A DNA stretch of 64,000 nucleotides from Halothece sp. PCC 7418 (GTDB lineage Bacteria; Cyanobacteriota; Cyanobacteriia; Cyanobacteriales; Rubidibacteraceae), in assembly GCF_000317635.1 (NCBI RefSeq), contig NC_019779.1, positions 3,162,001 to 3,226,000 on the forward strand, written 5' to 3'. How positions within the stretch are numbered: position 1 is the stretch's first letter; each line of letters starts with the position of its first letter. Made by a program: the position numbers and the translations under genes. Below the pieces are notes generated by a model. That model was given only the letters and a program-made list of their open reading frames with translations, did no database searches and was not told the DNA's origin. Positions 1-64,000 of this stretch are shown one piece after another.

Positions 1-1708
1 GGATGATTACAGTCCCATTAGCGAATTTTTTGACTTTGAAGACAACGAAACCGAACATCCAGACTCTACTAGCATTCCTCTCACGGATGAAGTCAAAGTT
101 CACCTCAAAAAACCAAACACCCAAGACTGGGGTTATGATGTGCCAATTTTAGGCTCAAGTGCAACCAATCCAGCGATTTTAGGCAGTTTACGCCCTGATG
201 AAGTGATTGATTTTGTCGCAACCCTCCATAATTTTGCAACAGGTCCGATTCAGATCATCTATGATTTGGTTTATGGTCATGCCGATAATCAAGCGGAACT
301 CCTCATTAATCGCCAATTCCTCAAAGGACCCAATATGTATGGGCAAGATTTAAATCATCAACTTCCCACAGTGCGGGCGATTTTCCTAGAAATGCAACGA
401 CGGAAACTCAATACAGGTGCAGATGGGATTCGGGTTGATGGCGGACAAGATTTTCGCTTCTTTAATCCTCTCACAGGACGAGTCGAACAAGATGATGCCT
501 ACCTGTTAGAAATGAGCGATGTCGTGCAGGAAATTGGCGAAAATAAACGTCTCATGTTTACCATCTTTGAAGATGGTCGTCCTTGGCCGGCCCAAGGATG
601 GGAAGAAACGTCCACCTATCGGGACTTAATTGAACTCAAACCAGAATCTTATCAATGGGGTCCTCTAATTTTCGCTCATAATACCCCCAGTTTAGCTGGA
701 TTTTGGGAACGGAAATGGGGACGAGTTTCGGAGGTGATGTATCAAGGTGATCGCTGGATTACAGGCTGTGCCAATCATGATACAGTGCGACGAGGAAATC
801 AAATTGATCCAGAAGAAAAGATCAACTGGAATCTAGGCGATACTCTTTCTGAAGTCTTGAAAAATGCCTACGATAACCCTGCAACAAATCTTTGGGTGTA
901 TGGTTTTAGCCCCGGCATTCCCATGGACTTTATTAACTCTCTCATGCACACCCCTTGGATGTTTTTCCGCAATACCGATGAACGGTATGGGGTGAAAGTG
1001 GTTTCCGAAGAAGTGGGCTTTTTAGACTGGCAAATCACAGAAGACATCTATAATCAAAAACAGTCTTTCTCCCGTCTCAAGTCCCTCGGGTTTGAAACCT
1101 TGGAACAACTGCGGGAGTTTGGCAAAGCTCTGCAGACAACAATGATCGAACGGGATTATGATCTCAATGCGGTGATTGAAGCCTGTCATTCCTGTTTGGG
1201 AGATCAGACAGACCGTTGTGAGTTTCCTTTGTTAATGCGTCTCAATCGTCCAGGAATGGTTGCGTTTTTACGGGAGTTAGATCTTCCCAAGTTGAAACAG
1301 TTTGCATTGATGTTTATGGAAGATTGTTATGAGGTCTGTAATGTTGGGCATTATGGGAAAGACCTCAATCCAGAAAAAACTGCCTTTAATCTGGCTTTAC
1401 GTCGATTTCGAGACCAACATCGCTGGTTACATGAGAATCTTGTCCCTGGAACGGATCGCTTTAATCAAGTCAGCGAAGAAACCCATACCGTCTTCTATGG
1501 GCTACGAACGAATCCTGAGCATCCTGAGGAACAGATTGCTATGGTTACTCACATGGGCGGTGAACCGATTACCGTGACCCTTGGCGACTGGTTGCAACTC
1601 GATGTAAATGAATGGCACTGCGCGATCGCGTCCCCTGGATTAGAAATTGCTGATCTCAGTTGCTTTGAGTTGAAAGATTCTCAGGGAGTGCTTCTAAAAT
1701 CCACTTGA
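1..1708 (+). CDS. gghA: Glucosylglycerol hydrolase-like GH13 enzyme, 5' end cut by window
   Basis: The reading frame is open from base 2, so the gene begins before the window; a GTG at 140 is internal. GH13 landmarks are visible in order: region I YDLVYGHAD (about 260-290), region II GIRVDGG with the predicted nucleophile Asp at 437-439, region III TIFEDGRPWP with the predicted acid/base Glu near 569-571, and region IV CANHDTVRRG near 770-790. This diverged set resembles the cyanobacterial glucosylglycerol hydrolase (Synechocystis GghA type), a cytoplasmic enzyme that breaks down the compatible solute glucosylglycerol when salinity drops. Substrate is inferred from family resemblance; a different GH13 specificity cannot be excluded. 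cpcT follows on the same strand after about 100 bases. Confidence 0.72.
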   Translation, partial: DDYSPISEFFDFEDNETEHPDSTSIPLTDEVKVHLKKPNTQDWGYDVPILGSSATNPAILGSLRPDEVIDFVATLHNFATGPIQIIYDLVYGHADNQAELLINRQFLKGPNMYGQDLNHQLPTVRAIFLEMQRRKLNTGADGIRVDGGQDFRFFNPLTGRVEQDDAYLLEMSDVVQEIGENKRLMFTIFEDGRPWPAQGWEETSTYRDLIELKPESYQWGPLIFAHNTPSLAGFWERKWGRVSEVMYQGDRWITGCANHDTVRRGNQIDPEEKINWNLGDTLSEVLKNAYDNPATNLWVYGFSPGIPMDFINSLMHTPWMFFRNTDERYGVKVVSEEVGFLDWQITEDIYNQKQSFSRLKSLGFETLEQLREFGKALQTTMIERDYDLNAVIEACHSCLGDQTDRCEFPLLMRLNRPGMVAFLRELDLPKLKQFALMFMEDCYEVCNVGHYGKDLNPEKTAFNLALRRFRDQHRWLHENLVPGTDRFNQVSEETHTVFYGLRTNPEHPEEQIAMVTHMGGEPITVTLGDWLQLDVNEWHCAIASPGLEIADLSCFELKDSQGVLLKST

Positions 1709-1806
1709 TCAATGTTTGCGAACCAGAAGAAGCGAAAAGAAACAACTGGACAATGGAAGGAGGATGATAGAGAATTGATATCAGTTGCCAAAAATCATAT
1801 AGTGTT

Positions 1807-2403
1807 ATGTCTCACGCTACTGATATCGTTACTCTCGGTCGCTGGATGGCTGCGGACTTTAGTAATCAAGAGCAAGCATTTGCGAATCCTCCTTTTTTTG
1901 CCCACATTCGGGTTTGTATGCGCCCCCTCCCCGTGGCATTACTCTCAGGGATTAGTTTGTTTGTAGAACAAGCCTATGACTATATGCTGAATAACCCTTA
2001 TCGGATGCGCGTTCTGAAATTATTAGTCGTTGATGATCATATCGAAATTGAAAATTATGTTTTAAAAGATCCCAGCGCCTTTCCAGGGGCAAGTCGAGAT
2101 CCACAACGATTGCAAGAACTAACTAGCGATAATCTGGAAAGACTGCCAGGTTGCAATATGGTTGTCAATTGGACGGGGAATAGTTTTCAGGGGGAAGTTG
2201 AACCAGGAAAGGCTTGTAAAGTAGTGCGTAAAGGACAAGAGACCTATTTAGATAGCACGTTTGAAATTGATGCCAATCAGTTTACAAGTTTAGATCGCGG
2301 ACGAGACCCAGAAACGGATGAGCGCGTTTGGGGATCGGTTGCGGGTGCGTTTGAGTTTGTGCGTTGGGAAAGTTTCGCCCATGAAGTCGTATCCAAGGTT
2401 TAA
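1807..2403 (+). CDS. cpcT: CpcT/CpeT-family chromophore lyase
   Basis: A 198-residue protein of normal length for the family. The N-terminal block with ADFSNQEQAFANPPFF and IRVCMRPLP is characteristic of CpcT, the lyase that attaches phycocyanobilin to Cys-153 of the phycocyanin beta subunit. The C-terminal half has the conserved Asn-Trp-Thr-Gly-containing strand and ends with a GSVAGAFEFVRW segment. It acts in phycobilisome assembly in the cytoplasm. No convincing ribosome-binding site precedes the ATG. CpcT and CpeT are close homologues, so the exact bilin and cysteine target are inferred. No phycobiliprotein genes lie nearby. Confidence 0.88.
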   Translation: MSHATDIVTLGRWMAADFSNQEQAFANPPFFAHIRVCMRPLPVALLSGISLFVEQAYDYMLNNPYRMRVLKLLVVDDHIEIENYVLKDPSAFPGASRDPQRLQELTSDNLERLPGCNMVVNWTGNSFQGEVEPGKACKVVRKGQETYLDSTFEIDANQFTSLDRGRDPETDERVWGSVAGAFEFVRWESFAHEVVSKV

Positions 2404-2414
2404 AAGTCACCAAT

Positions 2415-2462
2415 GTAGAGACGTTCCATGGAACTTCTCCCAGTGACCAGCGACCAGTTACT
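2415..2462. repeat. Dispersed palindromic repeat plus short heptamer run
   Basis: Contains the perfect 12-base palindrome GTTCCATGGAAC (2423-2434) inside a longer imperfect inverted repeat that starts GTAGAGAC and ends TTCTC, followed by CCAGTGACCAG-type heptamers. Related copies, with substitutions, occur near 18622, 25104, 33545 and 37891, always between genes. It looks like a degenerate member of a small dispersed cyanobacterial repeat family. Confidence 0.7.
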
Positions 2463-2482
2463 AAAGAACCAAGAACAAATTT

Positions 2483-3514
2483 CTAATAAAATTCAACCTC
2501 AAACATTTCATCGAGAATGGCTTCTAAGTCTTCAACCGTTATTGCTGTGCCTAAATCGGGACCTCTCATAAAGTCTTGAATTGTCATTTTTTGATCTCGA
2601 AAATCTCGCACGAAATCTCGAATTTCTGTCATAAATTCTAATTGTTTTTCTCCTTCTGCAACCACATCAGCAATGGGATCAACCCCTTCTTTGGTTGCAC
2701 GGCGATAATCCGTAACGGCTGATCCTTCTGGGGTTTGTCGGAGGTAGCGCAATTCTTGTTTAATTTCTTCGTATTGTTGCGCTAACAACTCATTTTCCCG
2801 CATCAGTTTTGAGCGTTGCTTTTCTGCATTACTTTCTTGATCGTTATTCGCAGCAAACTCAGTGAGATCGTGTTGTTTGCTTTCAATCTCGAGAAGTTTA
2901 GCGAAGTCCCCTGTTTGGTAGGCTTCATTCACTTCTTGCATGATTGCTGTGTATTGTTCTTGGGTTTCGCTATCCGTTACTTTATCGGGGTGAAAACGAC
3001 TGGCGAGACGCAAAAAGATATCTCGCATTTTACGTTGATTGGCTGGCGGATCGCTCATCTCTTTTGGTTGATTTGAGTCTTGAGTTTCTTCTTGAAAGCC
3101 CTCTTTTGCTTGGGCAAATTCTTCAGCAAATTCCTCTGAAAATGGGTTTGTTTCGTCGTCTTCCCCTGGTGAGCTAATTAGACCATCGCTTTGCAAAGAT
3201 TCATAGACGCTTTGGATTTTCTTTCGGCTTTTTTTACCGAACTTTCTTTTGGTGAAAATTTCTTGAAAGAGTTGATGAATTTCGCGATCGCGCTCCATCA
3301 TTTTTTCCATAATCGGACGACTTCTCTGAAACATTTCTTGAGCAATTTCTTGCATTTGATTCACTAAGTTTTTTAACTCAGTGCGCTTGCGTTTAATTTG
3401 CTTCAGAAACCATTGCTGGTCTTTTTTGAGGGCTGCAATTTGGTCGTGAACTTCAGAAAGAGCGAGAGACTGGCTTTTGGGTTGAGAGGACTTAGATTTG
3501 CGCGATCGACTCAT
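2483..3514 (-). CDS. J-domain-like protein with coiled coils
   Basis: A 343-residue, highly charged soluble protein. Residues about 1-95 are predicted coiled coil rich in Lys, Arg, Gln and Glu; about 110-160 are acidic and low complexity. A J-domain-like segment follows at about 160-215, with RDIFLRLASRFHPDKV carrying the HPD tripeptide that in DnaJ proteins stimulates Hsp70 ATPase, then a NEAYQTGD helix. The rest is another helical region. It is probably a DnaJ-like co-chaperone or scaffold; its partner is unknown. It ends downstream of the cpcT repeat and lies upstream of ddl on the same strand, about 45 bases away. Confidence 0.7.
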   Translation of the reverse strand: MSRSRKSKSSQPKSQSLALSEVHDQIAALKKDQQWFLKQIKRKRTELKNLVNQMQEIAQEMFQRSRPIMEKMMERDREIHQLFQEIFTKRKFGKKSRKKIQSVYESLQSDGLISSPGEDDETNPFSEEFAEEFAQAKEGFQEETQDSNQPKEMSDPPANQRKMRDIFLRLASRFHPDKVTDSETQEQYTAIMQEVNEAYQTGDFAKLLEIESKQHDLTEFAANNDQESNAEKQRSKLMRENELLAQQYEEIKQELRYLRQTPEGSAVTDYRRATKEGVDPIADVVAEGEKQLEFMTEIRDFVRDFRDQKMTIQDFMRGPDLGTAITVEDLEAILDEMFEVEFY

Positions 3515-3559
3515 GGCTAAATGGGCTGGCGTTTGCCTATTATTTTGCCATATTTATTC

Positions 3560-4609
3560 TTACTGATGGTGGTGTAACCCTAATTGAATTAACCGATCCA
3601 CCAGTTGCGGAAAAGGAATCCCTGTTGCTTCCCATAAGCGAGGATACATACTGGTTACAGTAAACCCAGGAAGCGTATTAATTTCATTGACATAAACTTG
3701 ACCTGTACTTTCTTCATAAAACACATCCACACGGGCTAAACCAGCAGCATCAACCGCAGTAAAGGCTTGTTTGGCTAATTCTTGCACTGCTTTAAAAATT
3801 TTGTCAGGGAGAGGCGCAGGAATATAAAGTTCAGCTTTGCCTTCAGTATATTTGGTTTCATAGTCATAAAAATCGGTAGTGTAGCTAATCTCACCAATAA
3901 CTGAGGCTTGGGGATATTCATTCCCTAAAATGGCACATTCTACCTCTCTGGCGACAATTCCTTGTTCAACAATAATCCGACGATCATAGTTGGCTGCTTC
4001 ATCGAGGGCGGTTTCTAATTCCGATCGCGTTTTGGCTTTAGAAATCCCGACCGATGATCCTAAATTAGCAGGCTTGACAAAACAAGGATAATCAATTTCT
4101 TCCTCAATTTCGTCGCAAAGTTTGGGAAAAACACAAGGACTCGACCAAACTTTATCGCGCTGAATCCCTTTATACTTAACTTGGGGCAGTCCTGCTTGAG
4201 CAAAAGCAGTTTTCATGGCTAACTTATCCATTCCTACAGCCGAACCAAGGACACCACTACCCACAAAAGGCACTTGCATTAACTTTAACAAGCCTTGAAC
4301 CGTTCCATCTTCGCCATTGGGGCCATGTAAAATCGGAAACCAAACATCAATGGTACTGGCGACGGCGGGTAAATCCCATCTTTCCCCAGAGGCTTGTAGT
4401 GCGGAGGGAGTCTGTTGTTTTAAAACCTGATCAGCCAGTTCGCCAGCTTTCCAGATGCCATTTTCTTGAATATATACGGGAATGACTTCATATTTGTGGC
4501 TGTTCTCTTCCATTTGTAGGGCTTGCGCGATCGCGCTTGCAGAACGAATCGATACCTCATGTTCTCCAGAACATCCGCCAAATAATAATCCAACCCGTAA
4601 CTTACTCAT
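3560..4609 (-). CDS. ddl: D-alanine--D-alanine ligase
   Basis: A 349-residue ATP-grasp enzyme of standard length that makes the D-Ala-D-Ala dipeptide for peptidoglycan precursors in the cytoplasm. Visible signatures are the N-terminal [17 protein letters not shown], the [14 protein letters not shown] signature at about residues 95-108, the ATP-grasp segment [16 protein letters not shown], and the metal-binding end [19 protein letters not shown]. The ATG start is supported by alignment of the first motif. Next upstream is a DUF350 gene on the same strand, about 110 bases away. Confidence 0.95.
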
Positions 4610-4718
4610 ATCTTGCTAGTTTGTTCATTAATTTTAATCTCATAGCCTACCACACTCCACAGAATTTAGTGGAACTGAGAAAAAAACTCTTCTTTTCCTT
4701 GCTAAAAGTTAACTGATT

Positions 4719-4928
4719 TTAAGTGACAATCACAGCAACAATAATTGCAGTCACAGAAAGAATAAATGCTCCCACAAAAATCGCTGCTGCAACGTTTCCC
4801 CGTCGAATTTCTCCCCGATAGTCGGTGGGCGTAATTGTATCAAATAAATACACTGCTCCATAAAGCAGAATGACACCAAACAAAGCCCAAGCGAGGGTTT
4901 CCACAACTGCTTGTAACACTAACATCAT
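4719..4928 (-). CDS. DUF350-family small membrane protein
   Basis: About 69 residues if the ATG at 4928 is used; a TTG at 4946 would add six. Two hydrophobic helices flank a short polar loop (LFDTITPTDYRGEIRRGN), the pattern of DUF350 (YjfL-like) inner-membrane proteins, here present as a single unit rather than the usual tandem. Function is unknown; relatives are often found beside other envelope proteins. It is divergent from the gene at 5029, leaving about 100 bases for both promoters. Confidence 0.7.
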   Translation of the reverse strand: MMLVLQAVVETLAWALFGVILLYGAVYLFDTITPTDYRGEIRRGNVAAAIFVGAFILSVTAIIVAVIVT

Positions 4929-5028
4929 GATTAAGAAATCTCTCAAGCCTTCTCTAAAATTGTATGCTGAGAGAGAGCTAAAAGTTCATGATTTTTGTTT
5001 TCGATCACGTTTAATTATCCCGAGAAAA

Positions 5029-6036
5029 ATGTCAGTCAGTGTTCAATCTTCTAACAGCAGTCGTTTTGTCGATCATAGCCTTAACATTAGTTCCCTTGCC
5101 TTACTATTAATGATGATTGCGGGGATTGGGAGTTTATTTTTCCCTCAACAAGTGACTAACCAAATGGTCAAAGTTCTTCCTGAAGAAACTACCCAACTTT
5201 CTCCCATTACCATCGAACGTCGCCTCGTTGGGGCTTTACGAATAGATGTGAAAGCGATCATCCCAACCAATCATTGGGTGGTTTATGAAATTCGGCTGTA
5301 TGATGATCAAAATGAACTTCTAGCTTCAGCGATTAAAGAAGCCTGGAAAGAGTCTGGAGTCTGGCGAGAAGATGGCGAAACTGGAACTTGGTCAGAGTCT
5401 GATTTGTTAGGCGGGTTAGATGTTCGCTTGGCGGAGAAAAAGCGAGAAGACATAACAATTGCTGTCGCGGTTTTAGAATATGGCGAAACTCGGGGACAAG
5501 TCATTACCGATCAACCCGTTTCTTTTCGCGTGGATGTTGATAATGGTGTCATTGATGGTCGCTATCTTTGGGTCGGATTTTTTGGCGTTTTGTTTATGGT
5601 GATTCTCAACCGCTTGTCTGTAACAACGACAGGGAAAGTAAGAATTCGGAAAACAATTAAGGATAGTGACGTGGGAGAACGGGCGATTGTCGGTGGAGAA
5701 AATTCTTTAATTCGAGTGACGGTCAATGTGAAGTCTGATGAAACCTCACCTCAATCACTAGCTGTAAATTTATGGTTAAAAGATGGGACGGGAGAACAAA
5801 TTTATAGTGAACAAACTCGGATCAAGCTCAATTTTCGTCGCGATGATGGGGAAATTGAAGACGCAACGGGAAAACTCGAACAGTATTTTGTTTTCACCCG
5901 ACGCGGATCTTATGGCTTTTATGTGGAAGTCACCCCTGATCAACCTGTTGATGAAACAACTTTGATTGTCACTGAAAATGCCAAGACTCAATCAGGCAAC
6001 AAACCTGTCAAAATTATTACTGTAGATGCGGATTAA
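5029..6036 (+). CDS. Membrane-anchored protein of unknown function
   Basis: 335 residues from the ATG at 5029. The frame stays open back to 4870, but that stretch lies over the divergent DUF350 gene and looks non-coding. The protein has a hydrophobic helix at about 25-45, an extracytoplasmic beta-rich domain with a WKESGVWREDGETGTW tract, a second transmembrane helix at about 180-195 (LWVGFFGVLFMVILN), and a C-terminal beta-sandwich-like domain of about 130 residues. I do not recognise a named family. Divergence from DUF350 and the small secreted protein 14 bases downstream suggest a shared envelope role. Confidence 0.65.
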   Translation: MSVSVQSSNSSRFVDHSLNISSLALLLMMIAGIGSLFFPQQVTNQMVKVLPEETTQLSPITIERRLVGALRIDVKAIIPTNHWVVYEIRLYDDQNELLASAIKEAWKESGVWREDGETGTWSESDLLGGLDVRLAEKKREDITIAVAVLEYGETRGQVITDQPVSFRVDVDNGVIDGRYLWVGFFGVLFMVILNRLSVTTTGKVRIRKTIKDSDVGERAIVGGENSLIRVTVNVKSDETSPQSLAVNLWLKDGTGEQIYSEQTRIKLNFRRDDGEIEDATGKLEQYFVFTRRGSYGFYVEVTPDQPVDETTLIVTENAKTQSGNKPVKIITVDAD

Positions 6037-6050
6037 ATCATTCATTACTG

Positions 6051-6281
6051 ATGCTACCTAAAATTTTTGCTGCTGCTGCGGTGTCAATTGCAGTTCTCAC
6101 TATTTTTGCGGGTTATACTCAGCGTTCAGCCCTTGCTTTGCGTCAAGAGTCTCAATCGATGTATCTCCCTCGTCATGGTACGGGGATCTCTGGTTACTAT
6201 TTTGGCAATTCATGGCGACCCACCCGCCTTCGATCTGATTATGGCGGGTTTCGCGGTGGGGGTCCCAGTGCGGGAAAGTAA
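6051..6281 (+). CDS. Small exported hypothetical protein
   Basis: 76 residues, starting 14 bases after the preceding stop and so probably co-transcribed. A hydrophobic N-terminal segment ending near SALA looks like a signal peptide. The mature part carries the tract GTGISGYYFGNSWRPTRLRS and a Gly-rich C-terminus (GGFRGGGPSAGK). I do not know its function. The Gly/Tyr/Arg composition suggests a small surface or periplasmic protein. Confidence 0.55.
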   Translation: MLPKIFAAAAVSIAVLTIFAGYTQRSALALRQESQSMYLPRHGTGISGYYFGNSWRPTRLRSDYGGFRGGGPSAGK

Positions 6282-6321
6282 AGACGTTCCAGTCATTCGT
6301 GATTTGGTAACTGGTCACTGA

Positions 6322-6627
6322 TCACTGACAATTGTAGGACTTTAAAATCCAGCCAATAATAATCCCTAAGCCCCCAAATCGAACCGCAAGCCAAAAGGGC
6401 TCGGCGAGGTCTTTCCATGTGACAAGACGGCTTTCAAGATTATAGTTTAAGGACTCGATTTCTGATTGCAGGCGTTTGAGTTGGGCTTCTAATTCTTCTT
6501 TTTGGGCGCGATCGCGCTGCAATTTACTATACCGTCGTCGCAAATCAATTAGATCCGATTCGACTTGTTGCAATTGATTTTCCCATTGCTGGTCATCTTG
6601 GGGAGGCTGAGAATCAGAAGGAGACAT
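6322..6627 (-). CDS. Coiled-coil protein with C-terminal membrane anchor
   Basis: About 101 residues from the ATG at 6627 (an upstream ATG at 6642 would add five). A Gln-rich head is followed by a coiled coil from about residue 15 to 70 (LRRRYSKLQRDRAQKEELEAQ continuing). A single transmembrane helix near the end (FWLAVRFGGLGIIIGWIL) makes it look tail-anchored. No family is recognised. It is divergent from the small gene at 6688. Confidence 0.6.
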   Translation of the reverse strand: MSPSDSQPPQDDQQWENQLQQVESDLIDLRRRYSKLQRDRAQKEELEAQLKRLQSEIESLNYNLESRLVTWKDLAEPFWLAVRFGGLGIIIGWILKSYNCQ

Positions 6628-6687
6628 TTTAGAATAGATCATGTTGGCTCGTTAGCCATTGTACTCCTGAAAGGGAAACCAAATCCT

Positions 6688-6966
6688 ATGCCACAAACGA
6701 CTCCCTCTGCGACCACTGACGATTTAGCAGAAAAAACGACTTTAGAATTGGCGCAACTGCTTGCAGATCAATGCGCGATCGCGCCCAATGATTGGCATCG
6801 TCTCAAAGCCAACCGCAAAGCCCAAGCCAATCAACATATTACCGCAGCACTGGTGTATCTCCAATCTTCTCAAACCGAAGAAGCGTTAGCTCATCTCAAA
6901 CAAGCAGTCGGTTGGCTCGATCGCTCGATTTCCGCGCCCCCCTGTCCCACTCACGGCAAACATTAA
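6688..6966 (+). CDS. Small conserved cyanobacterial protein (DUF6439-like)
   Basis: 92 residues from the ATG at 6688. The frame is open further upstream, but that part overlaps the divergent gene and has no conserved look. The protein is all-helical: TTLELAQLLADQ, then a helix-turn-helix repeat-like segment with ALVYLQSSQTEEALAHLKQAVGWLDRS resembling a single TPR-type hairpin. I recall similar cyanobacterial proteins as DUF6439, but this is from memory. Function unknown. Confidence 0.55.
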   Translation: MPQTTPSATTDDLAEKTTLELAQLLADQCAIAPNDWHRLKANRKAQANQHITAALVYLQSSQTEEALAHLKQAVGWLDRSISAPPCPTHGKH

Positions 6967-6994
6967 TTTCTGTTAAACTTGCTTGACAGGTGAA

Positions 6995-7022
6995 GGGGAA
7001 TCAAATTTACCCCTGATTCCCC
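6995..7022. terminator. Inverted repeat between convergent genes
   Basis: A perfect 9-base stem, GGGGAATCA at 6995-7003 and TGATTCCCC at 7014-7022, with a 10-base loop. It sits between two converging genes (ends 6966 and 7046) and could end transcription from both sides, although no strong T run follows on either strand. Confidence 0.5.
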
Positions 7023-7045
7023 TCTCCCAGAGCAATTCTTAGCGA

Positions 7046-7999
7046 TCAATTGACTGATTGGATCTTAGCGGGGACTTTCAAGGCTTCCCAACCTTTTCCT
7101 TGGTAATCATAGGAGAAGTGCTGAGGGTGCAACATTTCCGCCAGCATCTCCAAAGAATCCACTAAACGCGGACCTGGACGATTAAAGTAAGCATTTCCAT
7201 CCGCAATATAAACTCGGTTATTTTGTACCGCCTTCAGTTGTGACCAATCAGAATGTTCGGCTAAAACTTGAGCTTCGCTGCGGGTGCGTTCTAAATTAAA
7301 GCCACAGGGCATGATCACAATGACATCAGGATCAGTGTCTAATAACTGTTGCCATTCCAGATAGCGCGATCGCGCTCCCGTTTCATCTAAAACAGGCGTT
7401 CCCCCTGCTAATTTAACTAATTCAGGAAGCCAATTTCCTCCTGACATCAACGGATCAATCCATTCGAGAGTAACCACTTGCGGACGGTCTGAACTCTCAT
7501 TTGTAATGCGAGTACAAGCATCAACCCGACGCTGTAAACTTTCTAAAGCCGATTGAGAATCAACCCCAAGACGTTCCGCAACTCGCTTCATATCCGCCCA
7601 GACATCTGTTAAAACATTCCCTTGCAAAGAAATCACTTCGGGTTGAGTGGATACCATCTGGGAAACCGCTTGTTGGACTTGCGCCATACTTACCGCACAA
7701 GCATCACATTGATCTTGAGTAATAATATGAGTCGGTTGTAACTCCTCTAAAACATCAACCTTAATTTCATAGATACTCAATGCAGATTGCATCAACTCTT
7801 GGACATCTTGATCAATACCAGCACTATTTTTACCTGGATTTAACCGCGCCTGAGTACAAACGGGTAAAGATTGTACCTCTGGTGGATAATCGCATTCGTG
7901 GGAACGTCCCACTAAGCAATCAGTTAAACCTAAAGCAGCAACCGTTTCAGTTGCACTGGGTAACAGGGAAACGATTCTTAATTGGTTAGAGTTTGTCAT
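7046..7999 (-). CDS. Cobalamin-binding, BtuF-like protein
   Basis: A 317-residue protein with the fold and motifs of the BtuF/FhuD class of ABC-transporter binding proteins: RIVSLLPSATETVAALGL at the N-terminus, RSHECDYP, the PTHIITQDQCDAC segment, and the RPGPRLVDSLEML end. No signal peptide or lipobox precedes the domain, so unlike classical BtuF it may act in the cytoplasm; this is usual for the cyanobacterial homologues annotated as cobalamin-binding proteins. No permease or ATPase gene is adjacent. Ligand is inferred from the family. Confidence 0.75.
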   Translation of the reverse strand: MTNSNQLRIVSLLPSATETVAALGLTDCLVGRSHECDYPPEVQSLPVCTQARLNPGKNSAGIDQDVQELMQSALSIYEIKVDVLEELQPTHIITQDQCDACAVSMAQVQQAVSQMVSTQPEVISLQGNVLTDVWADMKRVAERLGVDSQSALESLQRRVDACTRITNESSDRPQVVTLEWIDPLMSGGNWLPELVKLAGGTPVLDETGARSRYLEWQQLLDTDPDVIVIMPCGFNLERTRSEAQVLAEHSDWSQLKAVQNNRVYIADGNAYFNRPGPRLVDSLEMLAEMLHPQHFSYDYQGKGWEALKVPAKIQSVN

Positions 8000-8172
8000 A
8001 GTAGCCTAGGAATTTAAATTAGCAACAAAACAAGAAAAAAAATAACGTAGCGAAATTTTGCTTCTGATTCCTTTGTAACGAATATTCAAACTCAGAATCA
8101 ATTTTTTCTATCTCTCGAAAGAGCAAGCGGAAGAAATTGTTAAACTTTCATTAGTTCCAAGAGAAAAAAACG

Positions 8173-8498
8173 ATGCCAAACGAACCTTCTCCCGCCCGCT
8201 TAAGCCTCTATCTCCTCCCGATTGTGGGAACAATTCCCGCCCTATGGACACTCTATAAAAAAAAGAGAACCCTAGGGAACGTCATCTGAGCCGTTTAGCA
8301 ATCCTGCTTGCTTTATCCTGGTTAATTGCTTATAGTCTTCTTGGTATTAGCAGTAGCATTACCCCTTCTACGGTTTGGTCAGTGCGGTTACTATATCTCG
8401 ACGGATTAATTACATCAGGTTATTTTGTAACCTGCTTGGTGTTGCTGATTCGTCTCTGGCGTGGCAAAACACCAAAACTTCCAGGGATTAGTACCTGA
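8173..8498 (+). pseudogene. Four-helix membrane protein gene, frameshifted at an A8 run
   Basis: Starting at ATG 8173 the frame reads MPNEPSPARLSLYLLPIVG and runs to a TGA at 8287. The rest of the protein is encoded in another frame from about 8265 to the TGA at 8496-8498 and reads HLSRLAILLALSWLIAYSLL then LDGLITSGYFVTCLVLL and KTPKLPGIS. One extra A in the run at 8257-8264 (nine instead of eight) joins the two halves into about 109 residues with four hydrophobic helices. I recall similar intact small proteins upstream of LytR-CpsA-Psr genes in cyanobacteria. It is either a decayed gene, a sequencing error, or a gene read by slippage on the A run. Confidence 0.72.
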
Positions 8499-8506
8499 GC
8501 CAATTT

Positions 8507-8522
8507 GCGATCGCGCGATCGC
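8507..8522. repeat. Two back-to-back HIP1 octamers
   Basis: Two GCGATCGC palindromes sit directly next to each other (8507-8514 and 8515-8522), in the gap between the broken gene and the LCP gene. HIP1 sites are scattered through nearly every gene in the window, which is typical of many cyanobacterial genomes. Confidence 0.9.
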
Positions 8523-8617
8523 GCTCGGTATAGTCTTTGACAAAATTGTCATTGCTCCGATCGTTTTTCCCGAAAAAAGCCCCTAAAATAAACCAAGCTA
8601 TCATTACAACAACGTGA

Positions 8618-10057
8618 GTGAGTGTGAGGAAGCCTGTGCAAGTCCAAAGAACCCAACCCTCCCCTAGATCAAACAAAGTTCCAACTGCCAAAAAAAAGCG
8701 GTCTCAGTCCCCCAATTGGTTTTTAATTGGACTCGGCTTATCTGGGGTGGCGATGCTGTCAGCCACTGCTGGTGCTCTTTTAGCGGTCACCTTATCTTCT
8801 AAACCGTTACAAGTCAGTCCAGATACCCCCGAACAAAGCGCCGCTTTTAATGAAGAAGAAACCATTTCCAAACAAGCCCCGCTACAACTGCCGAAGTTAA
8901 CTCGACCCGTTAACATTTTAGTCTTGGGGACGAAGGTTTTAAGTTCTGATTTAGGACAATCACCGCGAGAAATGGGAGGATATCATGCACGGGTCAATTC
9001 TTTTAAGGGGTTAACCGATACCATGCTACTGATGCGGTTTAATCCTAACAGCGATGACCTCTCGATTCTCTCTATTCCTAGGGATACGCCTGTCTATTTA
9101 CCAGGTCACGGACGAGTCAAAATCAATACTGCAAATCAGCGTGGTGGGGCCGCTCTCAGTGCAGAAGCGATCAGTGGTTTGTTAGAAGATGTCCCCATTG
9201 ACCGCTATGTGCGAGTGAATGTGCAAGGGGTAGAAAAGTTAATTGATGCTTTAGGTGGGGTAGAATTTTATGTTCCTAAAGATATGAAGTATCGGGATGA
9301 TAGCCAGCATCTTTACATTGACATTAAAAAAGGACGACAACGGTTAGACGGAGAAACCGCCGTTAATTTTATGTTATTCCGTCATGATGAATATGGGGAT
9401 ATTGGACGGGTCCAGCGTCAACAACTTTTGATCCGCGCCGTGATTGAACAGGCTTTAAATCCCGCAACATTAGCCAGAGTTCCCAATATCTTTTCCGTTA
9501 TTCAATCCAATGTTGATACTAATTTGAGTGTGGAAGAATTGTTAGCGTTAGCAGGGTTTGCAGCTAAACGGGATCAGAAAAATATTGAAATGTTAATGCT
9601 ACCCGGTCGCTTTGGTGAAATCGAAGATAAAGAACAAGAGCGCGAGATTAGTTATTGGCTACCGAATCATCGTCAAATTGATCAGATGATGGCTCGGAAT
9701 TTTGATATTGGTCGGGTTTCTAGCACTAATCGTGATCAGGTATCGCCCTATATTCGGATTGCGATTCAAGACAGCACCGAGAATCGCAGCGCGGTTCGAT
9801 CGCTCGATCGCGCCTTAAAAGAAGAAGGCTTCCGCAATGTTTATGTGGCTTCAGAATGGGGGGAACCGTTATCTAAAACTCGGATCATCGCTCAAAATGG
9901 CAACATTGAAGCAGCCGAAGCGGTTGCAGATGCTTTGGGGGTGGGAGAAGTCTTTGTAGAAAGTACGGGGGCTTTAGATTCAACGGTGAGTATTCAACTG
10001 GGACAAGACTGGGTGACTCGTCAACGAGCCTTAGAAAATCGCGACTCTTTAGATTAG
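8618..10057 (+). CDS. LytR-CpsA-Psr (LCP) family protein
   Basis: 479 residues from a GTG start. A short basic cytoplasmic segment is followed by one transmembrane helix (about 33-55). The extracytoplasmic LCP domain (about 95-270) has the ILVLGT strand, TDTMLLMRF, the SIPRDTPVYLPG catalytic-site motif, and ALGGVEFYVP. A C-terminal LytR_C-type domain begins near 375. LCP proteins transfer polyprenyl-linked glycopolymers to the cell wall or to other acceptors at the outer face of the membrane. The stop codon TAG lies inside the first unit of the heptamer array that follows. Confidence 0.88.
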   Translation: MSVRKPVQVQRTQPSPRSNKVPTAKKKRSQSPNWFLIGLGLSGVAMLSATAGALLAVTLSSKPLQVSPDTPEQSAAFNEEETISKQAPLQLPKLTRPVNILVLGTKVLSSDLGQSPREMGGYHARVNSFKGLTDTMLLMRFNPNSDDLSILSIPRDTPVYLPGHGRVKINTANQRGGAALSAEAISGLLEDVPIDRYVRVNVQGVEKLIDALGGVEFYVPKDMKYRDDSQHLYIDIKKGRQRLDGETAVNFMLFRHDEYGDIGRVQRQQLLIRAVIEQALNPATLARVPNIFSVIQSNVDTNLSVEELLALAGFAAKRDQKNIEMLMLPGRFGEIEDKEQEREISYWLPNHRQIDQMMARNFDIGRVSSTNRDQVSPYIRIAIQDSTENRSAVRSLDRALKEEGFRNVYVASEWGEPLSKTRIIAQNGNIEAAEAVADALGVGEVFVESTGALDSTVSIQLGQDWVTRQRALENRDSLD

Positions 10058-10256
10058 TCATTGTTCATTGTTCATTGTTCATTGTTCATTGTTCATTGTT
10101 CATTGTTCATTGTTCATTGTTCATTGTTCATTGTTCATTGTTCATTGTTCATTGTTCTTTGGTAACTGGTCACTGGTCACTGGTCACTGGTCACTGGTCA
10201 CTGGTCACTGGTCACTGGTCACTGGTAACTGGTCACTGGTCACTGGTCACTGAGAT
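10054..10256. repeat. Heptanucleotide tandem repeat array (two unit types)
   Basis: One TTAGTCA unit (10054-10060) is followed by 13 perfect copies of TTGTTCA (10061-10151). After a short degenerate joint come eight CTGGTCA units, one CTGGTAA and three more CTGGTCA up to about 10249. The array separates the converging LCP and AI-2E transporter genes and supplies the stop codons of both: TAG at 10055-10057, and TGA on the minus strand at 10233-10235. It belongs to the class of short tandemly repeated heptamers described in cyanobacteria. Confidence 0.95.
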
Positions 10257-11318
10257 ACTGCTAATTGTTGGCGGAAGATTGTTTTTTTGCGACAACAGTC
10301 TCAACGTGCTTTTGAGAGTTGCTGCGATGGGGACGGCGGTTAAAATCCCTAGATATCCAGCGACTCTTGCGCCCACCATTAAGGAAAATAAAATCACAAT
10401 CGGATTCAATCCCGTGAGTGTTCCTAATAAACGGGGGGTGACTGTATTTTCGATAATTTGATCTAAAATTAGGGCAACCACCAAAACTTTTAACCCCAGC
10501 CAAATACTCTTTAAACTGAGGACAAAACTAACAACGAAAATGCTAAGAATTGCCCCAAATGGAATTAAGCCAATTACGCCAATTCCAATGGCGAAGAGAA
10601 GATAAAATGGGACATTCAGTAACCAAAAAGCGGGGATTAAAGTCAAGGTAATAGAAGTAGCAAGGGTAAATTGATTGACTACATAACTGTTAAAATTTCT
10701 CCGCAGCGATCGCAGCACTTGTGGCCCCTGTTCGGGAAACCAAGTTTCAAGGGTACTTTGTAGAAATCCTTGATAAAAAATGGCAAGAAAAACCGTTAAA
10801 ACCAGAATAAAAAAGATTTGTAAAAAGTTACTAATTGTCCCTAAAGCAAAGTTCGGTAACTCCATAAAAATAGACTGGAGTTGATCTTTTAAGGTAACTT
10901 CAATCTGCTCACTCCACGTGCTGAGATCAATTTTGAGCAAGAGGGCGAGTTGTTGGATTTGTTCTTCTGCGGATTCTGCCCAACTGGGAACGCGATCGCG
11001 CAAGGTTTCAAACTGCTCAATTAAAAACGGAATACTAAAAAGTGCAATTAACCCAGCAAGAATAATCGCAACAAAGAAAACCAGCAACACGGAATAAACC
11101 CGTCTAATCTTCAATTTTTCTAATACTTGCACAGGATAATTTAATAAAAAAGCGAGTACCGATGCAGCAACAAAACTACTAATTAACTGATTAAAATAAT
11201 CGATAAACAGAAGGAATAACCAGCCATCGAGAATAATCAATGGAAAGACTAAAAGGACAGTCATCCAGCGCGGAATTGCAGTTGTTATGCGGTTATACCA
11301 AGGTGTGATTGTATTCAT
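10233..11318 (-). CDS. AI-2E family transporter (PerM/YdiK-like)
   Basis: A 361-residue polytopic membrane protein with the family's layout: two helices at about 17-65, a long soluble segment (about 90-150), then five or six helices including IGVIGLIPFGAILSIFVV and the signature DQIIENTVTPRLLGTLTGLNPIVILFS (split here by position, about 283-310). Members are proposed exporters of AI-2 or other small solutes, some coupled to sodium; the substrate is unknown here. The last residues (VTSDQ) and the stop are encoded by the heptamer array, so the original C-terminus may have been replaced. Confidence 0.85.
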   Translation of the reverse strand: MNTITPWYNRITTAIPRWMTVLLVFPLIILDGWLFLLFIDYFNQLISSFVAASVLAFLLNYPVQVLEKLKIRRVYSVLLVFFVAIILAGLIALFSIPFLIEQFETLRDRVPSWAESAEEQIQQLALLLKIDLSTWSEQIEVTLKDQLQSIFMELPNFALGTISNFLQIFFILVLTVFLAIFYQGFLQSTLETWFPEQGPQVLRSLRRNFNSYVVNQFTLATSITLTLIPAFWLLNVPFYLLFAIGIGVIGLIPFGAILSIFVVSFVLSLKSIWLGLKVLVVALILDQIIENTVTPRLLGTLTGLNPIVILFSLMVGARVAGYLGILTAVPIAATLKSTLRLLSQKNNLPPTISSISVTSDQ

Positions 11319-11401
11319 TTGGCTGATATTTGGGTTGAAATGTCAAAGTGGTTAAAAGAATTAAACTATAAATAAAACTGACTGTCTCTCTAGACTATCT
11401 G

Positions 11402-12778
11402 ATGAACACCATACCGACCCCAAAAGAACCCGCTCTCGTCCAAATTGCACAATGGATTTTTGATCCAGTCCGTTACATGAGCAAAAACTTCCAGAAATAC
11501 GGCGATTTATTTCAAGCCTATGTTTCTTGGGGAAGTTCAGACCCCTTACTGATGGTGAGTGAGCCTAAAGCCATGCAATATATGCTGACTCATGACACCA
11601 CCAAACAATTGACTGCGCCAGGGGATGTTAATAGTATTTTAGAACCTTTGATTGGTCGCCAGAATCTGATTCTCTTGAGTGGGAAAGAACATCGCCGTCG
11701 CCGACAGTTAGTTATGCCTCCCTTTCATGGGGAACGTTTGCAAGCCTATGGAGAAATTATTCAACAGATTACTCAACAAGTCATCGCGGAATGGTCAACG
11801 GAAGAACCAGTTAACGTGCGTAATGCGATGCAGAAAATGACCATGCGCGTCATTTTACAAGCCGTTTTTGGGTTATATGAAGGAGAGCGATATAACCGAC
11901 TGGAAACCCTACTCAGCCAACGCTTAAACATGACTGGTTCTCCCCTCGGGGCCGTGTTATTATTCTTGCCTTGGCTGCGTAAAGACTTCGGTGCTTGGAG
12001 TCCAGGGGGACGGATTCGTCAAATCGCAGAAGAAACAGATCGCCTTTTATTTGAAGAAATTCGAGAACGGAGAGCCAACCCTGACCCCAATCGCGTTGAT
12101 ATTCTGTCTTTGCTGTTAATGGCAGAAGATGAAGCGGGACATGGTCTGACGGATCAAGACTTGCGAGATGAGTTAATGACCCTATTAACGGCTGGACATG
12201 AAACCACCGCAACGGCTCTAACTTGGGCAATGTACTGGATTCATTCCTTGCCAGAGGTTAAAGAGAAATTACTCGCAGAATTGGATCAGGTTTCTAATCC
12301 CAATGATCCCTCTTCCTTCTTGAAACTCTCTTATCTCAATGCCGTTTGCAATGAAACCTTACGCATCCACCCTGTTGCTATGTTGACCTTCCCCCGTCGA
12401 GTCGAAGAACCCATCGAACTCTGCGGTTATCAGTTAGAACCTGGAATATTAATCATGGGTTCAATTTATTTACTTCACCAACGGGAAGATCTCTATCCTG
12501 AACCGCAACAGTTTCGACCGGAGCGATTTTTAGAACGGCAGTTTTCTCCTTATGAGTTTATGCCCTTTGGTGGCGGGGTTCGGCGTTGCGTTGGTGCTGC
12601 CTTGGCTCAATACGAAATGAAAATTATTTTAGGAACAATCTTGAGCACCTTAGATTTAGAGCTTTTAAATCAGAAGCCCGTTGCACCGACCCGACGTGGC
12701 ATCACCTTAGGACAAAATGCTCAGATTTGGATTCAAAAAATCGGACAACATTCCCCTCAAATGGCAGTACCAAGTTAG
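11402..12778 (+). CDS. Cytochrome P450 (CYP110-like)
   Basis: A complete 458-residue bacterial P450. Diagnostic sites are the I-helix oxygen-binding motif AGHETTATALTW (about 264-275), the K-helix ExxR motif in NETLRIHP, the PERF motif, and the haem-binding loop PFGGGVRRCVGAALA with the axial Cys near residue 397. The N-terminal WIFDPVRYMSKNFQKYGD resembles the cyanobacterial CYP110 family. There is no N-terminal membrane anchor, so it is soluble and would depend on ferredoxin/reductase for electrons. The substrate is unknown. A degraded second P450 lies immediately downstream on the opposite strand. Confidence 0.92.
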   Translation: MNTIPTPKEPALVQIAQWIFDPVRYMSKNFQKYGDLFQAYVSWGSSDPLLMVSEPKAMQYMLTHDTTKQLTAPGDVNSILEPLIGRQNLILLSGKEHRRRRQLVMPPFHGERLQAYGEIIQQITQQVIAEWSTEEPVNVRNAMQKMTMRVILQAVFGLYEGERYNRLETLLSQRLNMTGSPLGAVLLFLPWLRKDFGAWSPGGRIRQIAEETDRLLFEEIRERRANPDPNRVDILSLLLMAEDEAGHGLTDQDLRDELMTLLTAGHETTATALTWAMYWIHSLPEVKEKLLAELDQVSNPNDPSSFLKLSYLNAVCNETLRIHPVAMLTFPRRVEEPIELCGYQLEPGILIMGSIYLLHQREDLYPEPQQFRPERFLERQFSPYEFMPFGGGVRRCVGAALAQYEMKIILGTILSTLDLELLNQKPVAPTRRGITLGQNAQIWIQKIGQHSPQMAVPS

Positions 12779-12802
12779 ATGAGAGCCCGAAAATTGCGCT
12801 CG

Positions 12803-13114
12803 TTAATATCTTTGTTTAATCTTCAGTTTCATCGAGGCGGGTGGGGCTATTGTCAAACCCCTGCGGGCTGGTCGTAGGGGTCGCTGCTTAGGGAGGATAA
12901 ATTCAAAGTTTTGCAAGAGGGTTGCGATACTCAGTTTTAGTTCCATCATTGCTAAAGCAGACCCAATACAACGGCGATGACCGCCTCCGAAAGGAAGGTA
13001 CTCATGAGGTGCATATTGATGGTCTAAAAAGCGTTCAGGGCGAAATTCTTTTGGTTGGGGATAAAGATCTGAACGTTGATGGATGATATAGGTCGCTGGC
13101 ATTAAAGCCGTTCC
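12803..13114 (-). pseudogene. C-terminal fragment of a second cytochrome P450
   Basis: From about 13114 to the stop at 12803 the minus strand encodes GTALMPATYIIHQRSDLYP, the PERF motif, the haem loop PFGGGHRRCIGSALA and the usual C-terminal strands. This is roughly the last 100 residues of a P450, similar to but clearly diverged from the intact neighbour. Homology stops abruptly at about 13112, where the IS607-type element begins. No N-terminal part is found on the far side of the element (14804-14854), so the gene is truncated, not merely interrupted. Confidence 0.88.
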
Positions 13115-13136
13115 GATACATTTATGCTGACAATTG

Positions 13137-14279
13137 CTAACAATCGCCCGCAACACATAAGTTAAGATGTTCACTTAACCAAGGCGTATCAACCAATGCA
13201 CGAAGAAAAATCCCTCGCGCACCATTTAAATCTCGATCCATTTTCCGATTATCTACCTTTGAGCGAATTGTCTTCGCTCCCCCTAAATTGTGGATGATCT
13301 CTCCAGTCCAGCTAACCGTTTTAGAAGTGTAGGCTTCATTTACATCTAAAATGACTTTCTTGTACTCATAAGCTTTACTCTTCAAAAACTCCTTAAAGCG
13401 GTAGTGAGAAAGTGTCAGCATCTGTCGGACGGACTTTGAACGAATTCTTCTTTTCCCTTTCTTTGACATTTGACTTGTTTCAAAAGTTGGAAGAAGTATC
13501 ACATCAAAGTGATCCACTAAAAAGCGTGCTGTCTTATGGTGCAACTCTGCGATTAGATTTTTAATCTTTCCACGGATGCGAGAAGCAGCACGTTTCATTC
13601 GTCTTTTTTGTTTTGATTTAGCTTTTGAGATTTTAGAGACCAAACGATCTAGCTTAAAACAAAGTTTTTGGATTTTCTCGTTTGCTCTTTCTCCCAGCCA
13701 GCCATAAGAAGATTCGGAAAAGAAGGTGAGGAAAGTTCGGATTCCAGGATCAAGGGCTACTACGCGACCTTGGTTCTCAGTCGCCTTTACCTCTACGGGT
13801 TGCGGAATCACCAGAAAGTATTCATTATAAGCGAGAATCAATCGACAATCGCCATAAGTTTCGGGTAGCGGTTCTTTGTAGCTAAGACACCCTAACTTTG
13901 TATGATAAATTCCTTTTTCTTTTACTGCTGATTTGGGGATATAGCACGATTGTACGGGCTTCTTACGGGAACGAAATCGAACGCGATTAAATCCCTCTCC
14001 GTTTATGCACTTCTTTTTTGCATTAGAAACCGCTTGACAAGCATCCTTAACTGCAATTGATTTAATTTGATAGGGAACACAACTGCACCAGTCAGGAAGG
14101 CTATTGAGGATTTCTCCTTTAATTGCTTTCCAATTCGCTTTTGTTTCTGGCTGCTTTAGGTATTCAACAGTTCGGTTAAAGACGAACCTTGATACTCCAA
14201 ACCAATGACGGACAATCTGCTTCTGCTCACTATTTAGGAAGATCCTGATCTTGTTTGATCTTCTTAGCGTACTTTCGGA
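13137..14279 (-). CDS. tnpB: IS607-type TnpB, RNA-guided nuclease-like
   Basis: About 380 residues beginning near SNKIRIFLNSEQKQ. No ATG, GTG or TTG is found in frame close to this point, and the frame's ATG at 14735 lies within tnpA, so the start is uncertain. RuvC-type catalytic segments are present: ALDPGIRTF (Asp), LPTFETS (Glu) and MDRDLNGARG (Asp). The zinc-ribbon region reads TSKTVSWTGEI where many TnpB proteins have CxxC, and the second Cys pair is also absent. TnpB proteins are RNA-guided nucleases that promote retention of the element; the guide RNA would be expected to overlap the 3' end of this gene. Activity is unproven. Confidence 0.8.
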   Translation of the reverse strand, partial: SESTLRRSNKIRIFLNSEQKQIVRHWFGVSRFVFNRTVEYLKQPETKANWKAIKGEILNSLPDWCSCVPYQIKSIAVKDACQAVSNAKKKCINGEGFNRVRFRSRKKPVQSCYIPKSAVKEKGIYHTKLGCLSYKEPLPETYGDCRLILAYNEYFLVIPQPVEVKATENQGRVVALDPGIRTFLTFFSESSYGWLGERANEKIQKLCFKLDRLVSKISKAKSKQKRRMKRAASRIRGKIKNLIAELHHKTARFLVDHFDVILLPTFETSQMSKKGKRRIRSKSVRQMLTLSHYRFKEFLKSKAYEYKKVILDVNEAYTSKTVSWTGEIIHNLGGAKTIRSKVDNRKMDRDLNGARGIFLRALVDTPWLSEHLNLCVAGDC

Positions 14280-14803
14280 GTCCGTGCATTCGACAACTGA
14301 AGACGTGAATGATGGAGAGAAGATCGGCGCTAAGTTCTGATTCTGGACAGTGAACAGGTTGTTCGAGAACCACGATTTTCCCACCGTTGGACTGAACCAT
14401 ATATTCGATGAGTTCAAATCCGAATCGGAGAAGTCGGTCTCGACAGGCAACAACAAGGATGAACTGATCTCCGCGCAGCAGTCTGTCCAATAAGGAGCGC
14501 AATCCTTTTCGCTTGAAGTTGATTCCAGACCCGATGTCTTTAATAACTTCTGCTTCGGGGTAGAGGGAGAGGAGGTAGGCTTCTTGTCGCAATAAGTCGT
14601 CTTTTTGTTTGTGGGAGGAGACGCGACAGTAGCAAATAACGGCAGTTCGAGTTGCCCCTTTGATGTAGGAGTTGCAGTCGAATAACCTTTGCCCTGCTTC
14701 GTTTCTGATTGATTTGATTTTCCCTTGATCGGCATATTTTCTAAGGGTGTTGGGGTGCAGTCAAGGGTGTTTCAACTGCTTTTCTAAGAGGAACATAAGA
14801 CAT
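14230..14803 (-). pseudogene. tnpA: IS607 serine recombinase TnpA, frameshifted
   Basis: ATG at 14803 starts MSYVPLRKAVET, the MerR-like DNA-binding head of IS607 TnpA, but the frame ends at a TAG at 14741-14743. The rest continues in a second frame from about 14760: LHPNTLRKYADQGKIKSIR, then ICYCRVSSHKQKDDLLRQ with the serine-recombinase active-site Ser, then the conserved FSCRMHGLRKYAKKIKQD end at 14230. One surplus base at about 14761-14767 explains the break. As written it cannot make a full transposase, so the element is probably immobile unless helped in trans. Confidence 0.82.
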
Positions 14804-14854
14804 CAGCTAATGTTAGCACATATTAGTAACTATTAGCAAATACCCTACAGCAAA

Positions 14855-17134
14855 TTAACCCTCACTGTCTTCAACATCATCAGGATTGACATCAGCAAGA
14901 AACGAAAAATCTTTCTGGTCAAAATCCATCACTTCTCCCTGAAAGGCATTGGCTAACTCTTTCGCAATTTTTTCTAAGGCTTTTGCATCAGTTGATTCAT
15001 CTGTGGACTCCTCTGGTTGAACAACTGCAGAGAGGGCTTCCTCAGAGATTTGTTCTGTTGTCGATTCTGGTACAGACAAAGGCTCATTAGCATTTTGTTC
15101 AGTAGGGGGAGATGATGTTTCCTGTTTTGCTTCAGGAGGGGTCTCCTTTTTTTCTGCTGGTGGCGGTTCTGGTTTTCTCTCAGGAGGCGGTGGAACTGAT
15201 TTTTCTTGGGGAGGAGACTGTAGCGTTGTTCCCGTCATGACTTGCAAATGAACGGTCATCTGCTGATGGAAAATGTCTGTGAGAACTTTTTCTAAATCCC
15301 CTTTGCGTCTTTTGGCATATCGATCGAGCAGTTGTTGACTTTTGACTCCCACTTGCACAGTCTCGTCTTGAATCGCTAACAACCGACAATGTTGTTCAAA
15401 CAGGGCTCGGGAAGGAATCGGTAAACGGGCTAAGAGTTGCTCCCAGATTTCTGCTTCGTTACCAGTGACCGCTGGGGTGGGAGTCGGCGGTGTTTCCGAT
15501 TTCTCAACCACGGGTGGGGAGACTGGTGAAGAAGCTGTTTTTTCGGGTTCTGGGGAGGATTGAACCCTTTCGCGCTGAGGAGGGGCTGATGATGGCGTGA
15601 CAGAGGCTTGAGTCTGAATCGGATGACCGTTTGACTGGGGGAGGGCTAGGGGTTGATCATCGCTCGTTAATAATCCTAAGAGAGTCACTTCTAACCACAA
15701 GCGAGGTTGAGTGGTCTGTTTAATTTGAGCTTCATTCTTTTGAAGATGCCTTTGTCCTGTTAAAATTTCACTGAGTTCCCATTGCTGAGCAATTTCGCAC
15801 AGTTGTTCCCAAGTTGATGCGGTGAGAGTGACTAATTCCGATTGCTTGGGGGCGGTTTTGGCAATCAGTAAGTCACGATAGAATCCTGCAAGGTTTTCTA
15901 AAACAATAATTGGTTCTCGTCCCCGATCCATCAGTTGACGACACCGACTTAAAATTTGATCGCCATTTTTTTTCTTGATGGCTTGCAAAAGAGCGATTAA
16001 GTCTTGTTCTGGGATCGCGCCCACTAAATCCCAAACTCGTTCAATGGTAATTGTTCCTGATAATAGACTCAGTTGATCGAGGAGGCTTTGAGCATCTCTT
16101 AACCCGCCCTGGGCGACTTGTGCAATCACCGCAAGGGCTTCTTCTGTAATGTCAATGGCTTCTTTTTGCGCGATCGCGCTTAAATGAGCCGTCATCGCAC
16201 CCAGAGGAATCCGTTGAAAGTCAAACCGTTGACAACGAGAAATAATCGTCGGTAACACCCGTTGCGGATCTGTCGTCGCCAGAACAAACACCACGCGCGG
16301 GGGTGGTTCTTCCAAGGTTTTCAAAAGCGCATTAAACGCAGCGGTGCTGAGCATATGACAATTATGAACCAGCACTCCATTCGCCACAAAATTATGATGA
16401 TCTTCCACTTCTAAATCATAAACTGCTGCTTTCCCCGCCGTTTGAATCATTTCAACGCTCTCCACTCCATTCGGGGAAAGGAGTTTCATTCCCACTTGCA
16501 ACTGTTGAGCTTTAATCCATCCTTGTTCCGTTCGCAAAAGATGGTTTTCAGTACACTGAAGTTGAGAGTGACTGGTTTGTAACTGTAAAGTCTCTTTCAC
16601 CCCTTGCTGCAACCAGCGTACAACTTTTTTCTCTTCCCAACTCTCTGTGGTTTCGTTATAGCTGAGAACCGTTTTCCCTTTCAGGTTAGGATCATCCAGT
16701 CTCATCTCTCCCTGAGACGTGCGGATGAGCGTATCCCCTGTTAAACATTCATCAATGATGTAAAGTTTATATCGGCATTGCACCGGGGCAAAACTGGAGC
16801 GCTCAATAATTTCTCGAATATTATCGACACCTGTATTACTGGCTGCATCAATTTCGATAATATCGAGGGCAGAACTATTGCTAATCGCCCGACAAACCTC
16901 ACATTGACCGCAGGGTTGTGCTGTGGGTTCACTGCTGTGAATACAGTTGAGAGATTTAGCTAAAATACGGGCGGAAGAGGTTTTTCCGGTTCCTCGCGGA
17001 CCACTGAATAAATAAGCAGGAGCGATGCGTTGACGGTCTATGGCATTACTAAGGGTTTGCGCGATCGCGCTTTGTCCGACCAGATCAGCAAAGGTTTGGG
17101 GGCGATACTTCTGATGGAGGGGTTCGTAGGACAT
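14855..17134 (-). CDS. dnaX: DNA polymerase III tau/gamma subunit with intein
   Basis: The clamp-loader ATPase of the replicative polymerase, split by an in-frame intein. Start ATG 17134 (MSYEPLHQKYRPQTFADLVGQ) is preferred over a TTG at 17146. Walker A is GPRGTGKT and the zinc module is CGQCEVC. The Walker B/sensor region is interrupted after IIDE and resumes with CHMLSTAAFNALLKTLEEPP (DExx box IIDECHML when spliced). After the clamp-loader domains comes a Pro/Glu-rich linker (about 510-690) and an acidic tail. Spliced length is about 630 residues. The gene is followed by the IS607 element on the same strand. Confidence 0.95.
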   Translation of the reverse strand: MSYEPLHQKYRPQTFADLVGQSAIAQTLSNAIDRQRIAPAYLFSGPRGTGKTSSARILAKSLNCIHSSEPTAQPCGQCEVCRAISNSSALDIIEIDAASNTGVDNIREIIERSSFAPVQCRYKLYIIDECLTGDTLIRTSQGEMRLDDPNLKGKTVLSYNETTESWEEKKVVRWLQQGVKETLQLQTSHSQLQCTENHLLRTEQGWIKAQQLQVGMKLLSPNGVESVEMIQTAGKAAVYDLEVEDHHNFVANGVLVHNCHMLSTAAFNALLKTLEEPPPRVVFVLATTDPQRVLPTIISRCQRFDFQRIPLGAMTAHLSAIAQKEAIDITEEALAVIAQVAQGGLRDAQSLLDQLSLLSGTITIERVWDLVGAIPEQDLIALLQAIKKKNGDQILSRCRQLMDRGREPIIVLENLAGFYRDLLIAKTAPKQSELVTLTASTWEQLCEIAQQWELSEILTGQRHLQKNEAQIKQTTQPRLWLEVTLLGLLTSDDQPLALPQSNGHPIQTQASVTPSSAPPQRERVQSSPEPEKTASSPVSPPVVEKSETPPTPTPAVTGNEAEIWEQLLARLPIPSRALFEQHCRLLAIQDETVQVGVKSQQLLDRYAKRRKGDLEKVLTDIFHQQMTVHLQVMTGTTLQSPPQEKSVPPPPERKPEPPPAEKKETPPEAKQETSSPPTEQNANEPLSVPESTTEQISEEALSAVVQPEESTDESTDAKALEKIAKELANAFQGEVMDFDQKDFSFLADVNPDDVEDSEG
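16361..16747 (-). mobile_element. DnaX mini-intein (129 residues, no homing endonuclease)
   Basis: Begins with the nucleophile Cys in block A (CLTGDTLI) directly after the extein residues IIDE and ends VANGVLVHN before the extein Cys of CHMLS. Block B is CTENHLL with the Thr-x-x-His arrangement. Block F is VYDLEVEDHHNFVANG and block G ends in His-Asn. At 129 residues it is near the minimum for a splicing domain and has no room for a LAGLIDADG or HNH endonuclease. It sits in the ATPase active site of DnaX, a known insertion point in cyanobacterial dnaX. Splicing is required for a functional clamp loader. Confidence 0.93.
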
Positions 17135-17172
17135 AACACTTCCCAATACTGATCACGATACAGACACAAATT

Positions 17173-17199
17173 AGCAAGGCGATACCTTACCACCTTGCT
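17173..17199. terminator. Inverted repeat between psb30 and dnaX
   Basis: A 7-base stem (AGCAAGG at 17173-17179, CCTTGCT at 17193-17199) with a 13-base loop, downstream of psb30 and upstream of dnaX, both on the minus strand. It could attenuate read-through from psb30. The T run after it is weak, so this is tentative. Confidence 0.35.
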
Positions 17200-17238
17200 G
17201 TTGCCGTCTATTTTTATTATGACGTTTTTGCTGCTGCT

Positions 17239-17370
17239 TTAGAGGTCGCCTCCACGCGCTGCAAGTAAAAAAATCACGATCGGACCCGAAATCATAATCA
17301 GGGCAACAAAGGTTAACTGAAAAATGACTTCATAATTGACGCTTCCTAAAAAACTGGTTAACGCTTCCAT
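17239..17370 (-). CDS. psb30: Photosystem II protein Psb30 (Ycf12)
   Basis: A 43-residue single-helix membrane protein: a short N-terminal part, then [18 protein letters not shown] and [12 protein letters not shown]. The QLT...ISGP...LLA.RGG pattern is that of Psb30/Ycf12, a small subunit at the edge of the photosystem II core in the thylakoid membrane. The ATG at 17368-17370 is preceded by GGGAGAGA, a good ribosome-binding site. It is transcribed toward dnaX. Confidence 0.88.
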
Positions 17371-17645
17371 ATTCTCTCCCGTAATTACCCGACTGTTTTA
17401 AAAAATAATTAATTTTCTTCCAACATTGGATCATAACTGTCTGTTGGTGGTTTCTTCGGAAAGGCTTAACAAAACTTAATAATATAGAAATTCTTGGACT
17501 CGCTAGGTACATTTTTAATTAGCGCCTACTTTTGTCTGTATGGGATTACACTGTTTGCAGTTCCCACATTCAGTGAAGATAGACAGCCAATGCCTGTAAG
17601 CATTTAGTTCAGATAATTTCAGGAGTTTACCCTTACCGAATCATT

Positions 17646-18605
17646 ATGCCAGAAAAACTTATTTCAGCCCCTAAAATTGGTCGTCCCCCTCTCCTTGCTT
17701 TTCTAACCTTATGTTTTGCACTGCTGGCTGTTTCCTTTGCGCCAATTTTTATCCGCCTTAGTGAAACCGAACTGGGGGCGAATGCAACGGTTTTTAACCG
17801 TCTGATTGTTTTTTTTGTTTTCTTCGGAAGCGGGCGTTGGATCAGTGGGAAACTCTCTCCTGCAACTGAGCAAAACCCAGAAAAAATTACGGGTCAACAA
17901 TGGTGGTTACTTGGTTCTGTGGGGACGATCGCGACAATTTCCCTTGTCCTCTGGGCAATTTCTTTACAATACACCACTGTGGCCAAAAGTGTCCTCCTCA
18001 ACAATCTCACGCCGATTTTTACCGCCCTCGGAAGTTGGCTGATTTTTGGTAAACAGTTTGATTCAAAATTTTTAATCGGAATGATCATTGCGGTGGCGGG
18101 TGCTGTTACTCTCGGCTTAGAAGACCTCAATGGTGCTGCAGAAGGGTCTTTAGTTGGGGATGTTTACGCTTTACTGTCTGCGGTCTTTTTAGGAACATAT
18201 TTTTTAATTGTGGAACAGCTGCGATCGCGCTTTTCGGCAACAACAATTTTATTATGGCGTTGCGCCACAGGAAGTGCGGTTTTAGTTGTCATTATGTTAT
18301 TCACAGGGGAGCAGATCTTTCCCACCACACAAGTAGCAATTTTAGCGGTACTCGGCTTAGGCTTAGTCAGCGAAGGATTAGGACAGCGATTACTCGCCGA
18401 TAGTATGAACGTTTTCTCTTCCAGTTTTGTTTCTCTATTTTTACTCTTAGAACCAATTATTAGCGCGATCTTGGCTTGGTTTATTTTCACTGAAGGGTTA
18501 ACCTTGACCACCTGGCTAGCGTTTGCTGTAGTTCTCACAGGAATTTATCTGGCGCAAACCAGTAAAGCTGCTAATGCTGATATTAGCGAAAATCAATCGT
18601 CTTAG
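17646..18605 (+). CDS. EamA/DMT-superfamily permease
   Basis: A 319-residue membrane protein with ten predicted helices in two EamA repeats (about 18-155 and 170-305). Visible features include APIFIRLSETELGANATVFNR in the first repeat, LLNNLTPIFTALGSWLIFG at its end and LLEPIISAILAWFIFTEGLT near the C-terminus, the usual conserved fourth-helix signatures. Members export amino acids, nucleotides or other metabolites. The substrate cannot be read from sequence. It is monocistronic as far as can be seen. Confidence 0.88.
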   Translation: MPEKLISAPKIGRPPLLAFLTLCFALLAVSFAPIFIRLSETELGANATVFNRLIVFFVFFGSGRWISGKLSPATEQNPEKITGQQWWLLGSVGTIATISLVLWAISLQYTTVAKSVLLNNLTPIFTALGSWLIFGKQFDSKFLIGMIIAVAGAVTLGLEDLNGAAEGSLVGDVYALLSAVFLGTYFLIVEQLRSRFSATTILLWRCATGSAVLVVIMLFTGEQIFPTTQVAILAVLGLGLVSEGLGQRLLADSMNVFSSSFVSLFLLLEPIISAILAWFIFTEGLTLTTWLAFAVVLTGIYLAQTSKAANADISENQSS

Positions 18606-18621
18606 AATTGTCATTCGTCAT

Positions 18622-18680
18622 TAGAGACGTTCCCTAGAACATCTGTACATTAGTCCTTGGTGACCGAAAACCAATAACAA
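18622..18680. repeat. Degenerate dispersed repeat
   Basis: AGAGACGTTCCCTAGAACATCT resembles (cut here only as a description: AGAGACGTTCC, two mismatches, AGAACATCT) the palindromic element at 2415, followed by short heptamer-like remnants (TCCTTGGTGACC) before the DUF2993 gene. Confidence 0.5.
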
Positions 18681-18684
18681 AATA

Positions 18685-19512
18685 ATGGAATTCTTTTCAA
18701 TTTTACTGGCGGGTTTGTTCAGTAGCCTTTCCCCGTTCGGTTGGATTGTGGATCAGAGGGTAGAGGCTGCTTTTCGATCGCGCGTGAATGCTGTGGACAC
18801 CCTAGACGTGCGCGTCGATAATACCCCGAATTACCAACTTTTAAGAGGGAAACTGCAACGGTTACGTCTGGCGAGTCGTGGCGTAGAATTCACCCCAGAT
18901 TTACGACTAAAAACCTTTGCGCTAGAAACTGACCTCATCGCCGTTGATTTCGAGACCTTCCGAGAGGGAAATTTTAGTTCCTTTTCCCAACTGCAAAACG
19001 CTCTCAAACAGCCCTTAAATGCTGCTTTCCAACTCACCTTCACCGAAAAAGATTTAAACCGCTTCTTCGCTACTGCTGAGGTCAAAACGCAGTTGAACGC
19101 GATCGCGCAACGGGTCGCACAGCAACTCCCTAGCACCCGCAATCAACGTTACAAATTATTAAGCACTACGGTTAATTTTACGGAAAACAATCGTCTGATC
19201 GTGGATCTCAAGCTGCGGGTCTCTCGTCGTCAAGGAGAGAGATTTCAAGACTTTGACCTGCGTGTTGCTTCTGGAATCAAGGTTCAACAAGGGAAAGAAC
19301 TGATTTTTGTCGCACCAAGGATCACCGTTGATGGGAAACCTCTTCCCCCACGACTCGTCCCTATTATTGAACAAAGAATACGCGATCGCGTGAATTTAGG
19401 AAGATTACGTGAAGAAAAGATCATCGCCAGACTCTTACAATTAGAGATAGAAGAAGATGAGGTAAAATTAGCAGCGTTTGTACAGATTGCAAGCGGGGCT
19501 AGAGACGATTAA
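18685..19512 (+). CDS. DUF2993 (LmeA-like) lipid-binding protein
   Basis: A 275-residue protein matching the cyanobacterial DUF2993 family. It has a short hydrophobic N-terminus with SPFGWIVDQRVEAAFRSRV, then a tubular-lipid-binding-like domain with LLRGKLQRLRLASRGVEFTPDLR and LKTFALETDLIAVDF. A second conserved segment is LTEKDLNRFF-like (FTEKDLNRFFATAEV). The mycobacterial relative LmeA binds phospholipid at the cell envelope; the cyanobacterial role is unknown. The gene is 64 bases upstream of the GerMN gene on the same strand and may be co-transcribed. Confidence 0.82.
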   Translation: MEFFSILLAGLFSSLSPFGWIVDQRVEAAFRSRVNAVDTLDVRVDNTPNYQLLRGKLQRLRLASRGVEFTPDLRLKTFALETDLIAVDFETFREGNFSSFSQLQNALKQPLNAAFQLTFTEKDLNRFFATAEVKTQLNAIAQRVAQQLPSTRNQRYKLLSTTVNFTENNRLIVDLKLRVSRRQGERFQDFDLRVASGIKVQQGKELIFVAPRITVDGKPLPPRLVPIIEQRIRDRVNLGRLREEKIIARLLQLEIEEDEVKLAAFVQIASGARDD

Positions 19513-19582
19513 GGAAGACTTCCAAGAAACCACTCGTTCTCAACTTCTCCCGAACCAAATACCCATCCCCTAACAAGTGACT

Positions 19583-20197
19583 ATGCAAGAGCAGAAAAAA
19601 GGTTATCAATTTTCAACCGGTTTGATTGCTGGTGTTTCTAGCGTCCTCATCATCGCAGGTGGGTTTGCTGCGTGGTGGGCGTGGACAGCGATTAAAGGAG
19701 AACAAACCCCGCCGTGGGTTTCCCAACCAAGTGAACCCAATGATTCTAATCCCTCGGAAAACCCAGTGGAGAAAGTAGAAGCAGAAGTCTATTGGTTAAA
19801 AGTCACTGACAATCAAATTGAATTAGCAGCCCAGCCCATGGTTGTGGAACAATCGGAAAACAGTGTGGTTGTGGAAAAAGCCTTGACTCAACTCCTTTCA
19901 GGAACGGAGAAAGAGGAGTACAGTAGCACCATCCCAGAAGCCACTCAACTCCGCAGCGTTAGTTTCCAAGACGATGGGATTCACGTTGATCTCTCAGAGG
20001 AGTTTACCTTTGGCGGTGGGAGTAGTTCTATGATGGGTCGTGTCGGACAAATTTTATACACCGCCACCAGTTTAGACCCGAAAGCAAAAGTTTGGTTAGA
20101 AGTAGAAGGAGAACCCCTAGAATATTTAGGGGGAGAAGGATTATATATTCCTCAACCCCTAACCCGAGATGAATTTCAAGCCAATTATCAACTTTAA
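19583..20197 (+). CDS. GerMN-domain protein, membrane-anchored
   Basis: About 204 residues from ATG 19583; a GTG two codons upstream at 19577 is also possible. One transmembrane helix (about 12-36) is followed by a Pro/Ser/Asn-rich linker and a GerMN domain (about 65-200) with ALTQLLSGTEKEEYSSTIPE, VSFQDDGIHVDLSEEF and GRVGQILYTATSLDP. GerMN domains occur in spore germination protein GerM and in many envelope proteins. In cyanobacteria the role is unknown, possibly in cell-wall metabolism. It is convergent with accB, only three bases apart. Confidence 0.85.
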   Translation: MQEQKKGYQFSTGLIAGVSSVLIIAGGFAAWWAWTAIKGEQTPPWVSQPSEPNDSNPSENPVEKVEAEVYWLKVTDNQIELAAQPMVVEQSENSVVVEKALTQLLSGTEKEEYSSTIPEATQLRSVSFQDDGIHVDLSEEFTFGGGSSSMMGRVGQILYTATSLDPKAKVWLEVEGEPLEYLGGEGLYIPQPLTRDEFQANYQL

Positions 20198-20200
20198 TAA

Positions 20201-20686
20201 TTAATCGGGCTTGATTCGCATCAGGGTTTGACCAAATTCCACGGGTTCTCCATTTTTAACCGTAATTTCCATTACCTGTCCCGATACCTCAGTTTCAATT
20301 TCGTTCATAATTTTCATGGCTTCCACAATACAAACCGTTTGATTGGTTTGAATTTGGTCGCCCACTTTCACAAATGGCGGTTCTCCAGGTGCGGGGGCTT
20401 CATAAAATGTGCCAACAATGGGAGATGTAATGTCTTCCCATTCGCTTTGATCAGGAGACCGCATCGAAGGTGAGGAGGAGATCTCAGTTTCCTCAGTCGG
20501 AGAAGTTTCAGCAGGAGAGGGTTGCGGTTGAGGAGGAGAGGGAAGGGGTGTTTGCGGGGTAGCCGTGACTGATCCCTTGCGAACCGTCAGTTCAAATTGA
20601 TCACTTTTGAGGCTAAATTCCGCAACATCAGCCTGGGAAATGGCGTTTAGTAGTTCACGAATTTCTTTAAAGTCTATTGACACCAA
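20201..20686 (-). CDS. accB: Biotin carboxyl carrier protein of acetyl-CoA carboxylase
   Basis: A 161-residue BCCP. The N-terminal helix-strand region (FKEIRELLNAISQADVAEF) is followed by a Pro/Ser/Glu-rich linker (about 40-80) and the C-terminal biotinyl domain with the biotinylation motif VEAMKIMNE. Its Lys carries carboxybiotin between biotin carboxylase and carboxyltransferase in the first step of fatty acid synthesis. It lies 66 bases downstream of efp, a pairing seen in many cyanobacteria, and is likely co-transcribed with it. Confidence 0.95.
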   Translation of the reverse strand: MVSIDFKEIRELLNAISQADVAEFSLKSDQFELTVRKGSVTATPQTPLPSPPQPQPSPAETSPTEETEISSSPSMRSPDQSEWEDITSPIVGTFYEAPAPGEPPFVKVGDQIQTNQTVCIVEAMKIMNEIETEVSGQVMEITVKNGEPVEFGQTLMRIKPD

Positions 20687-20752
20687 TCATATATCCTATT
20701 CAACAGTTTTCATCTTATTTTCCCAAGTGAGTTGGTTCTAGACAAATTTTCC

Positions 20753-21313
20753 CTAGGATTCCCGACCGACATAGGTGTCGTTACGGGTGTCAATTTTAAT
20801 CCGTTCTCCAACGGAGATAAATAAGGGAACCATCACCTGTGCGCCCGTTTCTACCGTCGCGGGTTTGCTTCCCCCAGTTGCGGTGTCGCCTTTGACCCCA
20901 GGATCAGTTTCCACCACTTCTAACACCACAGAGTTGGGGACTTCTACCTCTAAAATATTTCCTTCCCAATACACCGCACTGATTTCCATCCCTTCATTAA
21001 TATATTTGGCGCGATCGCCGATCGTTTCAGGCGGAATCCGCACTTCTTCAAAGGATTCCATATCCATAAAGACATACTCATCCCCTTCCTTATAAGTATG
21101 TTGCATCTCTCGTTTTTCTAGGGTAGCTTGGGGAACGGTTTCTCCCGCGCGGAAGGTTCGTTCTACCACGTTTCCACTCTGGACATTTTTTAACTTCGTC
21201 CGCACGAAGGCTGATCCTTTACCTGGTTTAACGTGAAGAAACTCCACAACCCGCCAGACATTTCCTTCGAGTTCGATGGTCATCCCCGTTCTAAAATCGT
21301 TACTAGAAATCAT
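20753..21313 (-). CDS. efp: Translation elongation factor P
   Basis: A 186-residue EF-P of standard length with three beta-barrel domains. It starts [38 protein letters not shown], where the loop Lys in KPGKG is the position modified in many bacteria. The C-terminus [18 protein letters not shown] is typical. EF-P relieves ribosome stalling at polyproline runs; the Pro-rich linkers of AccB and DnaX in this window are plausible clients. The gene is divergent from tyrS. Confidence 0.96.
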
Positions 21314-21467
21314 TTGCTCGCAAGTCCTTGGCTTATCGCAATCAGCATTCTATTTTACCGCCCGATCGCGCTTCCCTTGCTATTTTTACCCTAATTTTTA
21401 TTTCGAGCGTTTCCCAAACCCATTAAAATAAGCAAACGGTAGTCTTCATCAAGAAACTTGAAACGCT

Positions 21468-22676
21468 ATGTCTTCTGATTTTAATTGGCTTTATCGCGGT
21501 ACAACCGAAATTTTCCCCAATCAACCTGACTCGGATCATCCGAATGAAAATTTAGAACAGCGTCTCCTCCAAAGCGAAACCCCTTTACGAGTCAAATTAG
21601 GGATTGACCCCACAGGAACCGATATTCACCTTGGACACAGTATTCCTGTGCGGAAACTCCGCGCCTTTCAGGATGCAGGACATACCGCCGTGTTAATTAT
21701 TGGTGATTTTACCGCGCAAATTGGCGACCCCACTGGAAAATCAGAAGTCCGCAAGCATTTAACCCCGAAAGAAGTGGAAGCCAACGCCAAAACCTATCTC
21801 GATCAACTGCGTCCTATCCTTGATTTTGACACCCCAGGACGGTTAGAAATTCGCTATAACTCAGAATGGTTAAAAGACCTTGATTTAAGCCAGATTTTAG
21901 AATTATTAGCCACCATGACCGTGGGACAAATGTTAGCCAAAGAAGGCTTCGCAGAACGCTATGAAAAAGACCAACCGATTTATCTCCATGAGTTTATGTA
22001 TCCTTTAATGCAGGGCTATGATTCCGTTGCTGTTGAAGCTGATGTGGAGTTAGGAGGAACGGATCAAAAATTTAATATTGCTGTGGGAAGAGACTTACAA
22101 CGCTACTTCAAAAAACGTCCCCAGTTTGGATTACTAACGCCGATTTTAATTGGAACTGATGGCGTACAAAAGATGTCGAAATCTTTAAATAATTATGTGG
22201 GATTAAAAGAAGATGCGTTGAGTATGTATTCTAAATTAGAGAAAGTTCCTGATGATCAAATTAAAACTTATTTTGAACTGCTGACAAACCTCCCCTTAGA
22301 TCAGCTTCCCGAAAATCCTCGGGACTGTCAAAAATTATTAGGCTTAGAAGTCACCACTCATTATCATGGGAAAGACGTTGCTGAACAAGCCCAAAAATCA
22401 GCATTAAGTTTAGTTTCTGGACAAACAGGAGAAGCAGCAGCCGTTCCTGAATACAGCTTAGCAGAAATTGAGTTTCCAGTGAAGTTATTTTATCTGTTGA
22501 ATAGAACTGGATTATGTGCCAGTAGTGGGGAAGGACGACGACAAATTAAAGGTGGTGCAGTGCGTTTAAATGGAGAAAAAGTAACCGATATCAATGCTGA
22601 ATTTGAAGCGGCTGATGAGTTAACTGGAAAAACACTACAAGTTGGAAAGAAAAAGTTTGTTCGCTTAGTTGCTTAA
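21468..22676 (+). CDS. tyrS: Tyrosyl-tRNA synthetase
   Basis: A 402-residue class I aminoacyl-tRNA synthetase. The HIGH-equivalent is HLGHS in [14 protein letters not shown], tyrosine recognition includes GGTDQKFNI, and the KMSKS loop is present intact. The C-terminal S4-like RNA-binding domain (from about 340) includes [20 protein letters not shown]. Length and motif spacing fit the bacterial TyrRS subgroup with KMSKS. Confidence 0.96.
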
Positions 22677-22683
22677 ATCTTGC

Positions 22684-22721
22684 ACAAGGAACAAATAACA
22701 AATAACAAATAACAAATAACA
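22684..22721 (+). repeat. Short AACAAAT heptamer run before a start codon
   Basis: Four to five units of AACAAAT run up to the ATG at 22722, so the leader of the next gene consists almost wholly of the repeat and has no visible Shine-Dalgarno sequence. Confidence 0.75.
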
Positions 22722-23045
22722 ATGAAGTATTTTTTTCTTACCGCAGGGTGGACAATTGGACGAGTTTGGGAATTTGGCGGACTATGGAACTCAAATTCCC
22801 GACGCAGACAACCCTACCTAAAACCGTTACCGATTTCTTTAGTTGAAAATGAAGAAAAACTGATTTTATACGAGGTAGAAGATGATGTTCTAATGGTAGA
22901 AGTTTTATCTCCAGAACAAAATGAGGGGAATTCTAGTGCAATTGGTCAAGTGTTTCTCAAGCGTTTGATTAGTGCAGAACAAGTCATTGGCTATTTAGCT
23001 AAAGCCAACGGTAAAATTCTTAATGATTCCCAAGAGTGGTCTTAA
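22722..23045 (+). CDS. Conserved hypothetical protein, 107 residues
   Basis: I do not recognise a named family. The N-terminus (MKYFFLTAGWTIGRVWEFGG) is moderately hydrophobic but too polar for a clear membrane helix. The middle has two predicted beta strands (KLILYEVEDDVLMVEVL) and the end is helical. The translation shows normal composition, and the gene sits between tyrS and a glycosyltransferase-like gene on the same strand. Coding is likely, function unknown. Confidence 0.55.
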   Translation: MKYFFLTAGWTIGRVWEFGGLWNSNSRRRQPYLKPLPISLVENEEKLILYEVEDDVLMVEVLSPEQNEGNSSAIGQVFLKRLISAEQVIGYLAKANGKILNDSQEWS

Positions 23046-23127
23046 CTTAAAAAACAACGAATACGCAACTAATCAGGTGTCCCTCAACCATTGCTGTAAA
23101 TCTTGAAATCTCTCTTCTTCTTAAATT

Positions 23128-24213
23128 ATGTCTCGTCCCATTCTTTATGTTGCCATTACCAGCCACGGATTCGGTCATGCGGTTCGCGCAGCTTCAGTTG
23201 CAGCAGCAGCCCAAGCCTTAGTTCCCGAGTTACTCCCCATTCTAGTGACAAAAGTTCCTCGTTGGCTATTGGAGTCTTATCTGTTTGGAGAATTTATACA
23301 GCGCGATCGCGCTTTAGATGTAGGCGTTGTCCAAAGTGACAGCATCCAAATGGATTTAGAAGCCACCCGCCAAGAATTAGAAAATATTCGTACTAATGAA
23401 GACCAAATCATTCAAGAAGAGGCGGAATTTATCGCCAGACAAGGCGCAAGTTTAGTGATTGCAGATATTCCTCACTTAGCAGGAAAAATTGCTAAAACCG
23501 CAGGAATTCCCTGTTGGTCAATTACAAATTTCGGTTGGGATTTTATTTATCGCGATTGGGGAGAAGACTTTCACGAACTCGCGGATTGGGTGAGTGAAGG
23601 CTATGGTTACAGCGATCGCGCGTTTCGCCTTCCCATGTATGAAGCAATGAGTGCATTCCCGAATTTGATGGATGTTGGCTTAACAGGGGGAATCCCAAAA
23701 TGGGAAGCTGATGTGATTAGAGAACAATTTAACTTGACCAAACCCCAAGAAAAAACGGTTTTGCTTTCCTTTGGCGGTTTAGGATTACACAAAATCCCCT
23801 ATGAAAATTTACAATATTTTACAGAGTGGCAATTTATCACCTTTGATCGGCAAGCGCCAGATCTGCCGAACTTACTCAAGGTAACGGATCATCAGTATCG
23901 CCCCTTAGATTTTATGCCTGTATCAGGGCGTGTGGTTTCCAAACCAGGATACAGCACCTTTTCTGAAGCCTTGCGTGTCGGAATTCCCATTGTTTCTTTA
24001 CGTCGGGAACGGTTTGCTGAGTCGCCACTGTTATTAAATGGCATCGAAAATTATGCCTACCATCAAATTCTCTCCCCTGAATCGTTTTTTGAGGGAAGCT
24101 GGTCATTCTTGAAAGAGTCTCCGCAACCGCCTCGCCGTAGTGACACTGTAGAGAAAGATGGAACGGAAAAAATTGCCAGCGCGATCGCGCATTATTTTTC
24201 AACCCTCAACTGA
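23128..24213 (+). CDS. Glycosyltransferase-like protein (GT-B, GT28-type)
   Basis: A 361-residue protein with a two-domain GT-B look. The N-terminal Rossmann-like start is ILYVAITSHGFGHAVRAASVA, where SxHGFGH resembles the donor-side loop of MurG-like and UDP-glycosyltransferase enzymes. The C-terminal domain has VLLSFGGLGLHKIP and the nucleotide-sugar binding stretch SGRVVSKPGYSTFSEALRVGIPIVSL (about 295-320). The substrate is unknown. Start and stop are consistent with the family. Confidence 0.75.
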   Translation: MSRPILYVAITSHGFGHAVRAASVAAAAQALVPELLPILVTKVPRWLLESYLFGEFIQRDRALDVGVVQSDSIQMDLEATRQELENIRTNEDQIIQEEAEFIARQGASLVIADIPHLAGKIAKTAGIPCWSITNFGWDFIYRDWGEDFHELADWVSEGYGYSDRAFRLPMYEAMSAFPNLMDVGLTGGIPKWEADVIREQFNLTKPQEKTVLLSFGGLGLHKIPYENLQYFTEWQFITFDRQAPDLPNLLKVTDHQYRPLDFMPVSGRVVSKPGYSTFSEALRVGIPIVSLRRERFAESPLLLNGIENYAYHQILSPESFFEGSWSFLKESPQPPRRSDTVEKDGTEKIASAIAHYFSTLN

Positions 24214-24239
24214 ATTAATAACGAACCAAACAACCCATA

Positions 24240-24797
24240 ATGTCTGATTCTACTGCTGTTTCTGAAAAATTTCCCCAGTCAGTGGCTGAAGCCTTACACC
24301 AGGAAGAAAACTCCTCCACTCAAGATCCTGTAACTCTTGACTTAGCCTTAGAAGATGTTCATCGAGTCAACGAACAGCAACATCAACAAAGTCAACTGTT
24401 AGCAACAAAACTTAATATTCTCTTTGCCGTCAATGGTGGGGGCTTACTAACGGCTCTCGCTATTTCCAAGCTCATTTTAATTCCGAGTATCTTTAGTATT
24501 GCGGAAATGATTGGTTTTATGATCACCTTTGGCTTATTACTGAGTGCATTTCTCCCGCGTCAAGTTGCTGTAACTCCAAACTTGGGAAATCTGGAAGTGG
24601 TGCAACGTTATCTTAACCTCTCCAAGACAGAGTACCAACTGCAGATGATTGTGAACCTTGTGGAGACTTATAATGTAAATAAGCAAAGATTAGATGACAA
24701 GTCTAAATCATTAACCTATGCTGCTTATTCCACTTTTGCCATCGTGATTATTATTGTCTGTCACGTTCTTTCAATTTACTATCGCTCTGGTTCTTAA
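24240..24797 (+). CDS. Membrane protein with SLATT/PycTM-like architecture
   Basis: 185 residues. A polar helical head (1-55) leads into two hydrophobic helices, about 59-79 (ILFAVNGGGLLTALAIS) and 86-105. A cytoplasmic helical segment (about 115-155, LNLSKTEYQLQMIVNLVETY) and a third helix at about 160-180 follow. The ATKLNILFAVNGG lead-in and a late helix introduced by DDKSKSLTYAAY recall SLATT and PycTM membrane effectors of nucleotide-signalling conflict systems. This is pattern resemblance only; no cyclase or nucleotidyltransferase gene is adjacent. It starts 27 bases after the glycosyltransferase-like gene. Confidence 0.5.
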   Translation: MSDSTAVSEKFPQSVAEALHQEENSSTQDPVTLDLALEDVHRVNEQQHQQSQLLATKLNILFAVNGGGLLTALAISKLILIPSIFSIAEMIGFMITFGLLLSAFLPRQVAVTPNLGNLEVVQRYLNLSKTEYQLQMIVNLVETYNVNKQRLDDKSKSLTYAAYSTFAIVIIIVCHVLSIYYRSGS

Positions 24798-24818
24798 TTT
24801 TTTGAATTAATTTTAATT

Positions 24819-25073
24819 ATGAATACCCAATCAGAAAACAATCCTCATCATACAGACGATTTTTCTTCTGAAAAGGAGGGCAATCAAGAACAAGAAGAAG
24901 GGTTTAAACTTCCTGATCCAGACCTCGATAATGTCACCGTTTTAACAGAAAGTTTACCGAATAATCCGATTATTCCTTGGCATCATTACGATTCTCCGTG
25001 GGAATCTAATGAAGAAGAGGAAGAAGATCAAGACAGTGAAAAAAGTGAGGCAAACGAAAATAATACTGATTAA
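24819..25073 (+). CDS. Small acidic, disordered protein
   Basis: 84 residues, strongly acidic, with Glu/Asp runs at both ends around a conserved-looking core (FKLPDPDLDNVTVLTESLPNN). It starts 22 bases after the membrane protein stop and is probably co-transcribed. No family is recognised. It could be a partner or inhibitor of the membrane protein; that is speculation. Confidence 0.5.
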   Translation: MNTQSENNPHHTDDFSSEKEGNQEQEEGFKLPDPDLDNVTVLTESLPNNPIIPWHHYDSPWESNEEEEEDQDSEKSEANENNTD

Positions 25074-25103
25074 GTCATCAAAACAAAGAAGAAAGAAGAA
25101 TCT

Positions 25104-25128
25104 AAAGATGTTCCATGGAACGTCGCCA
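25104..25128. repeat. Dispersed palindromic repeat copy
   Basis: Carries the exact palindrome GTTCCATGGAAC (25110-25121) followed by GTCGCC; related to the copy at 2415. Confidence 0.65.
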
Positions 25129-25142
25129 AAGAACGAAAAATA

Positions 25143-25562
25143 ATGAGTCATTATCAAACCACCTTGACCGTTAAAACAACGGGGAAATGTTTACATAAAA
25201 TTACCTCAAAAGTTGCATCAATTGTTGCTCAATCGGGTGTCGAAAGAGGATTGTGTACCGTCTTTATTCGTCATACCTCAGCCAGTTTGATGATTCAGGA
25301 AAATGCCGATCCTGATGTATTAACGGATCTGTCAAACTTCATGAAAAAATTAGTCCCAGAAGATCGCAGTCTCTATGTTCACAATGCCGAAGGACCTGAT
25401 GATATGCCTGCCCATATTCGGTCAGTTTTAACCAAGACTTCGGAACAAATCCCCATTGATCGCGGACAATTAATGTTAGGGACGTGGCAAGGGATTTACC
25501 TATGGGAACATCGCGATCGCGCTCATTCGAGAGAACTAGTCGTTCATATTAGTGGCAACTAA
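25143..25562 (+). CDS. YjbQ/UPF0047 family protein
   Basis: A 139-residue protein of the UPF0047 family. Typical blocks are visible: GLCTVFIRHTSASLMIQENADPDV, a segment with EGPDDMPAHIRS, and the end LGTWQGIYLWEHRDRAHSRELVVHISG. Some members show weak thiamine-phosphate synthase activity, hence the name secondary thiamine-phosphate synthase; the physiological role is uncertain. Conserved His and Asp residues suggest metal binding. Confidence 0.92.
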   Translation: MSHYQTTLTVKTTGKCLHKITSKVASIVAQSGVERGLCTVFIRHTSASLMIQENADPDVLTDLSNFMKKLVPEDRSLYVHNAEGPDDMPAHIRSVLTKTSEQIPIDRGQLMLGTWQGIYLWEHRDRAHSRELVVHISGN

Positions 25563-25673
25563 TCACTCAAGCCGACACCGCTTAATTTTTCTTAGACTAA
25601 AGAAAGGGAACATTTCCTTCCCACCCTTCCCTTGCTTGTCGATCACAGAGATTACCATATCTGAATCAAACTT

Positions 25674-27572
25674 ATGAAAAAAACATTTGGCGCCAAACCC
25701 CATCGCAAGCGGATTTCCCGCTACTTCCTCCCCCTGGCAACTGGTTGGATGATTCTCCAAAGTGTTTTTCTCCCCTCCCCAACACTGGCGCAAAATAAGT
25801 CTAATGAATTAAGCTACAGTCAGTTTTTGCAAAAAATCGAGCAAGGAGAAGTAGAAAGAGTCGAACTCGATCCCCGCGCTAACAGCGCCATTGTGGAAAT
25901 TATCGGTGAAAGTGGTGAAACGGTGAAGCGGGAAGTGCAGTTATTTGACGAAAACAGCGCATTAATCACTCGCTTGCGCGATAGTAAGATTCCCATTGAT
26001 GTCGAAGCCTCTGATAATAATGCTGAAACCGCAAGTATTATCGCCAATGGGGTCTTGATTTTATTGTTAATCGGTGGACTCGCCCTGATCATTCGTCGTT
26101 CCGCGAAAGCCTCAGGACAAGCGATGAGTTTTGGTAAATCCCGCGCCCGCTACCAAGTGGAAGACCAGACTGGCGTTCGTTTTGACGATGTAGCGGGGAT
26201 TGATGAAGCCAAAGAAGAATTACAAGAAGTGGTGACTTTCCTGAAAGAAACCGAACGCTTTACCGCAGTAGGGGCAAAAATTCCAAAAGGAGTGTTATTA
26301 GTGGGATCGCCCGGAACGGGCAAAACCCTCCTCGCCAAAGCCGTATCTGGAGAAGCAGGAGTCCCCTTTTACAGCATTTCTGGATCAGAGTTTGTGGAAA
26401 TGTTTGTGGGTGTCGGTGCGTCTCGGGTCAGAGATTTATTTAAAAAAGCAAAAGAAAACGCCCCCTGTTTAGTCTTTATTGATGAAATTGATGCGGTGGG
26501 ACGCAAACGCGGTGCTGGTGTCGGTGGGGGAAATGATGAACGAGAACAAACCCTCAACCAGTTGTTAACAGAAATGAATGGCTTTGAAGAAAACGCTGGA
26601 GTCATTGTCATTGCAGCGACGAACCGCCCTGATGTCCTTGATCCGGCGTTAATGCGTCCAGGACGGTTTGATCGTCAAATTACCGTTGATTTGCCTAGTT
26701 ATAAAGGGCGTTTAGGGATTTTAGATGTCCATTCCCGTAATAAGAAACTTGACCCAGATGTGTCTCTAGAGGCGATCGCGCGGAGAACTCCCGGTTTATC
26801 GGGTGCTGATTTAGCCAATCTTCTCAATGAAGCAGCGATTCTCACCGCACGGCGCTTCAAAGAAACCATTACCATGCTAGAAATTGATGACGCGCTTGAT
26901 CGCATTACCATTGGCTTAAGTTTGAATCCTCTTCTGGATAGCAAGAAAAAACGCCTCATTGCCTACCATGAAGTGGGACACGCCCTGTTAATGACTCTCT
27001 TAGAACATTCTGATCCTTTGAATAAGGTGACGATTATTCCTCGCGCTGGCGGTGTCGGGGGCTTTGCCCAACAAAATTTTAATGAAGATATGGTGGATAG
27101 TGGCTTATACACTCGCGCTTGGATTATTGACCGCATTACCATCACTTTAGGGGGACGGGCTGCGGAAAAAGAAATCTTTGGCGATGCCGAAGTGACGGCG
27201 GGTGCGAGTAACGATTTAAAGGTAGTGTCCAACTTGGCGCGAGAAATGGTGACCCGTTACGGAATGTCTGATTTGGGACCCTTAGCACTAGAAAGTCAAA
27301 ATGATCAGGTGTTTTTAGGACGCGGGGATGCCAATCAACATAATGAGTATTCCGAGGAAGTGGCGACCAAGATTGACCAACAAGTCCGCGCGATCGCGCT
27401 GCGCTGTTATGAAAAAGCACGCCAGATGATCCGCGAAAATCGGGCGTTAATCGATCATCTGGTTGATCTTCTCCTCTATGAAGAAACCATTGAAGGAGAA
27501 GAGTTTCGGAAAATTGTCTCTCAATACACTCAACTCCCGAAAAAACAACTGGTTTCTTCAGGAAATCAGTAA
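25674..27572 (+). CDS. ftsH: FtsH-type ATP-dependent zinc metalloprotease
   Basis: A 632-residue membrane protease. An N-terminal helix (about 20-40), a short lumenal/periplasmic domain and a second helix (about 120-140, [15 protein letters not shown]) precede the AAA+ domain. Walker A is GSPGTGKT (Ser for the usual Pro, about residue 210), Walker B is [16 protein letters not shown], and the SRH is [21 protein letters not shown]. The zinc site is HEVGH (about 432) with the third ligand in the GASNDLK block. Cyanobacteria have four FtsH paralogues in thylakoid and plasma membranes; I cannot say which this is. Its 3' end overlaps convergent pyrD by seven bases. Confidence 0.96.
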
Positions 27573-28711
27573 GTGATTACTGAGGAATCTCGGTGCGACA
27601 AGCCTACGGCATCGGATAGAGACAGCAGCCCATGTTCGTCTAGTTTTTGGGTTAATCCTGCCATCACCCGTCGTGGCATTAAGGGGCCTTCGTAAATCCA
27701 ACCAGTGTAAACCTGTAATAGAGTCGCCCCAGCCGTGATTTTTTCCCAAGCATCCTCAGCCGTGAAGATTCCTCCCACGCCAATAATAGGCAGTTTTCCT
27801 TCCGTTTCGTCATAAATAAAGCGGATGATTTCTGTGGCGCGATCGCGCAAAGGTTTCCCACTAAGGCCTCCTGCTTCTTCTGTTACAGGCTTTCCGGTTT
27901 TTGCTAATACTTTTGTCTTCAATCCTTCCCGCGCGATCGTGGTATTAGTGGCGATCATCCCTGCCAATTGATACTGAGTCGCAATTGTCAGCACCTCCCG
28001 AATCGCATCCCATGTTAAATCGGGTGCAATTTTCACTAAGATCGGTTTTTGGTCTGGATTATTGCTTTGGATGGCTTCGAGAATTAAACTCAGTTGAGCA
28101 CTATCTTGCAGCGATCGTAAGCCAGGAGTATTAGGAGAACTGACATTAACCACAAAATAATCCCCCCAGTCTCGTAACCGTAAAAAACTCGTCCGATAAT
28201 CACTCGCTGCTTCTTCTAAAGGCGTAATCTTAGACTTACCGAGATTAATTCCCCAAGGGGCTTTCCGTTCTCGTTGCGCCTGTTTTTGCAAGCATTCAGC
28301 GAGGGCTTGACTCCCCTCATTATTAAACCCCATGCGGTTCAGCGCAGCCTCATCTTCCAATAATCGAAACAAACGGGGTCGAGGGTTTCCTGGTTGCGGA
28401 TGTTCAGTTACTGTTCCCAACTCCGTATAACCAAACCCAAGACGATCCCAAATACTAGCAGCAACCCCATTTTTATCAAATCCTGCTGCTAAGCCTAAGG
28501 GGTTCGGAAACGTGATTCCCCAAAGGGTTTGGGATAGTCTTTTTTCGGAGTAACACCATTGGGAAGCCACTTGTTGCAAAATTAAATTAGCTGGAAATCG
28601 ATCTTGATTTTTTTCTAACCACTGCAGCAGATTCATGCTGTGGTTGTGTAACCATTCTGGATCAGCTTTGAGGCGGGAAAAAAGAAGCGGACGAACAAAC
28701 GTTTTATACAT
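27566..28711 (-). CDS. pyrD: Dihydroorotate dehydrogenase (quinone), class 2
   Basis: A 381-residue FMN enzyme that oxidises dihydroorotate to orotate in pyrimidine synthesis, passing electrons to quinone. The N-terminal amphipathic extension ([14 protein letters not shown]) for membrane association marks class 2. Active-site segment [14 protein letters not shown] has the class 2 catalytic Ser, and FMN-binding parts include [16 protein letters not shown] and [13 protein letters not shown]. The 3' end overlaps convergent ftsH (27566-27572). Confidence 0.95.
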
Positions 28712-28797
28712 AATTCTTGTTTTCTGTTATACAGATTTTTCTCTTGAGAAAACCCTCTCAACCAATAACAAAAATTAAATCATTTGTCTTGATTTCC

Positions 28798-29658
28798 TTA
28801 AAAAACGCTAGATAATTTAGAAAATTGTTGTAATCCAAAAATTAATCCTTCACAAACCCCCGTTAAAAAATCCAAATCTAGAGTTTCAATTGTATCGGTT
28901 GGTTGATGGTAATGTGGATTCCGTAAAAAAGAAGTATCGGTAACCATCATTGCTTTATACCCTTGATCCCAAAAGGGAGAATGATCGCTCAAGCGCGTCT
29001 CAGGAATCATCGTTCCTGAAAACGGAACTGATAACCATTCACTCGGCGTTCCACTATGACGCATTTGACGAGTAAAAAACCGACTTTCCTGAGTGGTTGC
29101 TAAATTTCCCACAAAGGCAATAAAGTTTCCTGTGTGAGGATAAAACCGATCAATCAGAGGCGGATAATCCTGTGAATCAGGCTCTTGACAACAGTAGCCT
29201 AACATTTCCAGAGAAAACATCAGACGAATTTTTTCATTATTTTCCTTTAATTGTTGGGCATAAACTTCACTCCCGACCATGCCATATTCTTCTAAATCAA
29301 AGGCAATAAAGCGTAAGGGAATCGGAAGTGGGTTTTCAGAAAACACGCGCATTAATTCCAGTAATACAGCAACCCCTGTTCCATTATCATCCGCCCCTGG
29401 CGTTCCTGGAACACTGTCATAATGAGCAGCGACTAAAATCGGGGGTTTTTCGCTGCCATTTTCTGCGGGAAGATTCAAAACATAATTGTGATGCGTTTCC
29501 CCTTGAAATTCAAAATCATGAGTTTCTAAAGCCCCCCATTTTTGAAATTGTTCGCGAATATATTGTTGAACGTAAAAGTGTCCCCCGCTACTAAAATAGG
29601 GATGCCGATCGCGCACGATTTGTTGCAGATGTTCATGGAGTCGTGCTTTTAAGGTCAT
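28798..29658 (-). CDS. M28-family zinc aminopeptidase-like protein
   Basis: A 286-residue peptidase domain. Predicted zinc ligands and catalytic residues are visible: His in AAHYDSVPGTPGADDNGTG together with the Asp of ADDN, the Glu pair in FDLEEYGMVGS, and His in LSDHSPFWDQGY. No signal peptide is seen, so it is likely cytoplasmic. Homologues include aminopeptidases and glutaminyl-cyclase-like enzymes; the substrate is unknown. Confidence 0.88.
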   Translation of the reverse strand: MTLKARLHEHLQQIVRDRHPYFSSGGHFYVQQYIREQFQKWGALETHDFEFQGETHHNYVLNLPAENGSEKPPILVAAHYDSVPGTPGADDNGTGVAVLLELMRVFSENPLPIPLRFIAFDLEEYGMVGSEVYAQQLKENNEKIRLMFSLEMLGYCCQEPDSQDYPPLIDRFYPHTGNFIAFVGNLATTQESRFFTRQMRHSGTPSEWLSVPFSGTMIPETRLSDHSPFWDQGYKAMMVTDTSFLRNPHYHQPTDTIETLDLDFLTGVCEGLIFGLQQFSKLSSVF

Positions 29659-29965
29659 TTATCTAAATATAAAACTGAATTAAATATAATTATAACTAAT
29701 CCTAATTTAAGAGCACTCTAACGATAGATTTAGCCAGTTTCCAAATGTTGTAAAGCAGACCACACCAATTATTGAAAACTTTTAGCTATTTTTCGCTTGT
29801 GCACTCTTCCCTCCAAATAGGGTATAAGTTTTGCTTATTTAACAAAAGATTAATTCTCTCATTTCTAATGCTCCCTGTACAAACAGACATTATCTCTTAG
29901 TATCAGTAATGAGGCGATATGAAATCTGAGCCAAGTTATTGCTGTTATAAAGGAGAAACTAAAAA
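29659..29965. promoter_or_regulatory. petF upstream region
   Basis: A 307-base non-coding gap between the divergent M28 peptidase gene and petF, AT-rich, without repeats or a credible small gene. The only clear site is AAGGAG at 29950-29955, a strong ribosome-binding site 10 bases before the petF ATG. I cannot place the promoter with confidence. Confidence 0.5.
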
Positions 29966-30265
29966 ATGGCAAGTTACAAAGTTACTTTAATCAACGAAGA
30001 AATGGGACTCAACGAGACCATTGAAGTTCCTGATGATGAGTACATCCTTGACGTTGCAGAAGAAGAAGGGATTGATCTTCCCTATTCCTGCCGTGCTGGT
30101 GCTTGCTCCACTTGTGCCGGTAAAATCAAAGAAGGAGAAATTGATCAATCTGACCAGTCCTTCTTAGATGACGATCAAATCGAAGCAGGCTACGTTCTCA
30201 CTTGTGTTGCTTATCCTGCTTCTGACTGCACCATCATTACTCACCAAGAAGAAGAACTCTACTAA
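29966..30265 (+). CDS. petF: [2Fe-2S] ferredoxin, plant type
   Basis: A 99-residue acidic soluble ferredoxin of canonical length. The cluster ligands are Cys42, Cys47, Cys50 and Cys80, in [12 protein letters not shown] and VLTCVAYP. It carries electrons from photosystem I to FNR, nitrite reductase, thioredoxin reductase and possibly the P450 upstream in the window. Acidic N- and C-terminal patches match the photosynthetic ferredoxin I group. A strong ribosome-binding site and a following terminator suggest a highly expressed single gene. Confidence 0.97.
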
Positions 30266-30304
30266 GTTCAAGGCTAGTTGTTTCCCCGAACAAGCTAGCG
30301 CATC

Positions 30305-30339
30305 TCCCCTGCATGAAAGATGTGGGGGAAATTTTTTTT
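30305..30339 (+). terminator. Rho-independent terminator of petF
   Basis: A 10-base stem (TCCCCTGCAT at 30305-30314, ATGTGGGGGA at 30320-30329, with two G-T pairs) around a five-base loop, followed by eight T at 30332-30339. It lies 40 bases after the ferredoxin stop and is a textbook intrinsic terminator. Confidence 0.9.
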
Positions 30340-30551
30340 CGGGTTTCTCCATCTCTTCAATACTACGTCGCAAGATAGGAATTAAGCAGAATTTTTATAT
30401 CCCCCCTAGGAGGATAGACCGCTCTTGTTTTATGATGGACATAAATGCCTAAAAAGTAGCGAATTCGACTGATCATGCCCTAATATCTGGGCAGAATGGC
30501 TCGAATCTTGCTTTTAGACACTCACTAGAATAGACATCAGTCACTAAAACT

Positions 30552-31022
30552 ATGTTGAAGCAAATTACTACAACTCTAAAAGACTTATTCCCCGCAGAAG
30601 CAGTCCATGCACACTGCGATGGTCCCTGTGGCGTTTATGATCCTTCCTCTGCTCGTATCGCTGCCGAAGCTGTGCTCTCAATGACGAAAAAGCTCATTGA
30701 TCTCGAACCGAAAGACGACAGCAAAGAAGCACAAATTGCATATCAAAACACCTTCTCCCGTTTTGTGCAAATCAAAGAAGAACAAGCACAAATCACAAAA
30801 GAAGAGCTCTTAATTCTCTGGACTGACTACTTCAAAGAAAAGCATTTAGAGCAATATCCAGACCTCCACACCACTTTCTGGAAAGCAGCAAAACTCTGCT
30901 CTGCTTGCAAAATGGAAGTTAACCAACAACACGCGCAAGAACTAATGGATACGGTTCAAAAAATCCACAATATGTTCTGGCAATCCAAAGAGCGCGATAT
31001 TCCATGGTATCAAGCTAGCTAA
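30552..31022 (+). CDS. sodN: Nickel superoxide dismutase precursor
   Basis: A 156-residue NiSOD. The nickel hook HCDGPCGVYDP begins at His21, so the mature 136-residue enzyme forms only after removal of a 20-residue leader ending AVHA; His1, Cys2 and Cys6 of the mature chain bind nickel. The remainder is the four-helix bundle. The leader must be cut by a dedicated peptidase (SodX in relatives). No such gene flanks sodN here. The enzyme removes superoxide in the cytoplasm and is common in marine cyanobacteria. Confidence 0.95.
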   Translation: MLKQITTTLKDLFPAEAVHAHCDGPCGVYDPSSARIAAEAVLSMTKKLIDLEPKDDSKEAQIAYQNTFSRFVQIKEEQAQITKEELLILWTDYFKEKHLEQYPDLHTTFWKAAKLCSACKMEVNQQHAQELMDTVQKIHNMFWQSKERDIPWYQAS

Positions 31023-31054
31023 ATCGGTCTTAACTTTCCGTCTTACCAGAAACG

Positions 31055-31082
31055 ATAGGGTGGGCTTTCTTTGCCCCCCTAT
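31055..31082 (+). terminator. Probable terminator of sodN
   Basis: ATAGGG and GGGC (31055-31065, one bulged T) pair with GCCC and CCCTAT (31073-31082) to form a 10-pair hairpin 33 bases after the sodN stop. The T run after it is weak. It may also serve the convergent gene ending at 31100. Confidence 0.7.
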
Positions 31083-31099
31083 TTGTGTCGTCGAGAGTT

Positions 31100-31495
31100 T
31101 TAACCCTCGTCCATCAGCAGCGTTAACTCATCTCCAATCTGCTGCCACAACTTTTCTGCTCCAGTGACATGAAGTTTCAGTTCTCCTGTCAACAAGACAT
31201 TTACTGCATCAATCACCACCGCGTTTTTCGGCGCGGGGAGTTGCAAGAGATTCGGATCAGTTTCTGGACTTAAAATACCATCCACTGCGGGTGCAGCTTC
31301 GATTTCATGTTTGGGATCTAGAGGAAACTGCCAAGCGGGATGAGTGAATTTCGGTTCAGTGATGGGCTCTTCTTCCCATGGATCAGGGAGAATTTCAACA
31401 GGAATTTTTTGAGCAACAGTATCAATCATGACTTTCCCTTCCTCGTTACGGACTACCCTTCCCCACTCCCAATTCGATCCTATCAATGTTCCCAT
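31100..31495 (-). CDS. Conserved hypothetical protein
   Basis: 131 residues from ATG 31495 (MGTLIGSNWEWGRVVRNEEG). An internal ATG at 31429 and an upstream extension to 31570 are alternatives; the extension overlaps the neighbouring hydrolase gene and is Cys-rich and unlikely. The protein is Pro/Glu-rich with a C-terminal helical segment. No family is recognised. It lies 40 bases downstream of the alpha/beta hydrolase gene on the same strand. Confidence 0.55.
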   Translation of the reverse strand: MGTLIGSNWEWGRVVRNEEGKVMIDTVAQKIPVEILPDPWEEEPITEPKFTHPAWQFPLDPKHEIEAAPAVDGILSPETDPNLLQLPAPKNAVVIDAVNVLLTGELKLHVTGAEKLWQQIGDELTLLMDEG

Positions 31496-31535
31496 GCAAA
31501 AGACGTAAAGAATCTCGAAGCAGACTTCCCCTGTT

Positions 31536-32420
31536 TCAGTACAAATAATAAGCCAGCAAACTGGTAACAATGGATGGATTTTCCAGATGAGGCAAAACCC
31601 CAGTTCTGGGGATGATATGGAAACCTTGAATTAGATCTGGGTTTAAGTTGGCTAAGCGTTTTCCTTGTTGCGGACGGCTAAAGCGAGATTGTGCGCCCCA
31701 GATTAAAATCGTGGGTACTTTTAAATCTGGCATATATTCTGCTAAATCAAAACAGATATCGCCCCTTAAAGAAGCTAGGGCTGCATATTCCGCATTGGGC
31801 TTTAACGCCGAAGCTAAATAAGCAGAAACGATTTCTTCATTAAGACGAGACGGATCCGCAAACAAAAACTGTTCTAAAAAATTCCGAACCGCCCATTCAT
31901 TAGCAGCCCCAACCGCATAAATTAACTGATCTAACCCTGGTACACTCAGCAGTTGTGAGGATGCTTGTTGGCGATAATCTTCACTAAAATCCCGATAACC
32001 CGAGGGAGACACTAACAGTAAGCCTCGAAAGAGTTCAGGTTTGGTAATGGCTAAACGAATGGTTAAACCTGCAGTTAAAGAAGATGCAACCACCCAAGCT
32101 GGTGCAGTAGTGGTTTGTTCGAGAAGGGTTTGGATAATATTGAGGTAGTCTTCTGGAGAGTAACGAATTTGAGGATGATGGGAATCTCCCCAGCCAATGA
32201 GATCCGGTGCGATAACGTGATGGGTCGTGGCGAAACTGGGATAAACTTGTGACCATTCATAAGCTGAAGATCCTCCGCCTAAGCTATGGAGAAAAACTAA
32301 AGGATCGCGCTGTGGAGTGGTTTCGGGATAGAAGGCTTGATCGGGGACTGAATATACCATTTGCCCCAGTTTGGTGGAGAGGGTGCGCTGTTGAAAACCA
32401 ATGGGTTGATACTGTCGCAT
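31536..32420 (-). CDS. Alpha/beta hydrolase
   Basis: A 294-residue alpha/beta-hydrolase fold protein. Visible: oxyanion-side LVFLHSLGGGSSAYEW, then DLIGWGDSHHP, the nucleophile elbow as VVASSLTAGLTIRLA (Ser present, but the usual Gly-x-Ser-x-Gly is changed to A-S-S-L-T), VPTILIWGAQSRFS with a likely acid, and a C-terminal His in LPHLENP. Substrate unknown. A cyanobacterial relative group shares this elbow, so loss of activity should not be assumed. Confidence 0.82.
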   Translation of the reverse strand: MRQYQPIGFQQRTLSTKLGQMVYSVPDQAFYPETTPQRDPLVFLHSLGGGSSAYEWSQVYPSFATTHHVIAPDLIGWGDSHHPQIRYSPEDYLNIIQTLLEQTTTAPAWVVASSLTAGLTIRLAITKPELFRGLLLVSPSGYRDFSEDYRQQASSQLLSVPGLDQLIYAVGAANEWAVRNFLEQFLFADPSRLNEEIVSAYLASALKPNAEYAALASLRGDICFDLAEYMPDLKVPTILIWGAQSRFSRPQQGKRLANLNPDLIQGFHIIPRTGVLPHLENPSIVTSLLAYYLY

Positions 32421-32462
32421 TTTGCTAAGAATGAGAAGTCATGCTGGGGTGACATCATCAGT

Positions 32463-32969
32463 TTAGCGCGAGGCAACTTTTTGCCGTAACTCAGCAAGTT
32501 TTTCCCGTACTGATTCATGGCTATATTCATCTTCAGGATGAGGCGGATCCCCCGGTTTTTGGAAATAAGGACGTTCTTCGTACATTTGTCCCCATTTCAA
32601 GTCTGCTTGTCGCACCATTTCATAGAAGAGTTCTTGGTTTTGCAAGATTTTGTCGATGATTTTTTCTAAGCTAGTGAGAGGAGAGTCTAGGTGCTGACTC
32701 ACGATAGAATCTGATTTTACCCATCGCTTTAAAACTGCTTGTAGTGCGCCAGAGGAGTCGGGAAGATGGCGATCAATATACAAGTTGATTTCTGTGGTGA
32801 CTTGCACCAGTTTGGGAACGGGAGATTCGCCTTTTAAGAAGTTTCCGCCTTCCCGCGCGATCGCGCTGGCAAGAGAATAGCGTTGCTCTGATACAATTTC
32901 CCGTTGGAGGTTGTTATCTTGTTCTCTTTTTTGCTGGTCTTCGTTATCTTGAGGGGGATTCATAAGCAA
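32463..32969 (-). CDS. Conserved hypothetical protein, 168 residues
   Basis: A soluble, mostly helical protein with a Gln/Asn/Asp-rich head, a middle block (VPKLVQVTTEINLYIDRHLPDSS) and an end segment VREKLAELRQKVASR. It resembles proteins conserved among cyanobacteria, but I know of no function. The stop lies 42 bases upstream of the alpha/beta hydrolase start, suggesting a two- or three-gene operon on the minus strand. Confidence 0.6.
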   Translation of the reverse strand: MLMNPPQDNEDQQKREQDNNLQREIVSEQRYSLASAIAREGGNFLKGESPVPKLVQVTTEINLYIDRHLPDSSGALQAVLKRWVKSDSIVSQHLDSPLTSLEKIIDKILQNQELFYEMVRQADLKWGQMYEERPYFQKPGDPPHPEDEYSHESVREKLAELRQKVASR

Positions 32970-33039
32970 ATATGGAGACTTATGGTTTAATCATAATCCG
33001 ACAATTGATCATTTTGTCTGAGTTCTTAAAATTATTCAA

Positions 33040-33489
33040 ATGCGTGTGATTATTCAGCGAGTCAAATCCTCACAAGTGACAGTCAATGGCGAAATTATAG
33101 GCGCGATCGGACGAGGATTAAATTTATTGGTGGGAATTGCCCCCTCTGACACCGAAACAGAAGTCAATTGGATGGTACGCAAGTGTCTTGATCTGAGATT
33201 ATTTCCCAAAGAAAACGGAAATTCAGGTTGGGATTATTCTGTGCAAGACATTCAAGGAGAGATTTTAGTGGTTAGCCAATTCACTCTTTATGGTGACTGT
33301 CGCAAAGGTCGTCGTCCCTCTTTTAGTGGATCGGCTTCTCCTGAATCTGCCGAATTTTTCTATGATCTTTTTGTTAGTAAACTCAAGGAAAGCGGTTTGT
33401 CTGTCGCCACAGGAAAATTTGGAGCAAATATGCAGGTTAGCATTGAAAATGATGGTCCAGTTACGCTTTTCTTAGAACGGGATAGTTGA
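33040..33489 (+). CDS. dtd: D-aminoacyl-tRNA deacylase
   Basis: A 149-residue DTD of standard length that removes D-amino acids mischarged on tRNA. It shows the two family signatures: SQFTLYGD in the middle and [10 protein letters not shown] at the C-terminus, which carries the Gly-cisPro motif responsible for chiral rejection (here in the form GP). The N-terminus [17 protein letters not shown] is typical. Confidence 0.95.
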
Positions 33490-33540
33490 GATTAAAAAAG
33501 AACAAGATATAGCCTTTCTGAGTCTGTTGAGAAAACTAAC

Positions 33541-33615
33541 CAATGTCGAGACCTTCCATGGGACTTCTCCCAGTGACCAGTTACCAAAGAACGAAGAACC
33601 AAGAACCAAGAACAA
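33541..33615. repeat. Dispersed repeat, degenerate copy
   Basis: Begins with a mutated palindrome copy (CCTTCCATGGGACTTCTC), then CCAGTGACCAG heptamers and several GAACCAA units. It lies between dtd and gltS ends. Confidence 0.6.
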
Positions 33616-33654
33616 AAATTTGGAATCTACCTGATCAGAGTGAAAACGCCTATA

Positions 33655-35085
33655 CTACATCAAAGTTTTCGGTTTAACATTGAAATTAAATAAGCCAAAA
33701 ATAATCCAAAAGACTAAGAACCCTCCTGTTAAAATTAAAACGGGCATTCCTCCTAACTGAAACACCAAAATGGGGGCTGCTGCGGTAAAGAAACCGCCTC
33801 CCATAATCGGTTCAAAGAGCAATTGCTTATAGGCAAAACTTTCTAACGCTTCGGTTTCATTAGCTGGATCGACCATTTGCAGCAATAATAAACCAGTTGC
33901 TGTTACTCCCATGGATTGTCCAATATCGCCAATTCCGCGTTCAAACCAATGAGTGGGAAGAATGCGCGGGGCAAAGAATAGAAAAGCAAAAATATTCCAA
34001 GCAATACCAGCAACGGATAAAATTAAAAATGGGATGAGGTTTGTCCCCAATACACCCAGAGAAATGGACGCGATCGCGCTGAAAATAACGGCATCCAAAG
34101 CAACCCCAGCAATATTTTTCTGTAGCGGTCTTAGAATTAACCCATCTAGCCCTAAACGCCTCATAGAAATTTGAACAATTAACCCACCAATCAGCGCCAT
34201 CGGAAATAAAGGGACATAGTTCATAATTTCAATGTCTATTTTACTCCAAGTGAGGGCTTCTAATTCTTTTAATCCTTCTAAAATGAGCCAGCCTAATGTC
34301 AGCGCGATCGCGACAAATCCTAAATTAATCGATAAGGGATCGATTAATAAATTTTTCCCTAAACTTTTATATTCCGTTTGCAACTCATGGGAATCATCGC
34401 CAGCTTCCTGAGGAGAAGAATCGAAAGATAAATCAGGTTTATGTCCTGAAGAAATATGACCTTTTCTCCGTCCCCAATTAATCAAAATTGTTCCCGTCAC
34501 TACACCAGAAATCAAGCCGACTGTTGCTAAGCCTAACGCAATTTCTCCTCCTTCCTGAAAGCCAAAATCATCTAAAACAGCAGCCATTCCTGCAGCCGTT
34601 CCATGACCCCCTTCAAACGCCATTTCAATCAGTGCACCTGCAATGGGATTCATGCCAAAAACAGGAGTTAAAACCAGCAGTGTCATTCCTAAGCCAACCA
34701 CATATTGTCCCCACGCCAAAATTTGAGAAAACGCGACTTGAGGCGCAACTTTCTGCCAAATTTCTTTGGGGCTGGGAATGGTTTCCCCGAGAAAAAGTGT
34801 CGCAAACACAAGATTAATAAAAACACTGGGAGCTTGTGACCAAACGGTAGCAATATTTTCTGGAAAAATCCCTTGATGAGCCAAGAAGCTGGAAGCTGGA
34901 ACTAGATGACCTAATCCTTCTTTTCCTAGTAATAAAGCTAAGCCTCCCGCGAGGATCGATTCTGGTAAATAAAGTAAATCAAACAGCTTAATTGTCTGTT
35001 TTAAAAATCGTCCAATCAGGAGGAATAGCCCTAAAACGATAAACGCTGCAAAAACATCTCCTAATCCTAAGTTAGTGGTGTTCAA
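33655..35085 (-). CDS. gltS: Sodium/glutamate symporter, GltS family
   Basis: A 476-residue inner-membrane transporter with about 11-12 helices. The family hallmark is a glycine-rich loop in each half: FEGGHGTAAGM in the N-terminal half and GIGDIGQSMGVTATGLLL in the C-terminal half. These are the pseudo-symmetric re-entrant loops of GltS. It imports glutamate with sodium, as the Synechocystis homologue does. A central cytoplasmic loop with a polar SSGHKPDLSFDSSPQEAGDD stretch separates the halves. Confidence 0.88.
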   Translation of the reverse strand: MNTTNLGLGDVFAAFIVLGLFLLIGRFLKQTIKLFDLLYLPESILAGGLALLLGKEGLGHLVPASSFLAHQGIFPENIATVWSQAPSVFINLVFATLFLGETIPSPKEIWQKVAPQVAFSQILAWGQYVVGLGMTLLVLTPVFGMNPIAGALIEMAFEGGHGTAAGMAAVLDDFGFQEGGEIALGLATVGLISGVVTGTILINWGRRKGHISSGHKPDLSFDSSPQEAGDDSHELQTEYKSLGKNLLIDPLSINLGFVAIALTLGWLILEGLKELEALTWSKIDIEIMNYVPLFPMALIGGLIVQISMRRLGLDGLILRPLQKNIAGVALDAVIFSAIASISLGVLGTNLIPFLILSVAGIAWNIFAFLFFAPRILPTHWFERGIGDIGQSMGVTATGLLLLQMVDPANETEALESFAYKQLLFEPIMGGGFFTAAAPILVFQLGGMPVLILTGGFLVFWIIFGLFNFNVKPKTLM

Positions 35086-35347
35086 TTGACTATAATCCTT
35101 CCTCTTCTGAACTACGATATAAGACAGTCCCTACTTCTAGATGAGTGCAGTAGAGACAGGTTACAGTGTGGGAGCTTTCCTGTCAGCAAGTAGTAGCAAT
35201 TATTACATTTCAGGGATGCAAAGGTTCAATAATGTATTGAATCTGACCTAAGATAGAGAAAAAACTTCCCTTTTTGCCCGTAAAAGTGATTTATAGTATA
35301 TTATATAATGCTTTTAATCACCTAAAAATCTAGATTAAGTTACTGGA

Positions 35348-35818
35348 TTAAGACGTTTCTAATTGCCACTGGGCAACATCTCCCACCTGTACCCTTCCAC
35401 CCGTAATCACTTGACCACAGGCCCCACCGCGCCAGTTATCGTATAAGGCTGCTTTTAATCCCAATTGCACCTCATCCATTCGTTCGCAGGGTTTGGCTTC
35501 GTTAAAAATTCGGATGCGACAGTCTCCCAACTGTAAGATCTGTTTGCGACGATTCGCTAAATCAAGCCCTCGCACCAGAATATTTGCTCGTCGCGCTGTG
35601 GGATCAATCTTCACTCCCAATTCTGCTATGGCTTGTTCCCAGACCGCAGCATCAAGGATAGTAATCTGTCGCCGTCCCCCTTGATCAGCATTTCCCACTA
35701 GTCCTTGGTTTGCAACCATTTCTGCTTGTTCTACAGCATCCATGGGACCCCGTTTAAATCGTTTAATCCAAATCGCTTCCACCCGTCCTTCTGTCATGTT
35801 CTGTTTTGTCATATTCAA
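35348..35818 (-). CDS. MOSC-domain protein
   Basis: A 156-residue stand-alone MOSC domain, related to the C-terminal domain of molybdenum cofactor sulfurases. Conserved pieces include WIKRFKRGPMD, RRQITILDAAVWEQ, a RRANILVRGL segment, and FNEAKPCERMDE with the conserved Cys expected to carry sulfur. Stand-alone MOSC proteins are thought to handle metal-sulfur cofactors. The start at 35818 or an ATG nine bases downstream are both possible. Confidence 0.85.
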   Translation of the reverse strand: MNMTKQNMTEGRVEAIWIKRFKRGPMDAVEQAEMVANQGLVGNADQGGRRQITILDAAVWEQAIAELGVKIDPTARRANILVRGLDLANRRKQILQLGDCRIRIFNEAKPCERMDEVQLGLKAALYDNWRGGACGQVITGGRVQVGDVAQWQLETS

Positions 35819-35944
35819 GAGAATGTTTTTACTTTATTCTCCTGATCATGAAACAGATCGGAAACATTAACTAACCGGTAGATTAACTGTTTTGACGGTT
35901 GCTAATCAAAGCGACTAAACTAAAGGCTTTAGCCCTTCTAAATA

Positions 35945-36877
35945 ATGGGATATAGCCTGATGAAACCAGCAATTACTGGAACCTTTCTTGATGAAATTAC
36001 TCATGATATTCCCTCTCAAAATTGGCGCGATCGCGCTTGGGAAAAAGATTTTGCAGCAATGCAACAGGTGGGAATTGATACCGTCATCTTAATCCGCGCT
36101 GGTTATAAAGCACAAGCAACATTCCCCTCCCAGACTTTACAAGACAACATTGGTATTCTTCCCGTTTATACTGACTTAGTTGAATTATTCCTCACTCTCG
36201 CCAACCGTTATGGAATGACTTTTTATTTTGGGACGTATGACTCTGGGAATTATTGGCTAAACGGAGATTATCGAACCGAAACCGATATCAACAAAGCATT
36301 TTGTGAAGAGTTTATTGAGCGTTACGGACATCATTCTGCTTTTGGTGGGTGGTATATCAGTCATGAAATTAATACTTACAATGAAGGCATGATGCACGTT
36401 TACGAAGATCTTTCCCGTCATCTGAAGCAACTGCGAGACGTTCCCATTTTAATCTCACCTTATATCAAAGGCATTAAACAATTTGGTCATCGAGCGATTT
36501 CTCTTGATGAACATATCCACGAGTGGGAATCGGTTTTTGCTCGCTTACAGGGAATTGTAGATATTGTCGCCTTTCAAGATGGAAATGTTGCCTATCGAGA
36601 CTTACCAGAATACTTACAAGCCAACCGCAAACTCGCCAGCAAATATGGATTAACCTCATGGAGTAATGTGGAGAGTTTTGATCGGGATGTGGCGCTAAAG
36701 TTTCCGCCTCTAGACTTTCGCAAACTGCGCTATAAAATTGAGCAAGCCGAAGCTGCTGCTGTTGATAAACTGATTACCTTTGAATTTTCTCATTTTATGA
36801 GTCCCAACTCCATTTACCCCTCCGCGCACCATCTACACCAGCAATATTGGGAGTGGATTAACAATCGAGAAAGTTGA
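35945..36877 (+). CDS. DUF4434 TIM-barrel glycosidase-like protein
   Basis: 310 residues (or about 304 from the ATG six codons later, at MKPAITGTFLDEI). It matches the DUF4434 pattern: ITGTFLDEI, WEKDFAAMQQVGIDTVILIRAG, TFYFGTYDSGNYW, and GGWYISHEINTY, where the Glu is a likely catalytic acid for a glycosidase-type barrel. No signal peptide. The substrate is unknown. Neighbours (MOSC, Psb32-like) do not hint at a pathway. Confidence 0.78.
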   Translation: MGYSLMKPAITGTFLDEITHDIPSQNWRDRAWEKDFAAMQQVGIDTVILIRAGYKAQATFPSQTLQDNIGILPVYTDLVELFLTLANRYGMTFYFGTYDSGNYWLNGDYRTETDINKAFCEEFIERYGHHSAFGGWYISHEINTYNEGMMHVYEDLSRHLKQLRDVPILISPYIKGIKQFGHRAISLDEHIHEWESVFARLQGIVDIVAFQDGNVAYRDLPEYLQANRKLASKYGLTSWSNVESFDRDVALKFPPLDFRKLRYKIEQAEAAAVDKLITFEFSHFMSPNSIYPSAHHLHQQYWEWINNRES

Positions 36878-36878
36878 A

Positions 36879-36928
36879 GTGACCAGTGACCAGTGACCAG
36901 TGATCAGTGAACAGTGACCAGTGACCAA
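36879..36928. repeat. GTGACCA heptamer run
   Basis: Seven or so AGTGACC/AGTGATC/AGTGAAC units directly after the stop of the DUF4434 gene; the reverse complement of the CTGGTCA units at 10166. Confidence 0.9.
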
Positions 36929-37041
36929 TACCTGTCTTAGGTTAGAAAAATTAATGTTTTCCCTGTAACTTTTTCGTTACTTTCCTTAAAATAAAGTAAA
37001 CAAGTGTAAACTTTTTGAGCTTGTTCGTAATTATTTAAGAA

Positions 37042-37881
37042 ATGTCGCAATTAAGCCAATATATAAAAATGTCCCATCCTTTCTTCCGTCGCTTCCTTCT
37101 CCTCTTCATTAGCTGTTGCTTTGGTTTAACCGCATGGCTGAGTCATCCGCTACAAGCCCAAGCCTATGATGATCCCTCTTTACTCCCGCAAGAAGAAACG
37201 CCCATTATTGATTTAGCGAATTTTTTGCCCAAATTACAAGAAGAATCATTAATTGAAGATATCGAGGAATTTGAAGCGGAAACAGGTTGGAAACTCCGTA
37301 TTTTAACTCAATATGACCAAACCCCAGGTCGTGCGGTAAAAAACTATTGGGGGCTAAATGATCAAAGTGTTTTACTCGTTGCTGATGCTCGTGGGGGAAA
37401 TCTTCTCGCGTTTAATGTGGGAGATGATGTCTATGATGTCCTTCCTCGCACCTTTTGGGTGGAACTGCAAACCCGTTTCGGAAATATGTATTATGTGCGG
37501 GAAAATGGCGAAAACAACGCGATCGCGCAATCTTTAGATACAGTCAAAGGCTGCTTAGCAAAAGGCGGTTGTAGCGTCGTTCCAGGCTTACCGCGAGAAC
37601 AATGGATTCTCACCCTCATTACATCTGTTGTCGGTGGAGTTGTCTTTGGTTTAGCAGCACGCCCCCGCAAAGAAGATCAAGTGATTGCTTGGCAATGGGC
37701 GTTAATTTTCTCTCCACTCTGGGGTATTCTCTTTATAGCCTTTGGTATCGGACCAGTTGTCACTCGAACTGCGGACTGGCTCCCTCTGCTACGGAATGTC
37801 CTTGGATTTATGTTAGGGGCGTTAGTGGTGTATTTAACCCCTATCATCAATGAATCCGCACGCTCTGAAGGTAAAACATAA
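37042..37881 (+). CDS. psb32: TPM-domain protein, Psb32-like
   Basis: 279 residues (an alternative ATG lies at residue 10). It has a signal peptide-like hydrophobic segment (about 15-40) ending near AQA. The TPM domain (about 55-175) includes LPKLQEESLIEDIEEFEAETGWKLRILT, VLLVADARGGNLLAFNVGDDV and LPRTFWVELQTRFGNMYYV. Two C-terminal helices follow (about 190-265). This order fits cyanobacterial Psb32/TLP18.3 homologues, which protect or help repair photosystem II in the thylakoid lumen. Confidence 0.85.
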   Translation: MSQLSQYIKMSHPFFRRFLLLFISCCFGLTAWLSHPLQAQAYDDPSLLPQEETPIIDLANFLPKLQEESLIEDIEEFEAETGWKLRILTQYDQTPGRAVKNYWGLNDQSVLLVADARGGNLLAFNVGDDVYDVLPRTFWVELQTRFGNMYYVRENGENNAIAQSLDTVKGCLAKGGCSVVPGLPREQWILTLITSVVGGVVFGLAARPRKEDQVIAWQWALIFSPLWGILFIAFGIGPVVTRTADWLPLLRNVLGFMLGALVVYLTPIINESARSEGKT

Positions 37882-37890
37882 AATTAATTA

Positions 37891-37916
37891 GAGGCGTTCC
37901 CCTGAGCGTCTCTTAT
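37891..37916. repeat. Degenerate palindromic repeat copy
   Basis: GAGGCGTTCCCCTGAGCGTCTC forms an imperfect inverted repeat (GAGRCG arms) related to the element at 2415 and could act as a weak terminator hairpin after the Psb32-like gene. Confidence 0.5.
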
Positions 37917-37919
37917 TTA

Positions 37920-38135
37920 TTAGTCATTAGTCATTGGTCATTAGTCATTAGTCATTGGTCATTGGTCATTGGTCATTGGTCATTGGTCATTAGTCATTGG
38001 TCATTAGTCATTGGTCATTAGTCATTGGTCATTGGTCATTGGTCATTAGTCATTGGTCATTGGTCATTAGTCATTGGTCATTGGTCATTAGTTACTGGAA
38101 CTGATAACTGATCACTGGTCACTGATGACTGGTCA
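37920..38135. repeat. Heptamer array with two interspersed unit variants
   Basis: Twenty-five consecutive heptamers, each TTAGTCA or TTGGTCA, run from 37920 to about 38094. Writing A or G for the variable base the order is AAGAAGGGG, GAGAGAGG, GAGGAGGA. They are followed by mixed ACTGGTCA-like units to about 38135. The stop and last residues (SVTSHQ) of the GNAT gene on the minus strand are encoded by this tail. It has no CRISPR-like spacers. Confidence 0.93.
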
Positions 38136-38724
38136 CTGATTTCCCTAAAAGCACTCGTCGCGGTTGCTTCAAGAGCCAAGCGGTGACACTGGGTTCAATG
38201 CGACACTGTTGATACCCCGATCGCGCATAGAGTTTTTGTGCTCCTTCATTATTATCCAACACATGAAGATAAATTTGCTTAAAGCCCCACTGACGGCTCA
38301 CTTGTTCACAGCTACGCAACAAACGCTGTGCAATCCCTTGTCGGCGATACTGAGGACTCACCGCTAGATTAGAAATATAAGTGGATTGATACTGTTTCGG
38401 AATCCATCCTTCAGGACAGTTTAAACCCAGTTCTACTGTTCCTGTAATTTTACCTGTAGAAGCTGCAGTTGCCACTAAACAAGTATAGTAAGCGCGATCG
38501 CTGCTCATGCGACTGCGAATATCTTCATAAATCCCAAACTTCAAAAAAGGATACATCAATATCCCCAAGCCTTGAGGGGAATGAAAGCTCTGGGTCAAAA
38601 CCTCAGTAACCCCTCCCAAATCATCAAAGCGGGCGGGGCGAATCGTAAAACTATCGGTCGGACAGGGATTGGATACAGAAGACGAGGAGGTTGGAAAAGG
38701 AGAAGAGTAAGCGTTCACAGTCAT
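38119..38724 (-). CDS. GNAT-family N-acetyltransferase
   Basis: A 201-residue acetyltransferase. After a Ser/Pro-rich head the GNAT fold spans about 25-185. It includes the acetyl-CoA pyrophosphate-binding segment NLAVSPQYRRQGIAQRLLRSCEQ, where RRQGIA is the Q/RxxGxG/A motif, and LHVLDNNEGAQKLYARSGYQ, typical of RimI-like enzymes that acetylate protein N-termini. The specific acceptor is unknown. The C-terminus enters the heptamer array. Confidence 0.88.
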   Translation of the reverse strand: MTVNAYSSPFPTSSSSVSNPCPTDSFTIRPARFDDLGGVTEVLTQSFHSPQGLGILMYPFLKFGIYEDIRSRMSSDRAYYTCLVATAASTGKITGTVELGLNCPEGWIPKQYQSTYISNLAVSPQYRRQGIAQRLLRSCEQVSRQWGFKQIYLHVLDNNEGAQKLYARSGYQQCRIEPSVTAWLLKQPRRVLLGKSVTSHQ

Positions 38725-39172
38725 TCTACGAAAGAAATCTGACTTAGTTTAAGATATCGCGGGTTCTACTTTATTATTGTCGTTTGAATGCAATTAAATA
38801 ACACATTCATCAGCAGGAACATAGATTATTTTTCTGAGATTTTTCTTTCTAAATAAGGAAATCAACTGTCGCACTCTAACAATTTTCAGTTTCAAATGCG
38901 CCAAATGGGTCAATGCTAGCACATCTCGCCTTATCTCTCCGTCGTCATTAGTCATTTATTAAGTGGGTAGTTTTGTTTCTTCTTTTTGACTATCCACTAT
39001 AGCAATCCTAAATCAGTTATACCCCCCCAGCAATCCCCCTTTAATTCCCCCTTAGTAAGGGGGGTGGGGGGGATCGTAATGTTGAGCTAGTTCTTACAAA
39101 TGAGATCATATTGCTATATCCACTATCCACTGGTAACTGGTAACTGGTCACTGATCACTGGTAACTGATCGG
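38725..39172. other. Non-coding gap with repeat remnants
   Basis: A 448-base stretch without a credible gene on either strand. It holds scattered short inverted C/G runs (TTCCCCCTTAGTAAGGGGGG near 39045-39065, an arm of the family expanded at 40058), a sentence-like ATTAGTCATTTATTAAG heptamer remnant near 38945, and CTGGTAACTGGTCACTGATC units up to the DUF3120 stop. The promoter of the GNAT gene should lie at 38725-38800. Confidence 0.6.
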
Positions 39173-39889
39173 TTATGCCATTGTTGCAGCAACCCAAAAT
39201 AAACCATCTACCAATAACGTGCTGAGGATCGCGCCACTAAACGCCCACCAAGGTAGCGTATTTTGCCTAATCCCAAAGATTCCCAACCCAGAAAGAAGAC
39301 TAACAATTGTGATTGCACAAACCGCACTCCAAGGCGTTTGCATCTGAGCAAGGGCATCTTGGAAAATGGGTTTATATAAAGCGGGATCAACACGCATCAA
39401 TTCTCGCCAGTGAGGCATTAAACCCGTTAAATAGAAGTAAACATCGGTGAGTGCAGTTCCCAGTAATGATCCCAAGTAAAATAAGTTGCCCACTTGTCCC
39501 CAGCCTCTAGCCAAAGCAAAAAAGGCAAAGGGTAAACCAATCGCCTCTACTGGTAAATGAATGATCGGTTCCCAGCGAAACCATCCCCAATAAATCGATC
39601 CCGCGAGCCAACTCCAAGTAAAGCCAATAATCAAATCGCCCCAGAGTGAGGTTTTGGGGCGACGAAACCAAGCAATCCCTAATCCGAGCCATCCCAGCGT
39701 CAGAATTAAACTCATGATAGGAAATTCTCGCACCATGGGCGCTTGGGCAAAAACAGGAATGGAGACTAAAAAGCCAGATGCGCCAAAGACTAGCCAGTGC
39801 TTTTGTTTGAGGAGAAACGCTCTCCCGTAAATTTGGAGGCGTTCGCTAACTTCGGCAATTGATGGGGGAAACCAAGAACTTTTAAACAA
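39173..39889 (-). CDS. DUF3120 membrane protein
   Basis: A 238-residue protein with about six transmembrane helices. The family's conserved core is visible in GDLIIGFTWSWLAGSIYWGWFRWEP followed by HLPVEAIGLPFA and FYLGSLLGTALTDVYFYLTGLMPHWR. DUF3120 is essentially confined to cyanobacteria and algae; its function is unknown. The start codon at 39889 precedes a short cytoplasmic head of about 30 residues. Confidence 0.85.
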   Translation of the reverse strand: MFKSSWFPPSIAEVSERLQIYGRAFLLKQKHWLVFGASGFLVSIPVFAQAPMVREFPIMSLILTLGWLGLGIAWFRRPKTSLWGDLIIGFTWSWLAGSIYWGWFRWEPIIHLPVEAIGLPFAFFALARGWGQVGNLFYLGSLLGTALTDVYFYLTGLMPHWRELMRVDPALYKPIFQDALAQMQTPWSAVCAITIVSLLSGLGIFGIRQNTLPWWAFSGAILSTLLVDGLFWVAATMA

Positions 39890-40057
39890 TGTTTTAATCT
39901 TCTTAACTAATCTTTACTAATTTTAATATATCACAGAGAATCAGATCCCCCAGGGGGGGATATAGATTATTTTAACATTGCTCACTCGATTCAGTTCTTG
40001 GGTTTGATGAGCAAGATCTTGGTTTTTGTTATTTGTTCTTTGGTCATTCCTAAGTTC

Positions 40058-40197
40058 CCCCTTTCCAAGGGGGCTAGGGGGATTACCCCTTTCCAAGGGG
40101 GCTAGGGGGATTACCCCTTTCCAAGGGGGCTAGGGGGATTACCCCTTTCCAAGGGGGCTAGGGGGATTACTCCTTTCCAAGGGGGCTAGGGGGATTA
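40058..40197. repeat. Five tandem copies of a 28-base G/C-rich unit
   Basis: Units start at about 40058, 40086, 40114, 40142 and 40170 and are nearly identical. Each contains CCCCTTTCCAAGGGG, a self-complementary hairpin, followed by GCTAGGGGGATTA. The last unit overlaps the 3' end of the EVE gene. Related single arms occur at 39045. There are no spacers, so this is a tandem repeat and not a CRISPR array. Confidence 0.93.
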
Positions 40198-40652
40198 TTC
40201 ACCGATAGCTGTTTTAAGAGACGCTGGGCGGTATCTGAAGGGACTGGTATTACGGAGAGACGATTTCCTTTTTTCACCACCGCTAATTCTTCTGGGGTGA
40301 ACATTGTTTTTAACTGAGGAAGGGACAATCCTTGATTAAATTTTTCTATGAATTCCACTTTGACCGTTTGCCAACGGGGATGTTCTGGTGTAGCTTTTGG
40401 GTCAAAATATTTGCTTTCAGGATCAAACTGGGTCGGATCTGCAAGGTTTGTTGCGATAACACGGGCTAAACCGACTATACTGGGTGGTTTAACGTTAGAG
40501 TGATAAAAGAATGCTATGTCTTCATACTCCATTTCACGTAAAAAGTTACGTGCTTGATAGTTTCTAACTCCATCCCAAATTACACTTTTATCACACTCTA
40601 AATCATTAATGCTGTAATCACTTGGTTCAGACTTCAAAAGCCAGTAATTCAT
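40167..40652 (-). CDS. EVE-domain protein
   Basis: A 161-residue single EVE domain (PUA-like superfamily). The N-terminus [19 protein letters not shown] is the family signature, followed by [36 protein letters not shown] and a C-terminal [18 protein letters not shown] domains read modified bases in DNA or RNA. The last residues ([10 protein letters not shown]) and stop come from the 28-base tandem repeat, so the original end was probably extended or replaced. It is divergent from the hybrid kinase gene, 30 bases apart. Confidence 0.92.
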
Positions 40653-40682
40653 AAGTTTTTTATCTCTACTCTTTGCTCAATT

Positions 40683-43600
40683 ATGTCTCAGCTTTTCCTT
40701 GACCCAAAATTGGACAGTGCTATTCAAAAAGATCCTTTGTTACTTGCCCCTGAAGTATCTCTCTTATCAGCAATTCAGGGTATGAGGAAACAAGGATTGA
40801 GTTATACCTTGGTGGGTCAACAAAGAAGGGTAGAAGGGATTTTTACCGAACGGGATCTCGTCCAATTAATTGCAGAAACGACAAGGGATTTCAAGGAAAT
40901 TTCACTGCAAGAAGTAATGACCTCTCCTGTTACAACTCTCCAGTTAAATGAAAAGACAAATATTTTTCGGGTTTTAGAGATGATCCGTAACCGTGAGATT
41001 CGCCATCTCCCTGTTGTGGATCAAGAGGACAACTTATTGGGGTTGATTGCTCACAATAGCCTTTGTCGAGCGTTGCAACCCGAAAACCTCTTAAAACTGA
41101 AACGAGTGGATGAGGTGATGTCGGAGAATGTTTGTTGCGCCTTTGGTCAAGCTACCCTCTTGGATATTGCTCGTCAGATGGCGCAGTACAGCGTCAGTTG
41201 TATTGTCATTGTGGATCGATTCCATCAGAGTGATCTGGTTCAACCAATAGGGATTTTAACTGAGCGGGATATGGTGCAGTTTCAGGTGTCAGGGCTAGAT
41301 TTTAGCGCGATCGCTGCGGAAACAGTGATGAGTCAGCCCTTACAGTTACTTTCTCCCGATCAATCTCTCTGGGAAGCCAAAGTCAAAATGGATCAACTGC
41401 GCGTGCGACGGTTAGTGGTGGTTGGAGAAAGCGGGGAGTTAAAGGGAATTGTCACCCAAACCAGTTTATTACAAGCCCTTGATCCCAAAGAAATTACAGA
41501 GACGATTTCGGCATTGCAAACCACCCTCACGGAAAAAACAACAGCACTAGAAGAGGCGAAACAGAAACTGGAAAGACGAGATTATTTTTATGGGAATGTG
41601 GTGCGAAACTGGTTTGAAGGGCTGATTGCACTGCTAGATCAAGAGGGTCGTTTTTTGTTGGTAGAAGGGGCGGGTTTAAATACAAATAAACTGTCTCAGC
41701 AAGACATAGAAGGGAAATTCTTATCAGAAATTTTTTCGGATGACCCTAACAAAAGTCTTCTTGCTTGTCACCGAAAAGCCTTACAAGGAGAAAATTGCAC
41801 GGTTGAGTTTGAATGGTTTGGTCGGGTTTATTTAACTAATTTCGAGCCGTTTTACGATCCTCGGACTCAAAATTTAGCGGGAGTTACCCTAGTTGCCAAT
41901 GATATTACAGCGCGTCGCCTAGCAGAAAAAGCTCGTACCGAAAGTGAATCCTTACTCCATTCTTTCTATCACCAAAATCAGATGAGGATGGGAGTGGTAG
42001 AAATTTTACCCAACGATATTCGTCATCTTTCTGATAATGCTGCCACAGCAAACTTTTTTGGGCGGTCTCCAGAAACAATGCAAGGAAAAACGGCTCGGGA
42101 ATTGGGCATTCCTGAAGCAGCAATTCAAAGCTGGTTAGGGGCTTATCAGCAATGTTTGCAGGAAGAAAAACCCGTTACATTTGATTATTATCATCAGTCT
42201 CAACAGCTATGGCTGACAGTAACCGTTTCTCCCCTCACCTCACAAGTCGGGAATTTTCCACGGTGTTCTTACCTTGTTAAAGATATTACTCCTCGTAAAC
42301 AAGCTGAGTTCGCTCTGCAAGAAAAAACAGCAACCCTTAAACATTTTAGTGAGAGTCTGAAAGCACTTCATCAACTCAGTACCCAAGATTATGATGATTT
42401 TACGACGTTAGCGAGAGAGTATCTAGAAGTGGGTTGCCAAATTTTTGGGCTATCGACGGGGATTATCAGCGAAGTGACAGGCTCATCTTATCAAGTGTTA
42501 GCGATCCATTCCGATTTAGACGGATTGGAAGTAGGGTTAAAGTTTGAGTTAAAAAATACTTATTGTGCAGAAGTGATCCGCACTCAGAAAACTGTTACTT
42601 ATCAAAATGTCGGGGCTGATCCTAAACTATCCCAGCATCCTGTTTATCAGAATTTACACCTTGAAAGTTACATTGGCACTCCGATTTTTGTCGAAAATGA
42701 AATTTATGGAACGCTGAATTTTTCCGCTACAATCATTCGGGAACAGGGCTTTCAAAATCATGAGATTGAAATTATGGAGTTGATGGCTCATGACTTAGGA
42801 AAATTAATTACCGCCAGTCGTGCAGAAGAGAAACGTCAACAAGCAGAAGCAGCCTTAAAAGAACAATTGCAACGGTCGCAACTCCTCAAAAGTATTATTA
42901 ATGAAATCCGTTCTAAGCTAGATTTTAATGAACTGTGTCAAACAACGGCTCGGAAATTGGGGCAAACGTTACAGGTCGATCGCTGCTTGATTCATACTTA
43001 TCTTCCCGATACAACCCCTCCGCAAGTGCCATTTGTTGCTGAGTATCTTTCGGAAAGTTGTTTTTCGATTCAACATTTGATCATACCAGTAGAAGGGAAT
43101 CCTCATATAAAAGCTCTTTTAAGGCGCGATCGCGCGATTTCTTCTCCTGATGTTTATTCCGATCCCCTACTAGCCCAGCCGATCTGCCGAGAAGTTAACT
43201 TAAAATCCATGCTAGCCATCCGCACCTCTTATCAAGGCTTAGCCAACGGCATTATTGGTTTACATCAATGTGATTACTATCGAGAATGGACAGAAGAAGA
43301 AGTTAAATTATTGGAAGATGTTGCGGAACAAGTGGGAGTCGCGATCGCGCAAGCCAAACTTTTAGAAGCGAAAAACCGCCAGAATGAAGCCCTCGAAGCA
43401 GCAACCGCCCGTGCTGAAGCAGCCAACCAAGCCAAAAGTGACTTTCTCGCCACTATGAGTCACGAAATCCGCACGCCGATGAATGCCATTATTGGGATGA
43501 GCGATCTCCTGTTAGACACGCCCCTGAGTGAAGAACAACTCGACTTTGCCCAAACCATTCGCAGTAGTGGCAAGACACTACTCACCATTATTAACGATAT

Positions 43601-45386
43601 TCTCGATTTTTCCAAAATAGAGTCGGGAAAGTTAGAACTGGAACAACAAGACTTCACTTTATACACTTGTGTGGAAAATGCAATAGACCTAGTGAGCCAG
43701 CAAGCAGCACAAAAAGATTTAGAACTGGCTTATTGGCTTGATCCTAATCTTCCCCAGTTAATGACAGGGGATGAAACGCGGTTACAGCAGATTTTGACCA
43801 ATCTTTTGAGTAATGCGGTTAAATTTACCGAGCAAGGAGAGATTCTGCTGCTGGTGACTCAACAAACCCTTGAACATATTCAGTTTTGTGTCTCTGATAC
43901 GGGAGTGGGGATTCCTCCAGAAAAAATGGATCAACTATTTCAATCGTTTAGCCAACTCGATTCCTCGCGATCGCGCCGTGCAGAAGGAACAGGCTTAGGG
44001 CTTGCCATCAGTAAACGTCTCTGTAACCTGATGGGGGGTCAAATGTGGGCAATGAGCCAAGGAAAAGTTGCGGGTAATCCCCTCCCCGCTTGGGAAGCAC
44101 ACCAAAAGTTAATGTCTAATCTAAAACCAAGCTCTGGCTCTAGCTTCTATTTTACCCTTCCCATGCCTGAAGCAACCTCTTCTGCAATCTCTCAAGTTTT
44201 ACAAGGAAAGCGCGTTCTCATTGTCGAAGAATCGCACCTCAATTGTAGTGTCCTTTCCGTGGGGATGAGTAGTTGGGGGATGGAATCGAATGCAGTCACT
44301 TCCACTGCTGCTGCTTTTACCTTAACTGAACAAGGAGAAGCCTTCGATTGTGCCATTATTAGCCTCAACCGCGAACCCACTGCACAATTAGACCTGATCG
44401 AAACTTTAATCACATCTGAGGAATATCAAACACTGCCGTTAATTGTTTTAATTCCTCTGGGAATGAAGAATCTCTCTCTTCCTAGCACACCAAACATCAC
44501 TGTCTTGAAACAACCGCCAAAACAATCTCGGTTGTATGAAACCCTCATCCGTTATTTTACATCTCCCTCTGAGGCAACAGTTTCTTCAGAACACTCTTCT
44601 CCTGTTGCAGCAACATCCTTCTCTAATCTGAAAATTTTGTTAGCCGAAGATAATCCAGTCAACCAAAAAGTTATCCTCAAAACCTTAAAACGTTTAGGTT
44701 ATACCGCCGATGTGGTTGAAAATGGTCGCGCTGCTATTACTGCTTTAGAAACTCAACCCTATGATCTAATTTTGATGGACTTGCGGATGCCCGAAATGGA
44801 CGGGATTACAGCCACTCAAGAAATTCGCGATCGTTGGACAGGGAAACAACGCCCTCGTATTATTGCCTTGACTGCCGATGTGACCCCAGAAGTGCAAAAA
44901 CAATGTGTTGAAGTGGGGATGGATGCCTATTTGAGTAAGCCCGTGATGATAGAGTCACTAACTGCGGTATTACAAGAAAGTGATCCCCAACTTACTCCTA
45001 TTACAGCGTCACCCAAGGAAAGTGTTATTGATACAAATACCTTAGAACAATTGACTTCTTTGATCGGAGAAGATGATCCTGCATCATTGCTAGAAATTCT
45101 TGAAAGTTACTGTGATGATCTACCGAAATTAGTTGTACAAACCCTTAATGCTGCCCAAACAGGAGACTTAAAAACCTTGAAACGAGCCATTCATACCTTA
45201 AAAGGAACAGGCGCAACCATGGGAGCATTTAAGCTGCGCGATCGTTGCATTACCATTGAAAAACTACTCGCTAAAGATAATCCCATCCCCTTGGAGATGA
45301 TCCAAGCCCTAGAAGAAGACAGTCAGAAAGTCATTCAAGAAATTAACGAAAAGTGCGAACAACTCAGAAGTCAACTGCATCATTGA
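40683..45386 (+). CDS. Multi-domain hybrid histidine kinase (CBS-PAS-GAF-HK-REC-Hpt)
   Basis: 1567 residues, no transmembrane helix. Order: two CBS pairs (about 1-130 and 140-270; TERDLVQL and TERDMVQF), a short coiled coil, two PAS-like domains (about 305-545), two GAF domains (about 575-715 and 740-890), and HisKA with phospho-acceptor His927 in [10 protein letters not shown]. HATPase_c follows (N box [10 protein letters not shown]1 DTGVGIP, G2 GTGLGLAI), then a degenerate receiver without phospho-Asp (about 1180-1295). A second intact receiver has Asp1366 in [12 protein letters not shown], and a C-terminal Hpt has His1504 in [13 protein letters not shown]. It is a cytoplasmic phosphorelay sensor. 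CBS domains suggest adenylate sensing; the signal and output partner are unknown. Confidence 0.93.
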
Positions 45387-45585
45387 CCCTTGATGGCAGG
45401 ATTCAAGCCTCGCCCTTAGACGGTAGTGTTTGCAAGGCAAACCCTACGAAGGGTAACATCTACTTTGTTGTTTGATAACGAATGACCAATGACTAATGAC
45501 TAATGACAAAAAAAATACTTGGTAGAAAAACCCATCTACCACTATAATCCTCACTGTAGGCTCTACTTAATCCCGAGGAAGACTG

Positions 45586-46119
45586 GTGATTGCGATTTAC
45601 CCCGGTAGTTTTGATCCGATTACCTTTGGGCATCTCGATATTATCGAACGAGGCACACAACTGTTTGATCGCGTGATCGTAGCAGTCTTGTGTAATCCAA
45701 GTAAAGAACCTTTGTTTTCTGTACAACAGCGAATCCAGCAAATCCAAGATTGTACTCAACATCTATCTGGTGTGGAAATCGATCAGTTTACTGGCTTAGC
45801 GGTAGAATATGCCAAACAACGCCGTGCAAAAGTCCTTTTACGAGGGTTACGGGTCTTATCTGACTTTGAAAAAGAGTTACAGATGGCTCACACCAATCAA
45901 ACCCTCTCGGACAATCTTGAAACTGTCTTTTTGGCAACGTCCAATGAGTATAGTTTCTTGAGTAGCAGCGTTGTTAAAGAAATTGCTCGTTTCGGTGGCT
46001 CGGTTGAGCATCTCATTCCCAAAAGTGTTGCCCAAGATGTGTATCAATGTTACGCAATAACTCCTACAGCGAATCCGAACCCAAACAATCAGACAATCAA
46101 CCTTCCAAAGAACAATTAA
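45586..46119 (+). CDS. coaD: Phosphopantetheine adenylyltransferase
   Basis: A 177-residue enzyme from a GTG start ([21 protein letters not shown]), catalysing the penultimate step of coenzyme A synthesis. TFGHLDI is the T/HxGH nucleotide-binding motif; [19 protein letters not shown] and the [19 protein letters not shown] block with the ISSTxxR-like site are conserved. CoaD is usually about 160 residues. The extra C-terminal tail (about 17 residues after YQCYAI) is encoded where the next gene already begins, a 73-base overlap. Confidence 0.95.
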
Positions 46120-46673
46120 TTATCCAAAAAAAGTTGGAAAAGGTGGAAGAGTTTGTCAGCACTAGTCATAATGTTCCCTTAACTCCTTATAAATTTATCA
46201 ATGAGGAGGAATTTTTCAGCACGATGGATGAAGTGTGGGACAATCTCGATGCTGCTTTTGATGAGGCTTATTCCATCTTGGAAGAAAAGCAGAGAATTCT
46301 ACAACAGGCTCATGCAGAACGTCATTCTCTCTTACAAGAAGCCCATCAAGAAGCAGAACGCATCAAGAATCAAACCCGTATCGTCCAGCAGGCACGTCAA
46401 GAAGCAGCACAAATCCAAACTCAAACCCAACAGGAATGTGAAGCGGATCGTCGCGAAACTTGGGAGGAAATCCAAAAACTCCGTCAAAAAACGGAATCAG
46501 AATGTGAACAGTTACGCCGTGATGCAGAGCAATATGCAGCCTCAGTGCTGATGGATCTTGAACATGACTTAAAGGAGATGCTGAAGGTCACTCGCAATGG
46601 TCGTTCTACACTCAATCCCAATGAAGGGAAGGAAACTCCTCAAAAGCCTAAACCTAAACGGAAAGCAAGTTAG
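46047..46673 (+). CDS. DivIVA-like coiled-coil protein
   Basis: A 208-residue, strongly helical protein. After a polar head ([11 protein letters not shown]) there is a short conserved patch ([16 protein letters not shown]) and then a continuous coiled coil rich in Gln, Glu and Arg from about 70 to 180, with a conserved end [18 protein letters not shown] recall cyanobacterial homologues encoded next to coaD. DivIVA-type proteins organise poles or division sites; the role here is inferred. Its start lies 73 bases inside coaD, and its TAG stop is within the first heptamer of the following array. Confidence 0.75.
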
Positions 46674-46905
46674 TCATTGGTCATTAGTCATTAGTCATTA
46701 GTCATTGGTCATTGGTCATTAGTCATTAGTCATTGGTCATTAGTCATTAGTCATTAGTCATTGGTCATTAGTCATTAGTCATTAGTCATTGGTCACTGCT
46801 CACTGATAACTGGTCACTGCTCACTGATAACTGATAACTGATAACTGGTCACTGCTCACTGATAACTGCTCACTGATAACTGGTCACTGCTCACTGGTCA
46901 GAGTA
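46671..46905. repeat. Heptamer array, TTAGTCA/TTGGTCA then CACTGCT/GATAACT units
   Basis: Starts with about 18 units of TTAGTCA or TTGGTCA (46671-46796), then changes to mixed CACTGGT, CACTGCT and GATAACT heptamers up to about 46905. It separates the convergent DivIVA-like and lipB genes and supplies the stop codon of each; lipB ends with residues SDQ encoded by the repeat. Confidence 0.93.
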
Positions 46906-47559
46906 GAGTTCTACCTCGAAAACTTCTGCAAAGTTGCGGATTAGGGTTTGCTGTACTTCAGAGAGGGTAATGTCTGGACAAAACTGTTGGAGGCTTCCGA
47001 CAGCGCGATCGCGGATTCCACAGGGGATAATTTGTGAAAACCCACTGAGATCAGGACAGACATTGAGAGAAAAACCGTGCATGGTGAACCAGCGTTTCGC
47101 TTTAATGCCGATCGCGCCAACTTTCACTCCCTTAACCCAAACGCCTGTTAACCCCGCTTCTCGTTCTGCACTCAAGCCATACTCGCCCAGAGTGCGAATC
47201 AAAACCGTTTCCAGTTGTCGCAAATACCAGTGCAAATCACAGCGATAGTAACGCAAATTTAAAATCGGATAACCGACCAACTGCCCTAAACAGTGATAAG
47301 TGACTTCTCCGCCCCGTTCCGTGCGATATAAGGGGATTGAACTGGCTTGTGGGTCAAATTTGAGGTTTTCTTCTGTTGCCCCTGTGCCAAGGGTATAAAC
47401 AGGCGGGTGTTGGAGTATAATCAAGATATCATCTCGTTCTGGGTTATTAAGACGGTCTTCCAGCAGCGATCGCTGCTCTTCCCAAGCAACCGCATAGGGA
47501 ACAATTCCTTGCCTCTTTAAATAACAACGTCGTTTCAATTCACTACCCAACTGCTTCAT
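46891..47559 (-). CDS. lipB: Octanoyl-[acyl-carrier-protein] transferase
   Basis: About 222 residues from ATG 47559 ([12 protein letters not shown]); a TTG at 47577 would add six. LipB transfers octanoate from ACP to lipoyl-domain proteins. Conserved features are [19 protein letters not shown] with the substrate-binding Gly/His region, [21 protein letters not shown], and the active-site Cys and Lys in [13 protein letters not shown] and [10 protein letters not shown]. The C-terminal SDQ and the stop come from the heptamer array. Confidence 0.93.
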
Positions 47560-48135
47560 TTTTCTCAATAATAACAAGAAATGTTAACAACCATTAAAAA
47601 GCACATCAGAGGGGATCGTTAAGTAGAATACAAAGTGTTAGGGTAGAAACAGAACAGAAAAGCCAAGCGGAGGAAACATCCTTACCCATCAACAAATCCC
47701 TTCCGTTGAAAGAGACGAAGCTGAATTGAAAGAGCTTAAGAAGAAGGAAAAATGTTGATGCTTTTTAGTATTTATCCACCATTCAAATCCCAAAGGCTGT
47801 TATTAGTCAATCAAAAACAGTCAAGGGGAAACTCACTCAAATGCACTAAGTTTTTGTTAATTAAAGATTAAGTCTATAGCACTTCCCAATCTCATGAGGT
47901 ACATTATAAATTTTGGTTCTTTGTTCTTTGTTCTTCGTTCTTTGTTGGTTGTTAATCAATGAACCACGAACCATGAACCATGAACATCCACCGACTCGCT
48001 TTGTACCTCAGCCAACTAGGAAACGCTATAATTGCTGACTTAGTGTCATTAAAGATAAAATAATCTTCTTAGCCAAAGATAATTTTGGAAAGAAGATTAA
48101 TCAATTAAAAACTGTTAGAAGATGGAGTAGCTAAG
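47560..48135 (+). promoter_or_regulatory. Long lrtA/hpf leader with strong hairpin
   Basis: A 576-base non-coding gap upstream of hpf. Its last part folds into a strong hairpin at 48061-48099: TAATCTTCTT pairs perfectly with AAGAAGATTA, enclosing a second stem CCAAAG/TTTTGG and an ATAA loop. It ends 37 bases before the hpf ATG. A GATGGAG ribosome-binding site is at 48121-48127. The middle contains GAACCA/TTCTTTG heptamer-like repeats (47915-47995). lrtA mRNA in cyanobacteria is known for a long 5' leader tied to light/dark stability, so this hairpin is a candidate control element. No other gene is visible. Confidence 0.65.
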
Positions 48136-48828
48136 ATGAAGCTTTTGATTCAGGGCAACAATATTGAAGTGACTGAAGCCATCCGCAATTATGTTCAAGA
48201 AAAACTCGAAAATGCGGTCAAACACTTCCAACAAATCACCTCAAAAGTGGATGTGCATTTGTCAGTCGCCCCTAATTCTCGCGTCAGTGATCGCACGAAA
48301 GCAGAAGTCACCGTTCACGCTAATGGGAAAGTGATTCGAGCGCAAGAACAAAGCGGAGATTTATACGCCAGCATTGATTTAGTTGCCGATAAAATTGCCC
48401 GTCAGCTTCGTAAATATAAAGAAAAACATCTACACAAAAAAACGCATGACAGCCCAAAAACAGCAGAAACCGTTGCGCCTCAGCCTGTAGATGAAGACTT
48501 AGTCAACGATCGCGCTCCAGAATTACCCGATGATGTGGTTCGTGTCAAATACTTCGCCATGCCTGCAATGACCGTCATGGAAGCTAAAGATCAGCTTCAG
48601 CTTGTGGATCATGACTTTTATGTCTTCCGCAATGAAGAAACCAACGAAATCAATGTCATTTATCAGCGTAATCATGGTGGATATGGCGTGATCCAACCTC
48701 GCAACGGCAATGGTCATACCCACGGAATGCTTTATGACAAAGTTCATGGTGGAGATACCAATGGACAGAAAGTTGCGCCTATGGATGCCGACAATGAATT
48801 AAGTGAGTGTCCGCCTGCGGAAGTCTAG
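48136..48828 (+). CDS. hpf: Ribosome hibernation promoting factor, long form (LrtA)
   Basis: A 230-residue long HPF. The N-terminal S30AE domain (1-100) starts [25 protein letters not shown] and includes [24 protein letters not shown] with the basic [11 protein letters not shown] end. After a linker the C-terminal dimerisation domain spans about 135-195, with [20 protein letters not shown] and [28 protein letters not shown]. It dimerises 70S ribosomes in the dark or in stationary cells. The cyanobacterial protein is known as light-repressed transcript A. Confidence 0.95.
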
Positions 48829-48860
48829 TTATCTCTGAGACGGCTGAGTAGCAAGGGAAT

Positions 48861-48873
48861 AGCGCTTCGCGCT
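48861..48873. other. Small perfect hairpin after hpf
   Basis: AGCGCTTCGCGCT forms a 5-base stem with a three-base loop 33 bases after the hpf stop. No T run follows, so I do not call it a terminator. The rest of the 270-base gap to fabI shows short repeats (GACCCTTTTCC, GACAAGGTTAA) and no gene. Confidence 0.5.
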
Positions 48874-49097
48874 GGGACAAGGTTAAAGGCTAAAGGGACA
48901 AGGTTAATTCTCTGTTTTCATTGCTCTCTATTCCATGAAAACACCTTGACCCTTTTCCCTCAATTGACCCTTAGACCCTTTTCCTGATCAATGAGGTGGA
49001 TTTTCATCTGTCAAATACCTGAATGAGTAGTGCTATAAATGATTAACAGTCAGTTGTTTGATAATCTAGAATGGCTGTAACTTACAAATAATCATCA

Positions 49098-49874
49098 ATG
49101 CTGGATTTAAGTCAGAAAAAAGCACTGGTCACAGGAATTGCCAATAATCGCTCGATCGCGTGGGGAATTGCCCAACAACTCCATCAAGCGGGTGCTGAAA
49201 TGGGCATCACCTATCTTCCCGATGATAGCGGAAAGTATGAGAGAAAAGTTCGAGAATTAGTCTCTCCTCTTAACCCCAGTTTGTTCCTGCCTTGTAATGT
49301 CCAAAATGACGCACAGATTGACGAAACCTTGCAAGCGGTTGCGGAAAAATGGGGGAAACTAGATATTCTCATTCACTGTCTGGCGTTTGCAGGAAAAGAA
49401 GAACTCTCTGGGGAGTTTAGCAAAACCTCACGGGATGGGTTTAAGCAGGCTCTAGAAATTAGTACCTATTCTCTCACGCGGTTAGCGCAAGCAGCGAAAC
49501 CGTTGATGACAGAAGGCGGAAGTATTGTCACCCTCACCTATCTCGGTGGGGAAAGAGTTGTTCCCAATTACAACGTCATGGGTGTGGCAAAATCAGGCTT
49601 AGAAATGAGTATGCGCTACCTAGCTGCGGAATTAGGAGAACAAAATATTCGCGTCAATGCCATTTCCGCCGGTCCCATTCGCACCCTCGCTTCCTCTGCG
49701 GTGGGCGGTATTTTAGACATGATTCGTCATGTAGAAGAAGTTGCACCTCTGAAGCGAACCGTCACCCAAACTGAAGTCGGAAACGCAGCAACTTTCTTAT
49801 GTAGCGATCTCGCCAGTGGCATTACTGGACAAGTCTTATACGTTGATTCTGGCTATAACATCATGGGAATGTAG
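49098..49874 (+). CDS. fabI: Enoyl-[acyl-carrier-protein] reductase (NADH)
   Basis: A 258-residue SDR-fold enzyme catalysing the last reduction in each fatty-acid elongation round. The FabI-type cofactor loop GIANNRSIAWGIAQQL at the N-terminus, the SIVTLTYLGGERVVPNYNVMGVAKS catalytic region with Tyr, Met and Lys in the Y-x6-K arrangement, and AISAGPIRTLASSAV are all present. It is followed by hisB after 54 bases and then purL, likely one transcription unit. Confidence 0.96.
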   Translation: MLDLSQKKALVTGIANNRSIAWGIAQQLHQAGAEMGITYLPDDSGKYERKVRELVSPLNPSLFLPCNVQNDAQIDETLQAVAEKWGKLDILIHCLAFAGKEELSGEFSKTSRDGFKQALEISTYSLTRLAQAAKPLMTEGGSIVTLTYLGGERVVPNYNVMGVAKSGLEMSMRYLAAELGEQNIRVNAISAGPIRTLASSAVGGILDMIRHVEEVAPLKRTVTQTEVGNAATFLCSDLASGITGQVLYVDSGYNIMGM

Positions 49875-49928
49875 TGATCAGTGATCAGTGACCAGTGACC
49901 AAAGAAAAACAAATAACCAAGAACAAAA

Positions 49929-50558
49929 ATGCAACTTTCTGAGCGTGCTGTTTCTAACGCCTCCTTCACACCGCGTACGGCATCTGTTTCTCGTCAGACT
50001 GGGGAAACGGAGGTTAAAGTCACCTTAAACTTAGATGGGGAAGGAAAATGTGATTCCCAGACGGGGATTCCGTTTCTTGACCACATGATTCATCAACTCG
50101 CCTCTCATGGATTATTTGACCTAGAAGTGAAAGCGGTTGGAGACATCGAGATCGACGATCATCATACCAACGAAGATGTCGGGATTACTCTCGGTCAAGC
50201 CTTTGCCCAAGCCTTATCGGATCGCAAAGGGATTCACCGTTTCGGTCATTTTATCGCCCCCCTGGATGAAGCCTTAATTCAAGTTGCCCTCGATTTTTCA
50301 GGACGACCTCATCTTAGCTATGGTTTAGAGATTCCCACCCAACGAGTCGGGACCTATGACACCCAACTGGTGAGAGAATTTTTTGTCGCTGTGGTCAATC
50401 ATAGCCAGATGACCCTCCATATTCGTCAACTCGATGGGATTAACTCTCACCACATCATCGAAGCCACATTTAAGGCGTTTGCCAGGGCGTGTCGGGGGGC
50501 CGTGGAACTGGATCCCCGTCGCTGTGGTCAAGTTCCTAGTTCTAAAGGCGTGCTTTAA
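49929..50558 (+). CDS. hisB: Imidazoleglycerol-phosphate dehydratase
   Basis: A 209-residue enzyme of histidine biosynthesis, step six. Manganese-binding motifs are conserved in both halves: [14 protein letters not shown] and [13 protein letters not shown], then [37 protein letters not shown]. The N-terminal about 15 residues are variable, consistent with the ATG at 49929. It stands between fabI and purL. Confidence 0.96.
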
Positions 50559-50622
50559 TCCCTTCGCCTCGATCGCGCTCTCCTGCTAAAATAATCCTTG
50601 TCCCGAATCTGTGCCATCATTC

Positions 50623-52908
50623 ATGACCGCCATCGACGCAGCCCCCTTTTCCCCTGACGAAATTGCGAGTGAAAGTATTAAACCAGAAGAGTACGAAGAA
50701 ATTGTCAAACGACTGACCAGACATCCCAACAAAGCCGAACTGGGGATGTTTGGGGTGATGTGGTCGGAACACTGTTGCTATAAAAATTCTCGTCCCCTCC
50801 TGAAACAATTTCCCACCCGCAGCGATCGCGTTCTCGTCGGTCCTGGGGAAAATTCGGGTGTGATTGACTTAGGCGATGGCTTACATCTCGCGTTCAAAAT
50901 TGAATCCCATAATCACCCGTCTGCGGTTGAACCCTTCCAAGGGGCAGCCACTGGCGTTGGGGGAATTCTCCGAGATATTTTTACCATGGGAGCGCGTCCG
51001 ATTGCCATTCTGAACTCACTGCGCTTTGGCCAGTTAGACAATCCTCGCACCCGACGCATCTTTAGCGGTGTTGTAGAAGGGATTAGTCATTACGGAAACT
51101 CGGTTGGCGTGCCCACTGTTGGCGGAGAAGTTTATTTTGATTCCGCTTATGCGGGGAATCCCCTTGTCAATGCCATGGCACTAGGCTTGATGGAAACCCC
51201 AGATATTGTGAAAGCGGGAGCATCTGGCATCGGTAACCCCGTTCTCTATGTCGGTTCGACCACGGGACGGGATGGTATGGGGGGCGCGAGTTTTGCCAGT
51301 GCGGAACTCAGTGAAAATTCCGCCGATGACCGCCCTGCGGTGCAAGTGGGCGATCCCTTCCTCGAAAAATCTTTAATAGAAGCCTGTTTAGAAGCATTTA
51401 AGACTGGGGCTGTGGTAGCAGCACAAGATATGGGGGCAGCCGGATTAACCTGTTCTACCTCAGAAATGGCGGAAAAAGGCGGAGTGGGCATTGAACTCAA
51501 CTTAGACCTCATTCCCCATCGGGAAACAGGCATGAGCGCTTATGAATACCTCCTTTCTGAGTCTCAAGAACGAATGTTATTTGTTGCCGAAAAAGGACGG
51601 GAACAAGAACTGATTGATATTTTCCAGAAGTGGGAACTACACGCTGTTGTTGCAGGAGAAGTGATTCCTGATCCCATGGTGCGCATTCTCCATGAAGGAA
51701 AAGTTGCTGCTGAAATTCCTGCTGCTGCTTTAGCGGAAAATACCCCCCTCTACGAACGGGAAATTCTTGCTGAACCGCCAGACTATGCTCAAACCGCATG
51801 GCAATGGACTAGCGCGTCTCTTCCTTCCTGCAACGAAGAAGGGATGAACGGTCAAACTTGGTCAGAGATTTTGTTACAACTTCTTGCCAGCCCCTCGATC
51901 GCGTCCAAGGCTTGGGTCTATCGTCAATATGACCATCAAGTGCAAAATAATACGGTCTTGCTACCTGGTGGTGCTGATGCTGCGGTAATTCGGGTTCGTC
52001 CACAAACGGAATCTGTTGAAACTTACAAAGGAGTTGCAGCAACCACTGACTGTAATGGACGTTATGTTTATCTCCACCCCTACGAAGGTGCAAAACTCGC
52101 TGTTGCAGAAGCAGCCCGTAATTTAAGTTGTGTGGGCGCAGAACCGATCGCGATTACTGATAATTTGAACTTTGGCAGTCCCGAGAAACCCATTGGCTAT
52201 TGGCAACTGGCGAAAGCCTGCGAAGGCCTTGCTGAGGCGTGCATTCAGTTAGGAACACCTGTCACTGGGGGGAATGTGTCTCTGTATAATGAAACGTTCG
52301 ACAACCAAGGCAATCCACAGCCGATTTATCCCACCCCCGTGATCGGAATGGTGGGCTTTGTGGAAGATGTCCGCAAGGTTTGTGGACAAGGGTGGCAGCA
52401 GGTTGGCGATTTGGTCTATCTGTTAGGCAGCGCAACCGTCACTTTAGGAGGGTCGGAATATCTGGCCATGATTCATGAAACTGTTGCAGGAAAACCCCCT
52501 CATCTGGATTTTGCCCTAGAGAAACAAGTTCAGTCTGTTTGTCGGAAAGGGATTAAACAAGGATGGATCAACTCTGCCCATGATTGTGCGGAAGGAGGGC
52601 TTGCGGTTGCCTTGGCAGAATCTTGTTTAGCTGGCAATCTTGGGGTTAGCGTTACCCTTTCTCCTGATGAGAATCAACGCTGGGATGAGTGTTTATTTGG
52701 AGAAGGGGCAAGTCGGATCTTAGTTTCTGTCTCTTCTGAGAAGCAAGAAGCCTGGGAAACATTTTTACAGGAACAGTTGGGAGAGGCTTGGCAACGATTA
52801 GGCGTGGTTCAGGAAGAGGAATTGAAGATTAATTCTAGCGTTGGGGTCAGTTTAGAGGCGATGAGAGACCGATTTGAGAGCGCGATCGCGCTTCAGTTAG
52901 CGGAATAG
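50623..52908 (+). CDS. purL: Phosphoribosylformylglycinamidine synthase subunit PurL
   Basis: About 761 residues from ATG 50623 (a GTG at 50611 would add four). This is the small-type PurL that works with PurQ and PurS to convert FGAR to FGAM in purine synthesis. Diagnostic segments are [20 protein letters not shown], the ATP-binding [37 protein letters not shown], and the second-half repeat [12 protein letters not shown]. purQ and purS are not in the window. Confidence 0.95.
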
Positions 52909-52984
52909 TTGTTGCAGTTTATTCTCGTTGATCTAGCAAGTTGACATATTTTAAGATCAAACGCTGAGACGCTGATTAAGTTTC

Positions 52985-52990
52985 AGGAGG
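52985..52990 (+). promoter_or_regulatory. Strong ribosome-binding site of the alcohol dehydrogenase gene
   Basis: AGGAGG, a full match to the anti-Shine-Dalgarno sequence, lies seven bases before the ATG at 52998. Such perfect sites are uncommon elsewhere in this window and suggest high translation. Confidence 0.85.
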
Positions 52991-52997
52991 AGTTATC

Positions 52998-54023
52998 ATG
53001 GCAAACACCATGAAAGCTGCAATCGCAGAAGAGTTTGGCAAACCGCTACAACTCAAGGAAGTAGAAATTCCGCAACCTCAAGCGGAACAAGTTCTAGTCA
53101 AACTTGCAGTCAGTGGAGTTTGCCATACAGATGTCCATGCTGCTGATGGTGACTGGCCAGTGAAGCCGAATATTCCGTTTATTCCGGGTCATGAAGGCGT
53201 AGGTCATGTTGCTGAAGTGGGCTCCCATGTCACTCATTTAGAAAAAGGAGATCATGTAGGGATTCCTTGGCTACATACAGCTTGTTCTCGGTGTGAATAT
53301 TGTGTCACTGGACAAGAAAATTTCTGCCCAACTCAAGAAAATACCGGCTATAGTGTGAATGGAACATTTGCCGAGTATGTTCTAGCGGATGCGAATCATG
53401 CCACGAAAATTCCTCAGCCTCTAGAGTCAACGGACGCTGCGCCAATTTTATGTGCAGGAGTAACCACCTATCGGGGTCTGAAAGAAACCCATACCAAACC
53501 GGGAGATTGGGTTGTGATTTCTGGTATTGGTGGACTGGGACATTTAGCCGTGCAATATGCCAAAGCCATGGGGCTTCGTGTGATTGCCTTATCCCGGACT
53601 CCCAAAAAACTAGAACTGGCTCAAGAATTGGGAGCAGACAAAACAATTAATGTGAGCGAAACAGATCCGGGTCAAGCGGTTCAAGATCAGATTGGGGGAG
53701 CTCATGGCGCACTGGTAACTGCCGTTTCCACACAAGCCTTTCATCAAGCAGTGAGTACCTTACAACGCAGTGGTACTTGTTCCATGGTTGGTTTACCCCC
53801 AGGAGAGTTTCCGCTTTCCATCTTTGAGGTCATTTTGAAAGGCATTGATATTCAAGGGTCTCTGGTTGGCACTCGTGCTGATTTACGGGAAGCCCTTCAA
53901 TTTGCAGCCGAAGGTCATGTGAAGCCTGCAATTGAAACTCAACCCTTAGAAGCAGTTAACGCGACTATGGAACGTCTGAAAAAAGGAGAAGTTAATGGGC
54001 GTGTTGTCTTAACCATGTCATAA
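52998..54023 (+). CDS. adhP: Zinc-dependent alcohol dehydrogenase, AdhP type
   Basis: A 341-residue medium-chain dehydrogenase. Catalytic zinc ligands are in GVCHTDVHAADGDWP, GHEGVGHVAEVG and ILCAGVTTYRG. The structural zinc site has four Cys in WLHTACSRCEYCVTGQENFC. The NAD(P)-binding GIGGLGHLAVQYAKAMG (GxGxxG) follows. It should oxidise primary alcohols or reduce aldehydes; direction and substrate are not visible in sequence. It stands alone with its own strong ribosome-binding site. Confidence 0.93.
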   Translation: MANTMKAAIAEEFGKPLQLKEVEIPQPQAEQVLVKLAVSGVCHTDVHAADGDWPVKPNIPFIPGHEGVGHVAEVGSHVTHLEKGDHVGIPWLHTACSRCEYCVTGQENFCPTQENTGYSVNGTFAEYVLADANHATKIPQPLESTDAAPILCAGVTTYRGLKETHTKPGDWVVISGIGGLGHLAVQYAKAMGLRVIALSRTPKKLELAQELGADKTINVSETDPGQAVQDQIGGAHGALVTAVSTQAFHQAVSTLQRSGTCSMVGLPPGEFPLSIFEVILKGIDIQGSLVGTRADLREALQFAAEGHVKPAIETQPLEAVNATMERLKKGEVNGRVVLTMS

Positions 54024-54195
54024 ATGGTCTGAGTTGAAATTAAGAAGCGCGATCGCGGAGTAGTTTTGATAAGGGGTTGTCTGGTGAATTTAATTACGTT
54101 TTGCACCAATTCTTAAAATTAAGGATCAAAGCAACACCCGCTTCCTGAAATAATAGTGAATGCGACAAAAGTTAAGAATCACTATTGAACTTATA

Positions 54196-55896
54196 ATGAA
54201 GTTTCGATCTTTTTTACTCACTTTAATTACGTTTTCTATTATTTTCCTTGCTATCTTCGGCGTGAGTCTGAATTGGTTGCTACAGGAAAGCCCATTGCTT
54301 TATAAAGATGGCGGTGTGGTCAAAACGCCCACTGCTGCTAAGTTTATTCCTAAGCAAGCCCCTGTGGTTGCTTCTTTGGTGGTGGATGTAGAACGATTAG
54401 AAGCCTACCGTCAACTGCGTGCGCCTCTTCGGATTCGATCGCGCTCTCGTCAAGAATTAGACCGCCTTAAATCGCAATTCCTCGCCAGTCGCCAGTTAGA
54501 TTATGACCAAGATATTAAAGCGTGGTTAGGAGAAGAAGTCACTCTTGCGGTGACGGCTCTTGATTTTGATCGCGATCGCGCCAATGGGGTGCAACCTGGC
54601 TATCTTCTGGTCACCACTACCGATGATGAAGAACTCGCCCGCGAATTTCTCCAAGCCTACTATTCCCGACAAGCGGTTTCTCCCAACACCGATCTGGTCT
54701 TTGAACGCTATAAAGGCGTAAACATCACCTATCGTCGCCCTTTACAAAAAAATCCAGACCCGAATGCAGGGGCGTTAGCCAGTGCGGTAGTGGGGAATCA
54801 TGTGCTGTTTGCGAACCATCCGAAAGTGTTGCGGGAAGCGATTAATAATGTCCAAGTCCCGACTTTAAGTTTAGAACAAGCCATTCCCTATCAAAAAGCA
54901 CAGAAAACCATCACGAATCCTCGCATTGGTCAACTGTACTTAAATTTACCCGCCGTTGCTGCATGGATCGCCGAACAACCCGCCCTTCCCTTACAAGATA
55001 ATCAACCCACTCTCACGGCTGGGTTTTCCCTTACCCCTGATGGACTAACCGCCCAAACCGCATTATTAGGCGTGGGTGGGGAAGAAAATCGTAATCCAGC
55101 TTTATCTCAACCCGTTAACGCCTTAAACTATCTCCCAGAGAATAGCGTGTTAACGGCTGCAGGGGTGGACTTAAATCAACTCTGGAATAGCCTCAATGAC
55201 TTAGCTGTAGATGAGTCCACAGCAACTTTGATTCAACAATTAGCGTCTGGCTTACAACAACGATTTGGAATTTCAATCCCCGATCAGATTTTCCCTTGGG
55301 TAAAAGGAGAATATGCGGTGGCGTTGTTACCCCAAGATGACCAGAAACCAGGAGATTGGGTGTTTGTTGGTGAAGAAGTGGAAGACACTGAAGTCAAGAA
55401 CACCATTAAGCAACTGGATGAACAAGCCAAAGAAGGCGGTTATAGTGTGGGGAATTTAAATCTCGCCAACCAGAAAGTCACCGCTTGGACAGTGATTCAG
55501 CCAGTTTCCCAAGTCGATTTTAATCCGAAAGAAAAACCCGTTCAGTTGAATGCAGAAGTGAAAGGAGTCCACAGCGAAATTGATCACTATCAAGTGCTGG
55601 GAACCTCTCTAGAAGCCATTGCACAGGCGATTCAGAAGGGAGAAACCTCGCTAGTGAATAGTGAAGCCTTTCAACGCGCGATCGCGCCCTTACCCACCGC
55701 AAATGACGGTTATTTCTATCTCGATTGGGAGAAAAGTCAACCTCTGCTAGAACAACAGTTTCCCCTGATCCGTGTGGTTGAACTGGCGGGAAAACCCTTA
55801 TTTGACCATCTGCAAGTGTTATCTCTGGCGAGTGAAGGAACAGAAGATGGGGTGAGAAAAGCGACCTTGTTCTTACAACTGACCTCTCGGCGGTAA
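54196..55896 (+). CDS. DUF3352 protein
   Basis: About 566 residues from ATG 54196 (an ATG at 54160 adds twelve and is also possible). A single N-terminal transmembrane or signal helix (FLLTLITFSIIFLAIFGVSLNWLL) is followed by a large extracytoplasmic domain. Family pieces are AAKFIPKQAPVVASLVVDVERLEAYRQ, WLGEEVTLAVTALDFDRDR, GYLLVTTTDDEELAREFLQAYY and FPWVKGEYAVALLP. DUF3352 is widespread in cyanobacteria without known function. Confidence 0.85.
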   Translation: MKFRSFLLTLITFSIIFLAIFGVSLNWLLQESPLLYKDGGVVKTPTAAKFIPKQAPVVASLVVDVERLEAYRQLRAPLRIRSRSRQELDRLKSQFLASRQLDYDQDIKAWLGEEVTLAVTALDFDRDRANGVQPGYLLVTTTDDEELAREFLQAYYSRQAVSPNTDLVFERYKGVNITYRRPLQKNPDPNAGALASAVVGNHVLFANHPKVLREAINNVQVPTLSLEQAIPYQKAQKTITNPRIGQLYLNLPAVAAWIAEQPALPLQDNQPTLTAGFSLTPDGLTAQTALLGVGGEENRNPALSQPVNALNYLPENSVLTAAGVDLNQLWNSLNDLAVDESTATLIQQLASGLQQRFGISIPDQIFPWVKGEYAVALLPQDDQKPGDWVFVGEEVEDTEVKNTIKQLDEQAKEGGYSVGNLNLANQKVTAWTVIQPVSQVDFNPKEKPVQLNAEVKGVHSEIDHYQVLGTSLEAIAQAIQKGETSLVNSEAFQRAIAPLPTANDGYFYLDWEKSQPLLEQQFPLIRVVELAGKPLFDHLQVLSLASEGTEDGVRKATLFLQLTSRR

Positions 55897-56035
55897 CGGT
55901 GAGAGGGGACAATGCTCTTTATAATGGTTAAGAGAATGAAACATTTTTAAATCTGTCTCCGCGCGATCGCTTCAAAAAGCATCGCAAAATCAATTAAAAA
56001 CGCGCAGAACGTAAACAACAAGGAAACCTTGATCT

Positions 56036-57220
56036 ATGGCAAAGATCGAAACCAGAACCGAGCCGATGGTGTTAAACATGGGACCACACCATCCCTCCAT
56101 GCACGGCGTACTGCGCCTCATTGTCACCCTTGATGGGGAAGATGTGGTGGACTGTGAACCAGTCCTTGGCTATCTCCATCGCGGAATGGAAAAAATTGCG
56201 GAAAATCGCACCAACGTCATGTATGTTCCTTATGTGAGTCGTTGGGACTACGCAGCAGGAATGTTCAACGAAGCGATTACGGTTAATGCACCTGAAAAAC
56301 TCGCGGATATTGAAGTTCCCAAACGCGCTCAATACATCCGTGTGATTATGCTGGAACTGAACCGCATTGCAAACCATTTGCTGTGGTTAGGGCCCTTTCT
56401 GGCGGATGTGGGCGCACAAACCCCATTTTTCTATATTTTCCGCGAACGGGAACTGATTTATGACCTCTGGGAAGCTGCGAGTGGTTCACGCTTAATCAAC
56501 AACAACTATTTCCGAGTCGGTGGGGTTGCAGTTGATTTACCCTACGGTTGGCTTGATAAATGTATCGATTTCTGTGATTACTTCGCAGAAAAAATTGATG
56601 AGTATGAAAAGCTAATCACCAATAACCCGATTTTCCGCCGTCGGATCGAAGGGATTGGTGTCATTACCCGCGAAGAAGCCATTAACTGGGGCTTATCGGG
56701 TCCCATGTTACGGGGGTCTGGGGTGAAATGGGACTTACGGAAAGTTGACCATTATGAATGTTACGACGATTTTGATTGGGATATTCATTGGGAAACCGCA
56801 GGTGACTGTCTCGCCCGTTACTTAGTGCGGGTGCGGGAAATGCGAGAATCCCTAAAAATCATTCGTCAAGCCTGTGCTAACATCCCAGGGGGTCCCTACG
56901 AAAACCTAGAAGCCCGTCGCATGGCGGAAGGGAAAAAATCCCAGTGGAACGACTTTGATTATCAATATATCGCTAAGAAAATGGCTCCCACGTTCAAAAT
57001 TCCTGAAGGAGAACACTATGTTCGCCTCGAAAGTGGAAAAGGAGAACTGGGGATCTTTTTAGTGGGTAATGATAATGTCTTCCCTTGGCGTTGGAAAATT
57101 CGCGCCCCTGACTTCAACAACTTACAAATTCTCCCTCACCTCTTAAAAGGAATGAAAGTTGCTGATATTATGGCAATTTTAGGGAGTATCGACATCATCA
57201 TGGGATCCGTTGATCGTTGA
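56036..57220 (+). CDS. ndhH: NAD(P)H-quinone oxidoreductase subunit H
   Basis: A 394-residue subunit of the NDH-1 complex (49-kDa/NuoD type), of full length. It starts with the [21 protein letters not shown] signature. [29 protein letters not shown] and [24 protein letters not shown] are conserved, and the C-terminus INDIMAIL-like [19 protein letters not shown] is typical. It lines the quinone cavity at the cytoplasmic arm and serves respiration and cyclic electron flow. As usual in cyanobacteria it is not in an operon with the other ndh genes. Confidence 0.97.
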
Positions 57221-57237
57221 TCGGTTAATGTTAATAG

Positions 57238-57267
57238 TTCCCCTTCTTCCAACTTGCTGAAGGGGAA
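57238..57267. terminator. Terminator hairpin of ndhH, possibly shared with hicA
   Basis: A perfect 9-base stem (TTCCCCTTC at 57238-57246, GAAGGGGAA at 57259-57267) with a 12-base loop, 18 bases after ndhH and 16 bases from the end of the convergent hicA gene. The AT-rich ATTTATAT tail supports termination on the plus strand. Confidence 0.75.
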
Positions 57268-57282
57268 ATTTATATCATAAAC

Positions 57283-57495
57283 TTATAAATCTTCAGGTTT
57301 TAATCCTGTTGATTTCGCAATCCTTGATAGCATTTTCGGTCCAATTTCTTCTCCATCATGGAAAGCAAAGACAAAATTATTCCAACCTAGACGTTCTAGA
57401 ATTTTGTGCGATCCTCTCTGTCTTTTAATTGTCCATCCAATGCGAAGAAGTGATGCTAAAACATCTTTAGCTTTCGTGCTTTTCCAACGACTCAT
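57283..57495 (-). CDS. hicA: HicA-like toxin (mRNA interferase)
   Basis: A 70-residue double-stranded RNA-binding-fold toxin of the HicA family. The order VLASLLRIGWTIKRQRGSHKILE includes the catalytic-type Gly-Ser-His (G-S-H), followed by a strand and KMLSRIAKSTGLKPEDL. HicA cleaves mRNA when free of HicB. It overlaps the upstream antitoxin gene by four bases (ATGA-type), showing translational coupling. Confidence 0.88.
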   Translation of the reverse strand: MSRWKSTKAKDVLASLLRIGWTIKRQRGSHKILERLGWNNFVFAFHDGEEIGPKMLSRIAKSTGLKPEDL

Positions 57496-57722
57496 GGCGC
57501 AACAAAAGAAAGATTTAATAATGGTGAGGCTTCTTCCTCATGTTCTAATCGATCTGCAATAACACGCAGAGCGAGAGCTTGCACTTTATGAACTACTTCT
57601 TCTCTTGTTTCTCCGTAAACCAATACACCTGGTAGTTCGACAATTTCTCCAATAATTCTTCCGTCTTCTTCTTCTTCAATTTCAATCGTGTAATTCATAG
57701 ATTCGCGTTTCTCCATTTTCAA
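57492..57722 (-). CDS. hicB: HicB-like antitoxin, short form
   Basis: 76 residues (68 from the internal ATG at 57698, MNYTIEIEEEEDGRIIGEI). It shows the partially degraded RNase H-like fold of HicB, with IGEIVELPGVLVYGETREEVVHKVQALALRVIADRLE. There is no C-terminal ribbon-helix-helix or HTH domain, so DNA binding and autoregulation would need another factor or are absent. The order antitoxin then toxin, with a four-base overlap, is seen in many cyanobacterial pairs. Confidence 0.88.
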   Translation of the reverse strand: MKMEKRESMNYTIEIEEEEDGRIIGEIVELPGVLVYGETREEVVHKVQALALRVIADRLEHEEEASPLLNLSFVAP

Positions 57723-57745
57723 AATTAATTATTAATTATTCCCTG

Positions 57746-58426
57746 ATGCAACCGATTAGTCTCAATTTAATTGCAATTGGCATTTTTGCCATGACGATGT
57801 TTGCGCTACTTTCTCCCATTTTAAACATTCCCATTATTCTACCTGCAGGAACTACCTTTGCTGTCATGGGATTACTCACGTTTGATACGTTAGCGTGGGA
57901 AAATCGGGGCGTAACTTTATTTGTTGATTTATTTTCTACTGCGGAACAACGAGAAAGAGTGTTATATCATGAAGCGGGTCACTTTCTCACCGCTTACTTT
58001 TTAGGGATTCCTATTCAAGGGTATAGCTTAACGGCTTGGGAAGCCTTCCGCCGTCAACAACCCGGACAAGGGGGCGTACAGTTTGATACAACTGCATTAG
58101 AACAAGTGGGAACACAGCCTAATCAAGTGAACTTAATGCTCGATCGCGCTTGTACGGTCTGGTGTGCAGGAATCGCAGCAGAAATCTTACAATATGGTAA
58201 GGCGGAAGGAGGAGGGGACGATCGCGCTCAGTTACAATCAGTCCTCAATGACTTCGGCTATCCGCAAAATCAACGCCAACAGAAAGAAGAGTGGGCGAAG
58301 CTACAAGCTAAATCTCTGATTGAACGCAATATAGAAGCCTATCATGCTTTGGTGAAAGTAATGAGACAACGGGCTTCAGTAGAAACTTGCGAACAGATGA
58401 TTCAAAATCATAGTCAAGTTGTATAG
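57746..58426 (+). CDS. Membrane-bound M41-like zinc protease without AAA domain
   Basis: A 226-residue protein with two N-terminal hydrophobic helices (about 5-45), followed directly by a FtsH-type protease domain. HEAGH at about 75-79 (LYHEAGHFLTAYFLGIPIQGY) is the zinc site, and GIAAEILQYGKAEGGGDDRAQLQ matches the M41 block holding the third zinc ligand (Asp). There is no Walker motif, so it cannot unfold substrates by itself. Cyanobacteria and plastids have such FtsH-like proteases; targets are unknown. It is divergent from hicB by 23 bases. Confidence 0.82.
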   Translation: MQPISLNLIAIGIFAMTMFALLSPILNIPIILPAGTTFAVMGLLTFDTLAWENRGVTLFVDLFSTAEQRERVLYHEAGHFLTAYFLGIPIQGYSLTAWEAFRRQQPGQGGVQFDTTALEQVGTQPNQVNLMLDRACTVWCAGIAAEILQYGKAEGGGDDRAQLQSVLNDFGYPQNQRQQKEEWAKLQAKSLIERNIEAYHALVKVMRQRASVETCEQMIQNHSQVV

Positions 58427-58447
58427 TCCTAGAGTGAAGAAATCTGA

Positions 58448-60133
58448 ATGTTTAAACGAGAACCCGAGTGGTGGCGGAACAGTGTTATTTATCAAATTTA
58501 TCCGTTAACATTTGCGGATCAAAATGGAGATGGAATTGGTGACTTACAAGGAATTATTGAACGATTAGATTATCTCAAGAATCGCACATCTGATCAAGAA
58601 AATCACTTAGGGATTGATGCAATTTGGTTATCTCCCATCAATCAATCTCCGTTATTTGATAATGGTTATGATGTTAGCGATTATTATAATATTTGTAATC
58701 TTTTTGGGACATTAGAGGACTTCAAACGCCTCATTGCAGCAGCCCATCAGCGTGAGATTAAAGTCATCCTAGACTTAGTGATTAATCATACTTCAAATCA
58801 ACATCCTTGGTTTTTAGAATCGCGATCCAGCCGTTATAATCCAAAAAGTGATTGGTATTTATGGCATGATCCAAGCCCAGATGGAGATGTTCCGAATAAT
58901 TGGCTGTCTTATTTTGGTGGAACTGGTTGGACTTATGATGAGAAAAGACAACAATATTACTATCATGCGTTTAATTCTAATCAACCCGATTTAAACTGGC
59001 ATAATCCAGAAGTGAGAGCAGCTATTTATGATGTTATTCGCTATTGGTTAGAGTTAGGCGTTGATGGGTTTCGTCTCGATGCGTCTAGTGTTTATAGTCA
59101 AGATAAATACTTTCGGAATAATCCTGTGAAGTTTGAAACCAGTGGTAAAAAGTATGATGAACAATATCATATTTATGATAAAAATTTACCTGAAAATCAT
59201 GAGATTATTCGTGAAATTAGAAAGGTCATTGATGAATATGATCATCGCTTACTAATTGGCGAAACCTTTATTGATAACCGACTGTATGATTCCGTAATTT
59301 TTTATGGGGTTAATAACGATGAACTCCATCTTCCTTTAACCTTTGAGTTTCCCTTAAGTCCGTGGTATCCAGGGTATTTACAAAGAGAAATTGAAAAGAA
59401 AGAACGCTTAACGCCAGAGGGAGAATGGCCCGTTTATTTCTTAAATAATCATGATTTACCCAGACATCTTTCTCGATGGTCAGAGTGTAGTTTATGTTTT
59501 GATCGGGTCGCGATCGCGAAAGCCTCAGCAACCCTTTTATTAACAATTCGAGGAACACCAATTCTCTATTATGGGGAAGAATTAGGAATGGTCAATCATG
59601 AAAATATTCCCATTGAACAAGTACGAGATCAAGCTGCAATTAGTTGTTTAGATGAAGAATGTTTACCCGCCCGAGATGGAACTCGCACCCCAATGCAATG
59701 GGATACCTCTCCACAAGCTGGCTTTAGTTTTGGGAAAGATATTACCCCTTGGTTACCCGTTCATGAAAACTATAAAACGGTGAATGTGGAAACAGAATTA
59801 TTGGAGAAAGATTCCGTTCTCAATTTTTATCGGGCGTTAATTCAACTCCGTAAAAACTGTCCAGCTTTAAGAAAAGGGAGTTGGACTCCTCTGATTGATT
59901 ATCCCTACGAACATCTCGCTTATTTACGGGAAACAGAAGCAGAAACGGTGTTAGTCGTGATTAACTTTTCCTTTGAAAAGAACTTTGATCTGGATCGAAA
60001 AGTTCCTCAAAAAAATTGGGAAGTTTTACTCTCGACGGTTTTCGAGAGAGGGAGTATTATCGCTTTACCGCAGTTATTACAACCGTTTGAAATTTCAATA
60101 TTCCGTTTAAAAACTTTGGAAAACCAGTCCTAA
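58448..60133 (+). CDS. GH13 alpha-glucosidase (oligo-1,6-glucosidase type)
   Basis: A 561-residue GH13 enzyme. The start EWWRNSVIYQIYPLTFADQNGDGIGDLQGI is the signature of the alpha-glucosidase/oligo-1,6-glucosidase/trehalose synthase group. Catalytic regions: DLVINHTSNQH (I), DGFRLDASSVY with the nucleophile Asp (II), LIGETFIDN with the acid/base Glu (III), and YFLNNHDLPRH with the transition-state Asp (IV). No signal peptide, so it is cytoplasmic. It may hydrolyse alpha-glucosides such as isomaltose, sucrose or trehalose. Its 3' end overlaps convergent chrA by 27 bases. Confidence 0.9.
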   Translation: MFKREPEWWRNSVIYQIYPLTFADQNGDGIGDLQGIIERLDYLKNRTSDQENHLGIDAIWLSPINQSPLFDNGYDVSDYYNICNLFGTLEDFKRLIAAAHQREIKVILDLVINHTSNQHPWFLESRSSRYNPKSDWYLWHDPSPDGDVPNNWLSYFGGTGWTYDEKRQQYYYHAFNSNQPDLNWHNPEVRAAIYDVIRYWLELGVDGFRLDASSVYSQDKYFRNNPVKFETSGKKYDEQYHIYDKNLPENHEIIREIRKVIDEYDHRLLIGETFIDNRLYDSVIFYGVNNDELHLPLTFEFPLSPWYPGYLQREIEKKERLTPEGEWPVYFLNNHDLPRHLSRWSECSLCFDRVAIAKASATLLLTIRGTPILYYGEELGMVNHENIPIEQVRDQAAISCLDEECLPARDGTRTPMQWDTSPQAGFSFGKDITPWLPVHENYKTVNVETELLEKDSVLNFYRALIQLRKNCPALRKGSWTPLIDYPYEHLAYLRETEAETVLVVINFSFEKNFDLDRKVPQKNWEVLLSTVFERGSIIALPQLLQPFEISIFRLKTLENQS

Positions 60134-61282
60134 AATTGCACCGCCTAAAACCAGCCATAACGGACTTAATTTAAATCGAAAGAGCGCGATCGCGCCGATC
60201 ATAAAGATTAAGATAGCAAGATAGTCTAGAGGTTGTAAAAATAAGCTATATGCTAATTGTAATGTCACCACCGCCATTAATCCCACAGCGCTAACATTCA
60301 CCGCATCTAAAAAAGCACTTGTCCATTGAGAACTCCGTAATTTTGGAATTAATGGATTGAGGATTAAAACAAAGATAAAGGACGGAAAAAAGATGCCCAA
60401 TGTGGCAACAATTGCCCCTGGAATTCCTGCAATAACATAACCGATAAAAGTGGAAGTGGATAAAACAGGTCCTGGTGTAAATTGTCCGATCGCGATCGCG
60501 TCTAATAATTGTTGTTGGGTTAACCAAGCATTTTCATTGACTAATTCCCCTTCAATAAAGGCAATTAAAACATAACCACTTCCAAATAAAATCGAACCTA
60601 CTTTTAAGAAAAATAAGCCCAATTTCCATAACGGGGGAACGGTTTTTGCTGAGGTAGCAGCAACCGCTTTTAAGATTGTGCCAAAACTTAATGTTCCAAT
60701 AATCCCTTCTACGGTTTCTTGTGGTAACACTTTTCGGAGGAACAGCATCCCCACAAACCCACCGATGAGTAAAGCAATGACTTCGCTAATTCCAAATAAT
60801 AATAGAACCGCAACCCCGATTCCAATCAGTAATAATTGATAACTTTTGATCGCCTTATTGCCTAACTTCCATAACGCCCCTAAAATTACCGCTAAAACAG
60901 CAGGCTTAATCCCATAAAAGAGCGGTGCAATTTGCGGTAAATCACCAAAGGCAACATAAACCCAAGCCAAAATTCCCGTTATTAAAATAGCAGGAATAAG
61001 AAAACAAAGACCAGCAATAATTAAACCGAAAACGCCACCGTAAATATAGCCCAGATGAATCGCCATTTCTGTAGAGTTGGGACCAGGAATAAGATTTGTT
61101 GCACCAATTAAATCTAAAAAGCGCGATCGCGCAATCCATTCTCGACGGGTTACCACTTCTTCTTCCATCATGGCAATGTGCGCTGCGGGTCCACCAAAAC
61201 CAATAATTCCCAGTTTGAAAAAAACTTGGGCAATTTCTAATAACCGTTGCGATAATGTTGTATTCATTGCCTTTGAGGACAA
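60107..61282 (-). CDS. chrA: Chromate transporter, two-domain CHR family
   Basis: A 391-residue membrane protein with two homologous CHR halves. Each half has a conserved glycine-rich start: LGIIGFGGPAAHIAMMEEEVV with GATNLIPGPNSTEMAIHLGY in the first, and LKVGSILFGSGYVLIAFIEGELV with AIGQFTPGPVLSTSTFIGY in the second. About ten to twelve helices. Members export chromate or related oxyanions using the membrane potential. The overlap of 27 bases with the GH13 gene means its last nine codons are antisense to that gene. Confidence 0.93.
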   Translation of the reverse strand: MSSKAMNTTLSQRLLEIAQVFFKLGIIGFGGPAAHIAMMEEEVVTRREWIARSRFLDLIGATNLIPGPNSTEMAIHLGYIYGGVFGLIIAGLCFLIPAILITGILAWVYVAFGDLPQIAPLFYGIKPAVLAVILGALWKLGNKAIKSYQLLLIGIGVAVLLLFGISEVIALLIGGFVGMLFLRKVLPQETVEGIIGTLSFGTILKAVAATSAKTVPPLWKLGLFFLKVGSILFGSGYVLIAFIEGELVNENAWLTQQQLLDAIAIGQFTPGPVLSTSTFIGYVIAGIPGAIVATLGIFFPSFIFVLILNPLIPKLRSSQWTSAFLDAVNVSAVGLMAVVTLQLAYSLFLQPLDYLAILIFMIGAIALFRFKLSPLWLVLGGAILGLVFQSF

Positions 61283-61468
61283 TTAATCAGCAACTTCATT
61301 TAACCATAGATGGAAGGGTTAATCCATATTGAGGGTAATTTGATCCAGTTGCAGGATGATCAGGGATTAGCTCCAAAATCAGGGGTTAACCTCTAGATGT
61401 TGGTTATTAGTCATTAGTCTTATGTTCTTGGTTCGTTGTTCTTTGGTCACTGGTCACTGAAAACCGAA

Positions 61469-61489
61469 GATCCCCCAAAAAGGGGAATC
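61469..61489 (-). terminator. Probable terminator of eno
   Basis: On the minus strand GATTCCCC (61489-61482) pairs with GGGGGATC (61476-61469) around a T-rich five-base loop, 17 bases after the enolase stop. A short T-rich tail (TTCGGTTTTC) follows. Confidence 0.7.
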
Positions 61490-61505
61490 ATGGGGTGAAT
61501 TCAAC

Positions 61506-62813
<1,308 letters not shown>

Positions 62814-62862
62814 TCAATAACCAGTTAAAATTAACAATACACTCAATTATCATTGATGACTT

Positions 62863-63765
62863 ATTAATTATCAATTAAGTTTTACCCCCTACAAACGACC
62901 GTTTCGCCGTCCTTTCAGAACCAGTTCTGGTGTATGGAAAATTCGCGAAGGGATTATGATTACTTTGCAAGATGCAACGGGAAAGAGAAGTGAGGGCGAA
63001 ATTGCACCGCTTCCCAGTTTTGGTTCGGAAACCCTAGCACAAGCCCTGGCGTTTTGTTCCCACTATTCCCAAGGAATTACTAAAACAGAAATTCATCAAA
63101 TTCCAGACCAGTTTCCCGCTTGTCAGTTTGCCTTTGAATCCGCGTTAGAGGGTTTTTCTCTGGAGACAAGTTCACAGCAAACCTTATCCTTAAGTGTACT
63201 TTTACCCGCAGGAGAAACGGTTTTAGAAAGTTGGCAATCTCCCTATCAGCAAGGACAACGCACTTTTAAATGGAAAATTGGCGTTTTCTCCCTAGATGCA
63301 GAGTTAGCGTGGTTTCAGCAGTGGGTGGCGGATCTTCCTGATGATGTGCAAATCCGCTTAGATGCCAATGGGGGGTTAACCTTACCAGAGGCGGAAGAAT
63401 GGTTTCAGAACGCGGATGTTTCAGGAAAGGTTGAATTTATTGAACAACCGCTTCCACCCGCCCAATTTGAGCCAATGCAAGGGTTAGAGGCAACTTTTAA
63501 AACCCCTCTCGCCTTAGATGAATCGGTGGGAACGTTGCGGGAGTTGCAGGCGTGTTATAAAAGGGGATGGCGGGGGATTTTTGTCTTAAAGTGCGCGATC
63601 GCGGGATCGCCCCGTTTACTGAGACAATTATGTCAACAGCATCAACTGGATCTGGTCTTTTCTTCTGTGATGGAAACCTCTGTGGCGAGGGAAGCAGTGT
63701 TTCGATTGGCGCAAGAATTGAATCCGAAACGGGCTTTAGGCTTTGGTGTTGACGATTGGTTTTAA
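62863..63765 (+). CDS. menC: o-Succinylbenzoate synthase; start codon apparently lost
   Basis: An enolase-superfamily enzyme for phylloquinone synthesis. Catalytic sites are seen: the Lys pair in TFKWKIG, metal ligands in RLDANGG, EFIEQPL and ALDESVG, and the second Lys in FVLKCAIAG. The first ATG in frame (62956, MITLQDATGK) would omit a clearly homologous N-terminal part: FTPYKRPFRRPFRTSSGVW and KIREGI read in frame just upstream from 62881. The frame is open only from 62860 (TGA at 62857-62859). It contains no ATG, GTG or TTG before 62956, so translation would need ATT at 62863 or gives a truncated protein. The coordinates include the ATT. Confidence 0.75.
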   Translation: MNYQLSFTPYKRPFRRPFRTSSGVWKIREGIMITLQDATGKRSEGEIAPLPSFGSETLAQALAFCSHYSQGITKTEIHQIPDQFPACQFAFESALEGFSLETSSQQTLSLSVLLPAGETVLESWQSPYQQGQRTFKWKIGVFSLDAELAWFQQWVADLPDDVQIRLDANGGLTLPEAEEWFQNADVSGKVEFIEQPLPPAQFEPMQGLEATFKTPLALDESVGTLRELQACYKRGWRGIFVLKCAIAGSPRLLRQLCQQHQLDLVFSSVMETSVAREAVFRLAQELNPKRALGFGVDDWF

Positions 63766-64000
63766 GGCTGGCTGACCGACAAAACTTCTGAAAGCCCTAT
63801 TCTATCCTAGGCTGGGAAGCGCGATCGTGTAACCTAAAAAACCTTGCTGGTGTTGGGTTTCGTGACCTCAACCCAACCTACATTTTAAATCTTTTGTCAG
63901 TCAATCAGGGTTTTAAGGAAACTTCAGCAAAAGATTATGCCTTTGATTGAAGTCTCTATTCTCACGCTTGGCTGCGGTTTAGAATAAAAGTAGCTAACAT
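63766..64000. other. Non-coding right edge with inverted repeat
   Basis: 235 bases without a credible gene. GTTGGGTT and AACCCAAC around a short loop (about 63853-63877) form an inverted repeat that is common between cyanobacterial genes and could terminate menC. A HIP1-like GCGATCG is at 63820. Confidence 0.55.

Follow-up and report, generated by a model that had tools for sequence, protein, structure and literature searches.

The insertion in the dnaX gene of Halothece sp. PCC 7418 is very probably the relic of a two-frame mobile intein. In such an intein the dnaX frame would be read as a splicing domain with an open 'linker', and the +2 frame of that DNA would carry a LAGLIDADG endonuclease of ~331 residues. 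What is observed directly are the reading frames, the pattern of selection, the relics and the many changes of state described below; splicing, translation of the endonuclease, cutting and homing are inferred.

The original prediction had placed an intein at 16361-16747, and these borders are exact, the element lying on the minus strand with 129 codons from Cys1 to Asn129 and having matches in Pfam, NCBIfam and the PDB. The features are as follows.

14855..17146, minus strand: dnaX reading frame (DNA polymerase III gamma/tau), 763 codons from TTG, matching NCBIfam NF011510 (E 3e-243) in two stretches
16748..17146, minus strand: N-extein, its last residues being the Walker B residues ...LYIIDE
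16361..16747, minus strand: intein, 387 nt or 129 codons, Cys1 to Asn129
14858..16360, minus strand: C-extein, its first residues being CHMLST
16709..16747, minus strand: block A (CLTGDTLIRTSQG), from alignment A1
16541..16552, minus strand: block B, TENH (T66-H69), from the alignment
16376..16423, minus strand: block F (VYDLEVEDHHNFVANG), from the alignment
16358..16381, minus strand: block G with Cys+1 (NGVLVHN^C), from sequence and alignment
16466..16471, minus strand: site of the endonuclease gene in the long relatives, here a tight turn (around P92-G94), from alignment and predicted structure, the exact turn residues being our reading
16512..16520, minus strand: putative relic of the out-of-frame endonuclease start, the +2 frame being ATG GAT TAA with the ATG across the Trp77 codon, read from the sequence

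As the start of dnaX, the ATG at codon 5 is more likely than the TTG. Without the intein DnaX has 634 residues. The insertion site lies between the Walker B Glu and the Cys of DnaX, with ...RYKLYIIDE upstream and CHMLST downstream (junction IIDE^CHML), and between TENH and the terminal HN, which Cys follows, the intein holds VYDLEV...HNF. T66, H69, D111, H118 and H128 are identical in all 126 aligned DnaX inteins; Cys1 and Asn129 were demanded by the extraction pattern, which allowed C, S or T at +1, where all 126 have C. The window, i.e. the whole stretch of 64,000 nucleotides that was analysed, comes from a genome of a single contig (4,179,170 bases). A promoter scan gave 5 sites versus 4.0 expected, and terminator-like sites numbered 9 versus 3.2 expected.

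The 129 residues match Pfam PF14890 Intein_splicing with 52.2 bits (cut-off 35.8) and also PF07591, as well as NCBIfam TIGR01443 and TIGR01445. The best PDB sequence match is the Spl DnaX mini-intein (7cfv, E 3e-40), which is also the best structural match (TM 0.92, 51% identity) of an AlphaFold model computed from an alignment with 34 relatives (pLDDT 97.1, pTM 0.89). The predicted structure has the HINT fold of a class 1 cis-splicing intein, and the sequence has the class 1 elements, i.e. an N-terminal Cys/Ser, the block B TxxH, block F, His-Asn and Cys/Ser/Thr at +1. The site between DE and CHML of Walker B and the related splicing domain are those of the cyanobacterial DnaX intein allele, and the lack of an endonuclease domain is that of a mini-intein. 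Judged by this anatomy, the insert would be a class 1 cis-splicing intein whose excision restores the Walker B region. The reading as a split intein is rejected for the window, where there is one continuous frame, and the compact cis-splicing form in the ATPase core that had been predicted stands. The absence of an endonuclease, also predicted, is borne out: frame 1 of the insert matches only splicing families and intein-bearing proteins in Pfam and NCBIfam and no endonuclease, the 387 nt are too few for the ~331-codon endonuclease of the relatives, and the +2 frame closes after two codons.

We now consider the relatives. Among the matches listed for 388 genomes of the order, at least 87 genomes have both ends of an intein at the DnaX site, 27 of them with 370 aa or more, 22 with 170-369 and 38 with less than 170. 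The N-terminal end only is listed in two more genomes, G654 being complete when fetched and G636 running off its contig. The 126 aa that this count gives for G421 result solely from a match beginning at residue 3, and G491, the most divergent, is included. It had been stated beforehand that many cyanobacterial dnaX inteins are larger or split, but no split DnaX intein was seen among the matches listed for these 388 genomes. The census is a less biased sample than the 80 loci from named genomes, which are the best 80 of 116 by tblastn and are biased to short inteins. Pooled, 174 loci were scanned, of which 165 gave an intein, or 126 distinct rows of 129-522 aa in which genome G483 is contained twice (L164, L211). 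The remaining nine are one masked locus (L097), one Prochloron record present twice (L138, L204) with its frame broken in the linker, two with an end missing (L161, L210) and four (L185, L201, L207, L208) that have an intein, open in every case, with flanks outside the extraction pattern. By size, 42 rows have 429-431 aa, three have 522, two have 376 and the other 79 have between 129 and 339, the commonest long form being that of 430 aa.

It is in the +2 frame of the long forms that the endonuclease is found. For two 430-aa forms and one 376-aa form, Pfam gives in frame 1 only splicing domains and no endonuclease match, whereas the +2 ORF matches PF03161 LAGLIDADG_2 (E 4e-23 and 5e-22), as do 22 of the 22 members of alignment A2, in all of which both LAGLIDADG acids (GD, DD) are invariant. 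When two LAGLIDADG patterns were sought in the three sense frames, they were found in 49 of the 126 inteins, always in frame 3 (44/45 at 429 aa or more, 5/14 at 200-428 aa and 0/67 of the shorter ones). Among the 47 inteins of 370 aa or more, the +2 ORF has 323-335 codons (~331) in 39; three ORFs end early (172, 192 and 294 codons), the two 376-aa forms have 276 codons, and in the three 522-aa rows a CTG stands where the others start, the ORFs having 424-429 codons. The +2 ATG overlaps the Gly76-Trp77 codons in 44 of the 47, that is, in all 44 forms of 376-431 aa, and is located at intein nt 228, or nt 231 in two 431-aa forms. From residue 114 on, the +2 protein has a profile match to I-SceI and I-WcaI (E 2e-8 to 6e-8), and its model matches both by fold; the first ~113 residues lie outside this sequence match and contain two CxCGC modules. 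By family, catalytic acids and fold the +2 protein is thus a LAGLIDADG endonuclease, with predicted cutting of the intein-free allele. While I-SceI and I-WcaI are intron-encoded, the +2 protein sits inside an intein, in a second frame. No consistent Shine-Dalgarno sequence was seen by eye upstream of the +2 ATG, and at eight loci with free-standing cyanobacterial PF03161 genes no Rfam match to a group I intron was found at the gathering score. In our model, the simplest way of translating the endonuclease would be internal initiation at this ATG over Gly76-Trp77; the product would cleave dnaX copies that lack the intein, at their Walker B codons, and so drive homing.

Based on our model, since the two functions would reside in separate proteins on one DNA, any in-frame deletion in the linker would lose the endonuclease with splicing unharmed. 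Such deletions would have stripped the endonuclease gene in many lineages, and the leftover linker would have been trimmed further down to a tight turn, giving 129 aa. This harmless loss would explain both the many changes of state and the shared lower limit of size that are seen in the family. In the alignment, nearly all length variation falls between the ILSP strand and the VESV...VYD strand. With forms of 370 aa or more scored as long and all others as deleted, the parsimony minimum of state changes is at least 34 on the extein tree (123 rows, three with short exteins being omitted) and at least 30 on the intein tree (126 rows); these counts give no direction, i.e. loss or regain, and support on the intein tree is low, with 15 of 115 inner branches starred. 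We consider that the changes would mostly be losses. A single gap separates 16 of 31 chosen short-long pairs, the other 15 needing several gaps. Thus L092 differs from L183 by one 867-nt deletion with 21 nt inserted, and L015 from L025 by one 585-nt deletion, with an identity elsewhere that rounds to 1.00 in both cases. The breakpoints vary among lineages; the placement of the gap is ambiguous by 5 nt for L016 versus L192 and by 0-3 nt for the other 30 pairs. The alignment with other DnaX inteins, proposed beforehand as a check, therefore supports the derivation of the window intein from a larger form by deletion. As regards the predicted loss of the endonuclease, this deletion holds, while the ancestral endonuclease would have been a +2-frame gene rather than an in-frame domain.

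The size of 129 aa is not unique to the window. Exactly 129 aa occur in six rows (the window, G386, a Snowella MAG, Pseudanabaena cinerea, Kamptonema and Paraprochloron), representing five lineages since the window and G386 are sisters on the intein tree (support 82). L017, with 130 aa, has the same 16-residue ILSP-VYD spacing as these, and among the 126 rows none is shorter than 129 aa and spacings of 17-19 are absent. In the model of the window intein, strands 88-91 and 94-114 are two residues apart, so that the spacer has been trimmed to the turn, and the floor at 129 aa would reflect a structural limit.

Remains of the endonuclease can be seen in the window's genus. In G121 (L007, 142 aa), the +2 frame reads MDQSKKPQSWNQDTIPCECGCG, one residue more, and then SIPSMEYKFGEGRICPPRW and a stop, which we read as both ends of the endonuclease fused with the middle deleted; in G054 (133 aa) the first end alone is recognisable in the +2 frame. 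It should be noted that the first ~17 +2 codons of such relics overlap the splicing domain and are alike anyway, the independent evidence being CECGCG and the C-terminal end. Mini-inteins with both ends in the +2 frame are L007, L014, L075 and L010. Of the endonuclease, the window itself has almost nothing left, and the case for its ancestry therefore rests on the congeners and the family. A DnaX endonuclease query gives no match at E<=1e-3 in the window genome, while the same query has matches in 19 of 120 genomes of the order; this fits the loss of autonomous homing that had been predicted. The window intein most likely descends from a two-frame intein and would be unable to home by itself, and it may have spread by ordinary recombination. 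Within the genus, the endonuclease would have been lost before or during the radiation.

Read in the opposite direction, the same trees would have the mini form ancestral, with several later invasions of its +2 frame by the endonuclease gene. On both trees mini and long forms are intermixed and parsimony carries no direction, which leaves room for such a history; nevertheless, the four scar-bearing mini-inteins refute it for their lineages, different families show the same ATG, the same offset and the same length (430), and the deletion junctions differ case by case. We therefore regard repeated invasion as improbable, and a single deep invasion by the endonuclease, prior to the cyanobacterial spread, as likely.

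Then, we consider whether both frames are under selection, using 38 inteins that are exactly 430 aa long. Column diversity in the N splicing part is highest at the frame-1 third positions (0.49), and 76% of the single-change codons there are synonymous in frame 1. In the linker the diversity is highest at the frame-3 third positions (0.39-0.44), and of the single-change codons 68% are synonymous when read in frame 3 versus 16% in frame 1. In the N-terminal doubly read stretch the diversity is low at every position (0.12-0.17); the C-terminal doubly read stretch, with 0.19, 0.29 and 0.40, has no clear double constraint. When the endonuclease codons of 35 of the 38 were redrawn synonymously, the intein frame acquired 5.8 stops on average and stayed open in 25 of 10,500 draws. 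The original extraction had required an open intein frame, and when the loci were re-examined without that condition, with some loci coming from the same genome, 169 of the 171 loci with both ends had an open frame, as did all 58 with 370 aa or more, the two broken ones being one Prochloron record fetched twice. The substitution pattern, the redraws and the open loci together argue that the +2 protein is selected and that the intein frame is also held open. Where the endonuclease has been lost, the doubly read stretch is relaxed: compared with upstream, its third-position diversity is 0.63-0.83 in the deleted groups against 0.44 in the long forms, the +2 ATG is kept in 44/44 long versus 63/79 deleted rows (Fisher p 0.0006, the rows being related), and +2 stops occur in this zone in 0/44 versus 7/79 (p 0.049, again with related rows). 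That 63 of the 79 still retain the ATG is partly because Gly-Trp is needed anyway.

These data bear on a more conventional view, in which the element is an ordinary mini-intein derived from a bifunctional intein and the linker of the 430-aa forms is a decayed in-frame endonuclease. Such a view would agree with PMC3620165, where the Ssp DnaX intein is counted among those with a putative endonuclease domain, complete or partial, and with PMC3943268, where intein endonucleases are described as fusions with the intein. However, the LAGLIDADG patterns fall always in frame 3, the substitutions in the linker follow frame 3, and the three forms scanned have no endonuclease match in frame 1. A conventional bifunctional ancestor is thus rejected, the endonuclease of the long relatives being in the +2 frame, and we consider an in-frame origin very improbable.

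Within the window's genus, the mini form is present in five of six genomes (129, 129, 133, 138 and 142 aa); none was detected in the dnaX of the remaining one, G387 (85% complete), and three genomes from other genera of the family have a match in the extein only, as an empty site would. Among the congeners the inteins are 62-71% identical and the flanking extein stretches 82-94%. Between the window intein and its four congeners dN is 0.19-0.26 and dS 1.07-1.77, the latter near saturation, while the extein dN for pairs with the window is 0.03-0.10. The window intein is therefore under purifying selection, weaker than that on the exteins, with dS near saturation. That the insertion no longer splices and is a tolerated piece of the extein, as its faster evolution than that of the exteins could suggest, is hardly credible, because all of its catalytic residues are intact, its fold is predicted confidently, dS exceeds dN 4.8- to 6.8-fold against the four congeners, and it interrupts Walker B of a clamp loader that is presumably essential.

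Out-of-frame endonucleases are also found in viral contigs. Relatives of the endonuclease were taken from IMG/VR best-match lists, one of them being the best 80 of 273, together with two named phages, and classified by script. Of the 91 loci among these best matches, 20 have the endonuclease out of frame inside a longer ORF, 18 carry it within the frame of a long ORF, and the remaining 53 are either free-standing or unclear. A separate set of 23 viral loci contains 9 of these 91, 7 duplicate contigs and 7 loci classified separately, which add one out-of-frame case (L262) and six others, so that 21 of the 98 classified loci from the best-match lists are out of frame. As a control, in none of the 71 loci not classed as out of frame is another sense frame open across the whole match. 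Of the 20 longer ORFs, 19 match Pfam Intein_splicing at E<=1e-3, 8 of them above and 11 below the curated cut-off, and L353 gives no match. The host domains found are those of SF2 helicases, UvrD-type helicases and terminases. The script left the intein ends unplaced in six of the 20, and the start it picked is doubtful in three of the +1 loci. Synonymous redraws leave the viral host frame open in 0-6.6% of draws, Xanthomonas phage FoX3 being the weakest case at 6.6%. L276 and L277 are probably one element.

The +2 offset of the DnaX inteins is present in five of these viral loci (L278, L287, L320, L253 and L354, the last being FoX3 gp40). All five are at DE^C, and the Gly-Trp codons are overlapped by an ATG in three of them and by a CTG in one, while for FoX3 no such start position was found by pattern; the splicing domain of L253 is 51% identical to that of a DnaX intein. 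By this likeness of sequence, site and frame, which carries no rooted history, the viral helicase inteins appear linked to the DnaX inteins. The +1 offset of the other 15 suggests a separate origin. A viral origin of the mini form is rejected, as the window intein used as query gave five viral loci, all weak partial matches. A loose motif search for hidden endonucleases in other inteins (14 cyanobacterial and 5 viral loci) gave one match, in the long frame of L059.

It is useful to compare with known systems. The Spl DnaX mini-intein (Spirulina/Arthrospira platensis, 7cfv) has the same gene, site and fold as the window intein and likewise no endonuclease, but it has 136 aa versus 129 and a different linker. 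On the extein tree, L090 (Arthrospira) and the similar L156 are far from the window, and on the intein tree they form their own subgroup in a weakly supported 25-row cluster with the window's genus. The Ssp DnaX intein of Synechocystis, which we take to have 430 aa, is a long form whose site and splicing domain are assumed to be the same as those of the window intein. L022 (430 aa, +2 ORF of 331 codons) and L018 (143 aa) share genus code g7, which is presumably Synechocystis. The Synechocystis DnaX intein is said to have been the subject of a 1997 FEBS Letters paper. We found no report of an out-of-frame endonuclease inside an intein in a search of mostly open literature; the original Synechocystis DnaX description may mention it. 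According to PMC3103413, the 136-aa Spl DnaX mini-intein was the smallest identified as of 2011, and in PMC3443213 a 150-aa form of the Ssp DnaX intein was used.

The nearest precedent is the ShiLan domain, which PMC11855218 describes as a phage methylase insertion with an out-of-frame homing endonuclease and no detectable splicing domain; a phage announcement (PMC12613952) appears to concern the same kind. As in the long DnaX forms, the endonuclease is hidden in another frame and the host frame stays open. By contrast, ShiLan has an HNH endonuclease in a phage methylase and is not classed as an intein, whereas the DnaX elements have LAGLIDADG_2 and a clear splicing domain and thus fall outside the ShiLan definition. 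PMC12455656 was rejected as a natural precedent, as it describes a synthetic overlap design.

Taken alone, the window intein is another of a known type, and the unexpected build belongs to its family. We think it likely, if less firmly than for the window element itself, that two-frame inteins form a widespread class, occurring in UvrD-type helicases and terminases as well as at the DE^C site of DnaX and viral helicases. Their splicing and homing functions would be encoded in overlapping frames and unfused, with the window being one end point of the cycle. An endonuclease in a frame that overlaps an open intein frame is a different build of mobile intein and a natural case of selection for two proteins on one DNA. 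In the DnaX family the forms grade from intact through broken, partly deleted and scarred to fully trimmed, some of them in sister genomes, so that the gain, loss and persistence of the homing cycle become countable, and the family suggests a structural reason for the lower limit of intein size. Finally, if the Synechocystis intein is built alike, the endonuclease borders drawn on the 430-aa reading, as in engineering, would concern the wrong frame.

It is noted that in 125 of the 126 DnaX inteins compared, residue 65, immediately before block B, is a non-catalytic Cys, for which a redox role is conceivable. In the three 522-aa DnaX inteins (loci L131, L164 and L211, the latter two being from a single genome), the endonuclease ORF in the +2 frame carries an additional CxCGC module, which was read in L211, and lacks an ATG at the usual position; its start may be an ATG further upstream. 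In the intein of Prochloron didemni (L138 and L204, which are one record, G408:C300), tandem repeats reading PPLLRGDRVL fill the linker, where stops are present and the frame is lost; this linker is broken or misassembled.

Among the viral relatives of the +2 endonuclease, the out-of-frame arrangement is also seen. At locus L274, on the same contig as locus L255, a single terminase ORF (2467-6009) holds two inteins, with the out-of-frame endonuclease sitting in the second one, while at the viral locus L262 the endonuclease lies out of frame within an ORF of 669 codons.

Around dnaX itself, 9 terminator-like sites were found in window positions 14700-17700 versus 3.2 expected, one of them directly upstream of the gene. 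Immediately downstream of dnaX lies a transposon-like pair, which we take to be IS607-like, with the resolvase ORF overlapping the 5' part of the TnpB-type ORF in a different frame. The features are as follows (window positions).

17199-17173, minus strand, terminator-like site directly upstream of dnaX
13137-14735, minus strand, TnpB-type ORF (OrfB_IS605, Cas12f1-like TNB)
14230-14592, minus strand, serine resolvase ORF

Elsewhere in the same genome, two adjacent genes contain inteins (locus L004, G000:C1:3645372-3648479): thyX, with an intein of about 190 aa as estimated by eye, and directly upstream of it a dCTP deaminase-like gene, where the C-terminal end of an intein is present.

Finally, we note that the intein of a Thermosynechococcus MAG (L026) clusters with the Nodosilinea-type inteins while its extein is distant from theirs, and because of this disagreement between the intein and extein groupings, its acquisition by horizontal transfer is suggested.
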